Shown here: piece by piece, positions 1-64,000 of the stretch
Position numbering within the stretch: the first letter of the stretch is position 1
Layout: every line of letters starts with the position of its first letter
NCBI RefSeq assembly: GCF_003992675.1
Contig: NZ_RZMZ01000016.1
Span: 1 to 64,000 of the forward strand
Length of the DNA: 64,000 bases
Source of the DNA: Flagellimonas marinaquae
GTDB lineage: Bacteria > Bacteroidota > Bacteroidia > Flavobacteriales > Flavobacteriaceae
Direction of reading: 5' to 3'
Made by a program: the position numbers and the translations under genes
Notes under the pieces: generated by a model
The model's database searches: none
Seen by the model: only the letters and a program-made list of their open reading frames with translations
Told to the model about the DNA's origin: nothing

Positions 1-3
1 GGG

Positions 4-1311
4 TTATTCCGTTATCAAAAAACGTTTTAAGTATGCATCGTCCAACAGGCTAAATTTTGAAAGCTCAGTGAGATTTCGGTAGTTGTTCAAGTGTCTGGTC
101 TTTTCTTTTTGCGTTTCCGCCAAATGGTATCCTATGATGGCATAAAAAATAAGATAGTAGTCACAGTAGGACCCGTATTTGATCCTTTCCAGATTCAAAT
201 CCTTGAAAATGATTTGTGCCCTTTTGATTTCCCCGGAACAATAACTGACCATAATATCCATGAGGTTGAACAGAAAAATATCCAGATAACTGTGCAAATG
301 GTGCTTGTCAAAAATGGGTTCGTAAAAGGTTTGCAGTATAAATGCCAAGCGTTCCAAGTCCCTGGCCAACATCAAGTGGTGTATGAATTCGTGTAGATAT
401 TGTCGAAGATCGGTCTTGTTATCCATTCGGTCCAGAAAACATTGCCAATGGAAGTTTTCATCGTTAGGGTTTCCTTCGATTTTAGCGTAAAGCAATCGAT
501 AACCGTAATACCTGCCGACCAGAACATCCGGCAGATGGTCCAGTTCCTTTTCCTCTCGGTGTACGGGAGGTGCCGTCCCTGTGTTCAGATATTGTTTCAG
601 TCCATGGATCAGATCAAGGAAAAGCTGTTCCTCAAAATCGATATCTAATGATTGGGCGGTCTTTATTATTTTTCCATACCGGTGGTTGAGGTTGATGATA
701 TCGACATAGATATAAATGCAATAGTACCTAAACTCTTTACAGGAAACCAAGTTTTTGCGAATCCCTTCAAAAAAGGTCTCGGGGACTTGGTTAATGAACT
801 GGAAGACCAAATAGGCCATTTTGGCCGTATATTCGGTCACGTCCACATTCGCTTTTAAGAAGGGGATATTAAGAGGCTCAAAAAGGTCCTTTGCATTGTC
901 CCAGTTTTCGAGGTACACCGCATGTTCAAAAAGACTTGAAACATAATAGACCGAATTATATTGTTTGTATTGTTGGACCAAAAACGCAAAATCTCCCGGT
1001 TCCAACCGGGACTTATGTTTGAGGCGCTGCATCTCGGCATCGTTGAACCATTGGTGGTTTTTGTTTTTTGATCTGACATAATCGGAAAACGAGAGATATC
1101 CCAAAAAACGGGCTAGTTCGTCCAATGTATGGGCATTGGGCCGACGGGAAGAAATCAAGCCCCAAAATCTACGTAAAGTGCTTAGACTAAGGGATAGGTT
1201 CCCTTGGGCCAACAACAGGTCCGACAATGCCCTTGCATCGGTGGTGGTCAGGATTTTGAAGCCTACTTTTTTTTCAATATCGTTGCGAAGTCTGGAATGG
1301 TATCTTTCCAT
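4..1311 (-). CDS. Uncharacterised 435-residue protein with N-terminal HTH-like region
   Basis: I do not recognise a named family. The first 75 residues read like a small helical DNA-binding-type unit (short helices around LSTLRRFWGL and LDELARFLGY). The rest is alpha-helical, rich in Tyr, Phe and Leu, without membrane segments or a signal peptide, and resembles a TPR-like or all-helical repeat scaffold. The stop codon lies at the very left edge of the window, so the gene is complete. The ATG at 1311 is the only good start. It is followed downstream by nothing visible; the permease gene upstream on the same strand ends 15 bases before it is reached, so the two may be co-transcribed. Proteins of this shape are common in Flavobacteriia, but the role is unknown. 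Confidence 0.8.
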   Translation of the reverse strand: MERYHSRLRNDIEKKVGFKILTTTDARALSDLLLAQGNLSLSLSTLRRFWGLISSRRPNAHTLDELARFLGYLSFSDYVRSKNKNHQWFNDAEMQRLKHKSRLEPGDFAFLVQQYKQYNSVYYVSSLFEHAVYLENWDNAKDLFEPLNIPFLKANVDVTEYTAKMAYLVFQFINQVPETFFEGIRKNLVSCKEFRYYCIYIYVDIINLNHRYGKIIKTAQSLDIDFEEQLFLDLIHGLKQYLNTGTAPPVHREEKELDHLPDVLVGRYYGYRLLYAKIEGNPNDENFHWQCFLDRMDNKTDLRQYLHEFIHHLMLARDLERLAFILQTFYEPIFDKHHLHSYLDIFLFNLMDIMVSYCSGEIKRAQIIFKDLNLERIKYGSYCDYYLIFYAIIGYHLAETQKEKTRHLNNYRNLTELSKFSLLDDAYLKRFLITE

Positions 1312-1326
1312 GTCAAAAAATTGTTC

Positions 1327-2184
1327 TTAGGTGGGCCATACATAAAAAAATAACAATCCTATGCTCATGATGACCAGTCCATGAAGGGCTTTGGCATTTG
1401 CCCTTTCCAATCCCCAGATATGGCCGAGGAGCACGGTGGTAATCGGTGTCAACAGGCCTATCATTGCGGAGTGGAAGGGATGTGTGGAGCGCAGTCCTTC
1501 CAATCCCAACAGAACGGCAATACTGATGGGCAATGCCAATATCCCATAATAATACCATGAAAGGGGCGGGGACTTGGGAGCGTTTTTAGGATGGAACGAT
1601 ACCAGTGCAAAAGCCATGGCCATAACCACGATTTCTTGGGAAAGCCCCAATACAATACCTGAAACATACGTCAAATAATGCCATTGTAGGAACAGGGTAA
1701 TCCCTAAAAAAAGATGTGCGGCCAAAAAATAGAGATGCGGTCGTATCACCATAGATATCTTTGAGGTGTTCCTAAACTGAAACAAGGTGAAGTGCAGATA
1801 GCCAAGGACAACTAAAATGAAGGGGACCGCCCGCCCCAAGATATCCACTCGGCCCGATTGCTCGCCAATTGCCCCTACAACACAGGTGAAGAGCAAACTG
1901 TATATAGAGAATTGGAGGATGTTTCCATTTTTGAACCCTTGTACCAAAAAATAGAGCCCCATAAAGCCAGGGAGGCCGATCAAGAACAAAAGTGGGATAT
2001 CGGATAAGCTCAAGGTGAATTTTATACTGATGGTTGCTGCTAGAAATAGAATCAACCCCATAAAAAGGGAAGTAAAGATGGCCCTTTTTCCAATGAGCGA
2101 GAGTGGGGACTGACCGGGCGCAAACTTGGCCCATAATACATTGTTGATGGCAAAGGACAGTACACTTAAGAAGAGATATGCCAT
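1327..2184 (-). CDS. EamA/DMT-type transporter-like integral membrane protein
   Basis: The 285-residue product is almost entirely hydrophobic with about ten predicted membrane spans and short polar loops, the size and layout of drug/metabolite transporter (EamA) permeases built from two five-helix repeats. A TTG at 2208 extends the frame, but I choose the ATG at 2184 because it begins directly at the first membrane span (MAYLFLSVL). The substrate cannot be read from the sequence. It sits 15 bases upstream of the 435-residue gene on the same strand. The family assignment rests on topology and general sequence feel, not on a diagnostic motif, so another ten-helix permease family remains possible. 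Confidence 0.65.
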   Translation of the reverse strand: MAYLFLSVLSFAINNVLWAKFAPGQSPLSLIGKRAIFTSLFMGLILFLAATISIKFTLSLSDIPLLFLIGLPGFMGLYFLVQGFKNGNILQFSIYSLLFTCVVGAIGEQSGRVDILGRAVPFILVVLGYLHFTLFQFRNTSKISMVIRPHLYFLAAHLFLGITLFLQWHYLTYVSGIVLGLSQEIVVMAMAFALVSFHPKNAPKSPPLSWYYYGILALPISIAVLLGLEGLRSTHPFHSAMIGLLTPITTVLLGHIWGLERANAKALHGLVIMSIGLLFFYVWPT

Positions 2185-2296
2185 AATTGTAAGAAAAGTG
2201 AACAGCAAATGAACACAATTTGAAATTAAAATGCAATAGTTTTAAAATCCCCAAACGAATTTAACCTATGATGAAGTACAACCTGGTTAATATGCT

Positions 2297-3058
2297 ATGT
2301 TCGACGAAAAAACCAAATCGCAGCTCAAGTATTACGTTTACTTGCTGATACATCCCGAAACGGATGAACCCTTCTATGTCGGCAAAGGCAAGGATGACCG
2401 TATATTCGCGCATATCCATCAGGAAATCGACGAGGAGAACGAAAGCCTCAAATATGATGAGATACAACGTATCGGCCCCAAGAATGTAAAGCATGTCATC
2501 GTTAGGCATGGATTGAATGAAACCACTGCCTTTGCGATAGAGGCAAGCTTAATAGACACCTTTAGATTTATTCCCTCCTTTAACAAGTTTACCCGAGGCA
2601 ATATACAGGGCGGCATTAATTCCATAGAAAAGGGGCTGATGACCTCGGACGAGATTATTGCTCTGTACAATGCAGCTCCTGTGACCCGGATCGGAGAGGA
2701 CTGCATCATTATCAATATCAATAAAAACTACAATCGGGGTGATGGAGTGGATTCCATTTATTTGGCGACCAAGGAAATTTGGAAAATGGCAGACTGGCGG
2801 CCCAAAAATTACCGGTATGTTCTGAGCGAGCACCGTGGATTGATACGAGAGGTTTTCGAAGTCGAGGAATGGTATGAGAAAGAAAGAACGGACCGAAACG
2901 GAAAACCTTATATCGGTTTTGGTTTCAATGGGAGGGTTGCTTTTAAAGATATACGGGATAGGTACATCCATAAAAGCATTAAGCAGGCCAAACCGAGAGG
3001 CTACAGCTCACCGATAATCTATCCTGAAACCTATATGCGATGGGTAAGGAAAAATTAA
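2297..3058 (+). CDS. GIY-YIG domain protein (LEM-3-like)
   Basis: The N-terminus carries a GIY-YIG nuclease core: YVY at residues 13-15 and FYVGKGK at 26-32, followed by an arginine and the helix EASLIDTF near 87, the arrangement seen in the LEM-3-like GIY-YIG group. The C-terminal half (about 120-253) is a separate basic domain rich in aromatic residues that I do not recognise; it contains IWKMADWRPKNYRYVLS, suggesting a nucleic-acid or protein contact module. GIY-YIG domains cut one DNA strand with a Tyr/Arg/Glu site. No signal peptide, so cytoplasmic. The gene stands alone on the plus strand, divergent from the permease, and a palindromic repeat begins at its stop codon. Confidence 0.75.
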   Translation: MFDEKTKSQLKYYVYLLIHPETDEPFYVGKGKDDRIFAHIHQEIDEENESLKYDEIQRIGPKNVKHVIVRHGLNETTAFAIEASLIDTFRFIPSFNKFTRGNIQGGINSIEKGLMTSDEIIALYNAAPVTRIGEDCIIININKNYNRGDGVDSIYLATKEIWKMADWRPKNYRYVLSEHRGLIREVFEVEEWYEKERTDRNGKPYIGFGFNGRVAFKDIRDRYIHKSIKQAKPRGYSSPIIYPETYMRWVRKN

Positions 3059-3088
3059 AAAATACTGGAATACACTGTATTCCACTAA
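3057..3088. repeat. 32-nt direct repeat, left copy, with palindromic core
   Basis: This stretch matches 15553-15584 in the same orientation at 31 of 32 positions. Its core 3066-3084 is a palindrome with 9-nt arms (TGGAATACA / TGTATTCCA) around one central C. It starts inside the stop codon of the GIY-YIG gene. It could be an attachment-site-like duplication, a dispersed intergenic element or a regulator operator. Confidence 0.7.
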
Positions 3089-3228
3089 AAATTCAATGGT
3101 TGATATATTTTTTGTTTTAGATTGGACAACCTTAAAACTGCATAGATTCAGTAATCTCGAAGCTCCAATTTATTTATTCGGTCGGGATGCTTACTTGTAA
3201 CAGAAAATTAATTATTTAAATCTAAAAA

Positions 3229-3591
3229 ATGGGAATACTTAACACTTTTAAAGATCATTTCAACAAGGCGGAATTTACGATTGCCCCCAATAAAAAGCTG
3301 AAAACTATTTCAAATGACTTCAAAAAGGCTTTTGGACTGTCATTGGTGTTTTATAAAGGCAACCTGATAGCCGAAGACAATTTGACACTCGCAGGATTGA
3401 ACAAAAAGACCTCTTCGGCAATCCAAGTTAAAAGTGATGCAGAGATTAAAATACGGGCCAGCATGAAAGTCAAGGATGTGGAGAAGGCGTTTCAAACCAC
3501 ATATGGTGTAAAGGTCCAGATTAAGGATAAAGAGGCGAAGAAGCTGGTTGACGATAATATTTCACTTGGAGATGCATCTAGGGGGGATTAG
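3229..3591 (+). CDS. Small protein with internally duplicated strand-helix-strand unit (paralogue A)
   Basis: The 120-residue protein is related to the product at 4074-4376: both contain a pattern of a short strand, a helix ending in FG or YG, and a second strand, followed by a D..(T/S)L tail. The unit occurs twice in each protein (here about residues 22-60 and 70-115), so each is an internal tandem duplication. This copy has about 20 extra N-terminal residues (MGILNTFKDHF). It is lysine-rich, with no signal peptide, cysteine or membrane span. I do not recognise the family. It heads a plus-strand run that includes PH-like and TerB-like genes, which suggests a shared complex. Confidence 0.7.
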   Translation: MGILNTFKDHFNKAEFTIAPNKKLKTISNDFKKAFGLSLVFYKGNLIAEDNLTLAGLNKKTSSAIQVKSDAEIKIRASMKVKDVEKAFQTTYGVKVQIKDKEAKKLVDDNISLGDASRGD

Positions 3592-3613
3592 CACAAAAAA
3601 CGACTGTGATATT

Positions 3614-3886
3614 ATGGTTAAAAGAGCTGCTTTATATATCATCAATGAGCTTTTCAATTCATTGTTAGGTTTCATTGTGGGTGCAATTACCTCCAATCTG
3701 ATGCTATCTTTTTTTGAGGTCAGGGGTTGGAGCAATTTATGGGGTCTATATGCATCAAAAGTGGTGCTGGATGATACTGTGTTCACCATACTGGAGTGGA
3801 CTATATCCCTTTCCATAGGATATATGTTTATGAAATTGGTGAACATTATAACCATACGGACAAAAAAGCATTTTAGGTATCCCTGA
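3614..3886 (+). CDS. Small two-TM membrane protein, unknown
   Basis: I choose the ATG at 3614 (MVKRAALYII) because an earlier in-frame start at 3548 would overlap the previous gene by 44 bases and add a polar unlike segment. The 90-residue product has two hydrophobic stretches, around residues 12-32 and 54-75, and a basic C-terminus (TKKHFRYP), consistent with a two-span inner membrane protein with its tail in the cytoplasm. There is no recognisable domain. It lies between the two paralogous small genes. Confidence 0.5.
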   Translation: MVKRAALYIINELFNSLLGFIVGAITSNLMLSFFEVRGWSNLWGLYASKVVLDDTVFTILEWTISLSIGYMFMKLVNIITIRTKKHFRYP

Positions 3887-4073
3887 ACTAATCTACCAAA
3901 GTTGATTTCGTAAAGAGGCGGTATTAATCCATTATCCTCAACCTCATTTCGAATTTCTTTCTTGTGGCATTAGGTCAAGGTACTATCGAAAATAATAAGA
4001 CGTAAGATTTGCAACATATCATGCAATCATTACAGTTGATATAGCAACTAAATTTTTAATTAAAAGTAAAATT

Positions 4074-4376
4074 ATGGCAGATTTTAAAATTTCTGGGAGA
4101 ATGAAAGTAAAGTCTTTAAAGGAAGACTTTAAAAATGCTTACGGATCTACACTTCGGGTCTATAACGGAAAAGCCTTTGCGGATGATGACGCCACTTTGG
4201 CATCTATTAGAAAAGGAGATTCCAAAGGAGGGGATTTCGAGGTAAGTGGTAATATGCACGTGAGTACCTTCGAAGAAAGGGTTTTTGAAAAATTTGGAAT
4301 CAAAGTTCAAGTGGCTACCCCAGATGACTCCTCATTGGCAAAGAACGACATTAGTTTGTCCGCATCCGGTAAATAA
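4074..4376 (+). CDS. Small protein with internally duplicated strand-helix-strand unit (paralogue B)
   Basis: This 100-residue protein is a diverged paralogue of the 120-residue product at 3229. Matching blocks are MKVKSLKEDFKNAYG.TLRVYNG in the first half and MHVSTFEERVFEKFGIKVQV in the second; the two halves also resemble each other, pointing to an old internal duplication. Both proteins end each unit with a D..(T/S)L sequence. No membrane span, signal or catalytic-looking residue is visible, so a small binding or adaptor domain is more likely than an enzyme. A good ATG follows an A/T-rich leader with no strong Shine-Dalgarno, as is usual in Bacteroidota. Confidence 0.75.
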   Translation: MADFKISGRMKVKSLKEDFKNAYGSTLRVYNGKAFADDDATLASIRKGDSKGGDFEVSGNMHVSTFEERVFEKFGIKVQVATPDDSSLAKNDISLSASGK

Positions 4377-4429
4377 ATGCAGGTATATTGGGGATTTATG
4401 ACCATAAGTCTCCAATATACTTTCTAAAT

Positions 4430-4756
4430 ATGGGCAAAGAAACTTACAAACGTGCCATTGAGCTAAAAAAGCGCGGAATTGAAAAGGAAAAAATAAAGAT
4501 ATCCCTGATAAGGGAACGTATTTCCAAATTGAGATTGAGCAAGAGTAGGGACGCTGACCGTTACCGCCTCCTCATAAAAAATGCGGCTTCGGCTTCGAAT
4601 AGGCAAGCTATCCGTGCTCGAAAATCGAAGGAATGGGAGTCCTATGCTCGGAAAATCGAATCGTTGAAAACAAAAATGGAACACCATAGAGGACGTATTT
4701 CGAAATATCGAGAGGAAATGAAAAGAGCAAGGGAGTCCATGAGAAGGCTAAGGTAG
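4430..4756 (+). CDS. Basic coiled-coil protein, unknown
   Basis: The 108-residue product (start chosen at the ATG at 4430, MGKETYKRAIELKK) is about 40 percent Lys, Arg and Glu and looks like one long helix or a helical hairpin. No cysteine, no membrane segment and no known domain. Such charged helices commonly act as linkers or nucleic-acid-binding coiled coils, but I cannot assign a function. An alternative start at 4388 would add 14 residues; the later start sits closer to where the charged helix begins. It lies between the second duplicated small protein and the PH-like gene. Confidence 0.55.
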   Translation: MGKETYKRAIELKKRGIEKEKIKISLIRERISKLRLSKSRDADRYRLLIKNAASASNRQAIRARKSKEWESYARKIESLKTKMEHHRGRISKYREEMKRARESMRRLR

Positions 4757-4785
4757 TTTTCGAAAAATCTTAACAACACAAAAAA

Positions 4786-5142
4786 ATGACACAAATTTCA
4801 AATTTATCAGCTAGGTCATTCTGGTTAAGCAGCTTGTTTTTTGGAGAATCATTTATGGATATTATCACCCCTTGGCGCATAAGAATTGATACAGAATCCC
4901 AAATCATCGAAGTATCTAAACGCAATAAATATTTAATCGGAGTGGATAGAGAAATCATTCCGTTTAAAAATATTAGAAACATCCATCTAGATGCCCATTT
5001 GATAGGTGCGGACCTTTACTTTAAGGTATATGGTGGCAATGTAATTGCCAAATGTTTGTTCAAAAGCCAGGCCAAGCGATTGTACAACTTTGGTATTGCT
5101 GAAATAGCTAATAAAGATGCTAGAAAAATAAAATTTATGTAA
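4786..5142 (+). CDS. Bacterial PH-like domain protein
   Basis: The 118-residue product has the strand pattern of a bacterial pleckstrin-homology-like domain: alternating beta strands around WRIRIDTESQIIEVSKR and YLIGVDREIIPFKNIRNI, a glycine turn (VYGG), and a C-terminal helix starting SQAKRLYNFGIAEI. A hydrophobic loop (SFWLSSLFFGESF) near the N-terminus could associate with a membrane but is short. It ends 10 bases before the TerB-like gene, so the two are almost certainly co-expressed. PH-like domains usually serve as assembly or membrane-targeting modules. The fold assignment is from pattern only. Confidence 0.6.
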   Translation: MTQISNLSARSFWLSSLFFGESFMDIITPWRIRIDTESQIIEVSKRNKYLIGVDREIIPFKNIRNIHLDAHLIGADLYFKVYGGNVIAKCLFKSQAKRLYNFGIAEIANKDARKIKFM

Positions 5143-5152
5143 AACTTTTAAA

Positions 5153-5773
5153 ATGACAGAAAAAATTAAGTCCATGATAGATATGGCGGCTTCCGACGGG
5201 GTTATTACCACTGAGGAGCTTCGATTGATCAAAAGAATGTGTACCAAGGAAGACAATGTGGATGAAATTGATTTTTACCTTTTGCAATTGGGATGCCTTG
5301 TGGAGGACAAATGTGATTTTGAAATTTCGAACGATGAGTTGGTACTCAGGATTCGTAATTGGATCTCAAGATTGGAGATAGGAACCTATGAGGGCATAGT
5401 CGAAGAATTTCCATTAAAGAAAAGCGATGCAAATCATAAAAAAATGTTGAGAAAGTCAACAGATTTATTCGGTAAGGCAGCGGAAATTGTAAAGGAAGAG
5501 GAGAAGAAACTGGGATGGGTTACCAGGATGGGAGCTAAGGCGGGTAAAAAGGCCTTGAAAACGTCAACTAAATTTATACCTGGAGGCGATGTGATCAATT
5601 CGGTCGGGAATCACTTGGTTGATGGAATTTCCCAAAAACCAAAATCCCTTGACAGATTACAAATCAAATTTGAACTGGACAGGTATATGGCCATAGCAAA
5701 GGTCAGGGTTGATTTGGGCACCCTAGAAAGCGAATTATATAGTGATCTTTTACGCTTATCTGAGAAAGTTTGA
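5153..5773 (+). CDS. TerB-like helical protein
   Basis: The N-terminus, IKSMIDMAASDGVITTEELRLI, resembles the TerB/DUF533-type helical domain, where a short acidic loop (SDG.IT.EE) between two helices binds a metal in some members. The middle (about 105-165) is Lys/Gly-rich with KAGKKALK and an amphipathic segment; the C-terminal 45 residues form another helix pair. No membrane span or signal. TerB-family proteins are peripheral membrane or stress-complex components in tellurite/phage-response ter clusters. The gene overlaps the following lipoprotein start region and follows the PH-like gene by 10 bases. Confidence 0.6.
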   Translation: MTEKIKSMIDMAASDGVITTEELRLIKRMCTKEDNVDEIDFYLLQLGCLVEDKCDFEISNDELVLRIRNWISRLEIGTYEGIVEEFPLKKSDANHKKMLRKSTDLFGKAAEIVKEEEKKLGWVTRMGAKAGKKALKTSTKFIPGGDVINSVGNHLVDGISQKPKSLDRLQIKFELDRYMAIAKVRVDLGTLESELYSDLLRLSEKV

Positions 5774-5775
5774 TT

Positions 5776-6180
5776 ATGCAAAAGGAAAACTATAGAATCA
5801 TGAATTACATCATGAAACCAGTACGACTCTTTACAATGTTATATGTAGGACTGGTTATGTTGGTCGGGTGTGGAACCAAGGACGGTTCGAAGAACGAGGA
5901 TGCTGAACTGGATGTAAGGTTACGGAGCATTATTTCTGAAATAGAGGTCCATATCCACATGGGCCAGATGGATTCGGCGGCCATCAAGATTCCCAAAATA
6001 GTACATCCCTCATCAGCACCGAGCCCTTTTCAAGTGAATAATGATTACACAACCGCCAAAGGATGGTCCGATGGTCTTAACCGAAGTTCAAATTATTATT
6101 CCTATGCTGAGTACTATCAAATAGAGAAGCGTAGGTTGATGGAATTGTTCAAGGATAAAATGGATAGTAGCAAAAAATAA
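5776..6180 (+). CDS. Small lipoprotein, unknown
   Basis: The N-terminus carries a hydrophobic stretch and a lipobox (LVMLVGC, Cys at about residue 32 from the ATG at 5776), so the product is a probable lipoprotein. Later in-frame ATGs at 5800 and 5812 would give a more typical short signal sequence, so the true start is uncertain. The mature part is about 100 residues, charged, with no known domain. It starts within three bases of the TerB-like stop, indicating translational coupling. Confidence 0.6.
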   Translation: MQKENYRIMNYIMKPVRLFTMLYVGLVMLVGCGTKDGSKNEDAELDVRLRSIISEIEVHIHMGQMDSAAIKIPKIVHPSSAPSPFQVNNDYTTAKGWSDGLNRSSNYYSYAEYYQIEKRRLMELFKDKMDSSKK

Positions 6181-6182
6181 AT

Positions 6183-6422
6183 ATGGAAGAAATCCTCACT
6201 CGTTTTTTGGATAATTACCAATATGCAGCCGTTGGTATTAGTGTTGTATGGGTAAGTAGTGTGATGGTTGTCAAGGATAAAAGATTCAAGGAGGGAACAA
6301 GACCTTCCAACGTAGGGATTATTAAGATTGTTTCTGTCATATTTAAATCATTGTTGATTTCAATTCCCATTGCTATTATCCTAACCATTTTTGGTGGACC
6401 GGGTTCCCTTGGACTTTCATAA
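6183..6422 (+). CDS. Small two-TM membrane protein, unknown
   Basis: The 79-residue product begins two bases after the lipoprotein stop codon and has two hydrophobic segments (about residues 13-30 and 49-72) separated by a basic loop (KDKRFKEGTRPSN). Topology fits a small inner membrane hairpin. No family is recognised. The tight spacing makes it part of the PH-like/TerB-like/lipoprotein unit. Confidence 0.6.
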   Translation: MEEILTRFLDNYQYAAVGISVVWVSSVMVVKDKRFKEGTRPSNVGIIKIVSVIFKSLLISIPIAIILTIFGGPGSLGLS

Positions 6423-6605
6423 AGTATGATGAACCGGGAGAATCATATTCCGATAACATGTAACCTGAAACATATGCCTTTTTTAAATAGAAGACTTTCA
6501 ATAAAAACAGTATCAAAATGAGAAACCAAGAATTGAGCTATCAATGGTTTGTCCCGATGCCTGTCCATTATTTTCAAATTTCAAGATTTGCAAAATCGTA
6601 ATTAA

Positions 6606-7373
6606 ATGATAAGCATCACTTTCAGGAGACTTTGCGTTATTATTTTAATGGAATTTGGGTATATGGGATATACCCAGACCATTATCAATACTGAAAATAT
6701 GATGTCAGCCCTGGATGACAAATTTTCATATCACATGAATATAAGGGGAGATATGAATTTTGGCAACATTGATCTGATTCAATTCAGTACGGCACAACAA
6801 ATTTCCAAGTCACTTGACAAAAATCTATTAAGACTTATTTTCAATTACGATTATATTGAGCAGAATGGAATACAAATTTCTTCGGATTTCACAGGACAGT
6901 TAAGATACAATTATAGATTGGGTCAACATTCCATCTTTGCATTTGTTCAAGGACAAAATATCAAATCCCTTAGAATGAATCACCGTTATATAACAGGCGG
7001 AGGATATCGGCATAGGGTATTCCAAAAAGAAGATAATTATTGGGATTTGTCATTGGGTCTGTTTTTTGAGGACGAATTGTACGATGCGAATTTGAACACA
7101 GTGCAACAAGTGAACAACTGGAGGTATAGTGTAAGTACTTTTATAAAATATGGTTTTTCGGAAAAATTCTCAGGCAACCTTTCACTTTATTGGCAAATCA
7201 ATACATCATATACCAGGGATTATCGGGTATTTCTGGAGCCAAGACTATATTATTCGATACAGAAATTCGACGTTTTTATTGACTGGACATTTAGGTTTCA
7301 TTCCACTCCTTACATCGATGTGTTGAGACAGGACAGTACAGTCAACCTCGGAATTGAATTTGAGTTATTCTGA
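6606..7373 (+). CDS. DUF481-like outer membrane beta-barrel protein
   Basis: The 255-residue product has a short N-terminal hydrophobic segment (signal-like) and then alternating amphipathic strands ending in a C-terminal aromatic residue (GIEFELF), typical of an outer membrane barrel. The pattern GDMNFGNID..., RLGQHSIFAFVQGQ and YRHRVF resembles the DUF481 (YdiY) family of eight-to-ten-strand barrels. The role of that family is unclear. The cleavage site is not obvious (perhaps after GYTQ). It lies about 180 bases after the small membrane gene and 50 bases before the KAP NTPase. Confidence 0.6.
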   Translation: MISITFRRLCVIILMEFGYMGYTQTIINTENMMSALDDKFSYHMNIRGDMNFGNIDLIQFSTAQQISKSLDKNLLRLIFNYDYIEQNGIQISSDFTGQLRYNYRLGQHSIFAFVQGQNIKSLRMNHRYITGGGYRHRVFQKEDNYWDLSLGLFFEDELYDANLNTVQQVNNWRYSVSTFIKYGFSEKFSGNLSLYWQINTSYTRDYRVFLEPRLYYSIQKFDVFIDWTFRFHSTPYIDVLRQDSTVNLGIEFELF

Positions 7374-7423
7374 GTTATGAAAAAATCATGTCAGCAAATC
7401 TTGAAATTTAAAATAAATACTAT

Positions 7424-9229
7424 ATGAGTTCCATTACAGATAAACCTATCATTGGTCTTTCAGAAGATTTATTAAAGGTCCAAAAATACAGTGAAGCATT
7501 ATCGAGTTTCATAGCGCAAAGTGACACACCCATCACTATTGGCTTGCAAGGTGAATGGGGTACGGGTAAAACGTCGCTCATGTCATTATTACTTGAAGAT
7601 TTCAACAAAAAGGACATAGCAAGTTCCTGGGTCAATACTTGGGAGTACAGTATGTTCAAAGGTTCCCATGAGACAACGCCTGGTGTACTTCGGGGCATGC
7701 TTGAAAAACTCAAGGATTCCTGTACGGAAAGAGGTGTTTCGACTTTAAAGGATGATACCAAGGAAAAATTTGGTAAAGCTGCTAAATTCCTCGGGAACCT
7801 TGCCAATCAGGTGGTGGTAAATAAAACAGGTTTGGATTTTAAGGATGCTGCTGCCTCTGTTTCAGCAAAAGAGGAGAACATGGTGGAAATTGCAAAAATC
7901 AAGGCCTTGATAACGGAATTGATAGGTGAGCTCATCGAGGGAGACAACCCGATAAAGAAGGTTGTGTTTTTTGTGGATGATTTGGATAGAATTCCCCCAA
8001 GTGATGCCGTTGAAATTTTGGAAGCACTTAAAAATATTTTTGATATTCCCAATTGCGTTTTTGTTCTCGCTATTGACTATGATGTTGTTGTTAAGGGGCT
8101 GGAGAGCAAGTTTGGCAAGAAGACAGAAGAGAATGAAAGAGAGTTCCGTTCCTTTTTTGATAAGATCATTCAGGTGCCCTTTTCTATGCCAACGGGTACT
8201 TATGACATCGAAAATTTCTTGGTCGAAAAATTGAAATCCTTGGGCATCAATGTAAAGGATGAGGATAAGGAACTATATACAAAGGCTGTACGCTATAGCA
8301 TAGGTTTCAACCCTAGAAGTTTAAAGAGGTATCTCAACTCCTTTAGTTTGATCAATCATCTCCGTGATTTGGATTCGGAAGAGTTGGATGGTCAATATGA
8401 TGAATTCATGCTGTTTGCAATATTGGGCATACAGATTTCGTATCCTAAGATTTTCAGGCTTGTGACTCAGAAACCTAATTTCCTTGCCTGGGATAAGGGT
8501 TTTGCAAATAAATACGGCATTGAATGGGATGAACTTCAGAAAAATTTAGAAAAGTTTGGAGAATCCGAACTTATTGACGAGGAGTGGGAGCAAGTGGTTT
8601 GGGGTGCCTGTCAAAAAGACCCATATTTAAAAGCAAAAGCCTTTTCGTTATTGGAATTTCTAAACTTGTTAAGGGATAAATATCAAGGGTCTTTGGAGGA
8701 TGAATTGGAACAAGCATTGACTTTTGCAGCTATCACAAATGTAGATGATGACCTCAATACAAAACAAACAGTGTTAAAAATAGGCAATAAGACTATCTTT
8801 AATGGAATAGAGAATAAGATACAACAACTCAGTGAAGAAGGATTTGATGATATAGCAATTGATAATTGGAATTCATTATGGAATGTACTTACCAATAAAG
8901 CACAAAACAATCCTAATCAAAGAGTGTCATTGGCAAAAAGCGGATGTGGCTTTTATGATGACTCAAAAGGGGGCAAAGGAAAAAATCAAATGTTTTACAC
9001 ATGGAACCCCTCTAAAAAGTATTCAGGAGTTAAGGTCTTCTTAAAGAAAAATTCTGGACTGGTAAAAAGCGTATACGAGGAGTTAAAGCGTAATTATCAA
9101 ATCAATAATGAGGAATCCTTTTACATAAATAAGAACAAGGATTTGATTTTGGAACCAATCTTATATCAGGAGCTGGGTCAGGAGAAGTATAGGAAACTAT
9201 TGTCAGACTTAGCAAACTATATTCATTGA
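7424..9229 (+). CDS. KAP-family P-loop NTPase
   Basis: The Walker A motif GEWGTGKT is at residues 43-50 and the extended Walker B VVFFVDDLDRIPP is at about 180-192, the signature of KAP P-loop NTPases. After the NTPase core (to about 330, including an arginine in NPRSLKRYLNSF) comes a helical region and then a C-terminal domain of about 150 residues (from about 450) that I do not recognise. Unlike many KAP proteins, no transmembrane helices are inserted. KAP ATPases belong to the STAND-related group and several bacterial members act in anti-phage or plasmid-maintenance systems; that role here is inference from family and from nearby nuclease-like genes. Confidence 0.85.
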   Translation: MSSITDKPIIGLSEDLLKVQKYSEALSSFIAQSDTPITIGLQGEWGTGKTSLMSLLLEDFNKKDIASSWVNTWEYSMFKGSHETTPGVLRGMLEKLKDSCTERGVSTLKDDTKEKFGKAAKFLGNLANQVVVNKTGLDFKDAAASVSAKEENMVEIAKIKALITELIGELIEGDNPIKKVVFFVDDLDRIPPSDAVEILEALKNIFDIPNCVFVLAIDYDVVVKGLESKFGKKTEENEREFRSFFDKIIQVPFSMPTGTYDIENFLVEKLKSLGINVKDEDKELYTKAVRYSIGFNPRSLKRYLNSFSLINHLRDLDSEELDGQYDEFMLFAILGIQISYPKIFRLVTQKPNFLAWDKGFANKYGIEWDELQKNLEKFGESELIDEEWEQVVWGACQKDPYLKAKAFSLLEFLNLLRDKYQGSLEDELEQALTFAAITNVDDDLNTKQTVLKIGNKTIFNGIENKIQQLSEEGFDDIAIDNWNSLWNVLTNKAQNNPNQRVSLAKSGCGFYDDSKGGKGKNQMFYTWNPSKKYSGVKVFLKKNSGLVKSVYEELKRNYQINNEESFYINKNKDLILEPILYQELGQEKYRKLLSDLANYIH

Positions 9230-9360
9230 ACTTTTGATAATCAATTAAATCCATCTATAAAAATGCCCTAATTATTTCTAAAGTCTTCTCTTATAAAAAG
9301 ATGCGATTTGTTTAACCTCTGAATGAGTGAAGCAATATATTTAATAGATAAACTTGTGAT

Positions 9361-9567
9361 TTGAATCATGTTATTATAGGATATTCGGCAGTGTCGAAGC
9401 GGAAAAATTCCAAAGGTAAACTTGACATACGGCATGCGGTTAAATCAAAAAATGATAAAATCCGGCTATCCGATTGCGATATCGCTGTTTCAACCCAATG
9501 GGGTAAAGATAACATTGGAAACATCATTTCAATCGCAAAAAAAGAAGGGATGAAAATAGCCCAATAG
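9361..9567 (+). CDS. Possible small protein or gene remnant
   Basis: The open frame begins with a TTG and encodes 68 residues ending STQWGKDNIGNIISIAKKEGMKIAQ. The tail resembles a small Bacteroidota protein type that ends with an 'S.QWG..N...FI..AK..GYKI' pattern, which makes it look like coding sequence. The start is weak, there is no ATG, and the usual N-terminal part of that type appears different, so this may be a decayed or atypically started gene. Confidence 0.35.
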   Translation: MNHVIIGYSAVSKRKNSKGKLDIRHAVKSKNDKIRLSDCDIAVSTQWGKDNIGNIISIAKKEGMKIAQ

Positions 9568-9648
9568 AAAAAATCGTTTAACCGGATCTTTTGTTGCTAA
9601 ACAAAAGTAATTTCTGTGACATGCGATAGGACCAAATTTACAATAAGA

Positions 9649-10107
9649 ATGGAGACCAATGGAATAGCAACTTTATGGAAAAAATATAATTTTTTGCACG
9701 AACAACTTAAAGTTGAGCTCGGCAGGACCTCCAATTTAACGGGAGAGTATGCCGAGTATCTTATCAATGCTCACTTAAGAGGGGATTTGTTGAAACCCTC
9801 AACTCATAGTGCTGATATTATAGTGAATGATTTGTTTTACCAGGTTAAAAGCCGCAGAACTTCAAAAACATTGAATACTCAGTTGGGAATTATCAGATCC
9901 TGGGACTTTGATTTTTTGGCAGTGGTTTTATTTGATAATGTAGGTAAGGTATTAAAGGCGATGCTATATCCAAAAGAAACGGTGCTGGAGTATGCCAAAA
10001 AAAATAGACTACAAAATGGTTGGGTGTTGTCGATGACTAGACAAGTGTTGGACCATAAAAGCGGTACTGATATTACACAAAGTTTAAGAAAAATAAACCA
10101 AGATTAA
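9649..10107 (+). CDS. PD-(D/E)XK-like nuclease-fold protein
   Basis: From the ATG at 9649 (a GTG at 9616 would extend it by 11) the 152-residue product shows an E at about 33 in GEYAEYLI, then ADIIVNDLFYQVKSRR at about 55-70, where D56 and Q65-V-K67 fit the D...(E/Q)xK core of the PD-(D/E)XK superfamily. This layout occurs in restriction-like enzymes and in stand-alone defence-associated nucleases. No DNA-recognition domain or partner methylase is present. It lies 420 bases after the KAP NTPase. Confidence 0.55.
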   Translation: METNGIATLWKKYNFLHEQLKVELGRTSNLTGEYAEYLINAHLRGDLLKPSTHSADIIVNDLFYQVKSRRTSKTLNTQLGIIRSWDFDFLAVVLFDNVGKVLKAMLYPKETVLEYAKKNRLQNGWVLSMTRQVLDHKSGTDITQSLRKINQD

Positions 10108-10370
10108 ATTCTCCTTTTTAAGAATAAAAACTCAATAGCACTTCGAAATTATTTTATCTAAACCACAATTATAAAATTTTAGTTTTCAATGTTTAAAGTG
10201 AAAAAACATAGTTTTTGTTTGTCCCTGCTCAGTTTAAAGAAATAAATTGAAATGAAATATGATATATTGGGATTGATGCAATCAACATAATTAAGTGATG
10301 GAGGCAATCGTTTCCGGAGAAGTTTTATAGATGAAAATCAATTATAAATTAAATATCACCATCCTACGAT

Positions 10371-11107
10371 ATGATAAAACAAATTAGAGAAATTGTGAAG
10401 GTTGATGGAAATCATAAGATTTCCCTCTTTTTGGATCGATTAATCACTGTTAGCATAGTTATTGCCATAGTTCATTTGACATTGGAAACCGAAAAGGATT
10501 TCTATAAGGCTCACCGGAGTTTTTTCCGTGTTGTTGAAATTCTTTTGACAATAATTTTTACCGTTGAGTATATAATGCGTTTAATTGCTTACAATCGTCA
10601 GACCGATAGGAGTTTTTTATCTCATATTCTCTCATCTTCAATGTTGATTGATTTAATGGCTCTAATCCCATTCTATCTTACTTTATTGCCGGTTGATTTA
10701 CGTTATTTAAGGATATTTAGGCTATTTCGAATAGCCCGTATTTTTAAGCTCGCGCGATATAACAGGGCCATCAACATTGTACGAATAGTTATGAAAGATA
10801 GAAAAGAATTGCTTACTGTAAGTTTTTTTTGATTTTCTTTATACTTTATATAGTCAGTGCGTTAATGTATTATGTTGAAAACCAGGCGCAACCGGAATCA
10901 TTTTCGAGCATTATTAAAACAATGTGGTGGGGTGTGGCAACACTTACGACAGTAGGATATGGAGATATTTATCCCATTACAGGATTAGGAAAAATATTGG
11001 GTGGAATTATTGCTGTTTTAGGTATTGGTCTCTTTGCAATCCCTACGGGTATCATTGCTTCCGGATTCTTGGAATACTTCGAAAAAAATAACGTTGGCAA
11101 GAGGTAA
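10371..11107 (+). pseudogene. Voltage-gated K+ channel, split by a -1 frame shift at a T8 run
   Basis: Two overlapping frames encode one channel. 10371-10832 gives spans S1-S4, with an S4 segment carrying regularly spaced arginines (RYLRIFRLFRIARIFK). 10829-11107 gives S5, the pore helix, the selectivity filter TTVGYGD and S6. The join is at eight T residues (10823-10830): reading one base back (or one extra T) gives a continuous product of about 245 residues, the usual size of a six-TM KvAP-like channel without a cytoplasmic ligand domain. Everything else is intact, so this is either a recent single-base lesion, a sequencing error in a homopolymer, or slippage-dependent expression. Confidence 0.8.
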
Positions 11108-11489
11108 TCCTTCGGAGATATGGGAGCGACGGACGAGAGTGAACCACTTTTAATTTAATACGACTGTACGGTGCCACAGACCTTTTTTGTAAAAAAAGAA
11201 CTATTACGAACAAGTAGATAAACAAGCGAAAAATAAAATAGATATTCATGCCCTATACCTAGGGTGTGATGAAACAACGGATTGGAATCTTTAGTTTAGA
11301 CTGGTCATAAAGGTGATAGACATCGACTTTTAACTTTGATTATTATTAAATATATCAGATAGATTTTGTTTCAAATGGATATAGGAGTAAATAAATAAAA
11401 CTCAATAACTACTGATTCTGATTTTTGTTAAGATCATTTCGATTAATAAATGAACTGCTCATTATTGTTTTCCCGATACATTAATTTTT
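11108..11489. other. Gene-free stretch, 382 nt
   Basis: AT-rich sequence between the K+ channel and the DUF2779 gene. No plausible open frame, tRNA or strong hairpin was seen; it presumably carries the promoter of the downstream gene. Confidence 0.5.
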
Positions 11490-13475
11490 ATGCGCTACCT
11501 CACCAAATCCCGTTACAAATTAGGGCTGGAATGCCCCAACAAACTCTATTACACCAAAAAGGAGGCATATGCCAACCAAAAGGACGACAATCCCTTTTTG
11601 GAGGCCCTTGCATCTGGTGGGTTTCAAGTGGAGGAGCTGGCCCGATTGCACTACCCTGATGGGGTTTTAATTAACGATACGCCTGGTGATAGGTATGATT
11701 ATGATGCCAAGGTAGCGGAAACCAATACATATCTGGAACAGGACAACGTGGTCATTTTTGAAGCGGCCTTCAAGTACAACAACTTATTTATCCGTGTTGA
11801 TATCCTGGAGAAAAAAGGCGACCAAATCAATTTGATAGAGGTCAAGGCCAAATCTTTCAAAAAAGGACATGACAAGAAGGATGTAAAATTCAATTCCAAC
11901 TGGAATTTTTACCTCTTTGACGTTGCCTTCCAGAAATACGTGATCGAAAAAGCAAGGCCATCTTATAAAGTGAGCCCGTATTTAATGTTGGCAGACCAAG
12001 ATAAAACGGCACAGGTGGATCGGCTCAACCAAATGTTCCGTATCAAAAAAAACAAAGAAAACCGTACGGGCATTGAAACCATAACCGAACAGGTTGCAAC
12101 CCTGAAATTGCCAGAGCAATCCGTGCTGTCACTGGTGCCCGTTTCTGATCTTGTAGCTGGAATAGAGTCTGGAAAGCATAGGATTTTAAAGGACTTTGCC
12201 TTTGAGGATTCAATAGCGGTGTTAGCCAAAGCTTACAGTGAGGACCGCTACATTGGTCATGACCTCAACTTTGGTGAATGTAAAAAATGTGAGTTCAGAA
12301 CGGATGAGAGCACAAAGGACAAAAAATCGGGTTTTAAGGAATGTTTCGGTAAACAAATGAACTGGAATGAAGCCGATTTTGAAGATGCCACGGTTTTTGA
12401 GATTACCAAATTGCACCATACCAAACTCAAGATGTTCAATGAACTGGGTATTTTAAAATTGCAGGATATCGATGACTCGCGATTGATGCCCAAAAGTGAC
12501 TCCAAGCAAGTACTTAACGGATGGACCCTTTACGAACGTCAAGTCCTTCAAAAGGAAATGGCCTTACAGGACACGGCTTTGCCCTATAAACTATTGAGAA
12601 ATGAACTAAAAGCGGAAATGGAATCTTGGAAGTTCCCGCTCAATTTCATTGATTTTGAGGCGTCAACTGTTGCCCTGCCATTCCATAAGGGACAGTCGCC
12701 CTATGAAAAAGTGGTGTTTCAGTTTTCGCACCATATCTATCATGAGAATGGCTTTGTTGAACACGCAAACCAATATATCAATGTGGAACCCGGTGTCTTT
12801 CCCAATTTTGAATTTGTAAGGGCCCTGAAAAGCGCATTGAGCCATAATGATGGTACTGTGTTCCAATACTCCCCTTACGAGAATTCCACATTGAACCAGG
12901 TCAAGGCACAATTGGAAGGATCCAGTGAACCGGATAGGGAACAGCTCATCAACTTCATCAAATCTTTGACAAGTCCTCCCAAGGATAGGAATTATATGGG
13001 TGAGCTTTGGAAACCAACCCGCGGTATGGTGGATTTATGTGAAGTCATCAAGGCCTATTATTATAATGCATACACCAAGGGCAGTAACTCCATAAAAGAT
13101 GTGCTGCCCGCTATTTTTAGGACATCGCCACGCATCAGGGAGAAATACGCCCGTAAAATTGCAGATATCAATATGACGACCAGTAACTTTCCCATAGATC
13201 ATATCTGGTTAGATATTGAAGAGGGAGCGGTAGTGGATCCTTATAAGAAACTGGACAAGCCTTTTGAGGATTGGGATGAGAATTTTGAGCGTAAGAGCGA
13301 TATAGAGGAGGTCAACAACGGTGGAGCGGCCCTCACTGCTTATGGCTTGACCCAATACACCGATATGGGTGAGATGGAACGCGGAAAACTAAAGTCAGCT
13401 TTGTTGAAATATTGCGAATTGGATACGTTGGCCATGGTGATGATCTTTGAACACCTAAAAGAACTGACAGAATAG
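11490..13475 (+). CDS. DUF2779 protein: Cas4-like Fe-S nuclease fused to DEDD-like exonuclease
   Basis: The 661-residue product matches DUF2779 in layout. The N-terminal half looks Cas4/RecB-like: C15 (GLECPNKLYY), a PD-(D/E)XK core with D104 and E117-V-K119, then C264, C267 and C285, which could hold an iron-sulfur cluster with C15. The C-terminal half begins at about 387 with FIDFEAS, an exonuclease motif of the DEDD/RNase H-like type, and ends with YCELDTLAM, which fits the third acidic motif. Such proteins are predicted nucleases of unknown role. Start at the ATG at 11490. The small membrane protein at 13481 begins 5 bases after its stop. Confidence 0.85.
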   Translation: MRYLTKSRYKLGLECPNKLYYTKKEAYANQKDDNPFLEALASGGFQVEELARLHYPDGVLINDTPGDRYDYDAKVAETNTYLEQDNVVIFEAAFKYNNLFIRVDILEKKGDQINLIEVKAKSFKKGHDKKDVKFNSNWNFYLFDVAFQKYVIEKARPSYKVSPYLMLADQDKTAQVDRLNQMFRIKKNKENRTGIETITEQVATLKLPEQSVLSLVPVSDLVAGIESGKHRILKDFAFEDSIAVLAKAYSEDRYIGHDLNFGECKKCEFRTDESTKDKKSGFKECFGKQMNWNEADFEDATVFEITKLHHTKLKMFNELGILKLQDIDDSRLMPKSDSKQVLNGWTLYERQVLQKEMALQDTALPYKLLRNELKAEMESWKFPLNFIDFEASTVALPFHKGQSPYEKVVFQFSHHIYHENGFVEHANQYINVEPGVFPNFEFVRALKSALSHNDGTVFQYSPYENSTLNQVKAQLEGSSEPDREQLINFIKSLTSPPKDRNYMGELWKPTRGMVDLCEVIKAYYYNAYTKGSNSIKDVLPAIFRTSPRIREKYARKIADINMTTSNFPIDHIWLDIEEGAVVDPYKKLDKPFEDWDENFERKSDIEEVNNGGAALTAYGLTQYTDMGEMERGKLKSALLKYCELDTLAMVMIFEHLKELTE

Positions 13476-13480
13476 CGAAT

Positions 13481-13660
13481 ATGATATCATTCATTGCAAT
13501 ATATCTTTCGATAGGATTTTTTATAACCTTTTTGGCCAACGTTCTTTTTTATGTATCCAACAGGGAGCTTTCCAAACCTTTTGAGGTTTTGGTTATTTTA
13601 TTGATATGGCCTACGGTGATCGTCGGTTTTCTCAATGCCTATTTTGATGTAGGGGAGTAG
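13481..13660 (+). CDS. Small two-TM membrane protein (59 residues)
   Basis: A 59-residue frame starts at an ATG five bases after the DUF2779 stop. It encodes two hydrophobic segments (MISFIAIYLSIGFFITFLA and about residues 36-51) joined by a short charged loop (SNRELSKPF). The spacing and the uninterrupted frame support a real, coupled gene, but the function is unknown. Confidence 0.6.
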   Translation: MISFIAIYLSIGFFITFLANVLFYVSNRELSKPFEVLVILLIWPTVIVGFLNAYFDVGE

Positions 13661-13712
13661 TGCCACAACTTGTATCCAAATTATCCAATTTATTAATGAT
13701 TTGATGTAGCGT

Positions 13713-14195
13713 ATGAACAATTTATGTTTGCTGGATCTGGACCATACTTTGATCTATGGTTCTTATGCACCTTCAGAACAAGTGGAACTGCTGTTTGCGT
13801 ATAGTGAGTACCTAAAAGTCTATAAACGTCCCTACGTCGACAAGTTTATCGACTTCTTGAATGAAACTTACGAGGCCATTATTGTTTATACCACTGCCAA
13901 GGAGGATTATGCGGACCGAATCTGTTCTGAACTGCATATTGATGTTAAGGCACTACTGTCACGAAACGATTGCTTGAGTGAAAATGATAGGTTTTATAAG
14001 CGTTTTAGACCAAACTGGGCCAAAGAATATAGAACAATCCATATCATCGATGACAGCCCAAATGTTTGGTTGGATACGGAAAACTATGATGACCAAATAG
14101 CGTTCATCGTCCCAAAGGAGTTTAGGGGGGAGCTAGGGGATGAAGAGTTGTTGGCCATAGAGGATGTAATCAGAAATAAAAGGGTCCAGATATAA
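13713..14195 (+). CDS. HAD-superfamily FCP1/NIF-like phosphatase
   Basis: Near the N-terminus LLDLDHTLIYG gives the HAD motif DxDxT (D8, D10, T12) of the FCP1/NLI-interacting-factor group. VYTTAKEDYADRI at about 57 is motif II (T), and HIIDDSPN near 110 provides the acidic motif. At 160 residues it matches a minimal FCP1-like phosphatase without a cap. These enzymes remove phosphate from protein Ser/Thr or small substrates. It follows the small membrane gene by 50 bases and converges with the next gene. Confidence 0.75.
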   Translation: MNNLCLLDLDHTLIYGSYAPSEQVELLFAYSEYLKVYKRPYVDKFIDFLNETYEAIIVYTTAKEDYADRICSELHIDVKALLSRNDCLSENDRFYKRFRPNWAKEYRTIHIIDDSPNVWLDTENYDDQIAFIVPKEFRGELGDEELLAIEDVIRNKRVQI

Positions 14196-14225
14196 TGATA
14201 ATTTCTGGAGCCTTCGGTTACAATA

Positions 14226-15509
14226 TCAGAGGTCTATCCCTATTTGTTTGATGCGTTTGTCATTTTGGCTTTTGCCTTCCCTGAGCAGTTTGTTCCCGCC
14301 ATTGAATTCCATGGCCTTTTGATTAATGTTTTTCAGGGACTCCCTGAGCTTTTTGACCCTGGACTCATAGGAAAGGGAGCCATCGTAATCCTCCAATAGT
14401 TCTGGATAGGTGATGGGCTGGGGGTGTTTTTCCACAATGCTTTGGAGCACTTTAAGATCTTCACTGGGCAATGTGTCCTCCAAGTGGCCGAGTATGTCTT
14501 TAAAGACAATCGTTCTGTTCCTCTTTCTTCTGGCGTAAAAATAGATGCCCAGGCCTATGGACAACAACCCGATAAGTGAATAGGCCCATGGGAAGGTGTC
14601 GTTCATCTGCAAGGGGATTTCCGTATATGCGCCGCCAACAAGGTCGGTTTCCGCGATGACCTTTGGCCTTACGTTGAAACCATATGAGGCAAGCACCAGA
14701 AAGCTGCCCTTCGCTTGGTTGTATAGGATGCTTTGTGCATTCTCAAGGATGGGCAATATCGGTCCATGATCGTACTGTAGGATCCGTTGCTCATCGAAAC
14801 GGAATTCCAGTAGTGTGTTATTAGTGTGCACCAAGGGCTTATCATATTCCATGACCTTTCGGTAAAGTGGGATGAAGACTTCCTCGGGGAGCTTCCCGAT
14901 GTTTTTCCAGGTGCGGTCTTTAAAGTCAAAGACATAGATGTTGCTGTTCTGCTGATAAAAGACCTCACCTTTGTAGCGTTGTGCCCGTCCCAAAGTGAAG
15001 GTATAGTTGTCATCGTCATCATCGTATGTGCCAACAGGGTCAGCAACATGCGGAATCTCTTCTGGGTTCATGGCATAGTATTCGAACCATTCCCTCTTTC
15101 GTTCGTCATAATAGATAAAGTTGTTCTTTTCGGCGAACAGCCCCGTACCTGCAAAGGACATGATCTGGTCCTTTCGCACAAACAAATGGGAATAGTATCT
15201 GCTCCGCCATGGAAAGGAGCGGTCGATGCGCTCCACGGTATCGTTGACGAACCTATGGACGGTACCACCGCCACGGCCTACGAGATAGGTGGTGTCACCC
15301 TTGTTCAGTGCAACCAGTTCATGGGGATTGATTCGAAAACGATGTTTCCTGGAATTCCAGTAGGTGCCATCTGAGCTGGTGTACAGGGAATCTTTCCCGA
15401 GAATATGATAGTCGCCATTGGAGACAAAGGCCACATAGGAATCTTTCGGCAGTTCGGGCTCTGCGATAAGTAGGTTGATGGCGGACAGCAATCCAAGAAT
15501 AAGGCTCAT
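14226..15509 (-). CDS. Single-span membrane protein: periplasmic beta-rich domain plus cytoplasmic helical/wHTH-like tail
   Basis: A short signal-like N-terminus (MSLILGLLSAINLLIA) is followed by about 290 residues of repeated beta-strand sequence with W/Y-rich turns, reminiscent of a beta-propeller. A single span (AYSLIGLLSIGLGIYFY, about 310-326) is followed by RRKRNR, and then a cytoplasmic tail of about 100 residues resembling a winged helix (DLKVLQSIVEKHPQPITYPEL and SRVKKLRESLKNI). The layout suggests a transmembrane sensor that acts directly on DNA or a partner. I do not recognise a named family. It stands alone on the minus strand, and the right copy of the palindromic repeat lies 44 bases upstream of its start. 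Confidence 0.6.
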   Translation of the reverse strand: MSLILGLLSAINLLIAEPELPKDSYVAFVSNGDYHILGKDSLYTSSDGTYWNSRKHRFRINPHELVALNKGDTTYLVGRGGGTVHRFVNDTVERIDRSFPWRSRYYSHLFVRKDQIMSFAGTGLFAEKNNFIYYDERKREWFEYYAMNPEEIPHVADPVGTYDDDDDNYTFTLGRAQRYKGEVFYQQNSNIYVFDFKDRTWKNIGKLPEEVFIPLYRKVMEYDKPLVHTNNTLLEFRFDEQRILQYDHGPILPILENAQSILYNQAKGSFLVLASYGFNVRPKVIAETDLVGGAYTEIPLQMNDTFPWAYSLIGLLSIGLGIYFYARRKRNRTIVFKDILGHLEDTLPSEDLKVLQSIVEKHPQPITYPELLEDYDGSLSYESRVKKLRESLKNINQKAMEFNGGNKLLREGKSQNDKRIKQIGIDL

Positions 15510-15552
15510 GGAAATTCAAAAAATAATCGTTCAAATGTAAGAATACTCGATA

Positions 15553-15584
15553 AAAAAATACTGGATTACACTGTATTCCACTAA
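15553..15584. repeat. 32-nt direct repeat, right copy, with palindromic core
   Basis: Same orientation as 3057-3088, with one mismatch in the palindrome core (15562-15580). It lies in the divergent region between the membrane sensor-like gene (start at 15509, minus) and the genes starting at 15624 and 15852 (plus), a position suited to an operator. The two copies are 12.5 kb apart. Confidence 0.7.
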
Positions 15585-15623
15585 TTTTTCTAGAGGAAAG
15601 GGAACATTCCTTTAATTTTAAAT

Positions 15624-15815
15624 GTGAATCTATATCCTAAATTCATCCGAGTGCATAAAACTTTTCGATTGGCCCTGTTTTCCTTATTTCCCTTTTCACT
15701 CTTTATATTTTTTATAATGGAAAGTGAGTTGAGATCTGAAGTTTGTCCAGAAGGAGATTGTGGGGACGGCTACATTCGGGTTATGGATTCGATAGCAGTG
15801 AACTTTAAATGTTAA
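15624..15815 (+). CDS. Possible small membrane-anchored protein, GTG start
   Basis: A 63-residue frame begins at a GTG and encodes a basic N-terminus, one hydrophobic segment (LALFSLFPFSLFIFFI) and a short Cys-containing tail (CPEGDCGDGYIR). It might be a small secreted or anchored peptide. The non-ATG start and small size keep confidence low. Confidence 0.3.
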   Translation: MNLYPKFIRVHKTFRLALFSLFPFSLFIFFIMESELRSEVCPEGDCGDGYIRVMDSIAVNFKC

Positions 15816-15851
15816 AAAAACAAACTTTAATCAACTTAGAAATGAATTTTC

Positions 15852-17219
15852 ATGAAAAACTTGGATTGTAAACCTACTTATGACGGCCAGTGCAAAAGGA
15901 GAATCAATCTTAAATTTAGGCTTATCAAATTTTTGCTGCCCACTTTGCTTGCAGCGTCTTTTTTAGGAGCTTGTTCTTCCAAAAATGATGATGCCCCGGT
16001 CACTTTACTGAAAGAAGCTTTTTTTGATACGGTCGAGAATGAAATAGAATTAATGAATTGTGGTGAATGTTCGGGACAATACATTTTCAAAAAGGGTCAG
16101 ATTATGAAGTCGAACGACTCTATTTACTATTTTATCATAGATAAAGTGACTCACCTTCCATATACTAGGGATTTATTTTCTTTTAACATAAAATCGTCTT
16201 TGGTAGCCCCTTCGGATGACAGTATTCCTAAAACCATAAAGAGCAATGAATTAGTAGCGGAAATTTCCAATGTTGATTTTTACGAGAACTTAATACAAAA
16301 GAATTTTTCCAATGAAAAGGACCGAAGTTTTATTGATGAAATCAATACTAGTTCAATAAAAGAAGAACGCAAAGAAAGTAATGATTGGACCAATGATGTG
16401 TTGAAACCCCATGATTTTAGAAAGGAAATTTTCGAGTTTCGTTCTATTGAACTTTATTTTGGAGATTGGGAGTTGAAGGTCACCGATTTGCGCACAGGTA
16501 AAGAAAAACTTCTTAGTTTAAAAATAAATGACCCATTACTGGCTAGTGAAATTGAGATGGGTGTATCCTCCAGTACCACGAATTTCGAGATGTTAAATAT
16601 TTTCGAAAAAGTGACATTTGATGAGTTTTCGAATGGTGAATACAGTGATCTGATCAAAAATGAATCCCCACCTGATAAGGCACTGGAATTTGATTTTGTC
16701 CCTATTCGAGTCAAAGTACTTTACAAAGACAATCAGGTCTATTTTATCCAAAGAGTAAAGCACAATCCAATAATAAAACCCAAGAGTTTATCATTTCAGG
16801 AGTTGAAAGAAATGGTAAAATCAGAATATAATGTTTTAAGTGAATCCCAAACTACTTTAAATGGGAAGGTGTTATATAGTTTTTTCATTCGGGATAATTC
16901 TCGATATGCGGATAACGGTTCTATACTGTGGTATTCCGATCAAAACAACGTAAACCCCTTTTTTAGTTTCCATCATAATTTTATCGAAGTAGAGAACTTA
17001 TGGACTGATCTCTATGGGCAAACTACCTCTCAAGAAATTGATTGCACCGTAAGAGATGAAAATTTTATAATAAATAAAATGAAACAACTCAATAACGACG
17101 TAACCTCTATCCAAAAAGTGGGCAATAGAAAGTATTTTGTGCAATATGTTAATTGGGATACGGGTGAAGGCGTAAGTGGAAGCAAGGTATTGGACTATTC
17201 AAACTCTCCTTGTGATTAA
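15852..17219 (+). CDS. Large lipoprotein, unknown
   Basis: The 455-residue protein has a long, basic N-region and a hydrophobic segment ending in a lipobox (FLGAC, C41), so it is probably a lipoprotein. The n-region of over 20 residues is longer than usual and holds two extra cysteines. The mature protein is acidic and beta-rich with scattered CxxC (NCGECSG near 65). No family is recognised. It is followed by about 200 bases before the envelope operon, so it may be independently expressed. Confidence 0.65.
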   Translation: MKNLDCKPTYDGQCKRRINLKFRLIKFLLPTLLAASFLGACSSKNDDAPVTLLKEAFFDTVENEIELMNCGECSGQYIFKKGQIMKSNDSIYYFIIDKVTHLPYTRDLFSFNIKSSLVAPSDDSIPKTIKSNELVAEISNVDFYENLIQKNFSNEKDRSFIDEINTSSIKEERKESNDWTNDVLKPHDFRKEIFEFRSIELYFGDWELKVTDLRTGKEKLLSLKINDPLLASEIEMGVSSSTTNFEMLNIFEKVTFDEFSNGEYSDLIKNESPPDKALEFDFVPIRVKVLYKDNQVYFIQRVKHNPIIKPKSLSFQELKEMVKSEYNVLSESQTTLNGKVLYSFFIRDNSRYADNGSILWYSDQNNVNPFFSFHHNFIEVENLWTDLYGQTTSQEIDCTVRDENFIINKMKQLNNDVTSIQKVGNRKYFVQYVNWDTGEGVSGSKVLDYSNSPCD

Positions 17220-17416
17220 ATGAAATATCATTTTTTTAAAACAGAGTTTGATTTGAAGACCGATTTAACTTTTCAATGCCCTTAAAATTCCATTCTGAGT
17301 TAAAGAATTGCTAGAAAAACAGTTTAAATATTTTACAAAGAACTATTCAAATCATATGGATTTAAATCATTTTACCCTTTCCTATTCAAAATTATCAATC
17401 TTAAAAAACATTTGAT

Positions 17417-17920
17417 ATGCACTCGCTTTTTCATGATTATATAAACCCGAAAATAACCATTTTACTATTTTTTGGGGTAACAATATTAGCAGTTCCAGTT
17501 TTTGCTCAAAAGAAATTCGCCTATCAAGTTGAATGTGTTTCGGTTGAAACTAACGGTTCCGTAACCATTAAAATATGGAACTCAAAACTTGGAAAAAGAT
17601 ATGATCAAGAAAAAGCACGAAAAGATGCAGTAGATGCCATTCTAAAATCAGGTGTGCCAGGCAATAATGGTTGTGTATTACAAAAACCATTGCTGGTAAC
17701 TACTGAATCGATTCAGAAATTTAAGAAGATAGAAAAAGCATTCTTTGCTAAACATGGATTATGGAGTAATTATACCCGTCAGGCAACTTCTTTGAACACA
17801 CTTCCTGAAAAAATCGGCAAAAAAAAATGGAAGGTTTACCAAGTTACAATTGCAATGGATTTACTTCGAAAATATCTCAAAGAAAAGAGAATTATTAAAT
17901 CATTAAATAGCGGATTTTAG
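17417..17920 (+). CDS. Exported protein, first gene of an envelope operon
   Basis: The 167-residue product has a signal peptide ending near VFAQ (residue 31), then a basic mature region of about 135 residues with two cysteines (about 41 and 82). I do not recognise a family, but the KARKDAVDAILKSGVPG stretch resembles the helix that follows the first strand in LPP20/FlgT-type domains. The DUF6175 gene begins 8 bases after its stop. This is the first of seven closely spaced plus-strand genes. Confidence 0.7.
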   Translation: MHSLFHDYINPKITILLFFGVTILAVPVFAQKKFAYQVECVSVETNGSVTIKIWNSKLGKRYDQEKARKDAVDAILKSGVPGNNGCVLQKPLLVTTESIQKFKKIEKAFFAKHGLWSNYTRQATSLNTLPEKIGKKKWKVYQVTIAMDLLRKYLKEKRIIKSLNSGF

Positions 17921-17928
17921 ATTCCATT

Positions 17929-18873
17929 ATGAAAAAAATATTTCTTTTATCCCTCAGTCTATCATTTTCAGTAGGGATTTTGGGACAGGCAAAAAAGCCA
18001 ACATTGATGGTATTGCCAAGTGACAACTGGTGCATGCAAAGGTACTTTATGACTGAATTTGATAATCAAGGCACCCAACAACTTGTACCTAATTACAAAC
18101 AGGCTTTTCAAGAAGATATTGAACTTGGTCAAGTGATTAGCAAGATAGGCTCCTTGATGATTGAAAAAGGATTTCCATTAAAGGATGTTGAGCAAGAATT
18201 AAAGGCACTAGAAACAAGGCGGGCAGAGGATAACATGACGTCCAGTAAAACCAGTGGCTCATCCATTTCTGAAAGCCCTTTGGATATCTTGAAGAAAAGA
18301 GCTAAAGCCGATATCATTATTCAAATTTGGTGGAAAGTCAACAAATTAGGCGATAAAAAATCAGTTTCTTTTATTTTGGAAGCTTTTGATGCCTACACGA
18401 GTAAAAGAATTGCATCATCAACAGGGAATGGAACACCTTCCATTGAAATAATTCCGGTACAACTTGAAAAAGCTATTGTTGCTAACATAAATCCATTTGT
18501 CGAGCAATTGCAAGCACATTTTGAAGATATGTTTACGAATGGTAGAGAGATATTATTGACGATTAAAAAATGGGATAGCTGGGCAGAGGATATGGAAACT
18601 GAATATAACGGGGAGGAATTAACGGATATTATCAAATCCTGGATGGACAAGAATACTGTTCAAGGAAGGTACAATATGACTGATGCTACTGAAAATTTTA
18701 TTCGGTTGGAGCAAGTAAGGATTCCAATTTATGATGAAGATAACAGAGCGTTGGATTCACGTGAGTTTGCCAAAGGATTAAGGAAATTTTTAAGAGGTGA
18801 ACCTTATCATATAGAATCCAAGCTAATGACAAGAGGGCTGGGAGAGGCAATAATTGTTTTAGGTGAAAAATAA
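17929..18873 (+). CDS. DUF6175 family exported protein
   Basis: After a signal peptide (to about GILGQ, residue 20), the mature start AKKPTLMVLPSDNWCMQR and the C-terminus (ESKLMTRGLGEAIIVLGEK) match the DUF6175 family of Bacteroidota as I remember it. The 314-residue length also fits. The middle shows KADIIIQIWWKVNKLG and FDAYTSKRIAS, typical of envelope proteins that share a CsgG/LPP20-like strand-helix core. Function is unknown. The downstream gene begins on the next base after the stop. Confidence 0.8.
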   Translation: MKKIFLLSLSLSFSVGILGQAKKPTLMVLPSDNWCMQRYFMTEFDNQGTQQLVPNYKQAFQEDIELGQVISKIGSLMIEKGFPLKDVEQELKALETRRAEDNMTSSKTSGSSISESPLDILKKRAKADIIIQIWWKVNKLGDKKSVSFILEAFDAYTSKRIASSTGNGTPSIEIIPVQLEKAIVANINPFVEQLQAHFEDMFTNGREILLTIKKWDSWAEDMETEYNGEELTDIIKSWMDKNTVQGRYNMTDATENFIRLEQVRIPIYDEDNRALDSREFAKGLRKFLRGEPYHIESKLMTRGLGEAIIVLGEK

Positions 18874-19932
18874 ATGGTTATGAAAAGATATTTAATAATT
18901 GCGGCTACAGTATTTCTCATTGGGATATCTGCAAAATCTCAAAATAACCTAAAACTGGATGATTTTGGAAGAATAGTATTGAATACATATCTGCCCGAAA
19001 AAATGGATTTACCTGTAGAAGCCAGAAAACTACTTGTTACAAAATTGGATCAGGTATCCTCAAATTATGGTATCGGAGCCAGTTCAGCTAACCCAAGATT
19101 TATTATAACAGCATCTATTAATGTAGGAACCAAAGATATAATTGCCGGACCTCCTCAAATGATTGCGCAAAATTTAGATGTTACCGTGTTTATTGGCGAT
19201 GCCCTTGATAACAAAATCTTTTCTTACACCACCTTATCATTGAAAGGAGTCGGAACCAATGAAAATAAAGCTTTTATCAATGCATTAAAGAAAATAAATC
19301 CCAAAAATGAAAATCTCGAAGCCTTTATTGAAGAGGGTAAATCAAGTATTGTAAAATATTTTAACACGCAATGTGATTTTACAATAAATGAAGCAATTAC
19401 GCTTAAAGAACAAGGGAGATATGAAGAAGCAATTTACAAACTTTCCCTAGTGCCCGAAGTATGTCAGGATTGTTATTTCAAATGCCTTGATACGTCGCTC
19501 AATGTTTATCAGGAAAAAATTGACAAAGATGGTCAAGTTAAGTTTCAGAAGGCAAAAATGATATGGGCAACACGAGCATCAATTCAAGCTGCGGAAGAGG
19601 CAGTTGAGGTTATTTCCCAAATAGACCCCTTGGCTTCGTGTCAACCAGAAGTGGAGCAATTCATAAAATCCGTCGATGCTAAACTTAGGGCTGACGAGAA
19701 AGCAAGATGGGAATTTAAAATCAAGCAATATGATGATCAGATTGCAAAAGAAAAAGAACTAATCCGAATTGCAGAAGAGAAATCTATAAGAGACGATACG
19801 TTTAGGGAAAAACAAGCAGTGCGCAATCTTGAGCTAGATAAAATCCGCGTTAATGCATACCGTGAAGTTGCGGCAGAATATGCAAGAAATCAACCGAAAA
19901 CAGTATCGTATAATAATATTTATTGGAGATGA
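18874..19932 (+). CDS. Exported protein with C-terminal coiled coil
   Basis: A signal peptide (to about AKSQ) precedes a 150-residue domain with strand patterns (NPRFIITASINVGTKDI, LDVTVFIGDA) similar in style to CsgG/curli-assembly outer membrane components, then a helical TPR-like stretch with four cysteines (CDFTINEAITLKEQGRYEEA to CFKCLD) and a long charged helix (about 270-330). I infer an outer-membrane or periplasmic assembly protein; no catalytic residues are visible. Its stop overlaps the next start by ATGA. Confidence 0.65.
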   Translation: MVMKRYLIIAATVFLIGISAKSQNNLKLDDFGRIVLNTYLPEKMDLPVEARKLLVTKLDQVSSNYGIGASSANPRFIITASINVGTKDIIAGPPQMIAQNLDVTVFIGDALDNKIFSYTTLSLKGVGTNENKAFINALKKINPKNENLEAFIEEGKSSIVKYFNTQCDFTINEAITLKEQGRYEEAIYKLSLVPEVCQDCYFKCLDTSLNVYQEKIDKDGQVKFQKAKMIWATRASIQAAEEAVEVISQIDPLASCQPEVEQFIKSVDAKLRADEKARWEFKIKQYDDQIAKEKELIRIAEEKSIRDDTFREKQAVRNLELDKIRVNAYREVAAEYARNQPKTVSYNNIYWR

Positions 19933-20480
19933 TAAACAAAAGCATGAAAAATCAATTTACCATTTCATCCGCCTATCAATGGAGTAAAGATGAAAATGGA
20001 AAAAATAATTCTGAGCTGGCAATAAAATCCATTACGGAACACATTAAAAATAGATTTTCCAATAACAAAAATGGCAAATTTAATTACAACATAAGTTATA
20101 GAAGATTACGTGCATCGGCAGGACGTACAATGCTAAAAAGTATAATTAAAAGGATAGAAGATTCCCAAGTTGTAATCATAGACCTAACCACGGAAAATAA
20201 AAATGTTTTTATCGAGCTGGGCATCGCACTGGCACTGGAAAAAAGCAACGATTTTCTTTCAATCTATTTAATTCGAGAAAAGAATACCAATAAGAAACTG
20301 CCAGAAGGTATACCAAGTGATTTACAAGGCTATTTTATTTCAGAGTATATACTGGACAAAAATAAAAAAGTAATATTTAAAGACAATAATTCACTTCGGA
20401 TGAGCATAGAAAGTGATGTCAAAGAGTATTTTAATTCAATAATTCAATCTTTTAATTCTATAGATGAAACCACAATATGA
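19929..20480 (+). CDS. TIR/deoxyribosyltransferase-like cytosolic protein
   Basis: No signal peptide. The core VVIIDLTTEN..VFIELGIALAL (D85, E96) followed by IYLIRE and PSDLQGYFISEY matches the nucleotide-binding Rossmann-like fold shared by TIR-type NAD-cleaving and nucleoside 2-deoxyribosyltransferase-like proteins; the E in ELG fits the usual catalytic glutamate. The start is the ATG at 19929, which overlaps the previous stop (ATGA), and its own stop overlaps the next start (ATGA). A cytosolic enzyme of this fold inside an otherwise exported-protein operon is unusual. Confidence 0.6.
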   Translation: MINKSMKNQFTISSAYQWSKDENGKNNSELAIKSITEHIKNRFSNNKNGKFNYNISYRRLRASAGRTMLKSIIKRIEDSQVVIIDLTTENKNVFIELGIALALEKSNDFLSIYLIREKNTNKKLPEGIPSDLQGYFISEYILDKNKKVIFKDNNSLRMSIESDVKEYFNSIIQSFNSIDETTI

Positions 20481-21970
20481 TAACAGGATCACATTATTCA
20501 GTAGATAGCTTAATTGAGCAAGTAAAGAGCAAAGCAGAAAAAACTTCAATCGAAATCCTTGCGAAACAACTAATTCTGATAGCGGCACTTTTTTTGAGTA
20601 TGAGTGCCTATTCTCAAGACGACAAAACCGTAACCCTTGTTGTAACCGGTCAAGGAAAAACTAAAGATGTTGCAAAACAAAATGCTTTAAGAAATGCCAT
20701 AGAACTAGCTTTTGGAACATTTATTTCTTCAAATACAGAAATACTGGACGATGAATTGGTAAAGGATGAGATTGTATCTGTTTCCAATGGTAACATTCAA
20801 GATTATGAGCTACTATCTGAAGTGCAATTATCCAATGGGGATTATGCAACTTCCTTAAGAGCAACTGTTTCTGTTGTAAAGCTGACAACATTTGTTGAGA
20901 GCAAAGGGATAGTGGTGGAATTTAAAGGAGGTTTATTTGCCTCCAATATTTTAATCCAAGAGCTGTATAAAAAAAACGAGGTGGAGGCAATAAACAATAT
21001 TGTTACCATTCTAAAAGAGATTTCCAAGGAGTCATTTGATTATTCAATTAATGCTGAAAACCCGTTTTTACAAAATGAATCTTGGAGTATTCCTATAACT
21101 GTAGATGTGAGTGTTAACTCAAACTTCATGAATATACCCACTTTATTGGAACAGACAGTCAGAAGCCTCAGTTTGTCATCATCGGAAGTTGAAAATTATT
21201 CAAAATTAAATATCCCTGTATTTCCCCTAACTCTTTTAACTTTAAATTCAAAAGGGATATACTACTTGCGAAATGCTAAAAGTATATTTTACATCATTGA
21301 CTTTATTTATAGTTTGAACAGTGCAATTGTTGACTTTAATGTTTTTAATGGTATTAAAAGGAAGCGTCTTTCCGACTATGGAATTCCTGGTGGTTATACC
21401 GACACTGGAAAAAGGATTTTTAAATCTACTGTACAAGTTATTGATGATGACTTCCGTATTATTCTAGCAACAGGATGCGATGGTGGTTTTGGCACAAATG
21501 CAGCGCCAGCCAGTTTATTTCATAATGGAGGACGTGGTAGCAGTGGTTGTTCCGAGCTGATGAATTTTGATTACACAAGTGTTTATAGAGGAGCAAGATT
21601 CCCGCATTCTTTTTTGCGTCATATGAAGCCTGATGATTTAGTCAAATATGTCGTTAGCAATTATTCCATGGAAAAATCTTATGGAATTGCTATTAGGAGA
21701 GAAAAACAAAGACCGGGTTTAAGTAGTAGTACCCATTTGTTTGCAGTGAGTAAGAAGTCCAATTGGTATATGGGAGATTTATTAAAACAAATTAAGGGTA
21801 GCTATTATCCACTTGGAGAAAATACTCGTTCCCGTTTGCTGGGTACGGTTATTTCATTTATTTCCGTTAAACCCAATTCTCTGGTTGTTCAATTCAAATT
21901 TCATGACAGTGCTACCACTGACGAAATTAAAAATATTTCCAAATACGAAATAAAAAAGGACAGGATATGA
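20477..21970 (+). CDS. LPP20/FlgT-like exported protein
   Basis: The N-terminal part of the 497-residue product has a long polar leader of about 28 residues, then a hydrophobic segment (ILIAALFLSMSAYSQ). Next comes VTGQGKTKDVAKQNALRNAIE, the strand-plus-helix signature of LPP20/FlgT N-domains, and DYELLSEVQLSNGDYATSLRATVSV. The rest is beta-rich, with a GCDGG...C region of unknown function. The long leader could reflect a misplaced start, but the ATG overlaps the previous stop (ATGA), so coupling supports it. Its stop again overlaps the next start. Confidence 0.65.
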   Translation: MITGSHYSVDSLIEQVKSKAEKTSIEILAKQLILIAALFLSMSAYSQDDKTVTLVVTGQGKTKDVAKQNALRNAIELAFGTFISSNTEILDDELVKDEIVSVSNGNIQDYELLSEVQLSNGDYATSLRATVSVVKLTTFVESKGIVVEFKGGLFASNILIQELYKKNEVEAINNIVTILKEISKESFDYSINAENPFLQNESWSIPITVDVSVNSNFMNIPTLLEQTVRSLSLSSSEVENYSKLNIPVFPLTLLTLNSKGIYYLRNAKSIFYIIDFIYSLNSAIVDFNVFNGIKRKRLSDYGIPGGYTDTGKRIFKSTVQVIDDDFRIILATGCDGGFGTNAAPASLFHNGGRGSSGCSELMNFDYTSVYRGARFPHSFLRHMKPDDLVKYVVSNYSMEKSYGIAIRREKQRPGLSSSTHLFAVSKKSNWYMGDLLKQIKGSYYPLGENTRSRLLGTVISFISVKPNSLVVQFKFHDSATTDEIKNISKYEIKKDRI

Positions 21971-22440
21971 GAGTTGAAGATTTCGAATTCCTTGAAGAGT
22001 TGTCAACTAACGGTCATGTGCTGTTAACCAATGAAAATGAATATGCTCAATCCATTTATGACTCAAATATCCCCTTTAGACCGGGAGTTTATTTAGTTTA
22101 TTCTTTGAATGATAGAAAAGAAGACCAAGAGTTGCTTTATTATGGAAAAGCAGGTGTTACAGAAAATAAGGGTAATCCAATGCTTAACTTTCACCAATTA
22201 CCTAAAAGATTGGTTGCAACAACTAATATACCGCAAGGACACCCTGATTATAAACCCAAAAAAAGAAAGGATATTACTAGAGCTAGGCTTTGGCCATGGT
22301 ATGTCCGTAATATTTATAAATATGGGATAAAAATTTATTGGTTCATTACCGAGTGGCCCGAACAAAACCCTAATGATTATGAGGAAAAAATAAAGACACA
22401 ACTGAAAAAGAACTACCCAGAATGGAAAAAAGCAATTTAA
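21967..22440 (+). CDS. GIY-YIG-like protein
   Basis: The 157-residue product has PGVYLVYS (about 39-46) and LLYYGKAG (about 56-63), spaced like the GIY and YIG strands, followed by a basic region with RARLWPWYVRN. This fits a divergent GIY-YIG fold. It lacks a signal peptide. It starts at an ATGA overlap and shares 19 bases with the next gene. Whether it cuts nucleic acid is not clear. Confidence 0.6.
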   Translation: MRVEDFEFLEELSTNGHVLLTNENEYAQSIYDSNIPFRPGVYLVYSLNDRKEDQELLYYGKAGVTENKGNPMLNFHQLPKRLVATTNIPQGHPDYKPKKRKDITRARLWPWYVRNIYKYGIKIYWFITEWPEQNPNDYEEKIKTQLKKNYPEWKKAI

Positions 22441-22919
22441 AAATACTTCTCCTGTCCGCCTTTTTCGGTATTTTTTTTATCCAAAATACTTTGGCTCAAT
22501 CTTACAATGATGAAAAAACGAGCCTTGGTAATTTTATAAAGCGCATGTACAAAGCATCACCTTTTGAGGGTGTTAAAATAGTTGAGGATTATGATAATAA
22601 ATATATCATATCCGTTCTTTCTTTGGAAAAGTCAGGAAAAAGTACGAGCATTTTAACCAGGATCGCACAAACAAAGGCACAACGACAGGTAAGCACATTC
22701 TTTAATGGAGCAGTAATAACCTCGGAATTCATTATCAAAACAACTGAAGAGAAAGTAGATAGTGCACACGTAAAGACCACAGTTGAAACCATTGAAAAAA
22801 TAAAGGAAAACTCTGTTGGATTTGTTAATGGGTTGGAACTTTTGACAAATTTTGATCTAGAAAATGGGAATAGACAATTGTTAATTTATATAAAAAAAAT
22901 TGAACAGGAGGTCAACTGA
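22422..22919 (+). CDS. Exported protein, last gene of the envelope operon
   Basis: A basic start and hydrophobic core ending near TLAQ (residue 26) indicate a signal peptide. The mature 139 residues contain RIAQTKAQRQVSTFFNG and repeated FIIKTTEEK-type strands, again like the strand-helix cores of LPP20/FlgT-type proteins. No lipobox. The coding region overlaps the GIY-YIG-like gene by 19 bases. I do not recognise a named family. Confidence 0.6.
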   Translation: MEKSNLKILLLSAFFGIFFIQNTLAQSYNDEKTSLGNFIKRMYKASPFEGVKIVEDYDNKYIISVLSLEKSGKSTSILTRIAQTKAQRQVSTFFNGAVITSEFIIKTTEEKVDSAHVKTTVETIEKIKENSVGFVNGLELLTNFDLENGNRQLLIYIKKIEQEVN

Positions 22920-23158
22920 TAGTTTTTCCAATGTTAAAAAGCACAATACTATGTTTAATCTTATAACCCGTTGCAACGAGTGCATCGAAATAGCTGGCAT
23001 AAAGCGAACCAAAGCATCCATCTGATTCTTTAGTTATGATAGGTGCGGAAGTTCATTCTCAGGGAATCCTATAGGAGGTAGTTGTATGCAATAATCAATC
23101 GATTAATATCATACTTACAATATTTAACAGCATATTAATTTTTAAATTTTATTCTAAT

Positions 23159-25078
23159 ATGAAAGCATTTTCAACAATAGTACTATTTTTTTTATTCTTT
23201 TTTCATTTTTCACATTCTCAGGAATTTTTAAAAGAGATAACTAAAACTTTTGATAATGGACAACCAATGTTTGTCAACTACCTGGATGTGGAAGATTTGA
23301 AAAAAGTAAAGACCGAAATTTATGATGAAACAGGAAATCGAATTTTTTCGCTGTCTTTTAACAAAGAGAGTGGATTGCCTGACGGAGAATTTTTCGACCT
23401 AATCAATAAAGGCCATTATGAAGATGGCGTTCTTTTTTGTGAAAACTGCTTGTTAGTTGGAGCAAATACACCCGCTGTTTTTTCCTTTAATTACAATAAA
23501 CAAAACACCTTTGTAACAAAGGGGAGTGTTATTAATGGAAGGTTTTTTGGAGAAGTTGAACGATTCGGATACTTTGATTCTCAAAGTGGTTACTGGTCAT
23601 CCAAGCAATACTCAACGCCAGTGCCCGCTACCGCTGGCATTGAATTTAGAGATGTTAAAACTTATGCTACAGATGCATTTGAAAGAATTCCTTCTACATT
23701 TATTAATTACAACAAGAATGGTCAAATTGAAGGGAGTTACACCAAAAATCTTGGAGAGCTAAAAATAGAACTAGATGTTATTAATGGTATAATCCAAACA
23801 TATGTTGTTAAGGACAATAAGGGAATCGTTGTAGATAGCTTAAGTAATCAAAATAAAATATGGAAGATAAATTATAAGTTTAAAAAAAACGATGGTCTTA
23901 TTGTGTTTAATGGTTTTGATAACATTAGGGGTCCTCGGGAGTATGGGCAAGATTATCTTGAAAGTTCTCGAGATATTTACAATAATGATTATATGATTGC
24001 TTACAATATTGAGGATGAGAAAGTACTAAGTGATTCAAAGACTTATATTAATCGTACTGAGGCTTTAACCAGTGCAAGACTTAAAACAATTAAACAAACA
24101 ACAATCAACCCGATCATTCCAATGGGCGGTAATATTTCTGTGGATTACGAAAAAGGTAGTTCTCCTGGAAGTATTTTCCAAAGAGAAGTAAATACTGGAG
24201 GTAGACCTTGTATTTTGGATAATAATGGAATCTATTCAATAAACAATGAAAATCAAACAAAATCCTATCTAAGTAACCTATATATTGAATTAAATGATCG
24301 TGACGGTGGCAATAAAGGTTATTTAAAAGGGTCAGATAGGGAAAATAACTTATTCGCATTAATTTATAATTATTTAATTAACGATTCTAAAAAGTATTTA
24401 AATAAATCATTTGACGATTCAACCAGTGAAGGAGTCGACGGGAGCCTTTTGATTTTTTTGTCCAATCTAGATTTAAAAAGCGAACTAAATACTTTCAAAA
24501 AATATCTGAAAATACCAATTAATATTTCGCAAGCTGAAGCTTATGAATCAGCATTGGAATATAAGAAATACGTTCGTTTACCAGTGTTTTTCTCAAAAGT
24601 AATTTCTCTACCCGATTATCTAAGGGCAATATCTGAAATAATTTCTTCTGAAAAGACTGAAGTTCAACAACTATACGTTTGGAATTACAGTTTGAAAAAA
24701 TATGATTTAGTTGATTTTGAATCATTGATTGATATCGCAGAAAATAAGGAGATTAAAAATGTTGACATTGAGGGTAAAGAACTTTTTGATGATAGTGATT
24801 ACCGTGTCGTATATACCTCTGATAAGGATGGGGAAGGGGATTATATCGAGGTATTGGAAAATAATATTTTACAATTTAGAAATCAAAATATGTTTTTGTG
24901 GAAAATTGAACAGTTAATCTTTAAAAATGATTATCAACATGTAAACCTTTATTATAAAATATATTTCTCTGATATAGAATCATTTATGTCTTATAAACCT
25001 AATGGTAACTTTAAGATAATTGGAAAGGATGAGGTAGGGCTTTTCGTAATAGTTTCTACCCCTAATTCTAACAAATAG
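23159..25078 (+). CDS. Large exported protein, unknown
   Basis: A signal peptide (to about SHSQ, residue 21) begins a 639-residue protein. The first 100 residues hold short repeats with D.ETGN.IF and G..DGEF, like the MORN/YwqK-type strand repeats of antitoxin-like proteins. A glycine- and asparagine-rich central region and a lysine-rich C-terminal 200 residues follow. No catalytic motif found. About 240 bases separate it from the envelope operon, and a damaged lipoprotein gene follows it. Confidence 0.6.
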   Translation: MKAFSTIVLFFLFFFHFSHSQEFLKEITKTFDNGQPMFVNYLDVEDLKKVKTEIYDETGNRIFSLSFNKESGLPDGEFFDLINKGHYEDGVLFCENCLLVGANTPAVFSFNYNKQNTFVTKGSVINGRFFGEVERFGYFDSQSGYWSSKQYSTPVPATAGIEFRDVKTYATDAFERIPSTFINYNKNGQIEGSYTKNLGELKIELDVINGIIQTYVVKDNKGIVVDSLSNQNKIWKINYKFKKNDGLIVFNGFDNIRGPREYGQDYLESSRDIYNNDYMIAYNIEDEKVLSDSKTYINRTEALTSARLKTIKQTTINPIIPMGGNISVDYEKGSSPGSIFQREVNTGGRPCILDNNGIYSINNENQTKSYLSNLYIELNDRDGGNKGYLKGSDRENNLFALIYNYLINDSKKYLNKSFDDSTSEGVDGSLLIFLSNLDLKSELNTFKKYLKIPINISQAEAYESALEYKKYVRLPVFFSKVISLPDYLRAISEIISSEKTEVQQLYVWNYSLKKYDLVDFESLIDIAENKEIKNVDIEGKELFDDSDYRVVYTSDKDGEGDYIEVLENNILQFRNQNMFLWKIEQLIFKNDYQHVNLYYKIYFSDIESFMSYKPNGNFKIIGKDEVGLFVIVSTPNSNK

Positions 25079-25119
25079 GCGTAAATCTTTCAATCCATGA
25101 AAGTTTAAAATCACAATTT

Positions 25120-25404
25120 ATGAAAAACCTTATTTTATTTTTTTCAATATTTTCACTTATTTCTTGCGGTAATTCTGCAAAAGAAAATGCAAAATATAAA
25201 CATTGTAGATGCCCCGATCTTTAGGACAGTTTTTTTAAAACGCTTTGTGCACTGCTGACATCACAGAAAGAACCGACTAATGTGGGTCTATCATTAAATT
25301 GTTTCTACAATTATTTGTATCTTATTGGAATTAAAAGAGAGCAAATTATCTCTCCGAAGTTCTTTTCATGGTTTTGTTGTGCAATCAGGTGTGTAAAATT
25401 CTAG
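25120..25404 (+). pseudogene. Lipoprotein gene interrupted by an in-frame TAG
   Basis: The first frame encodes 34 residues with a lipobox (FSLISC, C16) and ends at TAG (25222-25224). The same frame is then open for another 59 codons (DSFFKTLCALL... to a TAG at 25402). Joined, they would form a lipoprotein of about 94 residues with several cysteines. I take this as a nonsense-mutated gene; chance openness in AT-rich DNA remains possible. Confidence 0.4.
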
Positions 25405-25445
25405 AATAACATATAAAATATTGAATAACAGTGGTTTGTATGTGG

Positions 25446-25679
25446 TCAGCTAAGTCTGCCACGACGCAGACGCTTGTAATATACCTCGAATCCCCTTGTC
25501 GGCAGCTCTTCGGCCAGCCTGGAAAGGGCGTCGATCACCTCGGTGTCGTCCCTTTTGCTATGGTAGTACCACATCGACCGTGCAAGGTCCAGTACCCCGC
25601 AGGAACGCGATACACATACCGAATAGGCCTCCTGGAGGTATTTGGCGCGCTGCTTCTTGTCGGAAGGCCCTAGAACTTT
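25446..25679 (-). pseudogene. IS3 orfB, 5' fragment
   Basis: In the -1 frame after the A6G site the minus strand encodes about 78 residues with an IS3 orfB start (GPSDKKQRAKYLQEAYSV, then SMWYYHSKRDD), ending with a stop after RRGRLS. The DDE region is missing, so the element cannot transpose by itself. Confidence 0.7.
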
Positions 25680-25936
25680 TTTGACAGTACGTCCTTGAGC
25701 ATACGGATGTCGAGGCTGGCATCAGCGTACATCTGCTTTAGCTTGCGGTTCTCCTCCTCGAGTTCCTTCAAGCGCTTCATATGGGCAACTTCCATGCCCC
25801 CGTACTTCTTCCTCCAATAATAAAAAGTGCTGGTGTCAATGCCCATCTCACGGGATATGTCACCCACCTTGCGGCCCTGTTCGTTCTCTTTCAGTGCCTT
25901 GATGATCTGGCTCTCGGTAAACTTGCTTTTTTTCAT
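25670..25936 (-). CDS. IS3-family transposase orfA
   Basis: The 88-residue product begins MKKSKFTESQIIKALKENEQG, has a helix-turn-helix (DISREMGIDTSTFYYWRKKYGG) and a leucine-zipper-like tail (LKELEEENRKLKQMYA), the standard IS3 orfA layout. It binds the IS ends and joins orfB by -1 frameshifting. It is intact, but the partner is truncated. Confidence 0.85.
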   Translation of the reverse strand: MKKSKFTESQIIKALKENEQGRKVGDISREMGIDTSTFYYWRKKYGGMEVAHMKRLKELEEENRKLKQMYADASLDIRMLKDVLSKKF

Positions 25937-25992
25937 GTGACAGTTAAAATTTAAAGTTAGAAAATCTGAATTTTAAACTGTCCTATTTTTAG

Positions 25993-26154
25993 GGAAGGCT
26001 ACAAGGGGAGGAGGCCAATCTAAAACAATCCAAGGTCAATGAAATTGTAGAGCAAACTAAGTACGCCCTTGGTAATTGGGAGGTTTTGGCACGGGAATAC
26101 GGTGTTACAAAGACAAATATCCGGCTCATTAAATCCAGGATTACCGCTATTTGA
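25993..26154 (+). pseudogene. C-terminal fragment of an HTH-type protein
   Basis: An ATG-less open frame next to the IS right side encodes about 53 residues ending LGNWEVLAREYGVTKTNIRL...ITAI, which reads as a helix-turn-helix-like C-terminus. With no start it is likely the stump of a gene broken at the IS junction. The parent family is unknown. Confidence 0.3.
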
Positions 26155-26309
26155 ACAGCACTGATGGGCATGTAAACATCAAGGACAAGTAAATGATATC
26201 CAATATTCCTTTTTTGGATGGTTACATGTATCGGTTTGTAGTTGCCATTGAGCGCCTCATGGTATCGGTTGTCCAATACAATTCCATTCATGGCAACAAA
26301 AAACATATA

Positions 26310-26921
26310 TTATTGGTCGGCCTCATTCTCCCACTCCTTGATGTAGGTGTCCAGGTTGAGCAAGACATAATTTACCCTTTCCAGTGGGAATATGTTTGGG
26401 TCATATCTTCCATCGATGGCCACAAGTTTGCTGTTTACCCATGCATTTGTTTCCTTGTGTTCCGGATGCCCGGGCTTTTCCATGATCCTTAGGAAATCAT
26501 AAAAACCCGGTATGCTGCCCACATCCTCGGGAGGGCAGTTCAATGCTCCATCACAACAAAGGGGAAAAGGGATTGCCAAATCATCTATGATCATTTCCAA
26601 GGTCAGGGTATGTTGCCAATAATCCCCGAAATCATAGAGATATTCCAATTTTTGGCCCTTGGCCTTTAGCACATCACCAATGGTTATCGTTTTCGAGTCG
26701 ATGATCTCATTGGGGCCATTAAAGCCATCGTCCTCAAATTGTTTGCCAATCCGATAGCTACCCATGGTGAATCCGTACAGGTGGTAGTTCTCCCATCCCA
26801 TTACAATCTGTACGATATGGTGGAGCCCGTAAAATGTGGTGTCGGATAGGACCAAAAATTCACGCCATATTTTGGGGGAGGTCTTTTCCAATTCGATTCG
26901 AAACTTGAATGTTTTTTTCAA
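26310..26921 (-). CDS. Plasmid pRiA4b ORF-3-like protein
   Basis: The 203-residue product starts with FKFRIELEKTSPKIWREFLV, followed by GLHHIVQIVMGWENYHLYGF and YLYDFGDYWQHTL...D.A.P.CCDGALNCPPEDVGSIPGF, the hallmarks of the PRiA4_ORF3 family. Its role is unknown; the family is common on plasmids and integrated elements. Cys pair and Asp/His pattern are intact and the length is typical. It lies alone on the minus strand between the IS remnant and the ICE replication/mobilisation genes. Confidence 0.85.
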   Translation of the reverse strand: MKKTFKFRIELEKTSPKIWREFLVLSDTTFYGLHHIVQIVMGWENYHLYGFTMGSYRIGKQFEDDGFNGPNEIIDSKTITIGDVLKAKGQKLEYLYDFGDYWQHTLTLEMIIDDLAIPFPLCCDGALNCPPEDVGSIPGFYDFLRIMEKPGHPEHKETNAWVNSKLVAIDGRYDPNIFPLERVNYVLLNLDTYIKEWENEADQ

Positions 26922-27633
26922 TGTATAGGACTTGTGTATTGGTCAGACTTATCCTTGCAATCTTAATAAATTAGTTTGACTTCTTAAAGCAAATCCCGCA
27001 GAATGATAAGAATTAAAATATCATTATCGTTTTGAACTCTGTTTCTCTGCGAACCTGCTTTGGGTTTGGGAATTGGATGATTTTTTCTAGCCAGAACGGA
27101 AGCCGTCCATCTGGATTTTTATGGCGTCCTTTTGTGGTAAAGCCTTCTTTTAGCTTTGCCGGGAAAGGCCGCGAAATCCATCTGTCCGCCCATCAAATTT
27201 TAAGGGTCCCTTAATAAAAGAAGCCCTGGTTATTTTTCGGGTCATCGAAAAACAGGGCAGTGCCCGGTGCCTTCCAATCAGGACACCAAGGCCTGCACTC
27301 GCTCAACTTCCCGTATGCTCCCTTGCCCTTGGGTCGGAAGGAATGCCCAAGGGCCCTTATCGAACCTGTCAAGGCCCGGCCCTGTTCTGTCCGCAAATAG
27401 GGTATCCGCTTCCTTGAAAACCTCAAGGTTTTGCTAGGTCGCGGAGCCTCCCGATTTCCGTTCCAAAAGCCTTGACAGAACCCCCTTCTTTTATAATGCT
27501 GCGCATGTAAGAAGCAAACAAACGCCCCTTAAAATTTGGGAGACAATGACCAAAGAACAAAGGGGAAATCTTTAACCCTGTTTGCTGATCCATCCAAAGT
27601 AGGAGGACGGCAGACCTTTAAAACCTTTTTATC
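26922..27633. other. Gene-free leader region upstream of ssb, 712 nt
   Basis: The first part is AT-rich; 27040-27500 is markedly GC-richer, with repeated short motifs (AAGGC, CCCTTG, GGGCCC). Two open frames here (27032-27214 plus, 27211-27426 minus) have no protein-like features. It may be a long untranslated leader or an element-processing region. No tRNA seen. Confidence 0.4.
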
Positions 27634-27981
27634 ATGAGTACATTGAGAAACAAAGTACAGCTTATCGGAAACGTGGGACAAGACCCAGTGATCACCAACT
27701 TAGAGAGTGGCAAGCGTGTGGCACGCCTGACCCTGGCCACCAACGAGCACTACAAGAACAACGAAGGGGAGCGCATCACCAATACCGAATGGCATACCGT
27801 CATCGGATGGGGGAAGCTGGCCGACATCATCGAGGGCTTCGTGACCAAGGGCAAGGAAATCGCCATCGAAGGGAAACTTACCTCCCGTTCCTACGAAGAC
27901 AAGGAAGGGAACAAGCGCTATGTCACCGAAGTGGTGGCCAGCGAGATCCTATTGTTGGGCGGAAACACCCACGAGGAGTAA
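27634..27981 (+). CDS. ssb: Single-stranded DNA-binding protein, ICE-encoded
   Basis: The 115-residue product has the SSB OB-fold order: MSTLRNKVQLIGNVGQDP, SGKRVARLTLATNE, TEWHTVIGWGKLADI, KGKEIAIEGKLTSRSY and YVTEVVASEILLL. It lacks the acidic C-terminal tail (ending DDDIPF or similar) of host SSB, so it is a short element-type SSB that may not recruit host repair proteins. It likely protects transferred single strands. The radC-like gene starts 66 bases later. Confidence 0.9.
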   Translation: MSTLRNKVQLIGNVGQDPVITNLESGKRVARLTLATNEHYKNNEGERITNTEWHTVIGWGKLADIIEGFVTKGKEIAIEGKLTSRSYEDKEGNKRYVTEVVASEILLLGGNTHEE

Positions 27982-28047
27982 GGGCAAGGGGTGCCCAAGT
28001 CAAAAGCTTGGGTGCCCCTTCCTTTTTTGACCCATAACACGATACGT

Positions 28048-28497
28048 ATGGAACCTAAAGTCAACGAAATACAGATCAGCTATCGGGAGAAGCTCAGTAC
28101 CCTGAAAGCCCTGTCCCTGACCAACTCCAAGGAGGTGGCGGAACTGCTCTTCAAGAACTGGGACGCCAATACCATTGGCCTTCATGAGACCTTCAAGATT
28201 TTATTGCTCAATCGCTCCAACAAGGTCAAGGGCATCTATCCGCTCTCCCATGGGGGCATCACGGGCACCTTGGTGGATGTCCGTATCCTTTTTGCCATTG
28301 TGCTCAAGACCTTATCGGTCGGGATCATCCTTGCCCATAACCACCCCTCCGGACAGCTCAAGGCCAGCGAACCCGATAAACAATTGACCCAAAAAATCAA
28401 GGCGGCGGCCCAATTGTTCGATGTCCATGTGATCGACCATATCATCTTGGCACCCGATGGACGCTACTACAGTTTTGCGGACAACGGCATCCTATAA
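28048..28497 (+). CDS. radC: RadC-family JAB-domain protein, element-associated
   Basis: From the ATG at 28048 the 149-residue product is the MPN/JAMM domain alone: E47, HNHPSG at 97-102 and D110 form the metal site. The N-terminal helix-hairpin-helix domain of chromosomal RadC is missing. Such short RadC proteins are typical of mobile elements and have no settled function; metallopeptidase or deubiquitinase-like activity is a family inference. It follows ssb in the same operon. Confidence 0.85.
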   Translation: MEPKVNEIQISYREKLSTLKALSLTNSKEVAELLFKNWDANTIGLHETFKILLLNRSNKVKGIYPLSHGGITGTLVDVRILFAIVLKTLSVGIILAHNHPSGQLKASEPDKQLTQKIKAAAQLFDVHVIDHIILAPDGRYYSFADNGIL

Positions 28498-28508
28498 ATT
28501 TTGGAACG

Positions 28509-28613
28509 ATGACTGAAAAAAATAGGATGTACGAAGCCGAAAATGGCGAAACGAACGAACACGACCCAAGGGATTATCCCGATGGGTTTGACCCTGAGCT
28601 GTATGAACTGTAG
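28509..28613 (+). CDS. Very small acidic protein (34 residues)
   Basis: A 34-residue frame starts at an ATG 11 bases after radC and encodes an acidic peptide (ENGETNEHDPRDYPDGFDPELYEL). Position, spacing and the sharp end before a terminator make it a likely real gene of the ssb-radC operon. No function can be inferred. Confidence 0.4.
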   Translation: MTEKNRMYEAENGETNEHDPRDYPDGFDPELYEL

Positions 28614-28673
28614 CAAAACAGGACAAATCGTATGGCTGGGTAGCTTATTTCATAAGGTGCCAACAACAAATCG

Positions 28674-28697
28674 ACCCAATCATTATGATTGGGTTTT
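28674..28697 (+). terminator. Rho-independent terminator after ssb-radC
   Basis: Inverted repeat ACCCAATCAT-T-ATGATTGGGT (10-bp arms) followed by a TTTT run, 60 bases downstream of the 34-residue gene. Confidence 0.75.
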
Positions 28698-29096
28698 GCT
28701 ATATTCAAGGGCTTTATTTTGCTATTTTTAAAATGCTGAAATTCAGCTACTAATATGTACGGAAATCCGATTTGACTTTCCCAAAGTCCGTACCATTTGA
28801 TTTGACTTTTTAGGAACCACGGCAATGGGTCCATAGACCTTGTACCGCAACTTTTTTTGCCACTGCAAATGAAAGTTTCAAAAGGGCACGGAACCCTGTT
28901 GTGCGGAAACTTTTGGTCCCTGCGGGACGAAAAGGAGAAGCAAGAGGATAGCGTGCTGGCGCAGCGCTACCGATCACAGTTGCCCCGCAGGCCCCATATA
29001 CAGGGGTTTTGGGAAAATGATAACAATCAGGTCCGTTCCGTTTTTGTTGAAAAAATCGGCTGGGCCCAGTAAAACCAAGGAATTTTTGTTGAAAAA
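28698..29096. other. Candidate origin-of-transfer / mob control region
   Basis: Between the terminator and the first mobilisation gene. It carries ATTTGACTTT twice (28770s and 28799) and an exact 16-nt direct repeat TTTTTGTTGAAAAAAT (29041-29056 and 29083-29098) separated by a palindrome CTGGGCCCAG. The second repeat overlaps the mobilisation gene start, so it may be an autoregulatory operator; the position just upstream of the mob genes is where oriT usually lies. Confidence 0.45.
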
Positions 29097-29684
29097 ATGG
29101 ACAAAGGATACGAAAAGGAAGCATTTGCAGGCCTACGGATTAAGGTCTCGGTGACCCAAAAGTTCAGGGCGTTCGCCAAACGACAAGGGAAGTCCCAATC
29201 CATGACCCTGTTGGCCATGGTGGAGTTCTTTGACCATAACGGTATCTCCCCTGATGAACGGATGCACGAAACCGTGGCCAGCCTCAAATACCTGATCAAA
29301 AGACGCTTTAATGCCATGGTCGCCATCATGCGCAGTATCGAGAAAGAACAGACCCTGCCCACGGTCAGTATGATCCAGGCCCTCTTTGAACAGGAACTTA
29401 ACCCCGAAACCGAGGACGAATGGGAAGGGGACTTTACGTTTTTTGAACAGCAGCTCGCCGAGAAATTACAGCCTACCGAACCGGAACTGCACGATACCGA
29501 AATCACCGTGCCCAAGATTGTGCACGAACGGCTGCAGGAACAGCTGGACGAACTGAAAGCGGATTTTGGCCATGTGCTGGACCAGGTGACCGTGGCCAAA
29601 AATCCTTTCGGCAAGGAGTACCTCAAACTGGACCTCAAGCCAGGGGCCATAGAAAAATATAGAACAAAACTTCAAAATCTATAA
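29097..29684 (+). CDS. BfmA/BtgA family mobilisation accessory protein
   Basis: The 195-residue product has an N-terminal DNA-binding region (LRIKVSVTQKFRAFAKRQGKSQSMTLLAMVEFF), reminiscent of a ribbon-helix-helix relaxosome protein, and a helical C-terminal half. The family binds oriT and helps the relaxase. Its start codon lies inside the second copy of a 16-nt direct repeat. The relaxase gene begins 2 bases after its stop. Confidence 0.85.
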   Translation: MDKGYEKEAFAGLRIKVSVTQKFRAFAKRQGKSQSMTLLAMVEFFDHNGISPDERMHETVASLKYLIKRRFNAMVAIMRSIEKEQTLPTVSMIQALFEQELNPETEDEWEGDFTFFEQQLAEKLQPTEPELHDTEITVPKIVHERLQEQLDELKADFGHVLDQVTVAKNPFGKEYLKLDLKPGAIEKYRTKLQNL

Positions 29685-29686
29685 GC

Positions 29687-30706
29687 ATGTACATCGCCAT
29701 CACACGCCAACATTTGGGAAACCAATATCAGGGCAGTGCCCGGGATTTTGTCAACTACCTCGAAAAGGAAAACGAAGGGAAGTCCCTGGAGGAGCAAGAG
29801 CACTTTTTTAACCAGACGGAACACGATATCGATGCGGAGCGGGTCATTGCAGAGATTGATGCCAATACCGCCAAACTGTCCAAACGGGACCCCAAGTTCT
29901 ATTCCATGATGGTCAGTCCTTCCCAAGCGGAACTCCGACATATCGGCAACGACCCCGAAAAGCTCAGACAGTATACGCGTGAACTCATGAAAACCTATGC
30001 CGCCGCCTTTTATCGGGACCGGGAAGTGACCGTTAGGGATATCCTTTATTTTGCCAAACTGGAACGGGAACGCACTTATTCCGAAAAGGACAGACAAGTC
30101 AAGGAGAACCAGCCCTATGCCAGTAAAATCTTGGAACTGCAACATCAGGTCAGGGCCATACAACAAGGACGGGTGCAAGGGGATATAGCTAAACTTCAGC
30201 AGCGCATACAGGTCCTGGAACAGGAAGCCCCCCACCAACAGAACGGCAAGCGTATCGTTCCGGGCATGGCCAAGGAGGGGCACCAGAGCCATATCCATAT
30301 CATCGTCAGCCGTACCGATATCACCAATACCCATAGCTTGTCGCCAGGTTCCAAATTCCGTACCTCGGAAACCATCCTCAATGGTGAAAAGGTCAAACAG
30401 GGCTTTGATAGGGACCAATTCTACCGTGGGGCAGAGAAGACCTTTGACAGGCAGTTTGGGTACAAACGGAACTTTGTGGAGACCTACCACGCCCGCAACC
30501 TCTTGGACAAGGACCCCAAACGGTTTTTTTCGGCCCTGTTGGGCCTACCGGCAAACGAAAGGCAGGCCGCCCGCCAATTGTTGTTCAAGGCAGGTATCAA
30601 AGTGCCCAACATTCCCACCAACAAGGCCCAATTGGCCTATAAGGCCATGATGCAGCTCAAAAAGGGCATCGGCAAGGCTTTGGAATCGGGTTCCATCGGT
30701 ATTTAA
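29687..30706 (+). CDS. mobB: MobB/DUF5712-type relaxase
   Basis: The 339-residue product has the N-terminal MYIAITRQHLGNQYQGSARDFVNYLE of Bacteroidota MobB relaxases and the divalent-metal triad region GHQSHIHIIVSRTD near residue 203-216. A candidate nucleophile tyrosine is among Y3 or the tyrosines in the first 60 residues. The enzyme nicks oriT and stays bound to the 5' end. It is followed 11 bases later by the coupling protein. Confidence 0.85.
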   Translation: MYIAITRQHLGNQYQGSARDFVNYLEKENEGKSLEEQEHFFNQTEHDIDAERVIAEIDANTAKLSKRDPKFYSMMVSPSQAELRHIGNDPEKLRQYTRELMKTYAAAFYRDREVTVRDILYFAKLERERTYSEKDRQVKENQPYASKILELQHQVRAIQQGRVQGDIAKLQQRIQVLEQEAPHQQNGKRIVPGMAKEGHQSHIHIIVSRTDITNTHSLSPGSKFRTSETILNGEKVKQGFDRDQFYRGAEKTFDRQFGYKRNFVETYHARNLLDKDPKRFFSALLGLPANERQAARQLLFKAGIKVPNIPTNKAQLAYKAMMQLKKGIGKALESGSIGI

Positions 30707-30717
30707 AATAGCGCAGT

Positions 30718-32304
30718 ATGGAAATCAGTTGGATCATAGTTATGGTGGTTTGGGTAATGGGCGTGGGACTTTCCGTGGTGGTCCACCGGTATCTTAAGCA
30801 AGGTTATATATGGGGTTTGGGAGTGTTGCTACTGGTTATGGTAGTGGCGGGATGGGGCAGGGCCTGGACGCTCTTTTTGGAGCAGGCCTTGGTGTTTTGG
30901 CTTCCCTTGTTTTTTGCGCATACCGTACTCTATGCTTGGGTGGATTACCATAAAGACAAACTCAAAACATCCAAGGTGTTTGAAATCACACTGAAGGTGA
31001 AGGGAAGGGCCTTGGTCCTGGGGAATATCCGTCGCGGGATATCGGTGATGGCCTCTGCAGGGAGCGGAAAGACCGAGAGTGTAATCTATGGTCTATTGCA
31101 GCATTTTCAAAAGGAGAATTTCTCGGGGATCATCCATGATTACAAGGATTTTGAAATCACGGAAATGGCCTATCCGCTCTGGCAGGATGAACAGATTCCC
31201 ATTCGGATCGTGTCCTTTGGGCCCATCTATCACCGGGTCAATCCCATAGCGCCGCACTACCTGCCCGATGAGGAAAGTGTGCATGAAGTATCCCGGGTAC
31301 TTCTGGAAAACCTGATGGAACACAGGGACTCCGACGAGAACAGTACCTCCCGTTTTTTTAAGGATGCTGCAGAAGGTTTGATCAGTGGGCTGATCTGGCG
31401 GTTGAAAACGGACTATCCGGCCTATTGTACCCTGCCCCATCTCATGGCCCTCTATCAACAGCTGGGGACCAAAAGCCTGATCAAGTTCCTGCGGGGGAAC
31501 ATCATATCCCGGGCGATGGCGGATGCCTTTATCAGCGGGGTGGGGTCGGAGCGACAGACGGCAGGGGTGCTCAGTACCTTGGCCAATGCCATCAAAAAGA
31601 TCAGTACCCGAAAGATATTTATGGTACTTTCCGCCGATGAGGTCCCCTTGGATATTAATCATGAAAAGCACTCTTGTGTTATCGCATTAGTCAATAATCC
31701 CCAAAAGGATGCTTCTCTTTCGCCCGTGATCGCTACCATTATCCATACCATCTCCAAACAGATGAGCCAACGTAACCGAAAGCCCTCCTTTATGCTCTTG
31801 GAGGAGGCTTCCACCTTACGCCTATTGAACATGCACCGCATTCCAGCTACCCTGAGGAGCTATGATATTGTGAGTGTCTATGTGCTGCAGGACAAGGTCC
31901 AGAACGATATGATGTATGGGGAAAAGGCAAGCAAGGCCATCCTTTCCAATTTATCGTACCAGTTTTTTGGGAAGGTAAACGACCCCGATACCGCTCGCTA
32001 TTACGAGCGTTTCTTTGAGTTGGTCAAGATACCTACCCGAAGTGTAAGCAAGAGCTCGGGCCTGAATCTGGAGCGACGGATTACGGAAGGGGAGAAGGAA
32101 GTGTCCAAACGCAGGGCGGAGGTGTTCTTTCGGTTAAAACAGGGGGAGTTCGTAGTATTTGCGGACGGAAAGGATAGAAAAGTACGGTTTCCAAGGCCCG
32201 ATATCCCAAAAGGGTTACCAAAGGCTAGGGAATACTCCGAGAAGGATTTAGAGCAGCATTACTTAAAGGTGCATCGGGAGGTGGCTTCCATCTTCCAGAA
32301 ATAA
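30718..32304 (+). CDS. Type IV coupling protein (TraG/MobC-like, VirD4 class)
   Basis: Two to three N-terminal membrane spans (first 80 residues) are followed by a P-loop ASAGSGKTES (112-120) and an ATPase core with SFMLLEEAS as Walker B near 360 and a TraG-like tail. At 528 residues it fits Bacteroidota coupling proteins that bring the relaxosome to the secretion channel. It is the last plus-strand gene before the tra genes, which lie on the other strand. Confidence 0.85.
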   Translation: MEISWIIVMVVWVMGVGLSVVVHRYLKQGYIWGLGVLLLVMVVAGWGRAWTLFLEQALVFWLPLFFAHTVLYAWVDYHKDKLKTSKVFEITLKVKGRALVLGNIRRGISVMASAGSGKTESVIYGLLQHFQKENFSGIIHDYKDFEITEMAYPLWQDEQIPIRIVSFGPIYHRVNPIAPHYLPDEESVHEVSRVLLENLMEHRDSDENSTSRFFKDAAEGLISGLIWRLKTDYPAYCTLPHLMALYQQLGTKSLIKFLRGNIISRAMADAFISGVGSERQTAGVLSTLANAIKKISTRKIFMVLSADEVPLDINHEKHSCVIALVNNPQKDASLSPVIATIIHTISKQMSQRNRKPSFMLLEEASTLRLLNMHRIPATLRSYDIVSVYVLQDKVQNDMMYGEKASKAILSNLSYQFFGKVNDPDTARYYERFFELVKIPTRSVSKSSGLNLERRITEGEKEVSKRRAEVFFRLKQGEFVVFADGKDRKVRFPRPDIPKGLPKAREYSEKDLEQHYLKVHREVASIFQK

Positions 32305-32454
32305 AGCTTAAACCGTACCCAAAGGCCATCATTTTCTTTATTTTGAGATATTTAAAGCTGTATTGCTGTAAGTGGGGAAGAATCCGTTCAATGTGATTAC
32401 CTCTAGGGGCTACTTCTAGATTTTACTCATTTAAAAACATAATTTAACTATGGG

Positions 32455-33216
32455 TTATTGACCACTTTTATAGAATCCAAACAAATGTTCGCTAAAATCT
32501 GTGAACCTTGCTATTTGGCCTTCATATTTATTTTTAGTGCGCCCTCCCTTTACGATGTTCTCTTCTTGAGAGACGGATCCCATTCGGAGGTGAATTGAAA
32601 ATCCCACATCAGTTTTTTCCATGTGCTCCTTTTTGTCTCCCTTGTTGAGAATGTAGTTGTTTTCATAAAGGTGTGGCTCATTGTTTTTGATTGCTCTGCT
32701 ATATGCGGATATAGATTCGCCCCCATTTTGTGTGTTGACAATGAACCGTTCAATAAAGTCAATGGTATAATCCAATTCACCAATAAACTGATTGATGTAA
32801 AGGCCAATAAAGATGTGGCTCTTAATCCTGTCATAATAGCGGATTTTGAATGCATTTTCCAATATCTCCAAGAATACTGGGTCTAATTCTTGGGTGATGT
32901 CCTTATTGATATTTTCAAGGAGGTTTTTGAGCTTATCAAATTTATCGAAATGATAATGATATTTTTCTCGAACCTCGAGATTAAATACGATTAGGGCTTT
33001 TAGGTATTTTTCTACGGAAGTACTTGCCAGCGTTAACCCTTGCACTATGAGATGGTTGTTAAGCAGGAAACGGGCAGCGATGTAATCGCGATACCCAAGG
33101 TCCATTAACCAATAACCTTTATCCAACTTTTCTGTCCATGTAATTGAATTGTTCATACTAGACATTAACTCTTTCCTATTGGTTTGGGCGTTTTTTTGCT
33201 TGCTTTTTCTGTTCAT
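32455..33216 (-). CDS. HEPN-domain-like protein
   Basis: The first half (GYRDYIAARFLLNN...LASTSVEKYLKALIVF) has the paired helices of HEPN domains; the R-x4-6-H RNase motif is not obvious (RYHYH-type segments occur at HYHFD). The second half (after about 160) is charged and unrecognised. No nucleotidyltransferase partner (MNT) is next to it. HEPN proteins are usually RNases or toxin components. It sits between the coupling protein and traN, in a typical cargo gap. Confidence 0.55.
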   Translation of the reverse strand: MNRKSKQKNAQTNRKELMSSMNNSITWTEKLDKGYWLMDLGYRDYIAARFLLNNHLIVQGLTLASTSVEKYLKALIVFNLEVREKYHYHFDKFDKLKNLLENINKDITQELDPVFLEILENAFKIRYYDRIKSHIFIGLYINQFIGELDYTIDFIERFIVNTQNGGESISAYSRAIKNNEPHLYENNYILNKGDKKEHMEKTDVGFSIHLRMGSVSQEENIVKGGRTKNKYEGQIARFTDFSEHLFGFYKSGQ

Positions 33217-33349
33217 TGTAATAGTACTGGATTTATAAAAAAATGCCTGACAGCCATGTTTCCGATTTAAGCCATATTACTTGTGCTTGATGTACAAGTT
33301 AGGAAAAAGCTAGGTATGATTGTTGTTGGCCGAAGGATTGATTTCACGC

Positions 33350-34162
33350 CTACTTAACTATCTTAAAGATAAGATTACGGCTTCCATGGGCTTCCAACAC
33401 CTTTAATTGTAAATGTTCCTCTGAGTTTAAGGTGAATTTGGGATAGACTACTGCAAAGCGCACCGTTTCGCCAGCGCCGATCTGTTTGGGTATTTGAAAT
33501 TCAAATAGGGGAGTGATGGGCAATTCCTGATAAGAGGCCTTACGTTTAGGGGTACCCAATACCTTCGACAATTGAAACAGGCCTAAATCATAAGGAATTG
33601 TAGATCGGTTTCTCAGTTCATAGACCATATAGACCTGATCATTGTGGTAGGCCTGATCTATCAGTTTAGCCCTGATGCCTTTTTGTCGCTTACTCCATTT
33701 ATGTGCGGATGATTCCCGGTCAAGCAATTGGGTACATAGTAGGGTAAAGTCTTTTTCTTGAGGAGCAGGTTTTTTTAGAATGGAACCAGTAACTTCCTTG
33801 GTCTGGGAATCAGGTTGAAAAGGGTTTATTAAGCGTTGTTCCGGGCCTATGAAATAATGCAAACAGAGCAGGTCTTCCTGATAGGCAAGAATAAAGCTGT
33901 AGAGGTTACCAGCGGTGGTGCGGACCAACAAATTGCTTGTCTGGTCTTTATCTGCCTGTAACAATCCCAAGTGATCTGCTTTCTCTCGATCAAAACTGAA
34001 GGCAAAGTTTTGGGCACCGGTCATACCCGTCTGGATAGGGTTGGGAAATGTAAGGGAAACAACTTGATGCGCATTGGCATAAATGGTATCCAAGGATTGG
34101 GATGTGCCACATAGGGTAAAAAAGAAGAGTATGATGAGTGGGAAAATGGTTTGATATTTCAT
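33350..34162 (-). CDS. traN: Conjugative transposon protein TraN (DUF4138)
   Basis: Signal peptide (to about GTSQS, residue 22) followed by HQVVSLTFPNPIQTGMTG and a beta-rich 250-residue domain, as in DUF4138/TraN of CTnDOT-like elements. It is thought to sit at the outer membrane as a VirB9-like part of the mating channel. It follows traM by 17 bases on the minus strand and is the last tra gene visible here; traO, traP and traQ were not seen. Confidence 0.85.
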   Translation of the reverse strand: MKYQTIFPLIILFFFTLCGTSQSLDTIYANAHQVVSLTFPNPIQTGMTGAQNFAFSFDREKADHLGLLQADKDQTSNLLVRTTAGNLYSFILAYQEDLLCLHYFIGPEQRLINPFQPDSQTKEVTGSILKKPAPQEKDFTLLCTQLLDRESSAHKWSKRQKGIRAKLIDQAYHNDQVYMVYELRNRSTIPYDLGLFQLSKVLGTPKRKASYQELPITPLFEFQIPKQIGAGETVRFAVVYPKFTLNSEEHLQLKVLEAHGSRNLIFKIVK

Positions 34163-34179
34163 GGAGTTACTGTTTATGA

Positions 34180-35097
34180 TTACGGTTTTGGTTGTAGTAG
34201 TAAGCGATGACCATCCAAGACAGTCACCTTATGTTGGCGTTGCCTTCGTTGGAATAAACTTTTAAGGCCTCTTACTTGAGGCAGTCCCGCAATATTGATA
34301 TCCTGTACCATATCATCTGTGATCTCACGGGTAGCTTCTTCACGTAGAGAGTTTTCCAAGTAGAGGCCCATTAAGCCATCTTGTAGGTCATAGGCCTCCC
34401 CCTCGAAGGGAATATGATTTATGTGGGTAATGTGCAATAGGGTACGGTTCGGTTGGAAACGTACCGTGCCAAACAGTGTGGTGTACTTTGGAAAGTGATG
34501 GCCATTAAAGGTCATGGGCTCCACCAATCGTAACCGGATACGGCTGTTGGTTCGCAATACCTGTTTGCCATGCACTTCAACTAGTATCGTCGGATTTGTG
34601 TTACCATTAATGGTCTTGGGATGTGAAGCAAAGAACAGTTGCTGTTCCAGGGCCATTTCGGCAGCTGTGATAGCGCTCTCAGATGTCGGTATTTCATTTT
34701 GGTCGTGCACGGTTTTAGGTTCTGTTATTGTGGTTGTGTCCAAATTCGAAATAGGTTCCTGATGATAGTTCAACTTAACTGAGCTGTAGATACTATCGAT
34801 GATGCGTTGTTTTTCGTATTCCATATAATCGGGATTGAAATAGCCCTTATCATCGACCATATGGTCTGGGTAGATTTGTGGTGCGGTAACTTCGCGTTCC
34901 GCTTCAATGGCATCCAAGGCCTCCATCTTGGATTCGTACACCTTTTGGTTCTCCTCCAGGTCGGGCATTGGAATGCGATCGGGTTTCAATTCGGTTTTTT
35001 TATCCTTGCCAAAGGTGAGGATGGAGTAGACCGCGATAAAAAGGACCGCGCCTACCAAGACCATGGCAAAAACGATTTTATTCTTCTGTGGTTTCAT
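34180..35097 (-). CDS. traM: Conjugative transposon protein TraM
   Basis: An N-terminal span (residues 7-27) precedes a proline- and charge-rich linker and a C-terminal beta domain with VLRTNSRIRLRLVEPMTFNGHHFPKYTTLFGTVRF, the VirB10/TraM-type strand pattern. At 305 residues it is shorter than many Bacteroides TraM. It spans the periplasm to anchor the channel. Overlaps traK by 20 bases. Confidence 0.85.
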   Translation of the reverse strand: MKPQKNKIVFAMVLVGAVLFIAVYSILTFGKDKKTELKPDRIPMPDLEENQKVYESKMEALDAIEAEREVTAPQIYPDHMVDDKGYFNPDYMEYEKQRIIDSIYSSVKLNYHQEPISNLDTTTITEPKTVHDQNEIPTSESAITAAEMALEQQLFFASHPKTINGNTNPTILVEVHGKQVLRTNSRIRLRLVEPMTFNGHHFPKYTTLFGTVRFQPNRTLLHITHINHIPFEGEAYDLQDGLMGLYLENSLREEATREITDDMVQDINIAGLPQVRGLKSLFQRRQRQHKVTVLDGHRLLLQPKP

Positions 35098-35704
35098 AGG
35101 ATTCTATTTTGCGGAGGGAGTTTTCAAAAAAATCAGTGATGAGCAGCCCGTGGGGGTTGTGGGGGAAATGGCGGGCCACTGTGATGAGCTTGCCCGTGGT
35201 GATCAATTCATAGGTATCGGTCACCGTACCCCGATTAATATGGATCAGGGTCCGGGTCTGAAAGGCATAAGGCTGTTGGTCCATATCGATTTGGGAATCG
35301 ATGCGTTCCACTTGTTGTACGAGGGAATATTGCAGCAAACGGTTGTAGAAGCCGTCTGCCTTTTTTTGACGGTAGATGGCATCCACGGAGGCATTGCCCA
35401 ACCATAAGGCTTTTTCCATTTTCTTTTCATAGCTGTTGGCCTCCACACCATAGAACCAATTGTGGAACTGTTCCAGATGGGCCAAAGCCTCGACTTCCAA
35501 GTTCTCACGTTCATTCGCCAATTGGAGGGGGATGACCGCTCCGTCGGAACTGACCACAAAGGCCTGATTCAGGCTGTCTTTGTGTGTCTTGATTACCAAA
35601 AACGTCGAGGTAATACAAACCAAGCCCGCCATAAAGATCAAGGCCAAGACCACAATCCGGTTCAATCTCAAAACCTGTTGTATGTTTTTAAAGGGTGTTT
35701 TCAT
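35078..35704 (-). CDS. traK: Conjugative transposon protein TraK
   Basis: A basic start, one membrane span (about 16-37) and a 165-residue periplasmic domain match TraK (VirB8-like) of CTnDOT-type systems (RNQA.VVS.DG.VIPL, LEHFHNWFYG-like). It assembles at the inner membrane. Order traJ-traK-traM on the minus strand is standard. Confidence 0.85.
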   Translation of the reverse strand: MKTPFKNIQQVLRLNRIVVLALIFMAGLVCITSTFLVIKTHKDSLNQAFVVSSDGAVIPLQLANERENLEVEALAHLEQFHNWFYGVEANSYEKKMEKALWLGNASVDAIYRQKKADGFYNRLLQYSLVQQVERIDSQIDMDQQPYAFQTRTLIHINRGTVTDTYELITTGKLITVARHFPHNPHGLLITDFFENSLRKIESYETTEE

Positions 35705-35720
35705 TTTTAGTAAAATTTAG

Positions 35721-36566
35721 TTATCCGGTGAACAAGCGCAACGTAAAACTGGTAGCTTTTCGGTACAGTTTGAATTTGAGCAGCACGATAAATCCGATGG
35801 AACCCAGTTGGATGAGTGGAGCAAAGAATTCACTGCCCCAATCCGTACCGAACAGGCTGCCCCAAAAGTTCGTGTTGATCTCCGTATAGAGATTATTGAC
35901 AAAGACATTGACCAAAAAGAAGGCGGGTACCAACATATAGACCCCTGCATAGAGCTTGAAATACATATAGGCCAGGCCTCGGAACTTCTCGAATACGGCC
36001 AAGCTGATGACCAAGGGGAAAAAGGCCTGCATGATTCCCAATAGGAAATACCGTTCGGCCAAAAAGAGCGGATAGATGAATATATCCAACAACCACAGCA
36101 TAACCCCGATGACAAAGGCCACCATTTTCAATCCGTACAAGGGAGTGACCAAGGCCTCATAGAGCATGGCCATCGCTTTTTTGGCGGCTTCCAGGGCACC
36201 CACATCCCGTTCCAGGTCCACATCCTGTAGCTGCAAGGGGAGGAGTGCCGGAGCCGTGTCCCGGTATTGGGATTCAATGGCGACCAAAATACCGTCAAAG
36301 ACCTCCAATACCTGTGTGGAAAAAATGACCAGTAGCACAATCAAAAAGTTTTTGGCCAGTTCCGTTGGTGTGAGACCCCAAGTATGACCATCAGTTGTAG
36401 CAATGCCCTCGTTGTATTTTTTTAGGATGTTGATCAGAAAGAACAGCACCGCCAAGGCCTTCATCCCCACAATGGTGTATTGGGAAAAATCACTGTCCTT
36501 GATGGTCTGAAAGACCGCATCCACATATTCCAATCCTATGCCCAAGAAATATCCCATCCCCATCAA
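35721..36566 (-). CDS. traJ: Conjugative transposon protein TraJ (TrbL/VirB6-like)
   Basis: The 281-residue product has about six membrane spans with large loops, and 'HTWGLTPTELAKNFLIVLLV' near residue 60, as in TraJ of Bacteroidota ICEs. It is the polytopic inner membrane component of the channel. Four bases overlap with the upstream traI gene. Confidence 0.8.
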   Translation of the reverse strand: MMGMGYFLGIGLEYVDAVFQTIKDSDFSQYTIVGMKALAVLFFLINILKKYNEGIATTDGHTWGLTPTELAKNFLIVLLVIFSTQVLEVFDGILVAIESQYRDTAPALLPLQLQDVDLERDVGALEAAKKAMAMLYEALVTPLYGLKMVAFVIGVMLWLLDIFIYPLFLAERYFLLGIMQAFFPLVISLAVFEKFRGLAYMYFKLYAGVYMLVPAFFLVNVFVNNLYTEINTNFWGSLFGTDWGSEFFAPLIQLGSIGFIVLLKFKLYRKATSFTLRLFTG

Positions 36567-37168
36567 TACTTTTCTTCTCTATTGTTGATAATATCCTGCA
36601 TCCGCCGAAAGGAAATGATTTCCCGGTAGCGTCTGGTCTTGACCTCCAGTTCGGCCACCATTTCTTGGGACTGCACCTTCTTCTCCATCAAAATGGCGGT
36701 GCGCTCGGCATCGGTCATTTTTAAAAAGTCATTGGACAGGATCTGGTTGACAAAATCCAGGTCGTCAATGGCGGTATCCATAATCTGCTCAAAAGAGTGG
36801 GATACCTGCTCGACTTCCCCTTCTTTGATATAAGGAGAGTTTAGGATATCCCGTAAATCTTGCTGAACGGTACGGAATAAACGCTCATTGTTCTTGGTCA
36901 GCTCTTGTAATGCTTTTAGTTGTTTGATGGCGTTGTTGACCTTGACGATATTCTCCTTTTGCTCTTTTAGAAACTGTACCGTCTTCAATAGCTCTGAGGT
37001 CTGTTTGGCTGACTCCACCAGCGACTTGGCCAAGCTGATAAAGTTGGTGTTGTCATACACCGGCATCCCTTGGCAGGCAGCGCCTGCTGGCAGTAATAGG
37101 GTGGTGGTTAGGGCTATTAACAAGGTCAGGGCTTTTTTCCTAAGGGCTTGTAGCTTTGTTGTCTTCAT
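36563..37168 (-). CDS. traI: Conjugative transposon protein TraI (TrbJ/VirB5-like, DUF4141)
   Basis: A signal peptide (ending near GAACQG, residue 32) and a long helical region with heptad Leu/Ile fit the DUF4141/TraI group, which resembles VirB5/TrbJ pilus-tip or periplasmic components. The 201-residue length is usual. It follows traG by overlap (4 bases) on the minus strand. Confidence 0.8.
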   Translation of the reverse strand: MKTTKLQALRKKALTLLIALTTTLLLPAGAACQGMPVYDNTNFISLAKSLVESAKQTSELLKTVQFLKEQKENIVKVNNAIKQLKALQELTKNNERLFRTVQQDLRDILNSPYIKEGEVEQVSHSFEQIMDTAIDDLDFVNQILSNDFLKMTDAERTAILMEKKVQSQEMVAELEVKTRRYREIISFRRMQDIINNREEKY

Positions 37169-39576
37169 AGGGTTTCTTTTTTAAAGTGAATGAATGCCTT
37201 GATGGCTTTTTCCATATCAAGGGTCTCCTCATAGCGGTCCATAATCTCGGTGCTTTCCGTGCCGTCGGTGAGATAGGCAGCGTACACTTCGGGTGGGACT
37301 TCCAAACGGAAAACGTTGCTTTCCTTCCCGATTTTGATAAAGATCTCGGTGTACTTCCGTTCCCCGCTCAGATTGTTCCGGATGGATTTGAGTTGGTTCA
37401 GGTCATGGCTGGAGAGATTGAGCCGCTTTTGAAGCGCATCATAGCCCTTTTCATTCCGTAGGCTATAGATGACCTGGGAGTTCTCCAGTATACTGGCCGA
37501 AGTAGAGTTCTCTGGCAATTGGTTGATGGATTGCAGGATGATCCCGATCGCACCGTTCTGTTTGCGGATGGCCTGATAATAGAATTCCACACTTTCCAGG
37601 ACATTGGGGAACTTTAACTGCTTGGCAAACTCATCGAACAGGATGATGCCCCTTTCCGAACGGTTTCGCCAAATCGTACGTTGGATGGCCGACTTGATGA
37701 GCTTGAGCATTACGGAGAGGATTTCCTTGTTGTCCCTGACCTCGTCCAGTTCAAAAATGATCAAGCTTTTGTCCTCGATGGTGTAGGTTTGGTCGGCACC
37801 TGTATTGAACAGAAAGCTGTAGGGGCCGTCTTGTACATATTCCGAGAGGATGTGCAGGAAATCGTAGGTGCTAAAGTGGGCTTCCTTGATCTGTAAATCT
37901 TGGATAAGCGTATCTTTTCGGTCATCCACGAACTGGTACAGGGAAGCCAGGGAGTGGTCTTGCCGAATGGTTTTATAATACCATAGCAGCACTTTTTTGA
38001 TGGCCACTTCTTGGGATTTGGTAGCATGGTGTTGAGCGAGCAGTTCCAAGAGAAAAACAGCGAGGTCTTCCAAACGTTCTGGGGTCAAATCGGAATCCGC
38101 TGCCATATAAAAGGGGTTAATGCCCAGATTTTTGCCTTGCTCGTAGCGCAGGATGACGTGTTGGCCTGGGTAAAGCTTGGCAAACTTGGCATAGGAACCA
38201 CCCAGATCAATTAGGACCAGCCGAACCCCTTGTTCAAAATACTGTCGTAGAATGTTGTTGGCCAAAAAGGATTTGCCTTCCCCTGTTGGGGCGAATATGG
38301 CAAAGTTTCTCGCCTTGATACGATGCTTATCTTCGTCCCAGACGTCCTTTAATACCGGGATGTTGTATTGACGGTCATTAAAGATGATTCCCGTAGCATC
38401 TGATGCATAATTGGTGTTGTTGATATAGAGACAAAGGGCATGTTTGAGATCGGTCACATATAGATCTTCATTGGAGAAGTTGGTGGCATGACAGGGATGG
38501 GAGTTCAGGAAATAATGCTTGCGCTCCTCCCCATTGGGGTGATAGGGCATAATGTCCAATTCCTTGAATCCTGCCTTGATCTGGGATCCGATCCGTTTCA
38601 AATGTTCAGCCTCCGAATGCCAAAAGATGATATTGAGATGACCCCGAATGATGCGCGACGAATCATCAGTGTTGATTTGGTCCAGAATATGTTGGACCTT
38701 TTTGAGGACGACTTTGTTCTGCGAACCGAAATTGGAACTCTTGCTCAGCTCCTCCACTTTCTTATCCAGAAGTTTGCGCCATTTATGTTTGTTGTCCAAG
38801 TAGAGGACTTGGTTCACGATATGGTTCTCGTTCAGCTCCAATCCCAATCCATCGATAAAGCCTTGATGGAAGGTGAAATCATCCGAGGTAAATTTTTCAT
38901 TGGTCTTGCTGCTCTGGACCCATCCGCCAAAACAATTTTCATTGGTCACCGCGATGACATCGAAGAAATGATTGCCGATTTCAATGTATTTGTTCTCCAG
39001 CAACATATCCGTATCGAAATCTTGGTTGAAGCCATTGTAGTAGTTGTTTGTATGGGTGAGGATGTCATCAGACGGCATTGGGCTCAAGGAAACGCGTTGG
39101 CCATTGTTGATAAAGGAAACGGCATCATCGACCGCTGTGATGAACTCCGCAACTTGCACATCCAGTTTTCGATGGAACCCCTTTTCTGCTTTCCGGAAGG
39201 GGTTGACATATTTGGCCGCGTTCAAAGTCTTGTCCAATGGCAGCACAAAGAACAGATAGCTCTGATGGCTTAGGTATTCCCTTCCCTTAAAGTACTCATA
39301 GGTGGCCTTTTCCAAGAAGGTATTGTTGGGTAATTGGTGGGCATCGTATCCCACTTTTTGGTAGCTATCCTGTTTTTGAATGACAGTACCTGTAGGTAGG
39401 GTTTTGAAGGCCTGAAACCACATACTGTGGAGTTCCTCAAAATCTTGCTCGGAGAGGGAGTGGATTTCAGGAAGTGCTACCTTATAGCATAGGACCACAT
39501 TGCCATTGTTGGCAAAGACCACATGGTTTTGGATGTCCAAAATGGGATGATGGGAATTGAGGTTGATTCTATTCAT
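37165..39576 (-). CDS. traG: Conjugative transposon ATPase TraG (VirB4-like)
   Basis: The 803-residue product has Walker A APTGEGKS at 429-436 and Walker B RGIILFDEFAKQ near 650, with the CagE/VirB4-type N-terminal domain. It powers substrate and pilin movement. It begins 7 bases inside the traF gene end. Key residues are intact. Confidence 0.9.
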   Translation of the reverse strand: MNRINLNSHHPILDIQNHVVFANNGNVVLCYKVALPEIHSLSEQDFEELHSMWFQAFKTLPTGTVIQKQDSYQKVGYDAHQLPNNTFLEKATYEYFKGREYLSHQSYLFFVLPLDKTLNAAKYVNPFRKAEKGFHRKLDVQVAEFITAVDDAVSFINNGQRVSLSPMPSDDILTHTNNYYNGFNQDFDTDMLLENKYIEIGNHFFDVIAVTNENCFGGWVQSSKTNEKFTSDDFTFHQGFIDGLGLELNENHIVNQVLYLDNKHKWRKLLDKKVEELSKSSNFGSQNKVVLKKVQHILDQINTDDSSRIIRGHLNIIFWHSEAEHLKRIGSQIKAGFKELDIMPYHPNGEERKHYFLNSHPCHATNFSNEDLYVTDLKHALCLYINNTNYASDATGIIFNDRQYNIPVLKDVWDEDKHRIKARNFAIFAPTGEGKSFLANNILRQYFEQGVRLVLIDLGGSYAKFAKLYPGQHVILRYEQGKNLGINPFYMAADSDLTPERLEDLAVFLLELLAQHHATKSQEVAIKKVLLWYYKTIRQDHSLASLYQFVDDRKDTLIQDLQIKEAHFSTYDFLHILSEYVQDGPYSFLFNTGADQTYTIEDKSLIIFELDEVRDNKEILSVMLKLIKSAIQRTIWRNRSERGIILFDEFAKQLKFPNVLESVEFYYQAIRKQNGAIGIILQSINQLPENSTSASILENSQVIYSLRNEKGYDALQKRLNLSSHDLNQLKSIRNNLSGERKYTEIFIKIGKESNVFRLEVPPEVYAAYLTDGTESTEIMDRYEETLDMEKAIKAFIHFKKETL

Positions 39577-39847
39577 AGGAAAGCGGGCTTAGTTTTTTGT
39601 TGCTGATAATGTTGGGGAAGACCTTTTGAATGGAAAGTAACTGAGGGTTTTTGACCCACTGTGCCAATGCCCCATAGAGCAGGGCATTGAACAGCAGCAG
39701 GGCAACGATGACACCTAAACTGAATGAAAAGATGATAACTAGAAGAGAGCCAATAACGGACACCATTAGGAGAGCAAATAAAGAAATGGGCAGCCCCATG
39801 ATCATGGCCCGCTGGCGGATGTTTCGGTAGATTTCGTACTTTTTCAT
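39569..39847 (-). CDS. traF: Conjugative transposon protein TraF (DUF4133)
   Basis: From the ATG at 39847 (MKKYEIYRNIRQRA) the 92-residue protein has two membrane spans (about 15-55) and the conserved YGAL..W..N..Q-type tail of DUF4133. It resembles VirB3. An upstream ATG at 39901 would add 18 residues overlapping traE. It lies 1 base after traE and overlaps traG. Confidence 0.85.
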   Translation of the reverse strand: MKKYEIYRNIRQRAMIMGLPISLFALLMVSVIGSLLVIIFSFSLGVIVALLLFNALLYGALAQWVKNPQLLSIQKVFPNIISNKKLSPLSYE

Positions 39848-39848
39848 C

Positions 39849-40136
39849 TTAGACCACGATTCCAATGAGGTAGGTAAAGATGCCCACAACGGCCCCTGCA
39901 ATCAGGACAAAGACCAAAACCCGGGTAATGCCTTTTTTAAGATCGGCGTTCTCTCCAAAGAAATGTCCGGCATTAAAAAGAAAGCCGACCAAAAAGATGA
40001 CCCCAAGGATGATGGGGAAGATGGCACGTATGGTATTCGAGATATCATTGACGGAATCCTCGATGCCCCCGATTTGGGCTAAAATGGAACTGGAAACAAA
40101 TAAGAAAAGAATGGTGATGAAATGTGATTTTCGCAT
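39849..40136 (-). CDS. traE: Conjugative transposon protein TraE (DUF4134)
   Basis: The 95-residue product has a signal-like N-terminus (to SSSILAQ), a second and third span (IFPIILGVIFLVGF, ITRVLVFVLIAGAVVG) as in DUF4134, a VirB2-like pilin candidate. It is the first of the tra run; upstream is a 240-nt gap that may hold the tra promoter. Confidence 0.85.
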   Translation of the reverse strand: MRKSHFITILFLFVSSSILAQIGGIEDSVNDISNTIRAIFPIILGVIFLVGFLFNAGHFFGENADLKKGITRVLVFVLIAGAVVGIFTYLIGIVV

Positions 40137-40376
40137 ATCTTGAACGCTTTGGGATTGGACGATTTTTGATATGTAAAAAGTACAATAGAAACACCTTTAA
40201 ATAAATGATTATCAGTTATTTGTGAATAAAATATGAATAGATTTAAGATGAGGCTTTTTGCTAGGATTTAAGCACGGATTTTATGGAAATTCAGCAGGTG
40301 GGTGTTAATTAAAGAAAAATCCAGATATGCACAGGTTAGCGAAAAATGTATTTTATGACTAGAACCCAAGGGTAGA

Positions 40377-41426
40377 TTATGATTTATTTTTTAGTTCCAA
40401 GGTTTTCCACCAATAAAAAAAAGCTTCTGGATTGCTCTTTTTTAACTTGTTCAATTTGTTATAGAGTGTACCTTCAATGAGCCAATCCTTTATCTGCAAA
40501 GGCTCACTATATCGCTCTATGGATTGTTCTTCCGTTTTGATCATTTCAGATAGATAGGCAACTTTTGCTGCAGCAGTGATAGCTTCTTCAATATTAAATC
40601 TGACTAGCGTAAAATTGGAAAAGTTGCTGATGCCAGTTTGTAAATGTTGGAATGCCTCTGATTTATCTCGTGAAGAAAGCACAAAACAGGCCTGTTGGGT
40701 GTCTTCCAAGACTTGCATAGGTTCAATCTCCAGTTTTCTAAATCCAATTTCCTCAGCCGCGACTTGCATATAGCTCTTTCTTACCAATGGCAGGTCTTTT
40801 AGGTTGTCCACCAAAAAGGCTACATCGAAAAGTTGTTTGATTATCTCTACCGGTCTATTCTTTGTATATAGGATGCCTGTTGTTTCCGGTGCAAAGGCTG
40901 TTAGCTTATCACCCAAAATGGAATCGAATGTTGGCATATCTACAAGTATTGGCTCTCCTTCAGTCTCAATCCAGTTATGGCTGATAGGTACCTGCATCAA
41001 TTCTGGATATGGATTCTGTGCATATAATATGTCAAGAAGTATAGGCTCATTTTTTCCGTCAACAGCACTTTCATAGTACATTTTATAATGACCTATGGGT
41101 GCATCTGGAGTATGCTTTCGGTCATTATCATCTTCCCAATGGGTAAATATTTCTTCTTCGGCTATTTTTTCCAAAATAGCTTCAATACTATCCTGGTTTT
41201 CTTCTGTGATGATATCAATGTCAATGGAAAAACGTTTGGGCTCTTTTGTGGCAAGTAACAAAGCGGTACCGCCTTTAAAGATAAAATCCAGCTTATGGAG
41301 TTTAAGCTGTTCCAAAAACGCCAGCGCATAGACGACCTTTTCTATGAGTTTTGGGTCGTACTTTTTTCCAAGTCTCTTTCTGACTTCAAAAATCCAACCG
41401 GGATGATATGTTGATGGTTTAATCAT
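40377..41426 (-). CDS. abiEii: AbiEii-type nucleotidyltransferase toxin
   Basis: From the ATG at 41426 the 349-residue product has FKGGTALLL and R-x-S-x-D-I-D (KGGT...RFSIDID), the metal-binding signature of AbiEii/AbiGii NTase toxins. A TTG at 41444 would extend it by 6. Members transfer nucleotides and block growth or phage. It lies downstream of the DUF6577-like antitoxin on the minus strand with a second operator-like inverted repeat at the junction (41438-41463). Confidence 0.85.
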   Translation of the reverse strand: MIKPSTYHPGWIFEVRKRLGKKYDPKLIEKVVYALAFLEQLKLHKLDFIFKGGTALLLATKEPKRFSIDIDIITEENQDSIEAILEKIAEEEIFTHWEDDNDRKHTPDAPIGHYKMYYESAVDGKNEPILLDILYAQNPYPELMQVPISHNWIETEGEPILVDMPTFDSILGDKLTAFAPETTGILYTKNRPVEIIKQLFDVAFLVDNLKDLPLVRKSYMQVAAEEIGFRKLEIEPMQVLEDTQQACFVLSSRDKSEAFQHLQTGISNFSNFTLVRFNIEEAITAAAKVAYLSEMIKTEEQSIERYSEPLQIKDWLIEGTLYNKLNKLKKSNPEAFFYWWKTLELKNKS

Positions 41427-41437
41427 ATAATTAAAGA

Positions 41438-41463
41438 TTGGCAAAAATTCATTTTTTTGCCAA
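41438..41463. promoter_or_regulatory. Operator-like inverted repeat at the AbiE antitoxin/toxin junction
   Basis: TTGGCAAAAA and TTTTTGCCAA (10-bp arms) with a 6-nt spacer. It overlaps the antitoxin's last codons and lies just before the toxin ATG. The right arm and flank (TTTTGCCAAAGTT) match the upstream operator (42220-42232), so the antitoxin may bind both. Confidence 0.6.
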
Positions 41464-42177
41464 AGTTAAATTCAATAATCTATTAACTTCATTTTCTCGA
41501 TTACGCCTTAAAGCATATCGATTCATTTTATTTATGTTAAGTTGATATTTTTGGAATGCATTCTGATAAATCAATTCTATTTCAGCCCGCTGTGGGCCAA
41601 ATAATTCAATATCGATGGTCATGTCCACCAATAATTTCTCTAAAGTCGGCACGGTTACATTTTCCAGGATAGAAAGCGGTGCCTCTGAAATCAATGGGCG
41701 AACTATAACTATATCATAATTGTTGGTTATATACAGATTATATATTTCAGCATTCGGCTCCAAGAACACTTGTCTTCCCTCTTCCTTAAGAACATAGAAA
41801 ATGGCTTCGGTCGCTTCCTTGTCTACCTCCAACACGGTGTAAAATCGAAAAATCTGATGGCGCATAAATTCATTTAGCCATTTGGTATTCCAAACACATA
41901 CTTCTGTATAAGGGTATTCCTTCTTAATTTTATTGTAAAGGCGTTTTAAATTAGTGTCCACATCCGGCTTGTATAAATTCTTATTCGATAATGAATACAA
42001 TCCACGTGATGGATTTTTTATGATTTTGGCCTTTTTTAGCTTTGATAAATAAACATTGATAGTACTCAATTTCAACTCTGGAAAATCGGACAAAATCTTG
42101 CTTACCAGCTCTTCCTTTGTAAGTGTATTGGTCTTTGTAAAATAGTCCTCTATTCTATGCTGTATTTCGCTATACAA
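41449..42177 (-). CDS. AbiEi-like antitoxin (DUF6577-type, winged-helix)
   Basis: The 242-residue product has a winged-helix N-terminus (EIQHRIEDYFTKTNTLTKEELVSKILSDF and LSTINVYLSKLKKAKII) and a C-terminal domain of about 160 residues. It is followed by the toxin on the same strand. AbiEi proteins repress their own operon by binding inverted repeats upstream; exactly such a repeat lies at 42194-42237. The start is a TTG at 42177; no ATG occurs near the N-terminus. Family assignment from layout. Confidence 0.75.
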   Translation of the reverse strand: MYSEIQHRIEDYFTKTNTLTKEELVSKILSDFPELKLSTINVYLSKLKKAKIIKNPSRGLYSLSNKNLYKPDVDTNLKRLYNKIKKEYPYTEVCVWNTKWLNEFMRHQIFRFYTVLEVDKEATEAIFYVLKEEGRQVFLEPNAEIYNLYITNNYDIVIVRPLISEAPLSILENVTVPTLEKLLVDMTIDIELFGPQRAEIELIYQNAFQKYQLNINKMNRYALRRNRENEVNRLLNLTLAKK

Positions 42178-42193
42178 AATTGTTTAAAATTAT

Positions 42194-42237
42194 AGTTAAA
42201 CTTTGGCAAAATACACAATTTTTGCCAAAGTTTAACT
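42194..42237. promoter_or_regulatory. Operator-like inverted repeat upstream of abiE operon
   Basis: Perfect 18-bp arms (AGTTAAACTTTGGCAAAA / TTTTGCCAAAGTTTAACT) with an 8-nt spacer, 17 bases upstream of the antitoxin start. AbiEi proteins autorepress by binding inverted repeats at this place; a related motif lies at 41438-41463. Confidence 0.75.
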
Positions 42238-42248
42238 TTTGACGGCAA

Positions 42249-42911
42249 CTATTTTCTCTTATCCCTACTTCTCTGGTCAAAGGCTACCAAATTAAACAAC
42301 TCCCTCATCCGAGAACGTACCCGGTTCCCATAGCGCTCTTCCAACTCCTCTGCATTGAGGTTGGTGGTAGCATGGGTCTTTCGTTTATGATTGATGAAAA
42401 GCTCGTGTCGGGATAGCATAATTTCCCCAATTACATTGCAGTCCTTTCCAAAGTATCGCCCCATAGGCTCTACTCCCAGATCATCAAAACAGAAGAACTG
42501 GGAATTACCATAATCCTCAATGATTTTATAGCCGATATGGTTAAACCCGAACACGATGTTCCGGCAGGGTATGACCTCATAAGGCCGTTGGTGGGGGACT
42601 AGGTGTTTCAATAATTTCATAAGACTGGTCTTGCCACAACCTACGGGTCCCGAGAGTAAGAGTCCTTTATGGATGTCAATACCCATTTGTGCACAGCGGG
42701 CCTTGTCTTGGATAAAATAAAGGCAGAGTTTGTAAAGGATTTCCTTGTCTTCACGGTAAATCTTGAACTTTTTGCCAAATAGAAGTTTGCCCTTGGCGTC
42801 GAGATAGAGGAGGATTTTTTCAAAATCGTACTGGATTTCCCTGCCATTAAGAGTGCCCAATGGATATTGGATGGCTCCTTCAGTGATGATATGTGGAGCA
42901 TGGTACTTCAC
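42249..42911 (-). CDS. DnaC-like AAA+ ATPase
   Basis: The 220-residue product has P-loop GPVGCGKTS (about 89-97) and Walker B FFCFDDLG near 139, as in DnaC/IstB-type helicase loaders. ICE copies probably help plasmid-form replication. GTG start overlapping the winged-helix gene stop (GTGA). Ends 69 bases before the abiE antitoxin, with the operator between. Confidence 0.75.
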   Translation of the reverse strand: MKYHAPHIITEGAIQYPLGTLNGREIQYDFEKILLYLDAKGKLLFGKKFKIYREDKEILYKLCLYFIQDKARCAQMGIDIHKGLLLSGPVGCGKTSLMKLLKHLVPHQRPYEVIPCRNIVFGFNHIGYKIIEDYGNSQFFCFDDLGVEPMGRYFGKDCNVIGEIMLSRHELFINHKRKTHATTNLNAEELEERYGNRVRSRMRELFNLVAFDQRSRDKRK

Positions 42912-43447
42912 AAAGGTTCGTTGTAATTTTTGTGTTTCTTGGTCTTTAGGTTGTCTCGATATGGGACACTGGTCTGCTGTTTGTTTCTGTTTTCCAAACC
43001 ATCAACATCCAATTTTTTGAAATTTCGTGGTTTGTTATTGTTTTTTTGGTTTTCTAAGGTTTGTATATGTTTGTTTATAGGTAACACTGCTTGTCCACTG
43101 CTTGTCCCGATATCGGTACAGCTTGGGTCCACTACTTGTCCAGCACTTGTCCCAAAATCGAACATCTTGATTCTACTCCCCTTGAAAGGATTATGAGACG
43201 GGGCATAAACGATATAGCCCCAATGATCGAGTTCCTTGATGCATCGATGATAGGTGGATTTGGAACCGATCTTGGCATACTGCATGACTTCATCCCGGTT
43301 GATAAAGAATTCCGGTTTAAAGTAGTTGGTGTTCCAGAATTGGAACAAGGCCACATAGAGACTGATATGGGTGGGGTTTAGCCGGCTGTCCCTGGAGAAT
43401 CGGTCAAATACCCCATTGAGATGCTTGATGTAATTGATATCTTCCAA
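42908..43447 (-). CDS. Winged-helix replication/partition-type protein
   Basis: The first 100 residues (LNPTHISLYVALFQFWNT and RDEVMQYAKIGSKSTYHRCIKEL) form a winged-helix of the DnaD/replication-initiator type, followed by a polar tail with Cys and Asn repeats. It overlaps the DnaC-like gene by 4 bases, suggesting the pair acts in element replication. The start is a TTG at 43447, with no ATG available. Confidence 0.65.
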   Translation of the reverse strand: MEDINYIKHLNGVFDRFSRDSRLNPTHISLYVALFQFWNTNYFKPEFFINRDEVMQYAKIGSKSTYHRCIKELDHWGYIVYAPSHNPFKGSRIKMFDFGTSAGQVVDPSCTDIGTSSGQAVLPINKHIQTLENQKNNNKPRNFKKLDVDGLENRNKQQTSVPYRDNLKTKKHKNYNEPL

Positions 43448-43449
43448 AA

Positions 43450-43728
43450 CTAGATACGGTTATGGATCTTGTTCTGCTCCAAGACTCCCATGATCTCATG
43501 GTACTCGTAATACAGTACACCACCGATCTTGGTGTAGGGGAGGGTGCCGTTAATCCGAAGGTTTTGCAAAGTGCCGGGTGAAATGCCCAATAGTTCCCTC
43601 ACCTCATTGGATTTGAGCCATTTTTTGTTCGTTTGCCTGTTTTGGTTTTCCAATAGGTCCTTGATGTCCTCCAGTAGTTCTACTTTGAACTCCATAAGGT
43701 CTTCTGTGGTAATAATGGTCGCTCCCAT
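43450..43728 (-). CDS. Excisionase-like HTH protein (MerR/HTH_17 type)
   Basis: The 92-residue product has the HTH_17 pattern KKWLKSNEVRELLGISPGTLQNLRINGTLPYTKIGGVLYYE and a coiled N-terminus. In CTnDOT-like elements a protein of this type (Xis2c/Xis2d) sits beside rteC and controls excision. It lies downstream of rteC with two palindromes between them. Confidence 0.75.
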   Translation of the reverse strand: MGATIITTEDLMEFKVELLEDIKDLLENQNRQTNKKWLKSNEVRELLGISPGTLQNLRINGTLPYTKIGGVLYYEYHEIMGVLEQNKIHNRI

Positions 43729-43837
43729 AGTTTTTGAGTTTTAAAAAGAAGGACCACCGCATTACTTTCATTTCATTTGATGGCCCTTCCGCTGATTTGA
43801 CTTTCGTCACAAAACTCAAAAATGATTTTGGAAAAAC

Positions 43838-43864
43838 TTCCCAAGGTGGGACCCACCTTGGGAA
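43838..43864. promoter_or_regulatory. Palindrome A upstream of the excisionase-like gene
   Basis: Arms TTCCCAAGGTGGG and CCCACCTTGGGAA around one A. It is 110 bases upstream of the excisionase-like start. It may be a site for RteC, which in CTnDOT activates the excision operon through an inverted repeat upstream of its promoter. Confidence 0.55.
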
Positions 43865-43977
43865 AGATTTTTACAACATAAAATTTGGTCAGGTATAGCG
43901 GGATTTGATAGGTGGCAACCAATTCTATTGTCTGATATGGTACAAAAAAGGGATTGAAATTGGCTCAAAACCAAAAA

Positions 43978-44002
43978 TCCCAAGTTGGGTACCAACTTGG
44001 GA
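43978..44002 (-). promoter_or_regulatory. Palindrome B just downstream of rteC
   Basis: Arms TCCCAAGTTGG and CCAACTTGGGA around GTA, starting 11 bases after the rteC stop and followed on the minus strand by ATTTTTGG. It could be a terminator for rteC or a second regulator site related to palindrome A. Confidence 0.55.
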
Positions 44003-44013
44003 AAAATACATGG

Positions 44014-44853
44014 TCATTCATCCAGTGATTCCATACGCTGATGGAGCAGTTCTATGAGCTTGTCCAAGAATCGAGTTCTACTGGTCTTTCTTGACCTGAT
44101 TTCGATAAAGGTATGGTAGTAATTGCCCAAGTCGATATTGTAAAAGTGTTCAAAATGGGAAGCCATTTCCTTGATGTCGACCGTACCACCATTAATGGAT
44201 TCACTGGCATGAAGGGCATAGAGCAGTTCGATCAGGTCGGTCTTGCTGCCGGTCCAGAATAATTTTGAGGGTTTTTCCATGGGTGTGTTCTTTTGGGGTT
44301 CAAGAGTGTTGTTCAAATCATCCACTTCCTTTCTTAGGTATACGATCAACATGTCATAGGCCATGATGGTGGCCACCGTCCCGTCCTGACAGGTGGAAAA
44401 TTGGTTGTCAATCAAGAAATGGAAGGATTCCAAGGGAAGTCGTAGGTCTCGGTTTCCACGGACAAAGTATTGTTCATCCAAGGACATGGCACCGCGACGG
44501 TAATAATTATAGAATTCCAAATTGTCATTGAAGAAGGCCTGTAACTTGTCAATTTGGTGCTGGAGGTATTTGATTTGGGCGGCATTGTTGCCACGGGGAC
44601 GTTTGCTCTCGATACTGAACAGTCTGGCGTAGTAGATGAGCTTGCTAAAGATTTGTGGCTTGACATGTTTGAAAAAGTAAATCTCATCGGCTTGCGTGGC
44701 AAAGGTTTTTCCAGTAATCTGTTTTTGCAGTTTTCGGATACACTTCTCCACAATCGCAATCCCCTTTTCGGCCTTGAACAGCACATCCCCATTCCCGCTT
44801 TCCAAGGTATCCAATTGGCCTTCAAATTCCGATAGCAGCTTTTGGTATTTCAT
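44014..44853 (-). CDS. rteC: RteC-family regulator of conjugative element excision
   Basis: The 279-residue product (ATG at 44853) is the RteC family: long helical N-domain and IKYLQHQIDKLQAFFNDNLEFYNYYRR motif. RteC activates excision genes. Sits between the excisionase-like gene and the fused oxoamine synthase, all minus. Confidence 0.85.
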   Translation of the reverse strand: MKYQKLLSEFEGQLDTLESGNGDVLFKAEKGIAIVEKCIRKLQKQITGKTFATQADEIYFFKHVKPQIFSKLIYYARLFSIESKRPRGNNAAQIKYLQHQIDKLQAFFNDNLEFYNYYRRGAMSLDEQYFVRGNRDLRLPLESFHFLIDNQFSTCQDGTVATIMAYDMLIVYLRKEVDDLNNTLEPQKNTPMEKPSKLFWTGSKTDLIELLYALHASESINGGTVDIKEMASHFEHFYNIDLGNYYHTFIEIRSRKTSRTRFLDKLIELLHQRMESLDE

Positions 44854-44865
44854 GATAACCAACCA

Positions 44866-47271
44866 TTAGTGCTGCCCTTCCATGATCCCAATCGTTTCAA
44901 GGATGAAATTGTCGTTGGTCTGGAGGTAGGCATATTTTTCATGGACTGTCGACCCCAGTTTTCTTTTTTCAAAGGAAGCCGTCATCCCAAAATCGATTTT
45001 GGGAAGTTTAAGTACAATGGCCCGTTCGATGGTCCGATACAGTAATTGCCGATACGTGGCATACGTTTCCAAATGGTCATAGTCCATGCCGACAAATGCA
45101 GGGGCATAGACGCCCGTTTTATTGGTATAACAGAACATTGCCCCGAGTATCTGATTGGGTTTTCCTTTAGGGGTAAGCACGATAAATTCCCAAAGGTGAT
45201 TTTCGTTCATCTTGTCGAACAGCTTGTCGGGGAATGAAAAGGTGTTGAGCCCTAGGTTCCGTTTTTGGACTTCTTCAAACAAACGTTTGAATTCCTTTAC
45301 TTCATGTGGATTGGCCTTGGATAGTATTTTTGATTCTGTCAGTTCAAGGAAGGGTTGGATGTCCTTACGGAAATGCCTTCGGTTTCGGGCGGATAGTTGT
45401 TCAACGTACTCGTGGATGGAAAAAACTGCTTTCAAATCGACGGTGCAGGAGTTGGGCATTTGTACCCGCAAAAAACCATGCCCGTACATGGTTTCGTTCC
45501 AAGATGTTTTTGGGCCAAAGTCCCGCAACACGGTCATTTTTGCTTTCAGCTGACGCTCCATTTTTTCTAGGAGTTCCAGTAGGGTTTCCCTTGCTGTATC
45601 CCGCTGTTTATGTGAGGTGTCCCAGTAGAGATGCTCACCTTCGGTAAACAAACAACCCAACGACAACACCATGGAGGTCAGATGATAAGGCTTTGCTGTT
45701 CGCTCTTGCTCAATGCTTGCTGAAACTTCGACTTGGGCAAGCATATCATCTTTCCAAAGGGAGAGGGTCACAAAGGTCATCAGTATGGGAACGCCCTTGG
45801 AATCTTTGATGGTAATATATCGGAACAACCAGTTGTGTTCCTTTTTGTTGTTGCCTTGAAACGTTTCTTCCAAAAACTGCAGTCCTTCCCAATCATAAAC
45901 ACCTTGCCCTCCCATATATCGGTTCCACTGGTTTCTATCGACTTGGCGGATGGTATCCCAAATTTCGATGTTTAGATTATTGGACTGCATCGGTTCATTT
46001 TTGACCTTGGGCTCCAGCCTAAAGGCATGGAAGACCCTTTCGGGATTCGTTTGCGTGTCCTGTAGGGCCAAGGGAAAATGATATTCCATGGCTTCTACCA
46101 ATCCTTTGATTTCTGCCTTTTCATTATGTCTGGATATGGTGATGCGAACCCCAGTATTCTTGACCGGCACCGCAGGAAATATACCCAGATTGACAAAAAA
46201 ACCTTCTCTCATCAATCGGTTGACAAAATTGTAACCGGTTTTGGGCATCCCTGTCCCTATGTAGAAAACTGGGGACTCGTTCTTGTCGATCAAAGGCAGT
46301 TCGGTCGCAGACAGGCGTGCATTGAAATAAGCAATGCGTTCCCGCAACTCACGTTGCAATTCATAGATTTCAGGAGAAAGATGGATTTGAGCGGAAGTGA
46401 TGGCAGCAGCAACGGAGGCGGGTTCCAGCTGGGCCGAAAAGGTCAAAGGACCGCCAAAGGTCTTGATCTTGTCGTATAGTTTGGGGTTGGAACAAGCCAA
46501 GACCGCGCCACTGGCCCCGAAGGTTTTGCTTAAGGTGCCGAAGAGTAGTGCGTTTTCTGGTAGGTCCTTGAGCTGATCGAGTACATAGCCCGTTCCATTC
46601 TTGCCGGTCCAGCTCATACCATGCACATCGTCAAAATAAAAGTGCAGCTGTGGATACTTCTTGGACAACTCCATCAACTCCTTTACTGGAGCGTAGTCTC
46701 CATACATGGAATAGATGCCATCGGCCATATACCAGATGTGCCGTTTGGAATGCTGGTACTTTTTGATTTTGTCCTCCAGCATTTGCAAATTATTGTGACG
46801 TATCATTTCGATGGGAACGCTTCGGGTCTTGAGCATCTTGGCGGCATTCTGCACACTCCAATGTACTTGATGGTCCAAAATGATCACATCATCATCCTCC
46901 ACGGCGCTGGGAATGACTCCTAAGTGGCCCAAGGTACTGTTCTTGGTAATGACAATGGGATGCCGATACATTTCATGGATGTGCGCTTCCAAATCTTTAT
47001 AAAGGGGATTGGAGATATAGGACTTGGACAGGGGAAATTGGGTGCCGTATTTTTCTATGGCATCCATTGCAGCGGTTTTTAACCTTGTATCTTGTTCCAG
47101 TCCCAAATACCCTGTGGTCCCAAAATGGAACAGCTCCCTGCCTTCAACTTCAATGGTTCTACCGGAGAAGGATTGTCCTCCGGCATATAGATGTAGGACC
47201 CCGGCCTGTTTGGCATCGGTGAATACTTCGTGTACGGTATTCAAAAAATTGTGGTGTTTGATCTTGGCCAT
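44866..47271 (-). CDS. Alpha-oxoamine synthase fused to a GNAT/BioF2-like acyltransferase
   Basis: Residues 20-420 form a PLP-dependent alpha-oxoamine synthase (BioF/KBL/serine palmitoyltransferase class): FYFDDVHGMSW (D215, H217) and TLSKTFGASGA, where K249 is the PLP lysine. Residues about 430-801 look like a GNAT/FemAB-like acyltransferase domain (SARNRRHFRKD and IDFGMTASFEKRKLGSTVHEKY). The product may be an acylated amino-ketone or sphingoid-like head, as the synthase condenses an amino acid with acyl-CoA. It is cargo next to rteC, 12 bases upstream of it on the same strand. The substrate is unknown. Confidence 0.8.
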   Translation of the reverse strand: MAKIKHHNFLNTVHEVFTDAKQAGVLHLYAGGQSFSGRTIEVEGRELFHFGTTGYLGLEQDTRLKTAAMDAIEKYGTQFPLSKSYISNPLYKDLEAHIHEMYRHPIVITKNSTLGHLGVIPSAVEDDDVIILDHQVHWSVQNAAKMLKTRSVPIEMIRHNNLQMLEDKIKKYQHSKRHIWYMADGIYSMYGDYAPVKELMELSKKYPQLHFYFDDVHGMSWTGKNGTGYVLDQLKDLPENALLFGTLSKTFGASGAVLACSNPKLYDKIKTFGGPLTFSAQLEPASVAAAITSAQIHLSPEIYELQRELRERIAYFNARLSATELPLIDKNESPVFYIGTGMPKTGYNFVNRLMREGFFVNLGIFPAVPVKNTGVRITISRHNEKAEIKGLVEAMEYHFPLALQDTQTNPERVFHAFRLEPKVKNEPMQSNNLNIEIWDTIRQVDRNQWNRYMGGQGVYDWEGLQFLEETFQGNNKKEHNWLFRYITIKDSKGVPILMTFVTLSLWKDDMLAQVEVSASIEQERTAKPYHLTSMVLSLGCLFTEGEHLYWDTSHKQRDTARETLLELLEKMERQLKAKMTVLRDFGPKTSWNETMYGHGFLRVQMPNSCTVDLKAVFSIHEYVEQLSARNRRHFRKDIQPFLELTESKILSKANPHEVKEFKRLFEEVQKRNLGLNTFSFPDKLFDKMNENHLWEFIVLTPKGKPNQILGAMFCYTNKTGVYAPAFVGMDYDHLETYATYRQLLYRTIERAIVLKLPKIDFGMTASFEKRKLGSTVHEKYAYLQTNDNFILETIGIMEGQH

Positions 47272-47409
47272 ATCGTTTGGTTTAAAATGTCCTAAAAAGT
47301 AATGGCAATTGTCAGATTAACGATAATTGAACAATGATATAATCCTTTTGAGATAACAGATACTCCTTTTTAGATAACTCTATAGCCTGCTTGGAATGAG
47401 GTATGACCG

Positions 47410-47438
47410 TTTCAATTCATCCAATTCCAATATTTTTG
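47410..47438 (+). promoter_or_regulatory. Predicted Bacteroidota sigma-type promoter
   Basis: TTTC (47410-47413) and TATTTTTG (47431-47438) are 17 bases apart, close to the -33 TTTG / -7 TAnnTTTG consensus of this phylum, and lie 31 bases upstream of the STAS-like start. Confidence 0.5.
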
Positions 47439-47469
47439 TAAATTCCAGTTACTAACCAGTTTTCTAGAA

Positions 47470-47853
47470 ATGAAAAGGACACATGAAAACAACTATGCGA
47501 TTTATCTCCTGACCGATGAGCTAATGCACGTCATTTATAAAAAGGTGCCCCTCATTGACCTGAAGGCGGCACAGTTGATTGTTCAGGATCGGATGTACTT
47601 ACAGGAAGGTAGGGAAATGCCGGTGCTCTGTGATATTAGGGATGTGAGGACCATCAATAAGGCGGCGCGGGATTATTTGGCACTGGAGGGTTCGCTTTGG
47701 ATCAAGGCCCTGGCCTTTTTGATCGACCCGCCCGTAACGGATGATCTCAGTATCTTTTATATGAACACCCATCCTACTAAGATTCCGACGGCATCTTTTG
47801 TCAGCAAATCGGGAGCCTTGGCTTTTTTGGCAAAACACACCTCCAAAAACTAG
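47470..47853 (+). CDS. STAS/SpoIIAA-like protein
   Basis: The 127-residue product has the strand-helix pattern EMPVLCDIRDVRTINKAARDYLA, followed by AFLIDPPVTDDLSIFYMN and FVSKSGALAFL, as in STAS/SpoIIAA-type domains such as those in DUF7793. It could be a signalling or anti-sigma-antagonist module. It is followed 12 bases later by the PAS-AraC regulator. Confidence 0.55.
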   Translation: MKRTHENNYAIYLLTDELMHVIYKKVPLIDLKAAQLIVQDRMYLQEGREMPVLCDIRDVRTINKAARDYLALEGSLWIKALAFLIDPPVTDDLSIFYMNTHPTKIPTASFVSKSGALAFLAKHTSKN

Positions 47854-47865
47854 AAACGAGAGCAT

Positions 47866-48792
47866 ATGGAAAATAACGATGACTTTAGGGTGAAACGAAT
47901 CAAGAAAATGCTTTTGGAAATGGCGAAGGGCAATTTCTTTTACACCCTTGAACCTTCCGATAAGAATGACAATATTGCCTCTTTGGTGGTGATGCTCAAT
48001 ATGGTCAGTGAAGAAATTAGGGCGGCATTTATCCACCAAGGTTTTGCCAATGCCCATACTACTCCTCAGTGTATCATTCAACTGTCCCTTATCTTGGATG
48101 ACCGAGGTCAAATTGAATTGGTCACCAACGGCACCTGTTCCCTATTGTCCTATCTGCCCAAGGACCTTATCGGAAAGCCTATCACTGAATTTATGACCGA
48201 AAAGTCGCGGAAAAGATGGACCAGAAAGTTGTCCAAACACTTGAAAAGAGAACGGTCTGAAACGGTCTTGTTTTTGGAATTCATGACCAATGATGGTCTT
48301 ATATTGGCCAAGGATTGTCAACTGTCGGTCTACCAAGCATTGGATGGGAGCGGTCAAAAAATCCTGTTGAATACGGTTTTCTTTTCCAAAGGGGAACCTT
48401 TTGAAACGGGACTTCCCAAAAAGACACTTAAAGTGACCAAGGGAACCAAGGAACACAAGGTCACCTTGACCCCAAAAGACATCCAGATCATCCGTGGTGT
48501 CCATGACGCCATCATCAACAATCTGGACAAGGATCTTCCCTCCTTAAAGGAGTTGGCACATCAAGAGGGGACCAATGAGTATAAGTTGAAATATGGCTTC
48601 AAGCAAGTGTACGGTACGACCATTTTTCGGTTTTTGATTCAGGAGCGTCTTAGAATGGCAAGGACCCTTATCCTGCACAGTACCCATACCATTAAGCAGA
48701 TAGTTCAAATGACAGGATTTAAGAGCAAGACCCATTTTTCAAGGGCATTCAAGGATAAATATGGACGTTCCCCAAGCGAATTACGGTCGTAA
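47866..48792 (+). CDS. PAS-AraC transcription regulator
   Basis: An N-terminal region with a PAS-like domain (TPQCIIQLSLILDDRGQIEL and SEFMTEKSRKRW, about 65-190) precedes a C-terminal AraC-type HTH: EYKLKYGFKQVYGTTIFRFL and LHSTHTIKQIVQMTGFKSKTHFSRAFKDKYGRSP. It may regulate the nearby cargo. The STAS-like gene is immediately upstream. Ligand unknown. Confidence 0.8.
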   Translation: MENNDDFRVKRIKKMLLEMAKGNFFYTLEPSDKNDNIASLVVMLNMVSEEIRAAFIHQGFANAHTTPQCIIQLSLILDDRGQIELVTNGTCSLLSYLPKDLIGKPITEFMTEKSRKRWTRKLSKHLKRERSETVLFLEFMTNDGLILAKDCQLSVYQALDGSGQKILLNTVFFSKGEPFETGLPKKTLKVTKGTKEHKVTLTPKDIQIIRGVHDAIINNLDKDLPSLKELAHQEGTNEYKLKYGFKQVYGTTIFRFLIQERLRMARTLILHSTHTIKQIVQMTGFKSKTHFSRAFKDKYGRSPSELRS

Positions 48793-48888
48793 CAGCTTCA
48801 AAAAAATTGATTTAATCCGTTTCGGATAACGATTGCTCCCTTAGGGATAAACCAGTCTCCCGAACTTTGTCATATCAAATCAAACGAT

Positions 48889-49338
48889 ATGGCGAATCAA
48901 GGAATCCACTCCAAGCTTGTTACCCTCTTCAGCCTTTTGCTGACCCTTCTGTTCGTTTATACAGCGGTAAGCAAACTGATTGAGCTGGACACCTTTCAAT
49001 GGCGTTTGGAACGGATGCCCTACATTGCCCCCTATGCCTCTTTGCTCTCATGGAAAATACCCTTTCTGGAATTGATCATTGCTGGCCTGTTGTGGTTGCC
49101 CAGATACAAAATCATGGCACTCTATGCCAGCTTTATGCTATTGGGGATTTTTACCCTATACATCGTTTTGGTCTTAAAATTTAGTGATTCCATCCCCTGT
49201 TCTTGCGGCGAGGTTATTTCAGCATTGGGATGGACGGACCATATCCTATTGAATGTCTCATTTATGGTCCTTGCTCTATTGGGCATCCTTTGGTCCAAGA
49301 AAAAATACAACACCCAAACACATCAAAATACTACGTAG
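48889..49338 (+). CDS. MauE/DoxX-like redox membrane protein
   Basis: The 149-residue product has four membrane spans and a conserved SIPCSCGEVISALGW (C104, C106) in the loop after span three, as in MauE, a membrane component implicated in periplasmic disulfide formation. It is followed 59 bases later by the DUF6520 peptide, which has a Cys pair, so a redox partnership is plausible. Confidence 0.8.
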   Translation: MANQGIHSKLVTLFSLLLTLLFVYTAVSKLIELDTFQWRLERMPYIAPYASLLSWKIPFLELIIAGLLWLPRYKIMALYASFMLLGIFTLYIVLVLKFSDSIPCSCGEVISALGWTDHILLNVSFMVLALLGILWSKKKYNTQTHQNTT

Positions 49339-49397
49339 GGAAAGGGGAAGCCGAAAACCTAGAATAGAGTAGGCATTCACTTATAATACTTAACATT

Positions 49398-49643
49398 ATG
49401 AAAGCTAAATTTTTCAAATTGTTGTTGCCGGCCTTTGCCATCTTGATGGCGGTCGGTCTGGCCTTTGCCACGGAGAATGAACGTGTGACCCAAGAGGCTC
49501 ATTATTTTCTTCTTGGACAGGGTTGGCAGACTGTCATGATTGAAGATGACTGTGATGCTACAGGGCAATCACCCTGTGAATTCAACGGTATTCAATTGTA
49601 TTCAGAACCTGATTTCGCAAGTATTGCCTTGCGCAAACCTTGA
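49398..49643 (+). CDS. DUF6520 family small exported peptide
   Basis: The 81-residue precursor has a signal peptide (MKAKFFKLLLPAFAILMAVGLAF), a mature start near FATE, a CDATGQSPC pair (C52, C60) and the family's LRKP-like C-terminus. DUF6520 peptides are small flavobacterial exported proteins of unknown function. It lies right after the MauE-like gene and before a clear terminator. Confidence 0.8.
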   Translation: MKAKFFKLLLPAFAILMAVGLAFATENERVTQEAHYFLLGQGWQTVMIEDDCDATGQSPCEFNGIQLYSEPDFASIALRKP

Positions 49644-49666
49644 TGGGTTTTAAATGCCATTAACTT

Positions 49667-49698
49667 AAAGGTGCCCCTGTACAGGGCACCTTTTTTGA
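49667..49698 (+). terminator. Rho-independent terminator after the DUF6520 gene
   Basis: GGTGCCC and GGGCACC form a stem (arms 49670-49676 and 49684-49690) with a 7-nt loop, followed by T6. It closes the STAS-AraC-MauE-DUF6520 unit and also separates it from the convergent protease gene. Confidence 0.85.
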
Positions 49699-49760
49699 CT
49701 AACTCAAACATCTCCCATGCATCAGTATTGGTATACTTTGCTAAGGGAAAACTCTTCTAC

Positions 49761-52079
49761 TTAAGGGAGGATGGTATTGATTTTTTGAAGGCATAAAAGC
49801 CAATGCCCATTCACTTCTTTTCGCCGTCCCTTGTTCACTTTGTTTTCCAATTTGGTTTTCAATTCCAACAACCGCTCAGCCAATAGTCCTTTTGCATAAT
49901 CGGTATAGTCGGTCAGCTTTGCATCGGAATTATAGACTGAAATTTCAATGTCCAGGATGGCACCCAATCTTTCAATATAGGCCATTTGGAGTTCCTGAAT
50001 CCGTGTGGAGAGGTCCTTTTCGTTGTCCAGATTTGTGAATAGGCCTTCCTGTACTTTTACCAGAAACTGCTCTAGTAGATTGTTGCCCATCAGCCCCTCC
50101 ATATATTCCAATCGTTTGAGCCTTGGGGCCAGCAATAATTCGGTCATTAGCTTGATCTGGTATTCCGAGACCTTATCTGGAAAGGTGGTATACTTCACCT
50201 TTACCATAAAATCGGGATCGGTCAGCCACTTTGGTGGGTGGAATGCATTTTGAACCAAAAAGTCAATGGCTTCTTCCTGCTTGCCCCATGCAATGGGGTC
50301 GAACATATTTCCAGGCTGGTCCAAGGCTTGATATTGCAAGTCATAGCCACCGATGACCGAGGCAACATGCTTCATGTGATCGTACCATAGATTGACGGAT
50401 TTGTTGTACAGACGGAACAATCTTGCGTTGCCTTTTTCATTCAAGGTGGCACTGGGTATCATTGCGATGGCGCGCTCCACATTCCTTAGGGCCATGGAGG
50501 TACTACGCACGGGATCGTTGGTCTCGACCACTTCATCGGTCTTAGCTGGGCCGATTTCCTCAAATCTTGTTTCATTGAACCGATACCACGGAAAGGAATC
50601 CTGTAAACGGATCATGTTCTCCAAAAGTTGGGATTTTTCTTCCTTAGTGGTACCAGATGGGAACTCCTGATAACCCCATCTTATGGAATAGAGATCCGTG
50701 GGACCGACCTTGGGAATCAATAAGTTTGGAGGGATGTTATCCTTGGGTTGTGGGATATTGTTGTGCCTGGTATAGTTCATGACACTTGGGGTATGTCCCA
50801 TAGTGGTCAACCAGTTTGGATCGCTTACTTGATCGACACTATAGCTGTACTCTCCAAAATTTCCATCTTTAAGACCTAGGGCGTGTCCGGTCTCATGGGC
50901 CGTCAATCCTTGGAATAATCGTCCGATCAACTCATTAGGGAAGGGAAAGCGTTGAGCCCTTTCATCCAGGGGAGCTGCCCGGATAAAATACCTTTCCTCC
51001 AGGGTCTCTCGGGAAGCGTTCAAAAAAATGTCTGCCTTTAAGATTTCACCTGTTCGGTCATCGATGACACATCCAATGGTTCCCCCATATTCATTTTGCT
51101 CATAATCCCTAAAATAGCGTTTCTGCCCCCAATAAACTATATTGGTGTTTATACTGAATTTATCCCATTCGCTTAAACTATCGGTTTCTATCACCCGTAT
51201 GGCGTCTTTGAAGCCTGCAGCTTCTAGGGCAGGCAACCATTCCTCGATGCCCGCTTTTACATAGGGGTGCCATTTTTTAGGAATTTCAGGGGACAACAGA
51301 AAGATAATGGGTTTGATGGGAACACTGCTGCTGTTGTCTTTATATTTTTTTTCCAGCCGCCACCTTCTAATATTGGCCCTGCTGTTATGGGTCCCATCGG
51401 GATGGATGCCATGTCGGATTCCGAAATGGTCCTCACTATAATAACCCATTCGATAATCATGCGTTCTTGATTTCATGGGTTCAGGCAAAGTTGAAAAGCT
51501 AAAATACATGGGAAACGATACCCTTTCTTTTTTAGAGACCATTCCTCGTCGAACTTTGATGATGACCTCGTTGTCACGGTCTTTGCTATCCTCTACAAAT
51601 GAGATATCAGGAATGGAGGGGCCAAAGGATACGCCAAGATATTGGGGCCATTCGATAATTTTGTTCAAGATCAAATCGGTGACATCGATGCGGTATCCCC
51701 TGGATTCACCTTGTTGCTGTTCCAAGGGAAAAATGGCCAGTACATTGTCCATCAATTCCCTGTCCTTTACCACGGGCAAAATAACCCCTGAAGTAGAGGG
51801 AACACTAAGGGCCTCTAATATGATGTTATCCTTATGACGTGCCCAAGCTATTTGCATATAGCTATTGGTCATTCCTTTAAAGCAGTTGAACAACATGGGT
51901 TGGTCCAATAGATTATCGGGAATATTGAGGAATAATTGGCCACCTACAATTTCCGTGGTCAAAAAAGCAGGGCTGTAATCACTATCTAGCTCGGTTTTGA
52001 TTTCCCCATTCAACGGTGAGGCTTCCAGCTGCCCAAAGAACAGGAATAAAAGAATTAGGGGTAACTTGATATGTTTCAT
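49761..52079 (-). CDS. Zinc-dependent metalloprotease (DUF5117/DUF4953 type)
   Basis: Signal peptide (to about LEAS) begins a 772-residue protease. The zinc motif TAHETGHALGLKDG (HETGH at 395-399) and SVMNYTRHN downstream match the Bacteroidota DUF5117-DUF4953 metzincin-like family. Secreted or periplasmic. It is downstream of the SusC/SusD pair on the minus strand and converges with the DUF6520 operon, so it could process a peptide. Confidence 0.85.
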   Translation of the reverse strand: MKHIKLPLILLFLFFGQLEASPLNGEIKTELDSDYSPAFLTTEIVGGQLFLNIPDNLLDQPMLFNCFKGMTNSYMQIAWARHKDNIILEALSVPSTSGVILPVVKDRELMDNVLAIFPLEQQQGESRGYRIDVTDLILNKIIEWPQYLGVSFGPSIPDISFVEDSKDRDNEVIIKVRRGMVSKKERVSFPMYFSFSTLPEPMKSRTHDYRMGYYSEDHFGIRHGIHPDGTHNSRANIRRWRLEKKYKDNSSSVPIKPIIFLLSPEIPKKWHPYVKAGIEEWLPALEAAGFKDAIRVIETDSLSEWDKFSINTNIVYWGQKRYFRDYEQNEYGGTIGCVIDDRTGEILKADIFLNASRETLEERYFIRAAPLDERAQRFPFPNELIGRLFQGLTAHETGHALGLKDGNFGEYSYSVDQVSDPNWLTTMGHTPSVMNYTRHNNIPQPKDNIPPNLLIPKVGPTDLYSIRWGYQEFPSGTTKEEKSQLLENMIRLQDSFPWYRFNETRFEEIGPAKTDEVVETNDPVRSTSMALRNVERAIAMIPSATLNEKGNARLFRLYNKSVNLWYDHMKHVASVIGGYDLQYQALDQPGNMFDPIAWGKQEEAIDFLVQNAFHPPKWLTDPDFMVKVKYTTFPDKVSEYQIKLMTELLLAPRLKRLEYMEGLMGNNLLEQFLVKVQEGLFTNLDNEKDLSTRIQELQMAYIERLGAILDIEISVYNSDAKLTDYTDYAKGLLAERLLELKTKLENKVNKGRRKEVNGHWLLCLQKINTILP

Positions 52080-52111
52080 CTTACGTTATGTTTTACTATT
52101 GAATTGACCCT

Positions 52112-52147
52112 ATTACAGGACCTTGTTAAATAACCAGGTCCTGTAAT
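52112..52147 (-). promoter_or_regulatory. Strong hairpin between susD and the protease gene
   Basis: Perfect 12-bp arms (ATTACAGGACCT / AGGTCCTGTAAT) around 12 bases that can pair further (GTTA/TAAC). On the minus strand it is not followed by a T-run, so it may be a processing or stability element rather than a simple terminator. Confidence 0.6.
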
Positions 52148-52160
52148 TGATCTTTTTGTT

Positions 52161-53600
52161 TTAATAGCCTACATTTTGAGGCAATAGATTCGGATTGAGT
52201 TCCAATTGGGATTCTGGTATGGGTAGCAATAGATTCGTTTCATTCCAATTGGGCTTGATGTCATCCAATATAGTCCCCGCATTTCCGGTGCGTTTAAGGT
52301 CAAACCAACGATGTCCCTGTTCCGTAAAAAGTTCCAGTTGCCGTTCTTTCAGGATAGCTTCCAATAGTTCAGTCTGGGTGTTTGCTTGTGTCGCAGTAAG
52401 GCCTGCCCGCTCCCTAATCTGATTGAGGTCGTTCGCGGCCCCAATGAGATTTCCCAGACGGGCCCTTGCTTCAGCCCGGATCAAATACTGTTCGGCCAAA
52501 CGGAACAAAATGGAATATTCCAAGGATTCTGTTTCATTGTAATCGGCCTTGTATTTATGGGGGTAGTAGAACGTGATGGTGTTGTCCCTATCCGAAATAG
52601 GTTCGGTCCATTCCTCATACCTAAGGTCATTTTCTTCAAATGACGACAACAGCTCTTCGGTAAGGGCATAGGTCTGACCCGGGACCAATTCAATGGTCAA
52701 TGTGCCTCCTTCACTTGTATTGATGGGAAATTGATCATCGGCCTGTAGCTGCCAAATGGTTTCTGGTGACGCTTTTAAGAAGACACGGTCCAGATCCATT
52801 TCCAACTGAAAGTTCGCTATCAAATCCGTTGCATAGGATACCGCCTGTTCCCAATCCCCGACGTACAAATGTATTCGGGCCAAAAGGGCCTTGGCCGTGT
52901 AGGCATCCGGAATGACCCTGTTAGATGTTACAGGTTCTTGCCCTTCCAAAAGCCCAACGGCTTCTTCCAAGTCCACAATGATATTGTCGTACACCGCAGA
53001 TTCAGGCAATCGCGAAACCCTATTGTTCTCTTCATAATCCGTGGTCTTGATATAGGGCACATCCCCAAATAGCCCAACCAATTGACTGTGCATGTAAGAG
53101 CGAATGAAAAGGGCCTCTCCCTTGAACCTGTTTCTTTCGGAACTGCTCAAGGCCTTGGATGACTCCACGCCTTCAATGATGGCATTGGCCCCGTAGATTA
53201 GGCTGTAGGCCTGGTTCCACCATAGCTCTACTCGATTGTTGATAGCGATAATGTTATGATTGTAGAATTGGGCCAGATCCACATTGAATCCATAATAGTC
53301 CAGTTCATCGGCATAAATGCCAAGGGTAGGGGTCAGGCCAAAGTTTCCCGATACCATGCCCTGCTCCCTCATATTGTAGTAGAGATTGGCCATTGTGGAT
53401 TCGACCGTGGCAGGGTCCTCAAATACGGTCTCAGCTATGAGAATGTTCTGTGGCGGATCGACTTCAACGAATTCCGTACATCCCAAAAGCAACATGCATT
53501 GCAGGATGATGATCTGATAGGGTCTCGATAAAATGGGGTTCCTTACAAAGGACTTTATCGCTGTCCTTTTATGATATGTTGTTTTATCTATTTTTTTCAT
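52161..53600 (-). CDS. RagB/SusD family outer membrane lipoprotein
   Basis: The 479-residue product has a lipobox (LLLGC, about 41) and the SusD pattern with YDNIIVDLEEAV, RIHLYVGDW and FDLKRTGNA near the end. It captures ligand at the surface with SusC. Gene order susC-susD is standard, 15 bases apart. Confidence 0.85.
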   Translation of the reverse strand: MKKIDKTTYHKRTAIKSFVRNPILSRPYQIIILQCMLLLGCTEFVEVDPPQNILIAETVFEDPATVESTMANLYYNMREQGMVSGNFGLTPTLGIYADELDYYGFNVDLAQFYNHNIIAINNRVELWWNQAYSLIYGANAIIEGVESSKALSSSERNRFKGEALFIRSYMHSQLVGLFGDVPYIKTTDYEENNRVSRLPESAVYDNIIVDLEEAVGLLEGQEPVTSNRVIPDAYTAKALLARIHLYVGDWEQAVSYATDLIANFQLEMDLDRVFLKASPETIWQLQADDQFPINTSEGGTLTIELVPGQTYALTEELLSSFEENDLRYEEWTEPISDRDNTITFYYPHKYKADYNETESLEYSILFRLAEQYLIRAEARARLGNLIGAANDLNQIRERAGLTATQANTQTELLEAILKERQLELFTEQGHRWFDLKRTGNAGTILDDIKPNWNETNLLLPIPESQLELNPNLLPQNVGY

Positions 53601-53615
53601 CTTGAAAGGATTTGG

Positions 53616-56600
53616 TTAAAAACTGATTTGTAGGCCTAAAGTGAGCTGTCTTAGCGGGGGCAAGCGCGTGCTAGAGGGTTGTTCTGGGTCTGGCCCGTAG
53701 TAATTGGTCAAGGTCCACAGGTTTTGTCCCTGTAGGTAGACGTTGATATCCAACCTATTCTCCATAGTGGGCAGTTTGTAGTTCAGTGCAATGTTCCTGA
53801 GACGGAGGAAGGAGGCGTCGGAGACCGCGGCATTGCTACTCTGTTGGCGGCCCCCCAAATCCTCCACCGTTGTGAAACCACTGGAAGAGCGCTGATAGGT
53901 CGCGATATCCCCGGGCTGTTGCCATCTGTCCAATAGGGCTACAGGCACATTGCCCCTGAAGCCTGGCGTGGCATCAAAGCGGACCGCATTATAGGCTCGC
54001 TGTTTTTTGAACTGAAAGAACACATCCAAGCTCAGGTTTCCCAAAGTGAAGGTGTTGCCCATGCCCCCATACCACTTGGGGGCCAAATCTTCGATCCATT
54101 CCAAGTCCCCTGGATTGCTGACCTCTCCATCACCATCATAGTCCTCAAACTCATAGATGCCTGTCTCAGGATTGACACCGAGTGCATTGTAGAGTTTCAC
54201 GATGGTTAAAGGTTCCCCGATGACATATCGATTGGCAAAAGTGGAGGATTCAAGGTCATCGAATTCGACCAGCTTATTTTTGGGAACGGTCAGGTTCAGG
54301 GTGGTGGACCATTCAAACTGTTTGGAACGGACATTGACCGTTCTCAGGTCCACTTCAAATCCCGTGTTCTCGACCACAGCATCAAAATTGCCCGTTAATT
54401 GGGAAAAACCCGTGGTGGCTGCCAAGGGAATCCCTACCAACTGATTGGAGGAACGGTTTCGGTACCAAGAGGTGTTGAGGAAAACCCGATCATTGAAAAA
54501 CCCGAGTTCCAAGGCGGCTTCCAATTTTCGATTGGCTTCCCAGCCAAACTGTGGATTAAATATGCCTGAGGGTTCCAATAGGGTAGTGCCCGCATAGGAT
54601 TCCCCGGAGACATTGTAAGTGTCCAAATAACGATAGTCCCCAATGTTGTCACTTCCCGTGATGCCATAACTGCCCCGAAGCTTTCCATGGCTTAAAAATG
54701 AGCTTTCCTTAAATAGGGTTTCCCTTGAAAAGATCCAGGCAAGGCCAACGGCACCAAAGTTTCCGAACTGCCTTCCCGGACCAAAGCGGGAAGACCCGTC
54801 ACGACGGCCGGTAAGGTTCAAGATATATCGGTCATACAGCTTTAGGTTGATGCGACCGAAGAGGGCACTATAACGATAATCGGCATCGGAGGTGGAGAAG
54901 ATTTCCAAGGATTGGGCCGCGGCCAAATTTTTGATCAATCCATTATTGGGAAAGCCCCTTCCCCGAAGTACGATTTGATTCGAACTTTCTTGTTGGAAGG
55001 TAGTGCCTACCAATACATCCAGCGAAAGCCTGTCCCAATGCTTCTTCCAGTTCAACTGCGGCTCCACGATCCAGGATTCCCGCTCTGAGGCGTTGGTGGT
55101 CAGGTTGGAAAAGTTTTGTGGTGTGAGTCCCAGACCTGGGTTTCTGGCCGTGTTGGGATTGGTGACATAGGAGTCCAATCGATAGCGGGTGAAGCCCAAA
55201 CTGGACTTCAGTTCCAAATTGGGCGCTACGGCGTAGGATAAAGTTGCATTGGAGATAATGGTATTGGTAGCAGCTACAAATTCCTCCTCCAAGGCGGCCA
55301 AAGGGTTATCCCAGGTGTTGTTCTCCCAGTTCAGGTTGCCCTCCTCATCAAATAGGGCTGGGGCATTGGGTTCCAAGGAATAGGCTTGCTGGGTAAAGTC
55401 TGCTCCGGGCAATCGGTTATCCTCTCGGGTGTAACTACTGGAAAAGTTGATTTTGAACTTCCCATTGTTGGATCGGTGGGTCAGATTACTGTTCAAGCTT
55501 GCCTTTCTGTAATTGGCATCCCCGGGAAATACCGTGGTCTCCTTTAAATAACCGCCACTGACCAAGAATTGGGTCAGCTCATTGCCCCCGGAAATGGAAA
55601 GCTGTGCGTTCTGGCGATAGGCGGTACCCCCGATCAATTCCTTTTGCCAATCCGTATAGCGATTGTTGTCCCATACTGTAATATCCGGCCAAAAACCGTC
55701 AAGGGCCGGATTTTCCAATAGCGGGGTAAGCCCATCGTTGTCTATGCCTTCCCTACGGATTTCCAAATATTGTTGGCTGTTCATTAAGTCCAAGAAATTG
55801 GAAACACCGCTCAGGGTAGTACTCAAATGGGCATCGAAGCGGGTTTTGCCTGCCTTTCCTTTTTTAGTGGTGATCAATACCACCCCATTCGCCCCACGGG
55901 AGCCGTAGATGGCCGTGGCATCGGCATCCTTCAATACTTCGATGCTTTCGATGTCATTGGGATTGATGGCGTTCAGTGGACTGATGTCCCCGATGATTTC
56001 AGTGGAGACACGAGGGGCCGCTAATGACTGGGAACCGTAAGGCACGCCGTCCACGATGTAGAGGGGGTCGGTAACTCCGTTGAGGAAGTTGCGGCCACGG
56101 ACCTCTACAGAGAAACTACCTCCGGGGACTCCTGTGTTCTGGACAATGTTGACGCCCGATAGATGTCCCTGCATGGCTGCCAATGGATTGGCGACAGGTT
56201 GTTTTTCCATGATTTCTGATTTGATAGTGGCGATACTTCCAGTCCGTTCCTTTTCGGAAACGGTATAATAGCCCGCATTGAGGATCACTTCCCCTAACTG
56301 GGTGACATCTTCTTCCATTTGGACATTGATGGTATTTCTTCCATCGTTGGGGACTTCCAAGGTCCTAAAGCCTACTATGGAAAAGACCAATAGGTCATTG
56401 GGACCAGCTTGAATGCTATAGGTGCCGTCCATATCGGAAATGGTTCCTCGATTGGTGGATTGTACCCTTATGGTAACACCACCTAATGGTAGACCATTTA
56501 TATCAGTAATGGTACCAGAAATGGTACTCTGCGGTGGGTCAAAGGTTATCCCTGCTGCCAGTTTTTGGTGGAGTAAGGGAGCTAATAGGAGATATAAGAA

Positions 56601-56645
56601 CAGGAACATTTTGGTCCTGCTTATTTGATTTAATGAGTTCTTCAT
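53616..56645 (-). CDS. SusC/RagA family TonB-linked outer membrane transporter
   Basis: The 1009-residue product has a signal peptide, a CarboxypepD-reg-like N-domain (ITDINGLPLGGVTIRVQSTNRGTISDMDG), a plug region (DADATAIYGSRGANGVVLITTKKG) and a 22-strand barrel ending in ISF. It imports a large substrate with SusD. The substrate here is probably a peptide, given the protease, but this is inferred. Confidence 0.9.
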   Translation of the reverse strand: MKNSLNQISRTKMFLFLYLLLAPLLHQKLAAGITFDPPQSTISGTITDINGLPLGGVTIRVQSTNRGTISDMDGTYSIQAGPNDLLVFSIVGFRTLEVPNDGRNTINVQMEEDVTQLGEVILNAGYYTVSEKERTGSIATIKSEIMEKQPVANPLAAMQGHLSGVNIVQNTGVPGGSFSVEVRGRNFLNGVTDPLYIVDGVPYGSQSLAAPRVSTEIIGDISPLNAINPNDIESIEVLKDADATAIYGSRGANGVVLITTKKGKAGKTRFDAHLSTTLSGVSNFLDLMNSQQYLEIRREGIDNDGLTPLLENPALDGFWPDITVWDNNRYTDWQKELIGGTAYRQNAQLSISGGNELTQFLVSGGYLKETTVFPGDANYRKASLNSNLTHRSNNGKFKINFSSSYTREDNRLPGADFTQQAYSLEPNAPALFDEEGNLNWENNTWDNPLAALEEEFVAATNTIISNATLSYAVAPNLELKSSLGFTRYRLDSYVTNPNTARNPGLGLTPQNFSNLTTNASERESWIVEPQLNWKKHWDRLSLDVLVGTTFQQESSNQIVLRGRGFPNNGLIKNLAAAQSLEIFSTSDADYRYSALFGRINLKLYDRYILNLTGRRDGSSRFGPGRQFGNFGAVGLAWIFSRETLFKESSFLSHGKLRGSYGITGSDNIGDYRYLDTYNVSGESYAGTTLLEPSGIFNPQFGWEANRKLEAALELGFFNDRVFLNTSWYRNRSSNQLVGIPLAATTGFSQLTGNFDAVVENTGFEVDLRTVNVRSKQFEWSTTLNLTVPKNKLVEFDDLESSTFANRYVIGEPLTIVKLYNALGVNPETGIYEFEDYDGDGEVSNPGDLEWIEDLAPKWYGGMGNTFTLGNLSLDVFFQFKKQRAYNAVRFDATPGFRGNVPVALLDRWQQPGDIATYQRSSSGFTTVEDLGGRQQSSNAAVSDASFLRLRNIALNYKLPTMENRLDINVYLQGQNLWTLTNYYGPDPEQPSSTRLPPLRQLTLGLQISF

Positions 56646-56837
56646 TGTTTTGAGTTCTTTTGATTAAAGCGTGAGTTAGATATTGCTTTTCCCTATGGAC
56701 AAATACTTATGACCATAGGTTTTTAGGCACACTGCCCAAAAAGTCAGGATAAAGCCGTAACTTCCTAGAGGGCATTGAGGTTCGGACATAGGCCACCCTG
56801 TCCAAGAAGCAAAGGCTCTTGGAAATAGGATTCCTAC

Positions 56838-57011
56838 ATGGAAAATGACTATGAAATTGTATTAGGGCCGGATACCCTTAAAATGGATGTGGTAAGCTAT
56901 GGGACAAAAGGATATCGTGAACCGGAAAAGTGTTTCGTGTATCCCATAACTCTAGTCATGAATGAATCAAATGGGATTTTTGGGCTTTTTCTTAAAGAGA
57001 ATATCAAATAG
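56838..57011 (+). CDS. Possible small protein (57 residues)
   Basis: The frame starts at an ATG and encodes MENDYEIVLGPDTLKMDV...NESNGIFGLFLKENIK, with normal amino acid composition. No known domain. Too short for certainty; no clear ribosome binding site. Confidence 0.35.
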   Translation: MENDYEIVLGPDTLKMDVVSYGTKGYREPEKCFVYPITLVMNESNGIFGLFLKENIK

Positions 57012-57167
57012 GGTCAGGCCCGCTCTAGAACTGGAACCGACCGATGATAAATACTCTATTAAAAAAATAAGCCTTTTGTTTCCCATAATCCATTGGTTGG
57101 GCGACACCCCGAAAGGACCAAAGAAACCAAACGCTAAGAAAAAGTTGGGCGTGAAAACTCAACTTAC

Positions 57168-57277
57168 CGTATTAGAGGTACTGGTATACCCAGCAATCGA
57201 TAAGAGAGCTCACGCCCGGGTCGTGAGCCATTCTGCTTATCATCTCGATTGCATAAAATTACCAGTTTTCTAATACG
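57168..57277. repeat. 110-nt imperfect inverted repeat
   Basis: The outer arms pair as CGTATTAGA (57168-57176) with TCTAATACG (57269-57277) and ACTGGTA with TACCAGT. The middle arms pair GCAATCGA with TCGATTGC. The centre is GCTCACG-CCCGGGT-CGTGAGC. Overall it folds into one long stem with small bulges. It might be a MITE, a structured RNA or an element-end structure. Confidence 0.6.
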
Positions 57278-57407
57278 AGATTCAAAGCGATAGCTTCAAA
57301 TATGTTCTAAACGAAGAATCGCAAATGTATGTATTCAATTTCAAATATAACAAAATATCCCAAATGCGGAATACATACCGCATTTTTTTCTCCTTCATTT
57401 TATTCTT

Positions 57408-57662
57408 TTGAATGGTTTGGATTATAACAAGGCCATATATGGATACATTTACACCCTTTGGAAAACCTCTGGTCTTTCCATAAGAGGTTTCGCTGCAATC
57501 CATACTTTTGAAGAGCGCAGTATGCGAGATATTATCAAAGCTGTTAAGGAAGACAAAGACTATCAAATTTCTTTACCAACCTTATATAAAATATGTGAGT
57601 CGCTGAATATTTCACTCTCCCAATTTTTTATAGAGGTTGAAAAGTGGCAAAATTCAAATTAA
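57408..57662 (+). CDS. Small XRE-type HTH protein
   Basis: The 84-residue product has GLSIRGFAAIHTFEERSMRDIIKA and DYQISLPTLYKICESLNISLSQFF, the XRE HTH pattern. It begins with TTG (no ATG in frame). Such proteins often control element genes. It lies between the hairpin and the DUF5677-like gene. Confidence 0.55.
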   Translation: MNGLDYNKAIYGYIYTLWKTSGLSIRGFAAIHTFEERSMRDIIKAVKEDKDYQISLPTLYKICESLNISLSQFFIEVEKWQNSN

Positions 57663-57865
57663 TTGCTTTGAATTAATGTCTGATTCACCTTTATTGGAAA
57701 TTTCTTACATTTATCTTCGTCTCCCCCCAAGTATTATTGAACGATAGAAAGCTATGCTTTTTAATTCAACAGAAAAGCTTGTGCATAGCCTACCGAATTG
57801 GCGGTATTTGCTGAATTAAGCAGGGTATATAGACTTGTTAGCACCAATTTGTACAAAATGAGAAT

Positions 57866-58750
57866 ATGAATAATGAAGAAAAAATAAAAACTCTTATAAA
57901 AGAAGCGAATAGTTTAAATCTTTCTTCATTAATTCCAAGTCTCGAAAAAGTTTTGCAAGAGAATGCTTTTGTAGTGCAGTCTTTTTATGATACCAAACCA
58001 AAATTGGACATCGGTGAAGCATATCAGGAAACTCTTTTAATTAAAATAATTTTTACCTCTCGAAGCATATTAGAGTTATCGAAAGGCATTGAATTTGGAA
58101 TATTAAATAGAAAAGAGAGACCCTTAATTATTGACAGGTCATCACTTTACATATTGACAAGGTCAGTAATTGAATCCTTTTTGACTTTAGAATATTTATA
58201 CTTCAATAACTTATCAAGAGAAGAACAAATATTCAGATATAATCTTTGGAGAATTTCAGGTTTTATGGCAAGACAAGATTTTGGAAAAACAAAAAATAAA
58301 AAGTTTTTGTCCAAAATGGAAAAAGAAAAAGCGGCAATAAATGAACTGAAAAAGACCATCAAAACAAGTCCTTATTATTCGAAATTAAAACAACAGCAAT
58401 TGTGGAAATTGGACAAGTATGGTTTACCTAGAATTATGAGTTGGTCTGAACTTTTAAAACAGAGCATACTGAAAACGGATTTATTTGAAAAAGTTTACAA
58501 ACTTTATTCAAATTATGCCCACTCTGAATTTATTGCGATGATTCAACTTAACGAAGGAAAGATGAGCAAAGCAGATTCATTTAATGCTGAAACCACTGTT
58601 ACTACTTTAAATAATATACGTGTAATAAATTGTGTTTCTATAATTTCCTTCATAAACAAATATGAATTCGCAAAAGATAAATATATGGAGATTGACGAAT
58701 CATCAAGATATGTGATTGAATTCTGGAATAAATTTGGAATTGAGGAATGA
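57866..58750 (+). CDS. DUF5677-like helical protein
   Basis: The 294-residue all-helical product contains FTSRSILELSKGIEFGILN and YILTRSVIESFLTLEYLYF, as in DUF5677-type proteins, and YSNYAHSEFIAMIQL, a segment like HEPN-type helices. No signal or membrane span. Possible defence or accessory cargo; function unknown. It converges with the integrase gene. Confidence 0.45.
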   Translation: MNNEEKIKTLIKEANSLNLSSLIPSLEKVLQENAFVVQSFYDTKPKLDIGEAYQETLLIKIIFTSRSILELSKGIEFGILNRKERPLIIDRSSLYILTRSVIESFLTLEYLYFNNLSREEQIFRYNLWRISGFMARQDFGKTKNKKFLSKMEKEKAAINELKKTIKTSPYYSKLKQQQLWKLDKYGLPRIMSWSELLKQSILKTDLFEKVYKLYSNYAHSEFIAMIQLNEGKMSKADSFNAETTVTTLNNIRVINCVSIISFINKYEFAKDKYMEIDESSRYVIEFWNKFGIEE

Positions 58751-58792
58751 AAAAACTGGTGTAGCCTTTCTCCTTTTAGAACATCGCTAAAT

Positions 58793-60028
58793 TCATATTG
58801 ACTTTGCAAATTCTAATAGGGCGGGGTCATTTTTCAACTTTTCCATATCATCCGAAATTTTACTGTCCAAGACCTTGGCATAGATCTGTGTTGTCTTCAA
58901 AGAGGTATGCCCCAGCATTTTGCTTACTGACTCAATGGGTACCCCATTTGAAAGGGTAACGGTCGTTGCAAAGGTATGTCTGGCCAAATGTGTGGTCAAT
59001 GTCTTTTTGATCTTGCAAGCTGTGGCAATTTCTTTCAAATAGGAATTGGTTCTCTGATTGGTGTACACTGGTAGCAGTGTCTTTTTTTGAATTACCCTTG
59101 GATGTTCTTTGTACTTGTCAATAATGGCCTCGGGAATGCTCAATAGGGGAATACTGCTCAAAACCTTGGTTTTTTTCCTTTTTGTCTTGATCCATTTGTT
59201 TCCATTGATGTCCTTGACCAAATCGTCCTTGGTCAACTTTTCGATATCGGCAAAGGCCAGTCCGGTATAACAGCAGAACAAAAACATGTCCCGTACCGTA
59301 TCCAGTCTCTCAAATTCAAATTCTTGCTTGAGCATCACTTCCAGTTCCTTATGGGTCAGGAACTCTCGCTCTTTTTGTTTCCAACTGGCCGACCAATTGA
59401 AGAAGGGGTCCCGGTCAATCCATTGATTGGCATAGGCGATGCGAACAATTTTTTTGAAATTGACGATATATTTGGTCGACGTATTGTGAGAGCAATTTTT
59501 TTTGCTCTTTAAAAAGTAATCAAAGCCCGTTATAAACTCATAATCGATTTTTTTAAGCGGATAATCCTTTTTTTGGTACTTGTGCACTATATAATCGGAG
59601 ATGTGAGATTTGGCGGCTTTATAACGTTGAAGTGTTCCGGCTGAATATTCCTTGCCCACTAAACTTTCCATTTCATCATTGTGATCTTGGAATATTTCCA
59701 AGATCAGATACTGTTTTTGGCCCTTGCCCAAAAAGGTGTTCTTTACCGTATCTGCATCCACGTATTCTTCATTGCGTACGAGCTCATCATAGATGGAAAC
59801 ACACTTAGCTTTCAATGTGTCGAAGAACCGGTTCAATACCAGTGTTTCTGGGGTTTTTCCCCGCAATCGACCAGTCTTGTTATCCCATTTCAAAGGGTCA
59901 ACTTTTTTGCCCGTACTGAACTCTGCACGCTTGCCATCCAGTGTAATACGGGCATAGATGGGCACTAATTTATTGGTACTGGATTTTCTTTTTTTAGGAT
60001 AAAAAATGACGTTGATGGTAGTGAACAT
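58793..60028 (-). CDS. int: Tyrosine site-specific integrase of the ICE
   Basis: From the ATG at 60028 the 411-residue product has an arm-binding domain, a SAM-like core-binding domain, and a catalytic domain with HLARH (347-351), LGHTS (H374) and Y383. The first catalytic arginine position shows TGLAFAD (255-261) instead of TGLR, as in IntDOT-like integrases. It joins and excises the element. It lies at the end of the ICE, facing tRNA-Asp 254 bases away. Confidence 0.85.
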   Translation of the reverse strand: MFTTINVIFYPKKRKSSTNKLVPIYARITLDGKRAEFSTGKKVDPLKWDNKTGRLRGKTPETLVLNRFFDTLKAKCVSIYDELVRNEEYVDADTVKNTFLGKGQKQYLILEIFQDHNDEMESLVGKEYSAGTLQRYKAAKSHISDYIVHKYQKKDYPLKKIDYEFITGFDYFLKSKKNCSHNTSTKYIVNFKKIVRIAYANQWIDRDPFFNWSASWKQKEREFLTHKELEVMLKQEFEFERLDTVRDMFLFCCYTGLAFADIEKLTKDDLVKDINGNKWIKTKRKKTKVLSSIPLLSIPEAIIDKYKEHPRVIQKKTLLPVYTNQRTNSYLKEIATACKIKKTLTTHLARHTFATTVTLSNGVPIESVSKMLGHTSLKTTQIYAKVLDSKISDDMEKLKNDPALLEFAKSI

Positions 60029-60224
60029 GGCAAAAGGTTTTGATTTAACACTTTGAAGATACAAAAAGGGGTCTTAAATAAATGTTAACAAATCCTTGCA
60101 ATAAGTTGCAAAACAGTCTATTACAGCGATGGCGGTGAGCACTTTTTTGAAAGTAAAATGCGCACCGAATTGCTCACCTTTTATATGGTGTTTTTTGCTA
60201 TTTTTTGGTGCCAATGGAAATGAA

Positions 60225-60257
60225 AAAAGCCTGTAAACATCTCGTTTACAGGCTTTT
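60225..60257 (-). terminator. Rho-independent terminator after tRNA-Asp
   Basis: Perfect 14-bp inverted repeat (AAAAGCCTGTAAAC / GTTTACAGGCTTTT) around ATCTC, with A/T flanks on both sides; works in either direction. It lies 25 bases after the tRNA 3' end. Confidence 0.85.
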
Positions 60258-60281
60258 GCATAAATTTGGAAATATTCCAAG

Positions 60282-60355
60282 CGGTCTGGACGGGACTCGA
60301 ACCCGCGACCCCCTGCGTGACAGGCAGGTATTCTAACCAACTGAACTACCAGACC
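60282..60355 (-). tRNA. tRNA-Asp (anticodon GTC)
   Basis: The 74-nt minus-strand cloverleaf: GGTCTGG acceptor, TAGTTCAGTTGGTTA D-arm, CCTGC-CTGTCAC-GCAGG anticodon arm (GTC), GCGGGTTCGAGTCCCGT T-arm and CCAGACC-G. Discriminator G73 fits aspartate. It lies between the integrase and the DUF58 gene; its 3' end faces the integrase. Confidence 0.95.
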
Positions 60356-60480
60356 AATGATTTTATCTTTAGAAGACTCCCACAACAGTGGGATTCAAAT
60401 CTTGTTCAATGCTTTTGAAAAGCGAGTGCAAATATACATTCTCATTTCGGATATGGCAAAACATTTTTTCAAAAAAAGCA

Positions 60481-61410
60481 TTAGCCAAATTTTTGCCGCT
60501 CTATCATAAAGGAATTCAACACTTGCGAGAAGTCAGAACGAATATCAACTCCCACATATTTTATTCGGTATTGTGCACACCTCATTTGGAGGTCCTTTTG
60601 ATATTGTGACACTTTTTCGGAGTAGGCTTTTTTAATGGAGTCGGCATAGATGTCGATGTGTGCGCCTGTTTCCACATCTACAAAACGTTTAGGGGCATTG
60701 TCAAAATTAAAATGTAGTTCGTGTTCTTGGTCCAAGAGATGAAATAAAACCACCGAATGCTTGTTGTATTTCAAATGGCGCAATGCCTCAAACAGTTTTT
60801 CCTCTTCCGTTTCTGTTTGGAACATATCCGTAAACAGAAAGATTAAACTTCTCCTATGGATTTTCTCTGCAATCTGTTGAAGAAAGGTATAGGTTTTAGT
60901 CTCTTGGGATTGATTTTTATGGGCAACAACTTCATTCAATTTGGAATAGAGCATTTGGAAATGCCTTTCACTATTTTTTTCCGAAGTATGGAACTCATAA
61001 CTATCGGAATAGATGCTGAGTCCCACCGCATCGCGCTGCTTCTTCAATACTTGCATGAGGGCGGCTATGGACAGCACACCAAAACCAATTTTGTTAAGGT
61101 TGCCCAAAGCATAATCCTTCACTTCTGGGTAGTACATTGATGCAGAATTGTCCAAAATCATATGGCACCGTAGATTGGTCTCATCCTCAAAACGCTTGGT
61201 GTACAACCGGTCGGTTCGTGCAAAGAGTTTCCAATCGATGTGCTTGGTACTTTGTCCGGGGTTGTAGATTTTGTGCTCGGCAAACTCCGCAGAAAAGCCA
61301 TGGGACGGACTTTTATGGATACCACTGATAAAGCCCTCCACAATCTGATGGGCCAATAGCTCCAAATTCTGGAAAAGATAAGCGTTGCTAAGTTCCGATC
61401 GTACGTCCAT
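60481..61410 (-). CDS. DUF58 domain protein (vWA-like)
   Basis: The 309-residue product has GFSAEFAEHKIYNPGQSTKHIDWKLFARTDRLYTKRFEDE, the DUF58 signature, and a vWA-like MILDNSASM (DxSxS). DUF58 proteins are usually coupled to a MoxR AAA+ ATPase and help insert or fold envelope complexes. It is chromosomal. Confidence 0.85.
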   Translation of the reverse strand: MDVRSELSNAYLFQNLELLAHQIVEGFISGIHKSPSHGFSAEFAEHKIYNPGQSTKHIDWKLFARTDRLYTKRFEDETNLRCHMILDNSASMYYPEVKDYALGNLNKIGFGVLSIAALMQVLKKQRDAVGLSIYSDSYEFHTSEKNSERHFQMLYSKLNEVVAHKNQSQETKTYTFLQQIAEKIHRRSLIFLFTDMFQTETEEEKLFEALRHLKYNKHSVVLFHLLDQEHELHFNFDNAPKRFVDVETGAHIDIYADSIKKAYSEKVSQYQKDLQMRCAQYRIKYVGVDIRSDFSQVLNSFMIERQKFG

Positions 61411-61453
61411 AATTATTTTGAGCTGATTTCAATTTAGTTTCAAAGATGTCAGG

Positions 61454-61515
61454 TCGAGCGCAGTCGAGACCTCATTAATGACCAAAAATACCCTAGGCCT
61501 CTCGACTGCACTCGA
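61454..61515. repeat. Flavobacterial hairpin repeat (REP-like)
   Basis: TCGAGCGCAGTCGAGA (61454-61469) and TCTCGACTGCACTCGA (61500-61515) pair with one mismatch. Elements with the TCTCGACTGCGCTCGA type of arm recur in many flavobacterial intergenic regions. Confidence 0.6.
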
Positions 61516-61597
61516 GATGATAATTGCTGAAATTCACAAAACAACAAACAATGGTTTAAAGAGTGCTTTTTTGTTATTTCTACGGACAAGATAAAAT

Positions 61598-61629
61598 AAA
61601 AAAGGCTTGGCGCATGCCAAACCTTTTTT
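61598..61629 (-). terminator. Rho-independent terminator after trxA
   Basis: AAAAAAGGCTTGGC and GCCAAACCTTTTTT form a stem with one bulge and a GCAT loop; U-rich on the minus strand side, right after the thioredoxin gene. Confidence 0.8.
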
Positions 61630-61652
61630 AAAATCCATTATCTTAACAAGTC

Positions 61653-61970
61653 TTACAAGGCTGCATCAATCGCATCCGTGTACACTTTCTTGGGAGATAC
61701 GCCTACTTGACGGTTCACTACCTCACCATCTTTAAAAACCAAAACGGTAGGGATGTTACGTACGCCGTATTTGGCGGCAAACTGTTGATTTGCGTCAACA
61801 TCTACCTTGCCTACTACAGCCTTACCTTCGTATTCCTGTCCAACTTCTTCAATAATCGGACCTACCATTCTACAAGGCCCGCACCATGCTGCCCAAAAGT
61901 CAACTAGGACAGGCTTGTCACTTTTTAAAACTACTTCGTCAAAAGTTGCATCTGTTATTTCTAGTGCCAT
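61653..61970 (-). CDS. trxA: Thioredoxin
   Basis: The 105-residue product starts at the ATG at 61970 (MALEITDATF), with active site WCGPC (29-33) and cis-proline NIPTV. It reduces cytoplasmic disulfides. It is next to dnaE as in many flavobacteria. Confidence 0.95.
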   Translation of the reverse strand: MALEITDATFDEVVLKSDKPVLVDFWAAWCGPCRMVGPIIEEVGQEYEGKAVVGKVDVDANQQFAAKYGVRNIPTVLVFKDGEVVNRQVGVSPKKVYTDAIDAAL

Positions 61971-62072
61971 CTTATTTGTTTTAATATTATGCAAAGTTAG
62001 TCAAATAATGCCCATCTAACTTACATTGGGCACATTCGTTTTAATTATTGCGCCATTGGCATTCATTATAGG

Positions 62073-64000
62073 TCAATTGAGTTTATAATGAATTTCATGG
62101 GCCTCCAGCTCCGAAAGTAATTCACTGTTTATCTTCACCTTTTGTTTTCGGCTCGACAGTTTTAGTTTGATTTCTTCCTGCATCTCATAAATTATAAAAC
62201 TTATGGGATGATCTCCCTTGTGCATCCGTAAGGTTTCCTTTAGCGTATGGATTCGCTGTTCCTGCAAGCGATCTATGTTCAATTTGATGGTCAGTTTTTT
62301 GGCAAAGGCGTCCATCACATCCTGAAGCTGCTTAAAATCGTTGAATTGAAGCCGAGGCTCCCCCTTCTTGCCCGTTTCCCGATTGACCCAGCCCTCACGA
62401 ACAAAAGCCCTCACATGCACAAAAGAGTTAATCATTAGAAAATGGCGGAACTTTAAGTATTCCTCCCCAAAAATGCGCAATTCGTAGGAATCGTTATAAT
62501 CTTCCAAAGTGAAGAGTCCCCAACCTTTACCGTTTTTGGAAACCCGGTGCTGCACATCGGTGATGACCCCGGCAACCGTAAGCTCACGGTTCACATGCTC
62601 CTCCAAACGCGAAAAATCAGATACCGTATTGTTGCAAAAGGCCTTGATCTCTTTTTTGAAATCATCCAAGGGGTGGCCCGAAATATAAATACCGACCACT
62701 TCCTTTTCTCGGCGCAATTTCTCCATGGTGCCCCATTCCTCGCAAGGCGGCACAATGGGTTCTGGAATCTGCACCTCGCTGGCCTCTCCAAAAAGACTTA
62801 CTTGGGATGAATTTTGGTTCTCCTGAAACTTGGAGCCGTATTTCACCGCCTTTTCCAAGAAAGAAATGCCGTCGCCATCATCATGAAAATACTGCGCCCG
62901 GTGTGTATCTCCGAAGGAATCGAACCCTCCGGCAAGGGCCAAGTTTTCAAAAGCTTTTTTATTGGCGGCACGCAGATCGACCCGTTTGGCCAAATCAAAT
63001 ATGGACCGATAGGGACCGTCCTTTTTTCGGTTTTCCACAATGGTCTCTACGGCCGAACGCCCCACACCCTTAATGGCGCCCATGCCAAATCGTACCGCAT
63101 TGTCCTTGTTTGCGGCGAATTTATAGTAGGATTCATTAACGTCAGGCCCCAAAACCTCAAGTCCCATCCGTTTACATTCCTCCATAAAAAAGGTGACCTG
63201 CTTAATGTCGTTCATGTTGTTGCTCAGCACGGCTGCCATATACTCGGCAGGGTAGTGGGCCTTTAAATAGGCCGTTTGATAAGCGATATAGGCATAACAG
63301 GTGGAGTGGCTCTTGTTGAAGGCGTAGGAGGCAAAGGCTTCCCAATCCTTCCAGATTTTTTCCAGCACATCACGTGGGTGCCCATTTTTTTCGCCACCAT
63401 CCAAAAACTGGGGCTTTAATTTTTCCAACAGGGCAAAAATCTTTTTACCCATGGCCTTTCGCAGAACATCGGCATCACCTTTGGAGAATCCGGCCAATTT
63501 TTGGGAAAGCAACATCACCTGCTCTTGGTAAACGGTAATCCCGTAGGTTTCCTGCAGGTATTCTTCCATTTCGGGCAGGTCGTAGGTAATCTCCTCCTCA
63601 CCATGTTTACGGGCAATAAAGCTTGGGATATATTCCATAGGCCCAGGTCGGTACAGGGCATTCATGGCGATGAGGTCATCAAAAACCGTGGGTTTAAGGT
63701 TTTTCATGTGCTTCTGCATACCTGGGGATTCGTATTGGAATATCCCCACTGTATCACCGCGTTGGAAAAGTTCATAGGTCTTTTCATCATCCAGCGGAAA
63801 ATCATCTGGCACCAAATCGATGCCCGTGCGTGCCTTCACGATTTTAACGGTATCCTTGATCAAGGTCAAGGTTTTCAGTCCCAAGAAATCCATTTTCAGC
63901 AGTCCGGCACTCTCCACTACGGAGTTGTCGAACTGGGTGACGTATAGATCGGAATCCTTGGCAACGGAGACGGGTACAAAATTGGTAATGTCGTCCGGGG
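62073..64000 (-). CDS. dnaE: DNA polymerase III alpha subunit, 3' part
   Basis: The minus-strand frame continues to the window edge (codons of PDDITNFVPVSVAKDSDLYVTQF lie upstream of 63917), so only the C-terminal about 640 residues are seen. These include DFLGLKTLTLI, RPGPMEYIPSFI, YGITVYQEQVM, FNKSHSTCYAYIAYQTAYLKAHYPAEYMAAVLSN and the OB-fold/tau-binding end. It is the replicative polymerase. The 5' end lies outside. Confidence 0.95.
   Translation of the reverse strand, partial: PDDITNFVPVSVAKDSDLYVTQFDNSVVESAGLLKMDFLGLKTLTLIKDTVKIVKARTGIDLVPDDFPLDDEKTYELFQRGDTVGIFQYESPGMQKHMKNLKPTVFDDLIAMNALYRPGPMEYIPSFIARKHGEEEITYDLPEMEEYLQETYGITVYQEQVMLLSQKLAGFSKGDADVLRKAMGKKIFALLEKLKPQFLDGGEKNGHPRDVLEKIWKDWEAFASYAFNKSHSTCYAYIAYQTAYLKAHYPAEYMAAVLSNNMNDIKQVTFFMEECKRMGLEVLGPDVNESYYKFAANKDNAVRFGMGAIKGVGRSAVETIVENRKKDGPYRSIFDLAKRVDLRAANKKAFENLALAGGFDSFGDTHRAQYFHDDGDGISFLEKAVKYGSKFQENQNSSQVSLFGEASEVQIPEPIVPPCEEWGTMEKLRREKEVVGIYISGHPLDDFKKEIKAFCNNTVSDFSRLEEHVNRELTVAGVITDVQHRVSKNGKGWGLFTLEDYNDSYELRIFGEEYLKFRHFLMINSFVHVRAFVREGWVNRETGKKGEPRLQFNDFKQLQDVMDAFAKKLTIKLNIDRLQEQRIHTLKETLRMHKGDHPISFIIYEMQEEIKLKLSSRKQKVKINSELLSELEAHEIHYKLN

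What the first reader, a model, noticed from the sequence alone, without database searches (positions are those of the whole stretch)
48889..56645. DUF6520 peptide, MauE-like redox protein, secreted metalloprotease and SusC/D as one module
Seen: adjacent MauE-like (CxC) and DUF6520 (C52, C60) genes end at a shared terminator and converge on a protease-SusD-SusC operon. Known: MauE is linked to disulfide formation; SusC/D can import peptides. Inference: an exported disulfide-bonded peptide is made, cut by the protease and re-imported through SusC/D, as a signal, metallophore-like or competition peptide.
Basis: inference. Interest (0 to 1): 0.7.

Follow-up and report, generated by a model that had tools for sequence, protein, structure and literature searches.

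The report
Swappable peptide, transporter and protease module
A marine-type bacterium carries a gene set pairing a small exported disulfide peptide with a surface import pump and a protease, and in related bacteria these three change together, suggesting the cell makes, recaptures and destroys its own private peptide.

Summary
In 70 of 74 DUF6520 loci from two genome samples, MauE-DUF6520 faces SusD-SusC; the other four are contig ends or an ORF-start artefact. The enzyme with SusCD varies: DUF4953 metalloprotease (36), S9 peptidase (25) or redoxin (9). In 36 genus genomes, peptide and module-type protease occur in the same 17. In 17 type I loci the mature peptide's divergence tracks protease, SusD and SusC (r 0.86, 0.76, 0.72) but not MauE, AraC or its own signal peptide (about 0.1); nine new loci agree. 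In other genera MauE and leader track it too. So mature peptide, enzyme and SusCD behave as one specificity cassette. A pseudoknotted leader RNA precedes SusC and reaches no Rfam gathering score. Best reading: a disulfide-locked private peptide, recaptured by cognate SusCD and destroyed by a cognate enzyme, working like lasso-peptide/TonB/isopeptidase loci without being one. Export, binding and cleavage are untested; linkage alone could explain the co-variation.

The parts
47343..47377 (+). direct repeat TCCNTTNNRRATAA x2, 21-bp period, upstream of DUF7793; presumed AraC operator
   Evidence: pattern drawn from these sites; up to 2 mismatches: 4 places in the genome, 3 at the two modules; reversed control 0. 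Single half-sites are no more frequent than chance (8 against 6.5)
47470..47853 (+). DUF7793 protein, co-directional with the regulator
   Evidence: PF25056, 127 bits
47866..48792 (+). PAS-like + AraC-type regulator
   Evidence: HTH_18 71.7 bits; PAS_9 23.3 bits, below its cut-off of 27
48816..48850 (+). second copy of the operator repeat, upstream of MauE
48889..49338 (+). MauE-type membrane protein (CxC), proposed disulfide former
49398..49472 (+). DUF6520 signal peptide (residues 1-25), conserved, no lipobox
   Evidence: cleavage site by inspection
49473..49640 (+). DUF6520 mature peptide (56 aa, C52 and C60), hypervariable; predicted small beta fold
49667..49693 (+). terminator hairpin between the convergent operons
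49761..52079 (-). DUF4953/DUF5117 zinc metalloprotease with a signal-like N-terminus; HExxHxxGxxD at residues 395-405 (50865-50897), Met-turn S432-M434
   Evidence: (invariant in 20 proteins)
52161..53600 (-). SusD-family protein (LLGC lipobox by inspection)
53616..56645 (-). SusC-family TonB-dependent transporter; residues 161-1009 co-vary with the mature peptide, 1-160 do not
57147..57301 (-). pseudoknotted leader RNA with terminator-like stem, 502-656 nt upstream of the SusC start

Best explanation
A private-peptide capture-and-destroy module. (1) DUF6520 is exported by Sec; MauE (in other loci MauE plus a propeller-like protein) closes its one or two disulfides, giving a small folded peptide (inferred from Cys pattern, linkage and a fold model). 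(2) The peptide leaves the cell by an unknown route (inferred, weakest step). (3) It is the dedicated ligand of the SusD-SusC pair encoded opposite (inferred from linkage and shared inheritance). (4) In the periplasm it is dismantled by the linked enzyme: DUF4953 metalloprotease here, S9 peptidase or redoxin elsewhere (inferred). (5) In type I loci mature peptide, enzyme and SusCD are exchanged as one cassette with borders at the signal peptide and the SusC N-terminus (co-variation shown; exchange inferred from it). (6) AraC probably controls its own operon and peptide production (repeats shown, binding inferred); a structured leader RNA precedes the receiver operon (structure shown, regulation inferred). 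The likeliest use is a privatised carrier or marker molecule whose value comes on recapture, as has been suggested for lasso peptides with isopeptidases.
For: Architecture in 70 of 74 loci, all 70 with a peptidase or redoxin. Co-occurrence in 36 genus genomes: 17 with both peptide and module-type protease, 19 with neither. Different enzyme types able to break a peptide or its disulfides. Even Cys count in 76 of 76 peptides. Mature peptide tracks protease/SusD/SusC and not MauE, AraC or its own leader in 17 type I loci, repeated in 9 new loci.
Against: No outer-membrane exporter recognised in the module. Linkage may cause the co-variation: the mature peptide lies next to the protease, and given the protease SusC and SusD add nothing (partial r -0.17 and -0.09). 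When types I and II are pooled (28 loci) MauE (0.47) and leader (0.57) also correlate, as they do in type II (0.38, 0.44) and in S9-type loci of other genera (0.77, 0.71). Three protease-SusD blocks in genome G010 lie with FecR and ECF-sigma genes and without MauE. L209 has module-type MauE and a peptide but no SusCD within about 7-8 kb, and L211 has neither. The redoxin of L121 is below Pfam's cut-off. Three of the 19 negative genomes are under 90% complete, and G021 among them has module-type SusC near contig ends. SusC's two best solved relatives are only titled 'SusC homolog'; RagA is third, so the substrate class is open. No wet data.
Confidence: 0.5

Rival explanations
1. DUF6520 stays in the periplasm as a partner protein: a cognate inhibitor, chaperone or gate for the linked peptidase or the SusC channel, and SusCD imports something else.
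For: No outer-membrane export route recognised in the locus; strongest co-variation is with the protease (0.86; partial 0.68 given SusC); the peptide is a compact predicted fold.
Against: The enzyme is exchanged for S9 or redoxin while peptide and SusCD stay; a general inhibitor need not diversify; SusD (surface location recalled) tracks the peptide too (0.76), though not beyond the protease.
Confidence: 0.22
2. DUF6520 is a narrow-range bacteriocin entering relatives through SusCD-type receptors; the linked SusCD plus peptidase is an import-and-destroy immunity.
For: Patchy (17 of 36 genus genomes), 1-5 copies per genome, hypervariable mature part, cassette-like inheritance, protease the tightest match; peptide-less receiver blocks exist.
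Against: Mature peptides are mostly acidic (mean net charge -4.8; 0 or below in 87% of 76) and hydrophilic (mean GRAVY -0.54); no separate immunity gene; a producer carrying its own entry receptor would be odd (inference).
Confidence: 0.12
3. Autocrine pheromone: recaptured peptide fragments are sensed and switch on the sender operon.
For: AraC-type regulator and operator-like repeats on the sender operon; FecR/ECF-sigma genes accompany some receiver blocks.
Against: AraC hardly co-varies with the peptide (0.10 in 17 type I, 0.23 in 11 type II, 0.08 in 9 new, 0.09 in 8 S9-type loci), so it is unlikely to be its specific receptor; Pfam shows no STN-type signalling domain on the window SusC.
Confidence: 0.1
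4. Ordinary peptide-scavenging SusCD-protease locus; MauE-DUF6520 is a neighbour without functional tie.
For: SusCD-type peptide uptake is known (RagAB; PMC11817032 passages); G010 blocks without MauE; linkage could explain the correlations.
Against: Near-universal convergent linkage across families and enzyme types, co-occurrence by genome and block-wise inheritance.
Confidence: 0.06

Closest known systems
Lasso peptide / TonB-dependent transporter / isopeptidase clusters (astexin, AtxE2, SpI-IsoP)
   Same: Small ribosomal peptide, linked TonB-dependent transporter and a linked enzyme that breaks only the cognate peptide, sigma/anti-sigma pairs, function unsettled (PMC9266682, passages read). 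The S9 enzyme of L068 has its best NCBIfam match to the Atxe2 model (109.9 bits).
   Different: Sec-type disulfide peptide; no lasso cyclase or leader peptidase among the ten window proteins scanned; SusC plus SusD; a metalloprotease in the window. The L068 match is far below the model's cut-off of 400, and in the PDB the S9 enzyme of L116 is closer to other S9 peptidases (72.8 bits) than to AtxE2 (31.2 bits).
RagAB and other SusCD peptide importers
   Same: SusC/SusD pair with CarbopepD_reg domain; RagA is third among the nine solved relatives; RagAB occurs as allelic types in which barrel and lid correspond (PMC11817032 passages).
   Different: RagAB takes up foreign protein fragments; here a self-encoded peptide co-varies with the transporter.
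MauE of methylamine utilisation
   Same: Family PF07291; there too linked to a secreted disulfide-containing polypeptide (recalled, from no call).
   Different: No methylamine dehydrogenase among the window proteins scanned; the substrate would be DUF6520.
Siderophore cycle with hydrolase (enterobactin/Fes; recalled)
   Same: Export, recapture by a TonB transporter, destruction to free cargo.
   Different: Ribosomal peptide, no known cargo, no conserved metal ligands.

Membership tests
DUF6520 (PF20130) | score over Pfam cut-off | tested here: met
   62 bits, cut-off 25.4
MauE (PF07291) | score over Pfam cut-off | tested here: met
   97.9 bits, cut-off 27
MauE (PF07291) | makes disulfides in a secreted partner | not testable with these tools
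   only indirect: even Cys in 76 of 76 partner peptides
SusC/RagA transporter (TIGR04056) | score over NCBIfam cut-off, SusD next to it | tested here: met
   713 bits, cut-off 368; SusD_RagB 98.8 bits
DUF4953 met-zincin (PF16313) | score over cut-off and intact HExxHxxGxxD | tested here: met
   232 bits; residues invariant in 20 aligned proteins
Lasso peptide isopeptidase system | isopeptidase of the Atxe2 family (NF033523 cut-off 400) | tested here: not met
   no NCBIfam match for the window protease; S9 enzyme of L068 reaches 109.9 bits
Lasso peptide isopeptidase system | lasso cyclase and leader peptidase in the locus | tested here: not met
   none among the ten window proteins scanned between 44866 and 58750
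FecR/ECF-sigma-coupled SusC | FecR and sigma factor adjacent | tested here: not met
   absent among the ten window proteins; present at the G010 blocks
Peptide metallophore | conserved metal ligands | tested here: not met
   in the mature part only the two Cys are invariant in 32 peptides
Known Rfam leader RNA or riboswitch | match over a family's gathering score | tested here: not met
   tested on the window, L138 and L037 elements; best sub-threshold match U3, 22.3 bits, gathering 34

The most novel reading that the evidence does not exclude
An unnamed, recurrent Bacteroidota system in which a cell makes a disulfide-locked mini-protein, recaptures it through a matched SusCD and destroys it with a matched enzyme; specificity (mature peptide + enzyme + SusCD) is swapped between strains as a cassette under conserved export and regulation arms, giving private, strain-specific molecules analogous to privatised siderophores or pheromone groups, with the receiver under a new leader RNA.
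Probability: 0.4. Interest if true: 0.88.

Novelty: new variant of a known kind. Interest (0 to 1): 0.75.

Why it matters
Many SusCD pairs have no known ligand (recalled); here the locus itself names a candidate and shows co-inheritance of ligand, receptor and degrading enzyme. That makes a testable case of self/non-self peptide exchange in Bacteroidota and offers a function for DUF6520, a DUF4953 subfamily and a MauE subfamily. No paper holding 'DUF6520' or 'DUF4953' was found in the held library; searches combining MauE with SusD, redoxin, disulfide or Bacteroidetes showed nothing relevant in their listings.

Tried and rejected
Tried without result: Pfam/NCBIfam on the propeller-like partner (nothing over a cut-off; Imm43 at E 0.065); PDB sequence search for DUF4953 (none at E 0.01); fold search with the peptide model (best E 2.2); DUF4953 model too uncertain to use (pLDDT 64); operator repeat within 300 nt upstream of SusC (none convincing; none near the window SusC); att-type repeat of the tRNA-Asp end (none of 18 bases or more); paper searches for NVEAL (0) and for a SusC leader RNA (nothing relevant in the listing).

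Considered and rejected: MauE as a marker of the module. From the top of that list I fetched 40 loci (already fetched places and frames of about 290-450 aa left out); 9 carried a module-type MauE (my HMM, 90 bits or more), 7 of them with SusD-SusC and a small Cys peptide.

Rows dropped before counts: L126, L136, L149 (weak PF20130 hits without module) from 77 loci to 74; two weakest hits (G149, G215) not fetched; L174 left out of the new-loci test for lack of AraC; loci with identical peptide ORFs collapsed in the S9 set. L162, labelled a SAR324 MAG, equals L163 over its first 613 bases and is then unrelated, hence read as a chimeric contig. In one search the mature part was cut at residue 25 by rule, so a few ORFs with overlong starts are cut wrongly.
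Full report
What is there. The window holds two convergent operons. Left, plus strand: DUF7793, a PAS-like/AraC regulator, MauE and DUF6520. Right, minus strand: SusC, SusD and a DUF5117/DUF4953 zinc protease. They meet at a hairpin with a T tract only for the left operon. DUF6520 is an 81-residue precursor with a signal peptide, no lipobox and two mature cysteines. The genome has one other DUF6520 gene, in the same architecture.

Linkage. I took all 40 DUF6520 hits of 59 relatives and 37 of the 39 further ones of 395 phylum genomes (loci). Of these 77 loci three were weak matches without a module. In 70 of the remaining 74 the peptide follows MauE on one strand and faces SusD and SusC on the other. 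Of the four others L038, L039 and L144 end at contig edges, and L130 fails only because of an overlong ORF start. All 70 have an enzyme with SusCD: DUF4953 in 36, S9 peptidase in 25, redoxin in 9. The redoxin of L121 is below Pfam's cut-off, and L141 also has a subtilase. The peptidases sit 3' of SusD; the redoxins sit 5' of SusC, except in L141. The set includes the window itself (L076) and three contigs of genome G022 with one peptide. By genome, 27 of 395 phylum genomes carry the module on this evidence. Among 24 named loci, 21 show DUF4953-SusD-SusC opposite; L169 and L170 end at contig edges and L162 is chimeric.

Co-occurrence. With my own profiles the peptide occurs in 17 of 36 genus genomes. 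Module-type DUF4953 (939 bits or more; all others 399 at most) occurs in exactly those 17, in 41 copies. Six copies have no module peptide beside them: three at contig edges or on a short contig (G010:C31, G022:C29, G022:C52), and three in G010:C3, in a cluster with FecR and ECF-sigma genes and no MauE. One Cys-less leader-like ORF remains there (L154:4058-4240). Of the 19 negative genomes three are under 90% complete, and G021 has two module-type SusC genes near contig ends, so its absence is doubtful.

Peptide chemistry. In 76 unique peptides the mature part has 2 Cys (35) or 4 Cys (41). In the set, 23 of 23 loci with MauE alone have 2 Cys, and 15 of 15 with a separate and 3 of 3 with a fused propeller-like protein have 4; L141 breaks this (propeller, 2 Cys). 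Among 32 aligned peptides only C52 and C60 are invariant outside the leader. Net charge is mostly negative. The AlphaFold2 model gives residues 31-81 block means of 81-90 pLDDT and a small beta structure without a PDB match.

Who evolves with whom. Type I means MauE alone, type II MauE plus a separate propeller protein. For 17 type I loci with all seven genes, divergence of the mature peptide correlates with DUF4953 (0.86), SusD (0.76) and SusC (0.72), each p 0.0005 in 2000 permutations, and not significantly with MauE (0.13), AraC (0.10), DUF7793 (0.08) or its own signal peptide (0.11). With 21 type I loci MauE reaches p 0.049 at r 0.12. In 11 type II loci the values are 0.84, 0.79 and 0.84 against MauE 0.38, AraC 0.23, DUF7793 0.21 and leader 0.44. 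Pooled (28 loci) MauE (0.47) and leader (0.57) correlate too, since the types differ in both. Along type I loci there are sharp steps: DUF7793, AraC and MauE move together; then the leader; then mature peptide, protease, SusD and SusC 161-1009 (0.53-0.84 for the proteins); SusC 1-160 is decoupled again (0.14-0.18). Nine new loci repeat it more weakly: 0.77 protease, 0.40 SusD, 0.60 SusC beyond residue 150, against 0.06 MauE, 0.08 AraC, -0.09 leader. In 22 S9-type loci of other genera S9 (0.78), SusC beyond 150 (0.76) and SusD (0.66) track the peptide, but so do MauE-propeller (0.77) and leader (0.71); AraC (0.09, 8 loci) does not, SusC 1-150 weakly (0.32). So the constant unit is mature peptide, enzyme and SusCD; MauE and leader leave it in the window's own type. 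Linkage cannot be excluded as the cause: the peptide lies next to the protease, and partial correlations credit the protease (0.68), not SusC (-0.17) or SusD (-0.09). The conserved leader may simply serve as a recombination arm.

Regulation. A 21-bp-spaced direct repeat precedes DUF7793 and MauE (47343-47377, 48816-48850). Similar repeats are visible in the AraC-MauE gap of other loci, which is exactly 96 nt long in 18 of 29. The tandem pattern, drawn from these sites, occurs at four places in the genome, three at the two modules; single half-sites are no rarer than chance predicts. None lies near the window SusC. Because AraC hardly co-varies with the peptide, it is unlikely to be its specific sensor.

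A structured RNA. An element of about 155 nt lies upstream of SusC (57147-57301, minus). It was found in 60 of 72 SusC upstream regions that I extracted from module loci, S9-type included; of the 12 misses three had under 330 nt of sequence. On 42 sequences the proposed structure with pseudoknot is 89.3% paired, against 35-45% when partners are slid; shuffles keep 86.2% because the columns are conserved, but none of 500 reaches the observed value. Cells changed on both sides number 68 against 21.2 in shuffles; 15 pairs have such changes. The pseudoknot helix is 99.3% paired with compensatory changes at two positions; another helix (53-57 with 112-116) is only 36% paired. I placed the helices after seeing these sequences, which favours them in the slid control. 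The window, L138 and L037 elements reach no Rfam 15 gathering score. The model finds two copies in the own genome, both at the modules, and 57 in 27 of 59 genomes. I count 25 of the 57 outside the module loci known by then and fetched 20: 17 have a same-strand ORF downstream (SusC in four; two look ECF-sigma-like to my eye), two are at contig edges, one is unclear (read by eye, no control). So it is probably a leader RNA class wider than this module, perhaps an attenuator.

Mechanism and standing. The closest working model is the lasso-peptide cluster with TonB transporter and isopeptidase, where the enzyme acts only on the cognate peptide and the purpose is still called enigmatic (PMC9266682, passages). 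This module would work like that but is not a member: other peptide, other maturation, other enzyme. Shown here: architecture, co-occurrence, Cys pattern, block-wise co-variation, RNA structure. Inferred: disulfide formation by MauE, release, SusCD binding, cleavage, purpose. SusD surface location, TonB-transporter direction and the siderophore comparison are recalled knowledge.

Noticed in passing
window 57147-57301 (-); L224-L243: Structured, pseudoknotted leader RNA without an Rfam 15 match over gathering; also upstream of other genes in genomes where no module was seen.
   Followed up: partly
L154, L155 (G010:C3): Three DUF4953-SusD blocks of module type clustered with FecR and ECF-sigma genes, without MauE; one Cys-less leader-like ORF remains.
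   Followed up: partly
L057:9021-10070; fused to MauE in L068, L069, L075, L116: Propeller-like protein (shape by my reading) of about 350 aa without any Pfam or NCBIfam family over cut-off, tied to 4-Cys peptides.
   Followed up: partly
L210:7346-7660 and 6897-7211; L146:9897-10172 and 10499-10771: Two tandem peptide genes in one module.
   Followed up: no
window 57866-60355: DUF5677 gene and an integrase-like protein (my reading) next to tRNA-Asp, just beyond the module; no att repeat of 18 bases or more found.
   Followed up: partly
L162 (LSNO01000104.1): Contig labelled SAR324 MAG is identical to Allomuricauda aurea for 613 bases and then unrelated: likely chimeric.
   Followed up: yes
G000:C4:245625-245659 (L153, L159): Fourth operator-like site, in a region without module genes; perhaps chance.
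   Followed up: partly
G008:C7:15447-17768 and G008:C8:605543-607783: Module-type protease matches in G008 were reported with a stop inside (1 TAG, 1 TGA).
   Followed up: no
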